This document shows positions 1-9,124 of a stretch of 9,124 nucleotides of DNA, piece after piece. A model generated the notes under the pieces. That model was not told the origin of the DNA. It was given only the letters and a program-made list of their open reading frames with translations, and made no database searches. Numbering within the stretch: position 1 is the first letter of the stretch; each line of letters begins with the position of its first letter. The DNA lies in contig CALMLK010000122.1 of assembly GCA_937868035.1 (NCBI GenBank), forward strand, positions 1 through 9,124, given 5' to 3'. The position numbers and the translations under genes were made by a program. Origin of the DNA: an uncultured Alphaproteobacteria bacterium. Its GTDB lineage: Bacteria > Pseudomonadota > Alphaproteobacteria > Rhizobiales > Aestuariivirgaceae.

Positions 1-221
1 CCCTCAGCCTCCAATGCGGCCAGATAATCGCGGATCTGCTGGGTGGTGGCGGTGGCGGGTGCTGCTCCCGCCCTGGCCAGCGCCTGCACGTAGTCTTCGA
101 GATCCCGGCCATAGGCGAGGAGCGAGTTTGGTGCGGCACCGCGTTCCGCCGCCATCATTTCAAGGAAGCGGCCGACCTGGGGCTGGCGCGCGGGCGGACT
201 AGTCCTGCCGGAGCTTTTCAT
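1..221 (-). CDS. xerD: Tyrosine recombinase XerD, N-terminal part (cut by window edge)
   Basis: This is the first 73 codons of a leftward gene that continues beyond position 1. XerD-type tyrosine recombinases act with XerC at dif to resolve chromosome dimers. The visible part corresponds to the N-terminal SAM-like core-binding domain: a basic, Pro-rich lead-in, then a helix around FLEMMAAERGAAPNSLLAYG (residues 18-37), followed by RDLEDYVQAL and an IRDYLAAL helix, which is the usual XerC/XerD beginning. The catalytic R-H-R-Y residues lie outside, so family membership is inferred from the N-terminus and from the neighbourhood, since xerD commonly lies divergent from aroK in Rhizobiales. The ATG at 221 has no clear Shine-Dalgarno and lies 23 bases inside the preceding small gene, which suggests translational coupling. 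XerC or another phage-integrase-type recombinase cannot be excluded. Confidence 0.8.
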   Translation of the reverse strand, partial: MKSSGRTSPPARQPQVGRFLEMMAAERGAAPNSLLAYGRDLEDYVQALARAGAAPATATTQQIRDYLAALEAE

Positions 222-369
222 GGGGCAACGAATGGATCACGTCGGATTGTTCCGGCGGGAAGGTCGCCAGGGCAAGCGCGCCGCCATACACCGCACCCAC
301 AAGGGCGGCGACCACCAGAATGAACTTGAGAAAATCGGGAATCACTTGATGCGCAATGAAATCTGACAC
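199..369 (-). CDS. Small single-pass membrane protein, GTG start, upstream of xerD
   Basis: This is a 56-residue protein if it starts at the GTG at 369, which is preceded by a GGGGG run about 8 bases away. The same frame is open to an ATG at 450, but the extra Cys/Gly/Trp-rich 27 residues look non-coding. The protein has a short soluble N-terminus, one strongly hydrophobic segment (about residues 13-36, FLKFILVVAALVGAVYGG and onward), then an LATFPPEQ motif and a charged tail. I recall similar short proteins between xerD and aroK in other Rhizobiales, so it is probably a real conserved gene; no function is known to me. Its TAG stop lies inside the xerD start region (23-base overlap), so the two are probably co-translated. 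An internal GTG at codon 9 is an alternative start. Confidence 0.6.
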   Translation of the reverse strand: MSDFIAHQVIPDFLKFILVVAALVGAVYGGALALATFPPEQSDVIHSLPHEKLRQD

Positions 370-483
370 GAAACAACCCCCGGATCGGGAGTGTGCCAGA
401 AACCTTCCGCCCCCGCACCAGAAAAAGAGGCCTGCGCAAAAGTCATGCAATCATGAGTATGATGCGCTAAGAGCCGGGCCAGA
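370..483. promoter_or_regulatory. Divergent promoter region between the xerD unit and the aroK operon
   Basis: This 114-base non-coding stretch must carry the promoters of both divergent units. On the plus strand the best -10-like hexamer is TATGAT at 458-463, about 20 bases before the aroK ATG, but no convincing -35 lies at 16-18 bases from it. The hexamer overlaps a short inverted repeat, ATCAT-gagt-ATGAT (450-463, 5-bp arms), which could be an operator half or chance. The aroK ATG has only a weak purine stretch in front of it. The role as promoter region is inferred from the gene layout; the individual boxes are weak. Confidence 0.35.
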
Positions 484-1086
484 ATGGCAAAACGTTCCAC
501 CAGCAAGGACATTGAATCCGCGAAGACACTTCTGCGCGGACGGCCCATCGTGCTCGTGGGTCTGATGGGGGCGGGCAAGACCAGCATCGGGCGGCGGCTG
601 GCCGACAAGATGGGGCTTCCCTTCGTCGATGCCGATCATGAAATCGAGGCCGCGGCGGGCAAGTCCATCGCCGACATCTTCGCCGAACATGGCGAGGCCT
701 ATTTCCGCGACGGTGAACGCAAGGTGATCGCCCGCCTGATCGAGAACGGTGAGCAGATTCTTGCCACCGGCGGTGGTGCCTACATGAACCCGGAGACGCG
801 GGCCCGCATCCAGGACGGCGCCGTGTGCGTGTGGCGCTAGGCCGATCCCGAGCTGGTGATGAAGCGGGTGATGTAGCGCAACGACCGCCCCCTGTTGCGC
901 ACTGCCGACCCTGAAGCCGTGATGCGCCGCCTCATCGAGGAACGCTATCCCGTCTACGCCCAATCCGACATCACGGTGGAGTGCCGCGATGTGCAACATG
1001 CCCAGATGGTGAATGACGTGCTGCGCGCGCTCGCCCGCAGGGCAGAGGCGGAGCGCACTTCGCCGCAACCTGAAGCCCAATCATGA
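484..1086 (+). pseudogene. aroK: Shikimate kinase AroK, interrupted by two in-frame TAG codons
   Basis: Shikimate kinase phosphorylates shikimate to shikimate 3-phosphate with ATP. The reading frame runs the normal family length (200 codons) to a TGA at 1084-1086 that overlaps the aroB start as ATGA. Visible motifs: Walker A GLMGAGKTS (26-34, Lys32), shikimate-binding DADHE (Asp51) and FRDGE (Arg75), and TGGGA (95-99). Then a TAG falls after VW-R at codon 119 (838-840) and a second at codon 131 (874-876). The same frame resumes with RNDRPLL (132-138, the LID arginine) and the EERYPVY helix, both conserved parts of AroK. No frameshift is needed. If translation stops at the first TAG, the 118-residue product lacks the LID and C-terminal adenine-binding part and should be inactive. 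Because aroK is usually essential and its neighbours are intact, sequence error or stop suppression are real alternatives to gene decay. Confidence 0.85.
838..876 (+). other. Pair of in-frame amber codons inside aroK
   Basis: TAG occurs at 838-840 and again at 874-876, both in the aroK frame with eleven family-like codons (ADPELVMKRVM) between them. The bases 856-867 and 868-879 are a near-repeat, GTGATGAAGCGG and GTGATGTAGCGC, in which the second TAG aligns with AAG (Lys). The first TAG sits where AroK proteins usually have Lys or Arg before an Ala-Asp pair. A single A-to-T change would explain the second codon; the first needs at least one more change, because the residue before it is Arg rather than the usual Leu. 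Confidence 0.9.
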
Positions 1087-2222
1087 CCCATCCTGACCAG
1101 ACACGTGCGGCCGTCCAGACCGTCGCGGTGGCGCTTGGCGACCGTTCCTACAACATCCTCATCGGCGAGGGCCTGCTGGCCCGCGCGGGCGAGCTGGTGA
1201 AGCCGCACCTCAAGCGCCCGCACAGCGTCATCGTGACGGACGAGAATGTGGCGCGCCATCATCTGGCGAGCCTGCAACAGGCGCTGTCCTCCGCGGGTAT
1301 CGCAAGTGATGCCATCGTCCTGCCGGCGGGTGAAAAGAGCAAAAGCTATGCGACGCTCGCCGAGCTCTGCGACAAGCTGCTGGCAGCGGGGGTGGAGCGG
1401 CGCGACTGCATTATCGCCTTCGGCGGCGGCGTAATCGGCGACCTCGCCGGATTTGCGGCGTCGATCCTGCGGCGCGGCGTCAACTTCATCCAGATTCCGA
1501 CGACGCTTCTCTCCCAGGTTGATTCGTCCGTGGGCGGCAAGACGGGCATCAATTCGCCCTATGGCAAAAATCTCATCGGGGCTTTCCACCAGCCACAACT
1601 GGTGATCGCCGACCTTGGCCTGCTGAAAACCCTGCCGCGGCGTGAACTGGCGGCGGGCTATGCCGAAGTGGTGAAGTATGGCCTCCTCGGCGACCGCGCC
1701 TTCTTCGACTGGCTGGACGGCAATGTGCAAGCTCTCCTGGCCGGTGACATGGCCGCAACACGGCAGGCGGTGGCGGTGAGTTGCACCGCGAAGGCGAAGA
1801 TCGTCGCCGAGGATGAAACCGAAACCGGCGTGCGGGCGCTCCTCAACCTCGGCCACACCTTCGGCCATGCGCTTGAATCCGCCACGGGCTATTCGCAGCG
1901 CCTGCTGCACGGCGAGTCGGTTGCCATCGGCATGGTGCAGGCCTTCCGCTTTTCGGAGCGGATGGGACTGTGCGCGCCGCAGACGGCAGGGCGCGTGGCG
2001 GCGCATCTCAAGGCGGCAGGGCTTCCCATCCATACCAGCGCCATTTCCGGAGACCTTCCAGGTCCGCAGGGCCTTCTCGAACTCATGCGCCAGGACAAGA
2101 AGGCGGTGGCTGGCAAACTGACGTTCATCCTGGTGCGCGCCATCGGCGAAGCCTTCATCGCGCGTGATGTTCCCGATGGCGACGTGCTTGCCTTTCTAGA
2201 AGAGGATCGAAACAATCCATGA
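1083..2222 (+). CDS. aroB: 3-dehydroquinate synthase
   Basis: AroB converts the seven-carbon sugar acid DAHP to 3-dehydroquinate, the second step of the cytoplasmic shikimate pathway, using NAD+ and a divalent metal. The 379-residue length is normal for the family. Motifs seen in order: VLPAGEKSK (79-87), FGGGVIGDLAGF (113-124) at the NAD site, IPTTLLSQVDSSVGGKTGIN (138-157), KNLIGAFHQP (162-171), AEVVKYG (194-200), LNLGHTFGHALE (254-265) and LLHGESVAIGM (274-284). Glu195, His258 and His276 match the family's metal ligands. All key residues are present. The ATG overlaps the aroK stop as ATGA and no strong Shine-Dalgarno precedes it, so translation probably depends on ribosomes finishing aroK, which matters given the stops in aroK. 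The gene ends in an ATGA overlap with the following transporter gene. Confidence 0.98.
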   Translation: MTHPDQTRAAVQTVAVALGDRSYNILIGEGLLARAGELVKPHLKRPHSVIVTDENVARHHLASLQQALSSAGIASDAIVLPAGEKSKSYATLAELCDKLLAAGVERRDCIIAFGGGVIGDLAGFAASILRRGVNFIQIPTTLLSQVDSSVGGKTGINSPYGKNLIGAFHQPQLVIADLGLLKTLPRRELAAGYAEVVKYGLLGDRAFFDWLDGNVQALLAGDMAATRQAVAVSCTAKAKIVAEDETETGVRALLNLGHTFGHALESATGYSQRLLHGESVAIGMVQAFRFSERMGLCAPQTAGRVAAHLKAAGLPIHTSAISGDLPGPQGLLELMRQDKKAVAGKLTFILVRAIGEAFIARDVPDGDVLAFLEEDRNNP

Positions 2223-3517
2223 GTGGTGAAATAGGCTACGCCGTTCTCTCCATTTTCCTTCTCATCATCGTTGCCGCCTTTTTCTCGGCCGCAGAAACGG
2301 GCCTGACGGCCGCCTCACGGGCGCGGCTCAACGAAATCGAAAAGCGTGGCAGCACGCGGGCGCGCACGGCGCTGCGTCTCCTGGAAGCGCCGGAACGGCT
2401 GATCGGCGCGCTGCTGCTCGGCAACAATCTCGCCAACATCACGTCATCGGCGGTGGCGACGGCGGCCCTCATCAAGATGTTCGGCGACAGTGGCGCGGTG
2501 ATTGCCTCCGCCGTGATGACGGTCGTCATCCTCATTTTTGCGGAGGTGATGCCCAAGACCTATGCCATCACCTATCCGGAGCGGACCTCGATCTTCGTGG
2601 CGCCGTTGATGCGGGTGATCTCGGCGGTGCTCGGCCCCATCGTGCTCACGGTCGAGGTGATCGTGAAGTTCACGCTGAAAATCATGGGCGCAAATGTGGA
2701 TGACAGCAAGAACGTGCTCTCGGCCCACGAGGAATTGCGCGGCGCCATCGACCTTCACCACAAGGAAGAGACCCTGGTGAAGACCGACAAGGACATGCTG
2801 GGCGGCATCCTCGACCTCAAGGATCTTGAGGTGATGGACGTCATGGTCCACCGCACCAAGATGGTGACGCTCGATATTGACGATCCGGTGAAGGACGTGG
2901 TGACGCAGGTGCTCAAATCCGGTCACACCCGCATTCCCTTCTGGAAGGACAATCCCGACAACATCATCGGCGTTCTCCACGCCAAGACGCTGTTCGCCGC
3001 GATCCAGAAGGTGGAAGGCGACGTGGCCAAGGTGAAGCTGGAGGACATTCTCTCCGACCCGTGGTTCGTGCCCGACACGCGGCCCCTGGAAGATCAGCTC
3101 AACGCCTTCCTCCGCCGCAAGTCGCACTTCGCCATCGTCGTCGACGAATATGGCGAGGTGCAGGGCCTCGTCACGCTGGAGGACATCATTGAAGAGATCG
3201 TCGGCGACATCAAGGACGAGTTCGATGCCGTGGCGACGAGCGTGCGCAAGTCCAAGGACGGCTCCATCATCGTCGATGGGGCGCTGCCGCTGCGGGATCT
3301 CAACCGGGCCTTCGAATGGGAATTGCCCGACGATGAAGCGACAACGCTGGCGGGTCTCGTCATCCATGAGGCGCGGATGATTCCCGCCGTGGGCCAGACC
3401 TTCACCTTCCACGGCTTCCGCTTCGAAATCCTGAAGAAGAAGCGTCAGCAGCTCACCTCGATCCGGGTCAGCAAGATCGAAGGGCGGGGCGGTGACGGCG
3501 AGGATGCGGGCGGCTGA
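2219..3517 (+). CDS. HlyC/CorC-family transporter (CNNM/DUF21-CBS-CorC domain protein)
   Basis: This 432-residue membrane protein has the complete CorC/CNNM architecture. Residues 1 to about 150 form the CNNM (DUF21) membrane domain with hydrophobic segments near 5-22, 62-85, 92-112 and 125-150, carrying SAAETGLTAASR (23-34), GNNLANITSS (68-77) and AEVMPKTYA (108-116). Two CBS domains follow at about 206-265 and 275-332; the second has the typical FAIVVDEYGEVQGLVTLEDI (304-323). The CorC_HlyC C-terminal domain is at about 345-420, and the last dozen residues are a Gly/Asp-rich tail. Bacterial relatives are linked to Mg2+/Co2+ efflux or resistance, and CBS pairs commonly bind adenine nucleotides; the substrate here is not shown by the sequence. 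The start overlaps the aroB stop as ATGA, with GAGG 13 bases upstream inside aroB. The operon with shikimate genes looks positional rather than functional. Confidence 0.95.
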   Translation: MSGEIGYAVLSIFLLIIVAAFFSAAETGLTAASRARLNEIEKRGSTRARTALRLLEAPERLIGALLLGNNLANITSSAVATAALIKMFGDSGAVIASAVMTVVILIFAEVMPKTYAITYPERTSIFVAPLMRVISAVLGPIVLTVEVIVKFTLKIMGANVDDSKNVLSAHEELRGAIDLHHKEETLVKTDKDMLGGILDLKDLEVMDVMVHRTKMVTLDIDDPVKDVVTQVLKSGHTRIPFWKDNPDNIIGVLHAKTLFAAIQKVEGDVAKVKLEDILSDPWFVPDTRPLEDQLNAFLRRKSHFAIVVDEYGEVQGLVTLEDIIEEIVGDIKDEFDAVATSVRKSKDGSIIVDGALPLRDLNRAFEWELPDDEATTLAGLVIHEARMIPAVGQTFTFHGFRFEILKKKRQQLTSIRVSKIEGRGGDGEDAGG

Positions 3518-3529
3518 AGCCGGGCTTCA
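3515..3529. repeat. Palindrome spanning both convergent stop codons (CorC/HlyC gene and bolA)
   Basis: The 15 bases TGAAGCCGGGCTTCA are a perfect inverted repeat with 7-base arms around a central G. The left end is the TGA stop of the transporter gene and the right end is the TGA stop of bolA read on the other strand. As RNA it could fold TGAAG/CTTCA on either strand, but no T-run follows, so a role as a bidirectional terminator is only a guess. Confidence 0.5.
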
Positions 3530-3808
3530 TCCGGCCGGAGCGACGACTTCAATCGCCAGGGCGTGGACGCGCTCCTTGAGTTCCTCCGCCAGCACCTCAT
3601 TCACCTTGCGGTGCTGGTTGACGCGGCTGAGCCCCGCCAGCGCTGCACTGGTGATGCGGATGCGGAAATGGCTTTCGCCATCAGGCCTGCTGCCGGAATG
3701 ACCTTCATGGTGATGGCTTTCGTCGATCACCTGCAACAGGCTGGGCGCGAGGGCCCGTTCAAGTTTTTCCGCCATGCGTTTTCCAACGGGCCCCAATGCG
3801 TTTTGCAA
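3527..3808 (-). CDS. bolA: BolA family protein
   Basis: BolA proteins are small class-II KH-like proteins that pair with monothiol glutaredoxins in iron-sulfur cluster handling and, in some bacteria, act as transcription regulators. The product is 93 residues from the TTG at 3808, which has AAGGA 9 bases upstream. The ATG at 3775, with GGA 6 bases upstream, would give 82 residues and is a credible alternative. Conserved features: the helix EKLERALAP (14-22), VIDESHHHEGHSG (27-39), HFRIRITSAALAGLSRVNQH (47-66) leading into RKVNEVL, and VHALAIE with His82 near the C-terminus. There is no cysteine in the cluster-binding loop; the histidines are the likely ligands, as is common in BolA. The gene is convergent with the transporter gene (9 bases between stops) and divergent from the J-domain gene. 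Confidence 0.93.
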   Translation of the reverse strand: MQNALGPVGKRMAEKLERALAPSLLQVIDESHHHEGHSGSRPDGESHFRIRITSAALAGLSRVNQHRKVNEVLAEELKERVHALAIEVVAPAG

Positions 3809-3938
3809 TTCTCTTGTTCCTTTTTTAACGGGCTTGCACGAACCATCTCTGCGCTGGAAAGGCTTCGCCTTTTTCCTGCCGATGGGCTAGAAGATTGCCC
3901 TTCCGACCATCCCCATTTCTGGTGTCCATAGTTCACGC
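3809..3938. promoter_or_regulatory. Divergent promoter region between bolA and the J-domain/cobS/cobT genes
   Basis: This 130-base non-coding stretch is locally AT-richer than the genes around it. It must hold the bolA promoter (leftward) and a promoter for the J-domain gene (rightward). I could not find a convincing -35/-10 pair on either strand. The J-domain ATG at 3939 has no Shine-Dalgarno, so its mRNA may be leaderless or poorly initiated. A terminator-like hairpin sits in the middle (separate entry). Confidence 0.4.
3856..3876 (+). terminator. Terminator-like hairpin with T-run in the bolA/J-domain gap
   Basis: AAAGGC-TTC-GCCTTT (3858-3863 and 3867-3872) forms a 6-bp stem with a 3-base loop, running into a TTTTT tract (3870-3874); outer GG and CC (3856-3857, 3875-3876) could extend it. 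On the plus strand this resembles a short intrinsic terminator. Since the transporter gene has no room for a terminator before bolA, the hairpin could stop rightward transcripts that run through bolA in antisense, shielding the J-domain/cobST unit. An attenuator in a long leader is another reading. Confidence 0.4.
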
Positions 3939-4538
3939 ATGAAACTCGATTCAAAGTATTTCGACAAGATCAGGATCACGCCGCGCGGTTCCAAGCCCGA
4001 GCCCAAGGCGGAAGCCAAGTGTGAGTGGCCGGGGTGCGAGAAGCCCGCGCGCCACAAGGCTCCGAAAGGACGCGGCCAGGAGGGGCAGTTCCACAACTAC
4101 TGCACGGCCCACGTGCAAGAGTATAACAAGACGTACAACTATTTTGCCGGCATGACAGACGGCTCCATTTCCGACTACCAGAAAGCGTCGCAGCTGGGCG
4201 AGCGGCCCACCTGGAAGCTGGGGGAAAACGCCCATGCCCGTACCGGTTCCACCCGGGGCACGGCGCGGCGCTTCGATGATCCGATGGAAATCCTCGGCCG
4301 TGCGCGGCGCAAGCCCGCCGAGCAGAAGCTGGGCCGCGGCCTGAAGCGCAACGAGATGCAGGCGCTGCAGACCCTGGGCCTCGACGAGAATGCGACACCC
4401 GACGACGCCAAGGCGAAATACAAGCTGCTGGTGAAGCGGCTCCATCCCGACGCCAACGGCGGCAGCCGTGCCAACGAGGATACCCTGAAGGCCGTGATCC
4501 ACGCCTACGACACGCTTAGGGCCAGCGGCTTCTGCTGA
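3939..4538 (+). CDS. J-domain (DnaJ-like) protein with N-terminal Cys/His cluster
   Basis: The 199-residue protein has a C-terminal J domain (about 138-199): helix I MQALQTLGLDENAT, helix II DDAKAKYKLLVKRLHPD with the diagnostic HPD at 169-171, and a last helix LKAVIHAYDTLRASG; the chain ends where the J domain ends. J domains stimulate the ATPase of DnaK/Hsp70, so it is probably a co-chaperone. The N-terminal half lacks DnaJ's G/F and CXXCXGXG regions. Instead it has Cys28, Cys33, Cys55 and His58 (CX4C, 21 residues, CX2H) in a segment rich in basic and aromatic residues, which looks like a small metal-binding knuckle. The middle (about 85-135) is polar and probably disordered. It lies directly before cobS and divergent from bolA, an order I recognise from Rhizobiales. 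The client is unknown; helping assemble the neighbouring cobaltochelatase is only a possibility. Confidence 0.9.
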   Translation: MKLDSKYFDKIRITPRGSKPEPKAEAKCEWPGCEKPARHKAPKGRGQEGQFHNYCTAHVQEYNKTYNYFAGMTDGSISDYQKASQLGERPTWKLGENAHARTGSTRGTARRFDDPMEILGRARRKPAEQKLGRGLKRNEMQALQTLGLDENATPDDAKAKYKLLVKRLHPDANGGSRANEDTLKAVIHAYDTLRASGFC

Positions 4539-4539
4539 C

Positions 4540-4568
4540 TTGCCGTGAATGCCTTCTGCCTCTACAAG
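4540..4568 (+). promoter_or_regulatory. Possible sigma-70-type promoter upstream of cobS
   Basis: TTGCCG (4540-4545), a 17-base spacer and TACAAG (4563-4568) give a moderate match to both boxes immediately after the J-domain stop codon. It would allow cobS and cobT to be transcribed separately from the J-domain gene. The match is 4 of 6 at each box, so chance is possible. Confidence 0.25.
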
Positions 4569-4617
4569 GCGGTGCATTCCCCGAATGAGCGACGGATCAA
4601 TTGAGGGCCTTCCGCCC
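4547..4617 (+). other. Stem-loops in the J-domain/cobS spacer
   Basis: The 99-base spacer before cobS holds GAATGC (4547-4552) paired with GCATTC (4574-4579), with inner arms GCCT (4558-4561) and AGGC (4567-4570). GCCTT (4551-4555) can instead pair with AAGGC (4566-4570), so two folds compete. A second small hairpin GGGC-cttcc-type GCCC lies at 4605-4617, and an 8-base palindrome TCAATTGA at 4597-4604. No T-run follows any stem. I see no B12-box or cobalamin-riboswitch core here. Confidence 0.35.
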
Positions 4618-4637
4618 CTGTGACTGAGTGAGCTGAC

Positions 4638-5639
4638 ATGACTTCCACTTCCAATGGCGCCAACGGCGCCGCGCCCGGCAACCCGGACAAGATGGTTTCC
4701 GTCTCGCAACTGTTCGGCTTTGAATCGAACATGATGGTGCCGGCCTATTCCGCCACCAGCGAGCACGTTCCGGACCTTGACCAGGACTACCTGTTCAACA
4801 AGGAAACGACGCTGGCGATCCTCGCGGGCTTTGCGCACAACCGCCGCGTGATGGTGACGGGCTATCACGGCACGGGCAAGTCCACCCACATCGAGCAGGT
4901 GGCGGCGCGTCTGAACTGGCCCTGCATCCGCATCAACCTCGACAGCCACATCAGCCGCATCGATCTCATCGGCAAGGATGCGATCGTGCTGAAGGAAGGC
5001 AAGCAGGTCACGGAATTCCGCGAGGGCATCCTGCCCTGGGCCTATCAGCACAATGTGGCGCTGGTGTTCGACGAATATGACGCAGGCCGCCCGGACGTGA
5101 TGTTCGTGATCCAGCGCATTCTCGAATCCTCGGGCAAGCTGACGCTGCTCGACCAGAGCCGCGTCATCCGCCCCCACCCGGCGTTCCGTCTCTTCGCCAC
5201 CGCCAACACGGTGGGCCTCGGCGACACCACGGGCCTCTATCATGGCACGCAGCAGATCAACCAGGCGCAGATGGACCGCTGGTCCGTCGTCACCGTGCTC
5301 AACTACCTGCCGCATGTGCAGGAAGTCGGCATCGTGCTGGCGAAGTGCAAGGGATACGACACCGAGAAGGGCCGCAAGACGCTGGCCAACATGGTACGCG
5401 TGGCTGATCTCACCCGCAACGCCTTCATGCAGGGCGATGTCTCGACGGTGATGAGCCCGCGCACGGTGATCACCTGGGCGCAGAACGCCGACATCTTCGG
5501 TGGCGATATCGGCCTGTCTTTCCGTCTCACCTTCCTCAACAAGTGCGACGAACTGGAACGCCCGATCATCGCCGAGTTCTATCAGCGCTGCTTCGGCGAA
5601 GAGCTGCCGGAATCGGCGGCGCGCCTCGCCATCGCCTGA
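4638..5639 (+). CDS. cobS: Cobaltochelatase subunit CobS (AAA+ ATPase)
   Basis: CobS is the AAA+ ATPase of the aerobic cobaltochelatase CobNST, which uses ATP to insert cobalt into hydrogenobyrinate a,c-diamide during cobalamin synthesis. The 333-residue length fits the family. An N-terminal tail rich in Asn, Ala and Gly is followed by the ATPase core: Walker [10 protein letters not shown] (75-83, Lys81), Walker [10 protein letters not shown] (141-149, Asp145-Glu146), sensor 1 FATANT (186-191, Asn190), and a QMDRWS segment (211-216) with a candidate arginine finger. The C-terminal helices end in [13 protein letters not shown] and [11 protein letters not shown]. The ATG has GTGAG 5 bases upstream. 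It is followed after 12 bases by cobT, its structural partner; CobS and CobT form a hexameric chaperone-like complex. CobN is not in this window. All nucleotide-binding residues are present. Confidence 0.98.
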
Positions 5640-5651
5640 GGCTGAACGACC

Positions 5652-7535
5652 ATGGCGCAGGGCAAGGATGATCGCGCCGAACGCTTCAAGGGCGTGCTCG
5701 GCGCCGCCATGAAGACCATGGCGCTCGATCCGGAACTCAATGTGAGTTTCGGCAACGATCAACCTTCCCTCACCGGTCACAAGGCACGCCTGCCGCAGGT
5801 GCACCAGAATGCATCGGCGCGCGACATCTCGATCACGCGCGGACTCGCCGACAGCTTTGCGCTCCGCCTTTCGCATCACGCCGACAATTTGCATTCGCGC
5901 TACAGCCCGGTGGGCAAGAACGCGCGCGCCGTGTTCGATGCGGTGGAACAGGCGCGGGTCGAGGCGATCGGTGCCAATGCCATGCCGGGGGTGAAGCAGA
6001 ACCTCGGGGTGATGCTGGACGACCGCTATGGCCGCACCGTCGTCAACCGGACCTCGAACCGCCGTGACACGCCGCTTGAGGAAGCGGTGGGGCTCATCCT
6101 GCGCGAACGCCTGACGGGCGAAGCGCCGCCGCCGTCAGTCAGGTCCTATGTCGACTTGTGGCGTCCGTGGGTGGAAGAAAAGGCCCATGACCAGCTCGAT
6201 CATCTCAAGGATGCCCTGAACGACCAGCAGGCCTTTGCGCGGCTGTCGCGCGAGCTGATTTCAGCGCTCGACATGGCGGACGAACTGGGTGAGGACCCGG
6301 ACAAGGGCGAGGAAAACGAAGAGCAGGAAGCCGAGGAAGACGCCGGCGAACGCAACGAAAGCCCGGAAGGCCAGGAGCAGGAGAGCGAGTCGCAATCCGA
6401 GCAGATGGAGCAGGCGGAAGGTGAAACCGAATCCGCCGAGATGGAAGCGCAGTCGATCGAGACGGACGAACAGCCTGACGATGACGCGACGGAAGAAAGC
6501 GCCGACGGCGAAGAGCCGTTCCGGCCACAGCTTCCCTTCTCGTCCAACACCAACGAGGATTTCTACAAGGTCTACAGCAACAGCTTCGATGAGGTGGTCG
6601 AGGCCGATGACCTGTGCGATGCCGAGGAGTTGACGCGGCTGCGCGCCTATCTCGACAAGCAGTTGGCCAATCTGCAGGGCGTCGTGGCGCGCCTCGCCAA
6701 CCGCCTGCAGCGCCGCCTGATGGCGCAGCAGAACCGCTCCTGGGACTTCGACCTGGAGGAAGGGATTCTCGACACGGCGAAACTGATGCGCGTGGTGATC
6801 GACCCCATGCACCCCCTCTCCTTCAAGATGGAGAAGGACATGCAGTTCCGCGACACGGTGGTGACGCTGCTGCTCGACAACTCCGGCTCGATGCGCGGAC
6901 GGCCGATCACGGTTGCCGCGACCTGCGCCGACATTCTCGCCCGCACCCTGGAACGCTGCGGCGTGAAGACGGAAATCCTCGGCTTCACCACGCGCGCCTG
7001 GAAGGGTGGGCAGTCACGCGAGAAGTGGCTGGCCGGCGGCAAGCCAGCCAACCCGGGACGCCTGAATGATCTCCGCCACATCGTCTACAAGGCGGCCGAC
7101 GAGCCGTGGCGGCGGGCGCGGCGCAATCTCGGGCTGATGATGCGCGAGGGGCTGCTGAAAGAGAACATCGATGGCGAGGCCCTGATCTGGGCCCACAACC
7201 GACTGCTCGGCCGCCCCGAGCAGCGCCGCATCCTGATGGTGATCTCGGATGGCGCGCCGGTTGATGATTCCACGCTCTCGGTCAATTCCGGCAATTATCT
7301 GGAGCGCCACCTGCGCCAGGTCATCAACGACATCGAGGGCCGCTCCCCGGTCGAACTCATCGCCATCGGCATCGGCCATGACGTGACGCGTTACTACAAG
7401 CGCGCGGTAACCATCGTGGATGCCGAGGAACTGGGTGGGGCCATGACGGAAAAGCTGGCGGAGCTGTTCGACGAGAAGTCCGGCCCGCAGCCCGGGGCGC
7501 GGCGTGCGCCGCCGCGGGGCCGCAAGGCCGCCTGA
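5652..7535 (+). CDS. cobT: Cobaltochelatase subunit CobT (VWA-domain protein)
   Basis: CobT partners CobS in the aerobic cobaltochelatase. The 627-residue protein begins with the family's N-terminal domain (about 1-205), including [45 protein letters not shown] and a [11 protein letters not shown] segment. A long, highly acidic, Glu/Asp/Gln-rich linker follows (about 210-290). After it comes another helical region, and then the C-terminal VWA domain (about 400-605) with an intact MIDAS motif DNSGS (409-413) and VISDGAP (530-536, Asp533), used to bind Mg2+. The tail is Arg/Pro-rich. The Shine-Dalgarno GAGG (5638-5641) overlaps the cobS stop codon, 10 bases from the ATG, so translation is coupled to cobS. 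The stop directly abuts the stop of the convergent methyltransferase gene. Confidence 0.98.
7516..7532 (+). terminator. GC-rich hairpin at the very end of cobT, possible terminator
   Basis: GGCC (7518-7521), a GCAA tetraloop (7522-7525) and GGCC (7526-7529) form a GNRA-type hairpin that can be lengthened by GG and CC across one bulged G. It lies within the last cobT codons and is followed by TGATTATTCT, which is only weakly T-rich. With no spacer between cobT and the convergent gene, any cobT terminator must lie in coding sequence; this is the best candidate, but a hairpin of this size is easily found in GC-rich DNA. Confidence 0.25.
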
Positions 7536-8372
7536 TTATTCTCCGTCCTTCACACGCAGGGCATCGGCGAGGCGCATCTTGGCGGAGCCCGGTTTGAGCG
7601 GCTGCTGCTGCGAGGCGTGCGGCTTCCACGCCATGGCCCAGGCCACCTCCAGCGTGACGCGAATGCGGCCATCGGGATCGGCAAAGCGCTCCTGATAAAC
7701 CTGTGCCACACGCTGCACGAGGCGGCGCGGCGTGATACGGGAGGTGCGGCCGATGAGGGGGTTGGAGAACCCTGCGGCCTTGATCTCGGCCATCAGTGCG
7801 AGCGCATTGTCATAACGGAGCGTCACGCGGTCCATGTCGGCCACGGGCAGGGCGAGGCCTGCGCGCTGCAACAGCGCACCGGATTCGCGGAGGTCGATCA
7901 TGGGAGCCACACGGGGCGTGGCGCCTCCAGTCAACTCGGCTTCCGCTGTGAGCCAGGCCTCGCGCAACTCACGCAAGGTCTCTCCTGCAAAGAATGCGAA
8001 GAGGGCAAGGCCGTCCGGCCGCAAGGCCCGCGCGGCCTGTGCGAGATGGCCCGGCACGTCGTTGATGGTTTGCAGGTCGAGCAGGCTCACCAGGCAGTCC
8101 AGGCTCTCGTCGGCGCAGTTCAGAATGTCGTCGGGACTTGGCGACAACACGCTGATATTGAAACATTTTCCCGATTGAACCAAGATCTCACGTGAAGTGT
8201 CGGGATGGGCGGCGACGAGGGCCGTGTCGGCAAAGCTGCGATTGATGACGGCAAGGCGCTCCGCCATTTCCTCGGCGATGCGCTGGTCGAGCAATGCCGC
8301 GGCCTCTCCCGTTGCCGCAGCCCGGCGGGCAACGTGGACAGCGCGATCAAAGATGTGGTGAGCTTCACTCAT
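7536..8372 (-). CDS. BioC/NDUFAF5-like SAM-dependent methyltransferase-family protein
   Basis: The 278-residue protein matches the BioC/NDUFAF5 branch of class I methyltransferases best in its middle and C-terminal parts. The landmarks are IFDRAVHVARR (7-17), a DCLVSLLDLQTINDVPGHLA stretch (92-111, post-motif II/III), ALRPDGLALFAFFAGETLRELR (116-137), GGATPRVAPMIDL (149-161), LLQRAGLALPVADMD and, near the end, AWAMAWKPH (244-252). NDUFAF5 is an arginine hydroxylase acting in complex I assembly, BioC starts biotin synthesis; which activity applies here is not shown, and there are no bio genes beside it. The usual SAM-binding glycine motif I is not seen: the matching place (about 48-62) reads FADTALVAAHPDTSR, with no GxGxG. 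SAM binding may be altered or lost. The ATG lies in the same CATG as the comF start, and no Shine-Dalgarno is evident. Confidence 0.82.
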   Translation of the reverse strand: MSEAHHIFDRAVHVARRAAATGEAAALLDQRIAEEMAERLAVINRSFADTALVAAHPDTSREILVQSGKCFNISVLSPSPDDILNCADESLDCLVSLLDLQTINDVPGHLAQAARALRPDGLALFAFFAGETLRELREAWLTAEAELTGGATPRVAPMIDLRESGALLQRAGLALPVADMDRVTLRYDNALALMAEIKAAGFSNPLIGRTSRITPRRLVQRVAQVYQERFADPDGRIRVTLEVAWAMAWKPHASQQQPLKPGSAKMRLADALRVKDGE

Positions 8373-9124
8373 GACGGATGAGCCGATAGCGGAAATTCCA
8401 TCGCCTCGCCAGCGCGGGCGGCAATTTGCGCTTCACCTGTGGCATGGCTTCGTCGACTGGATCACACCGCCCAAGTGCGTGGCCTGCCGGGCGGATGTGA
8501 CGGCGGGTGCAACGCTCTGCCTTTCCTGTTGGCAGACGTTGTCGTTCATCGATGATCCCGTCTGCGATGCCCTTGGCATTCCGTTCGAATATGACGAGGG
8601 CGAAGGCGCACTCTCGCCCGCTGCCATTGCCGATCCTCCCGCCTGGGACAGGGCGCGGGCGGCGGTGGCCTTTACGGAGACGGCCAAGACGCTGGTGCAT
8701 CTTCTCAAGTACAACGACATGCACGAAGCGGGTTTGGCCATGGCGTGCATGATGCTGGGGCCCGGGCGCAAGCTGATTGCCGGATGCGACGTGCTGATCC
8801 CCGTGCCGTTGCACCGGCGGCGGCTGTGGAAGCGGCGCTTGAACCAGGCCGCCGTGCTGGCCCAGGAGATCGGGCGGCTCTCGGGCAAGCCGGTACGGGT
8901 GCAGGTTCTGCTGCGCATGCTCTCCACCCATTCGCAGGTGGGCCTCACCGCGGAGGAGCGGCGCAAGAATGTGCGCCGCGCCTTTGCGGTGCCACCCGAA
9001 CAGCGGGCAGCCGTGGAGGGCAAGCGCGTGCTCGTCATTGACGATGTCCGCACCACCGGGGCCACGGCGGAGGCCTGTGCCGCGACGCTGAAGGCGGCAG
9101 GGGCCGCACACGTCGATGTGTTGA
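8371..9124 (+). CDS. comF: ComF family phosphoribosyltransferase-like protein (3' end cut off)
   Basis: 251 codons are visible without a stop; the family is usually around 245-265 residues, so only a few C-terminal residues are missing. An N-terminal four-cysteine zinc site, CVAC (36-39) and CLSC (50-53), is followed by a linker. The phosphoribosyltransferase fold carries AVAFTETAKTLVHLLKYN (98-115), VLIPVPLHRRRLWKRRLNQA (141-160) and the PRPP-binding loop VLVIDDVRTTGAT (220-232, Asp224-Asp225). ComF relatives support DNA uptake in competent species (ComF/ComFC, GntX); in most Alphaproteobacteria the role is unclear. The ATG at 8371 has GGTGAG 8 bases upstream, within the divergent methyltransferase gene, and the cysteine pairs leave little room for a later start. 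Confidence 0.92.
   Translation, partial: MTDEPIAEIPSPRQRGRQFALHLWHGFVDWITPPKCVACRADVTAGATLCLSCWQTLSFIDDPVCDALGIPFEYDEGEGALSPAAIADPPAWDRARAAVAFTETAKTLVHLLKYNDMHEAGLAMACMMLGPGRKLIAGCDVLIPVPLHRRRLWKRRLNQAAVLAQEIGRLSGKPVRVQVLLRMLSTHSQVGLTAEERRKNVRRAFAVPPEQRAAVEGKRVLVIDDVRTTGATAEACAATLKAAGAAHVDVL

Follow-up and report, generated by a model that had tools for sequence, protein, structure and literature searches.

The two in-frame TAG codons in the aroK gene of this DNA very probably reflect a local sequence or assembly error, that is, a brief run of wrong consensus bases in a single draft metagenome-assembled genome, and would represent no working feature. Error is the most likely explanation because a nearly identical aroK is intact on other contigs and because TAG gave no sign of serving as a sense codon.

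The interrupted aroK frame

The window (9,124 nucleotides, the whole of contig 122) belongs to a 2.64-Mb draft genome that consists of 474 contigs and is 79% complete with 2% contamination. Its genes encode, in order, a small membrane protein, AroK, AroB, a CNNM/CorC-type transporter, BolA, a DnaJ-domain protein, CobS and CobT, followed by a methyltransferase-like protein and a double-zinc-ribbon phosphoribosyltransferase-like protein. The gene for the small membrane protein stops at a TAG (199-201, minus strand), where its nearest relative (L003) appears to use another stop. The features of the aroK region are as follows.

484 to 1086, plus strand: aroK, shikimate kinase frame interrupted by TAG at two in-frame positions; a 118-residue product as written
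835 to 876, plus strand: anomalous block of 14 codons (118 to 131) with two TAG codons and three missense codons at near-invariant sites
838 to 840, plus strand: in-frame TAG, codon 119; lysine or arginine in 147 of the 149 best-listed homologues
874 to 876, plus strand: in-frame TAG, codon 131, directly ahead of the RNDRPLL motif; lysine in 147 of the 149 best-listed homologues
1083 to 2222, plus strand: aroB, 3-dehydroquinate synthase, overlapping the end of aroK; all columns conserved among relatives are matched

The aroK frame extends from the ATG at 484 to the TGA at 1084-1086, its end overlaps the aroB ATG at 1083, and the family frame is unbroken on either side of both TAG codons. Read with X at the two stops, it yields a 200-residue shikimate kinase that scores 258.1 bits on NF010552 (cut-off, 186) and covers positions 1 to 158 of the 159 in the Pfam SKI model. 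The 118-residue product that ends at the first stop scores 166.3 bits, below the same cut-off, and lacks the RNDRPLL motif and everything else after residue 118; as written, the frame does not run uninterrupted through the full AroK protein.

The sequence-only reading of this DNA had described both TAG codons, an absence of frame loss, and retention of RNDRPLL and of the C terminus overlapping aroB, all of which were confirmed. Its further description of two substitutions, with none elsewhere, in an otherwise intact gene needs correcting: at least five changes fall within the same 39 to 42 bases, and the missense codons 118, 122 and 125 of the block had been overlooked.

Clustered departures in codons 118 to 131

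The anomaly in aroK amounts to more than two stops: three missense departures (codons 118, 122 and 125) share the block, which makes it a 14-codon cluster in which five or more bases are changed. The closest protein among the matches listed, P0002, is an intact 200-residue AroK found on three contigs (longest, 2225). It differs from the window aroK at residues 118, 119, 122, 125, 131 and 192, so that five of the six differences lie within 14 of 200 codons (P = 3.3e-4 from 2,000,000 random draws, with the span picked post hoc), while 185 of the remaining 186 residues are identical. Changes spread along the gene, as in a decayed pseudogene, were therefore not found.

The sites affected are nearly invariant. 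In the 149 best-listed homologues (the best rows of two longer lists), Leu118 and Leu125 are present in all 149, and Leu122, Lys131 and Lys or Arg at position 119 are each present in 147, whereas Arg118, Pro122 and Val125 of the window occur in none. Among the 106 columns conserved at ≥90% in these homologues, the window departs at five, four of which are in the block. At the DNA level, 29 relatives encode leucine at codon 118 in every case, lysine (20) or arginine (9) at codon 119, and lysine (28) or arginine (1) at codon 131.

Third positions distinguish the block from its surroundings. Compared with G007 and G032, the genomes of the two nearest relatives used for DNA comparison, third-position differences account for 58 of 72 and 58 of 82 differences, respectively, outside the block and for 5 of 11 and 3 of 8 inside it. 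The remainder of aroK thus resembles sequence shaped by selection on a protein, whereas the block, whose differences lack this third-position bias, does not. The first TAG also forms a CTAG word, which occurs 56 times in the examined contigs of this genome, where 278 occurrences are expected.

A templated origin of the block was considered and rejected, as its first 20 bases have one other match in the genome, which carries three mismatches. Bases 849-859 of the block are also present as an 11-base word in aroB (1190-1200), which was taken as chance.

Intact aroK in relatives and occurrence of the broken form

No stop interrupts the next closest protein listed either: P0003 (seven members on three contigs; longest, 18245) has the same residues as P0002 at each of the five block sites. 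Intact copies that appear to be of the same lineage are thus present on other contigs (three each for P0002 and P0003), as expected if the window holds an assembly error. The finding named beforehand as one that would speak for an error was an aroK of this lineage free of interruptions, and P0002 appears to supply it, although it is not the identical allele, since residue 192, outside the block, differs too.

When the 118-residue product was used as the query, it fell in cluster P0122, which has two member sequences and whose one listed contig is that of the window itself (9124 bases). The protein lists comprise the best 120 of about 8000 matches, clustered at 90% identity, and could hide further shortened copies. 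Within the genus, 35 of 37 genomes carry one full-length aroK, which is free of stops in 34 and interrupted in this genome alone. The gene is absent or gives a weak partial match in the other two genomes, which are 66% and 82% complete, and every genome of the genus that is ≥90% complete (29 in all) has it. A separate metagenome AroK relative, P0123 (145 residues, on a contig of 17,459 bases), is 91% identical over 118 residues, leaves the family just past RNDRP and is cut short; judged from the protein only, this is the pattern expected of a one-base frameshift.

Assembly quality

A comparable fault was found in another core gene of the same assembly, guaB, at the following positions.

L198 (contig C121 of this genome, G000), 112-285: guaB with a mismatching 3' end and an in-frame TAA
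L283 (contig C90 of G000), 1-270: intact guaB 3' end, opening the contig

The guaB of C121 is identical to P0152 over residues 1 to 430; all 20 differences fall at residues 431 to 478, and one of them is the TAA. Its 3' part has no close counterpart among the guaB sequences listed (best match, 48 of 61 residues). The guaB end on C90, after about eight mostly mismatching codons, matches P0152 to the last residue with no stop. The simplest reading is that the end of C121 is likely a wrong join in the assembly. This assembly can thus carry false stops in core genes, which does not by itself prove the aroK stops false.

Some observations count against error in aroK. The block sits 835 bases inside its contig, unlike the fault in guaB, which is at a contig end, and no similar cluster of departures was found elsewhere in the window among the seven genes with enough relatives. 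Among the first 60 contigs of the genome examined, 13, all under 3 kb, are withheld or masked and given as N along their whole length (30,328 of 361,940 bases), and naive GC and gene counts are lowered because of them; the readable contigs have a GC content near 0.63.

The literature search found no paper on premature stops and assembly errors in metagenome assemblies and none on Aestuariivirga with a stop codon.

TAG as a stop or sense codon

Decoding of TAG as a lysine-like amino acid, genome-wide or by a suppressor tRNA, would restore full-length AroK. Both TAG codons do fall at lysine/arginine sites and are one base from AAG, the codon that G032 uses at both sites and G007 at the first. 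Furthermore, open reading frames (ORFs) ended by TAG in the examined contigs run on in frame for a median of 50 codons (≥60 codons in 19 of 40), compared with 27 for those ended by TGA (42 of 160). However, the same tilt, though weaker, is present in G007 (31 of 89 for TAG versus 110 of 381 for TGA), the read-through beyond TAG-ended ORFs has no homology support, and the ORF set includes shadow frames. The TAG-ended ORFs of these contigs also outrun the TAA-ended ones in frame. The longer run-on after TAG than after TGA is at odds with TAG being an ordinary stop.

The remaining evidence opposes such decoding. Release factor RF1 (prfA) is intact (468.2 bits; cut-off, 423.25), and TAG terminates 41 of 246 long ORFs here, compared with 90 of 547 in the relative G007. 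A check for in-frame TAG codons in other conserved genes, proposed in the sequence-only reading, came back empty: stops were absent from all 86 ABC and all 33 short-chain-dehydrogenase (adh_short) domain matches (0 of 119 together), and no in-frame TAG occurred in ortholog alignments against G007 at identities of ≥65% (0 of 79) or ≥70% (0 of 68), for which 60 contigs were used, 13 of them all N. Stops of any kind were found in 6 of the 79 alignments (eight TGA and one TAA) and in 3 of the 68 (two TGA and one TAA); judged by eye, all except that in guaB lie just ahead of the true start codon or in noncoding shadow frames. In the reverse direction, with frames of this genome aligned to G007, 7 of 63 alignments contained a stop (six TGA and one TAG), and the lone TAG lies within what is apparently a shadow ORF. 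No tRNA with anticodon CTA was present among the 26 genes called around 25 tRNA matches, and no TIGR02367 match indicating PylS was detected, both in an assembly that is 79% complete.

To the extent that these data allow a test, TAG appears to act as an ordinary stop here. Genome-wide recoding was rejected in view of RF1, both domain scans and the alignments of orthologs, and the same evidence, with the neighboring missense codons, opposes the amber decoding that had been offered as one option. Decoding of TAG as lysine-like in any form is thus extremely improbable, as it would also leave the missense changes at codons 118, 122 and 125 unexplained. We consider equally remote the narrower case in which UAG is otherwise a stop and is read as lysine at the two aroK sites by an amber suppressor encoded in the unassembled fifth of the genome.

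Alternative explanations

The main rival, which we consider unlikely, is a real clustered mutation in one strain, in which a multibase event (e.g., error-prone repair synthesis) destroyed codons 118 to 131 and left a truly broken aroK allele. The strain would then depend on aromatic compounds from outside or on a kinase that the assembly lacks. In its assembled form the allele is consistently broken, and a clustered mutation event would likewise produce a 14-codon block. Only one PF01202 match was found in the genome, and it provided no second full-length shikimate kinase, but this search is weak in a 79% complete assembly from which even chorismate synthase is absent, so that a second kinase or loss of the pathway is possible. 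Fifteen members of the genus have one further weak PF01202 match each (21.9 to 31.3 bits), which were taken as other kinases. Ordinary decay would scatter changes, yet the sequence outside the block matches P0002 almost throughout. In addition, aroB is intact, both matches to PF00275 (EPSP synthase family) are free of stops, the genome lacks a template copy for the start of the block, and aroK is retained by every nearly complete genome of the genus.

A special kind of assembly error, in which the block was copied in from the aroK of another organism as a short chimera, has a precedent in the chimera-like guaB contig end of the same assembly. It is nevertheless highly improbable: the donor would also need to carry the stops, and no listed natural aroK could have donated the block, because its three missense residues occur in none of the 149 homologues.

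A wrong consensus, by comparison, accounts for the clustering, the choice of invariant sites, the lack of a third-position bias, the near-identical copies that are intact and the fault in guaB. Low or low-quality read coverage may have let a short run of wrong bases into the consensus, and the real aroK of the cell would be an ordinary intact shikimate kinase gene that uses the standard code and is coupled to aroB. Three options had been proposed from the sequence; error is now favored, amber decoding is opposed, and loss covered by a second kinase is left with a single PF01202 match in an incomplete assembly.

As an artifact, the interrupted aroK is ordinary, but it carries a warning, as two identical stops at lysine sites in an essential gene mimic recoding. 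The clue against recoding is the missense cluster beside the stops, and scans for recoded stops in draft genomes should weigh both neighboring residues and other in-frame stops. If suppression were true, it would be a surprise to see UAG suppressed in a core biosynthetic gene of a free-living bacterium that otherwise uses the standard code.

Comparison with known systems

The window aroK shares with alphaproteobacterial AroK (NF010552 and PF01202) the frame, P-loop, RNDRPLL motif, length and aroK-aroB overlap, and it differs from the family in the two TAG codons and three missense departures of codons 118 to 131 and in a product that ends at residue 118.

Pyrrolysine decoding at UAG offers a likeness in that a lysine analogue is inserted at TAG, but PylS was not found in this incomplete assembly, and the usual context of pyrrolysine, methylamine methyltransferase, does not apply to aroK. 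With UAG stop codon reassignment, aroK shares an in-frame TAG in a conserved gene, whereas this genome showed no other in-frame TAG in the conserved genes examined, keeps RF1 and yielded no CUA tRNA at 79% completeness. According to the introduction of a screen of >250,000 genomes, all bacterial code changes then known reassign UGA (PMC8629427).

A further resemblance is to the false in-frame stops of draft metagenome assemblies, in which such artifacts are common. Although the aroK block does not lie at a contig end, it shares with such stops a local cluster of changes at invariant sites in a fragmented, 79% complete genome, and the same genome also holds, in guaB, a comparable fault with the intact end elsewhere in the assembly.
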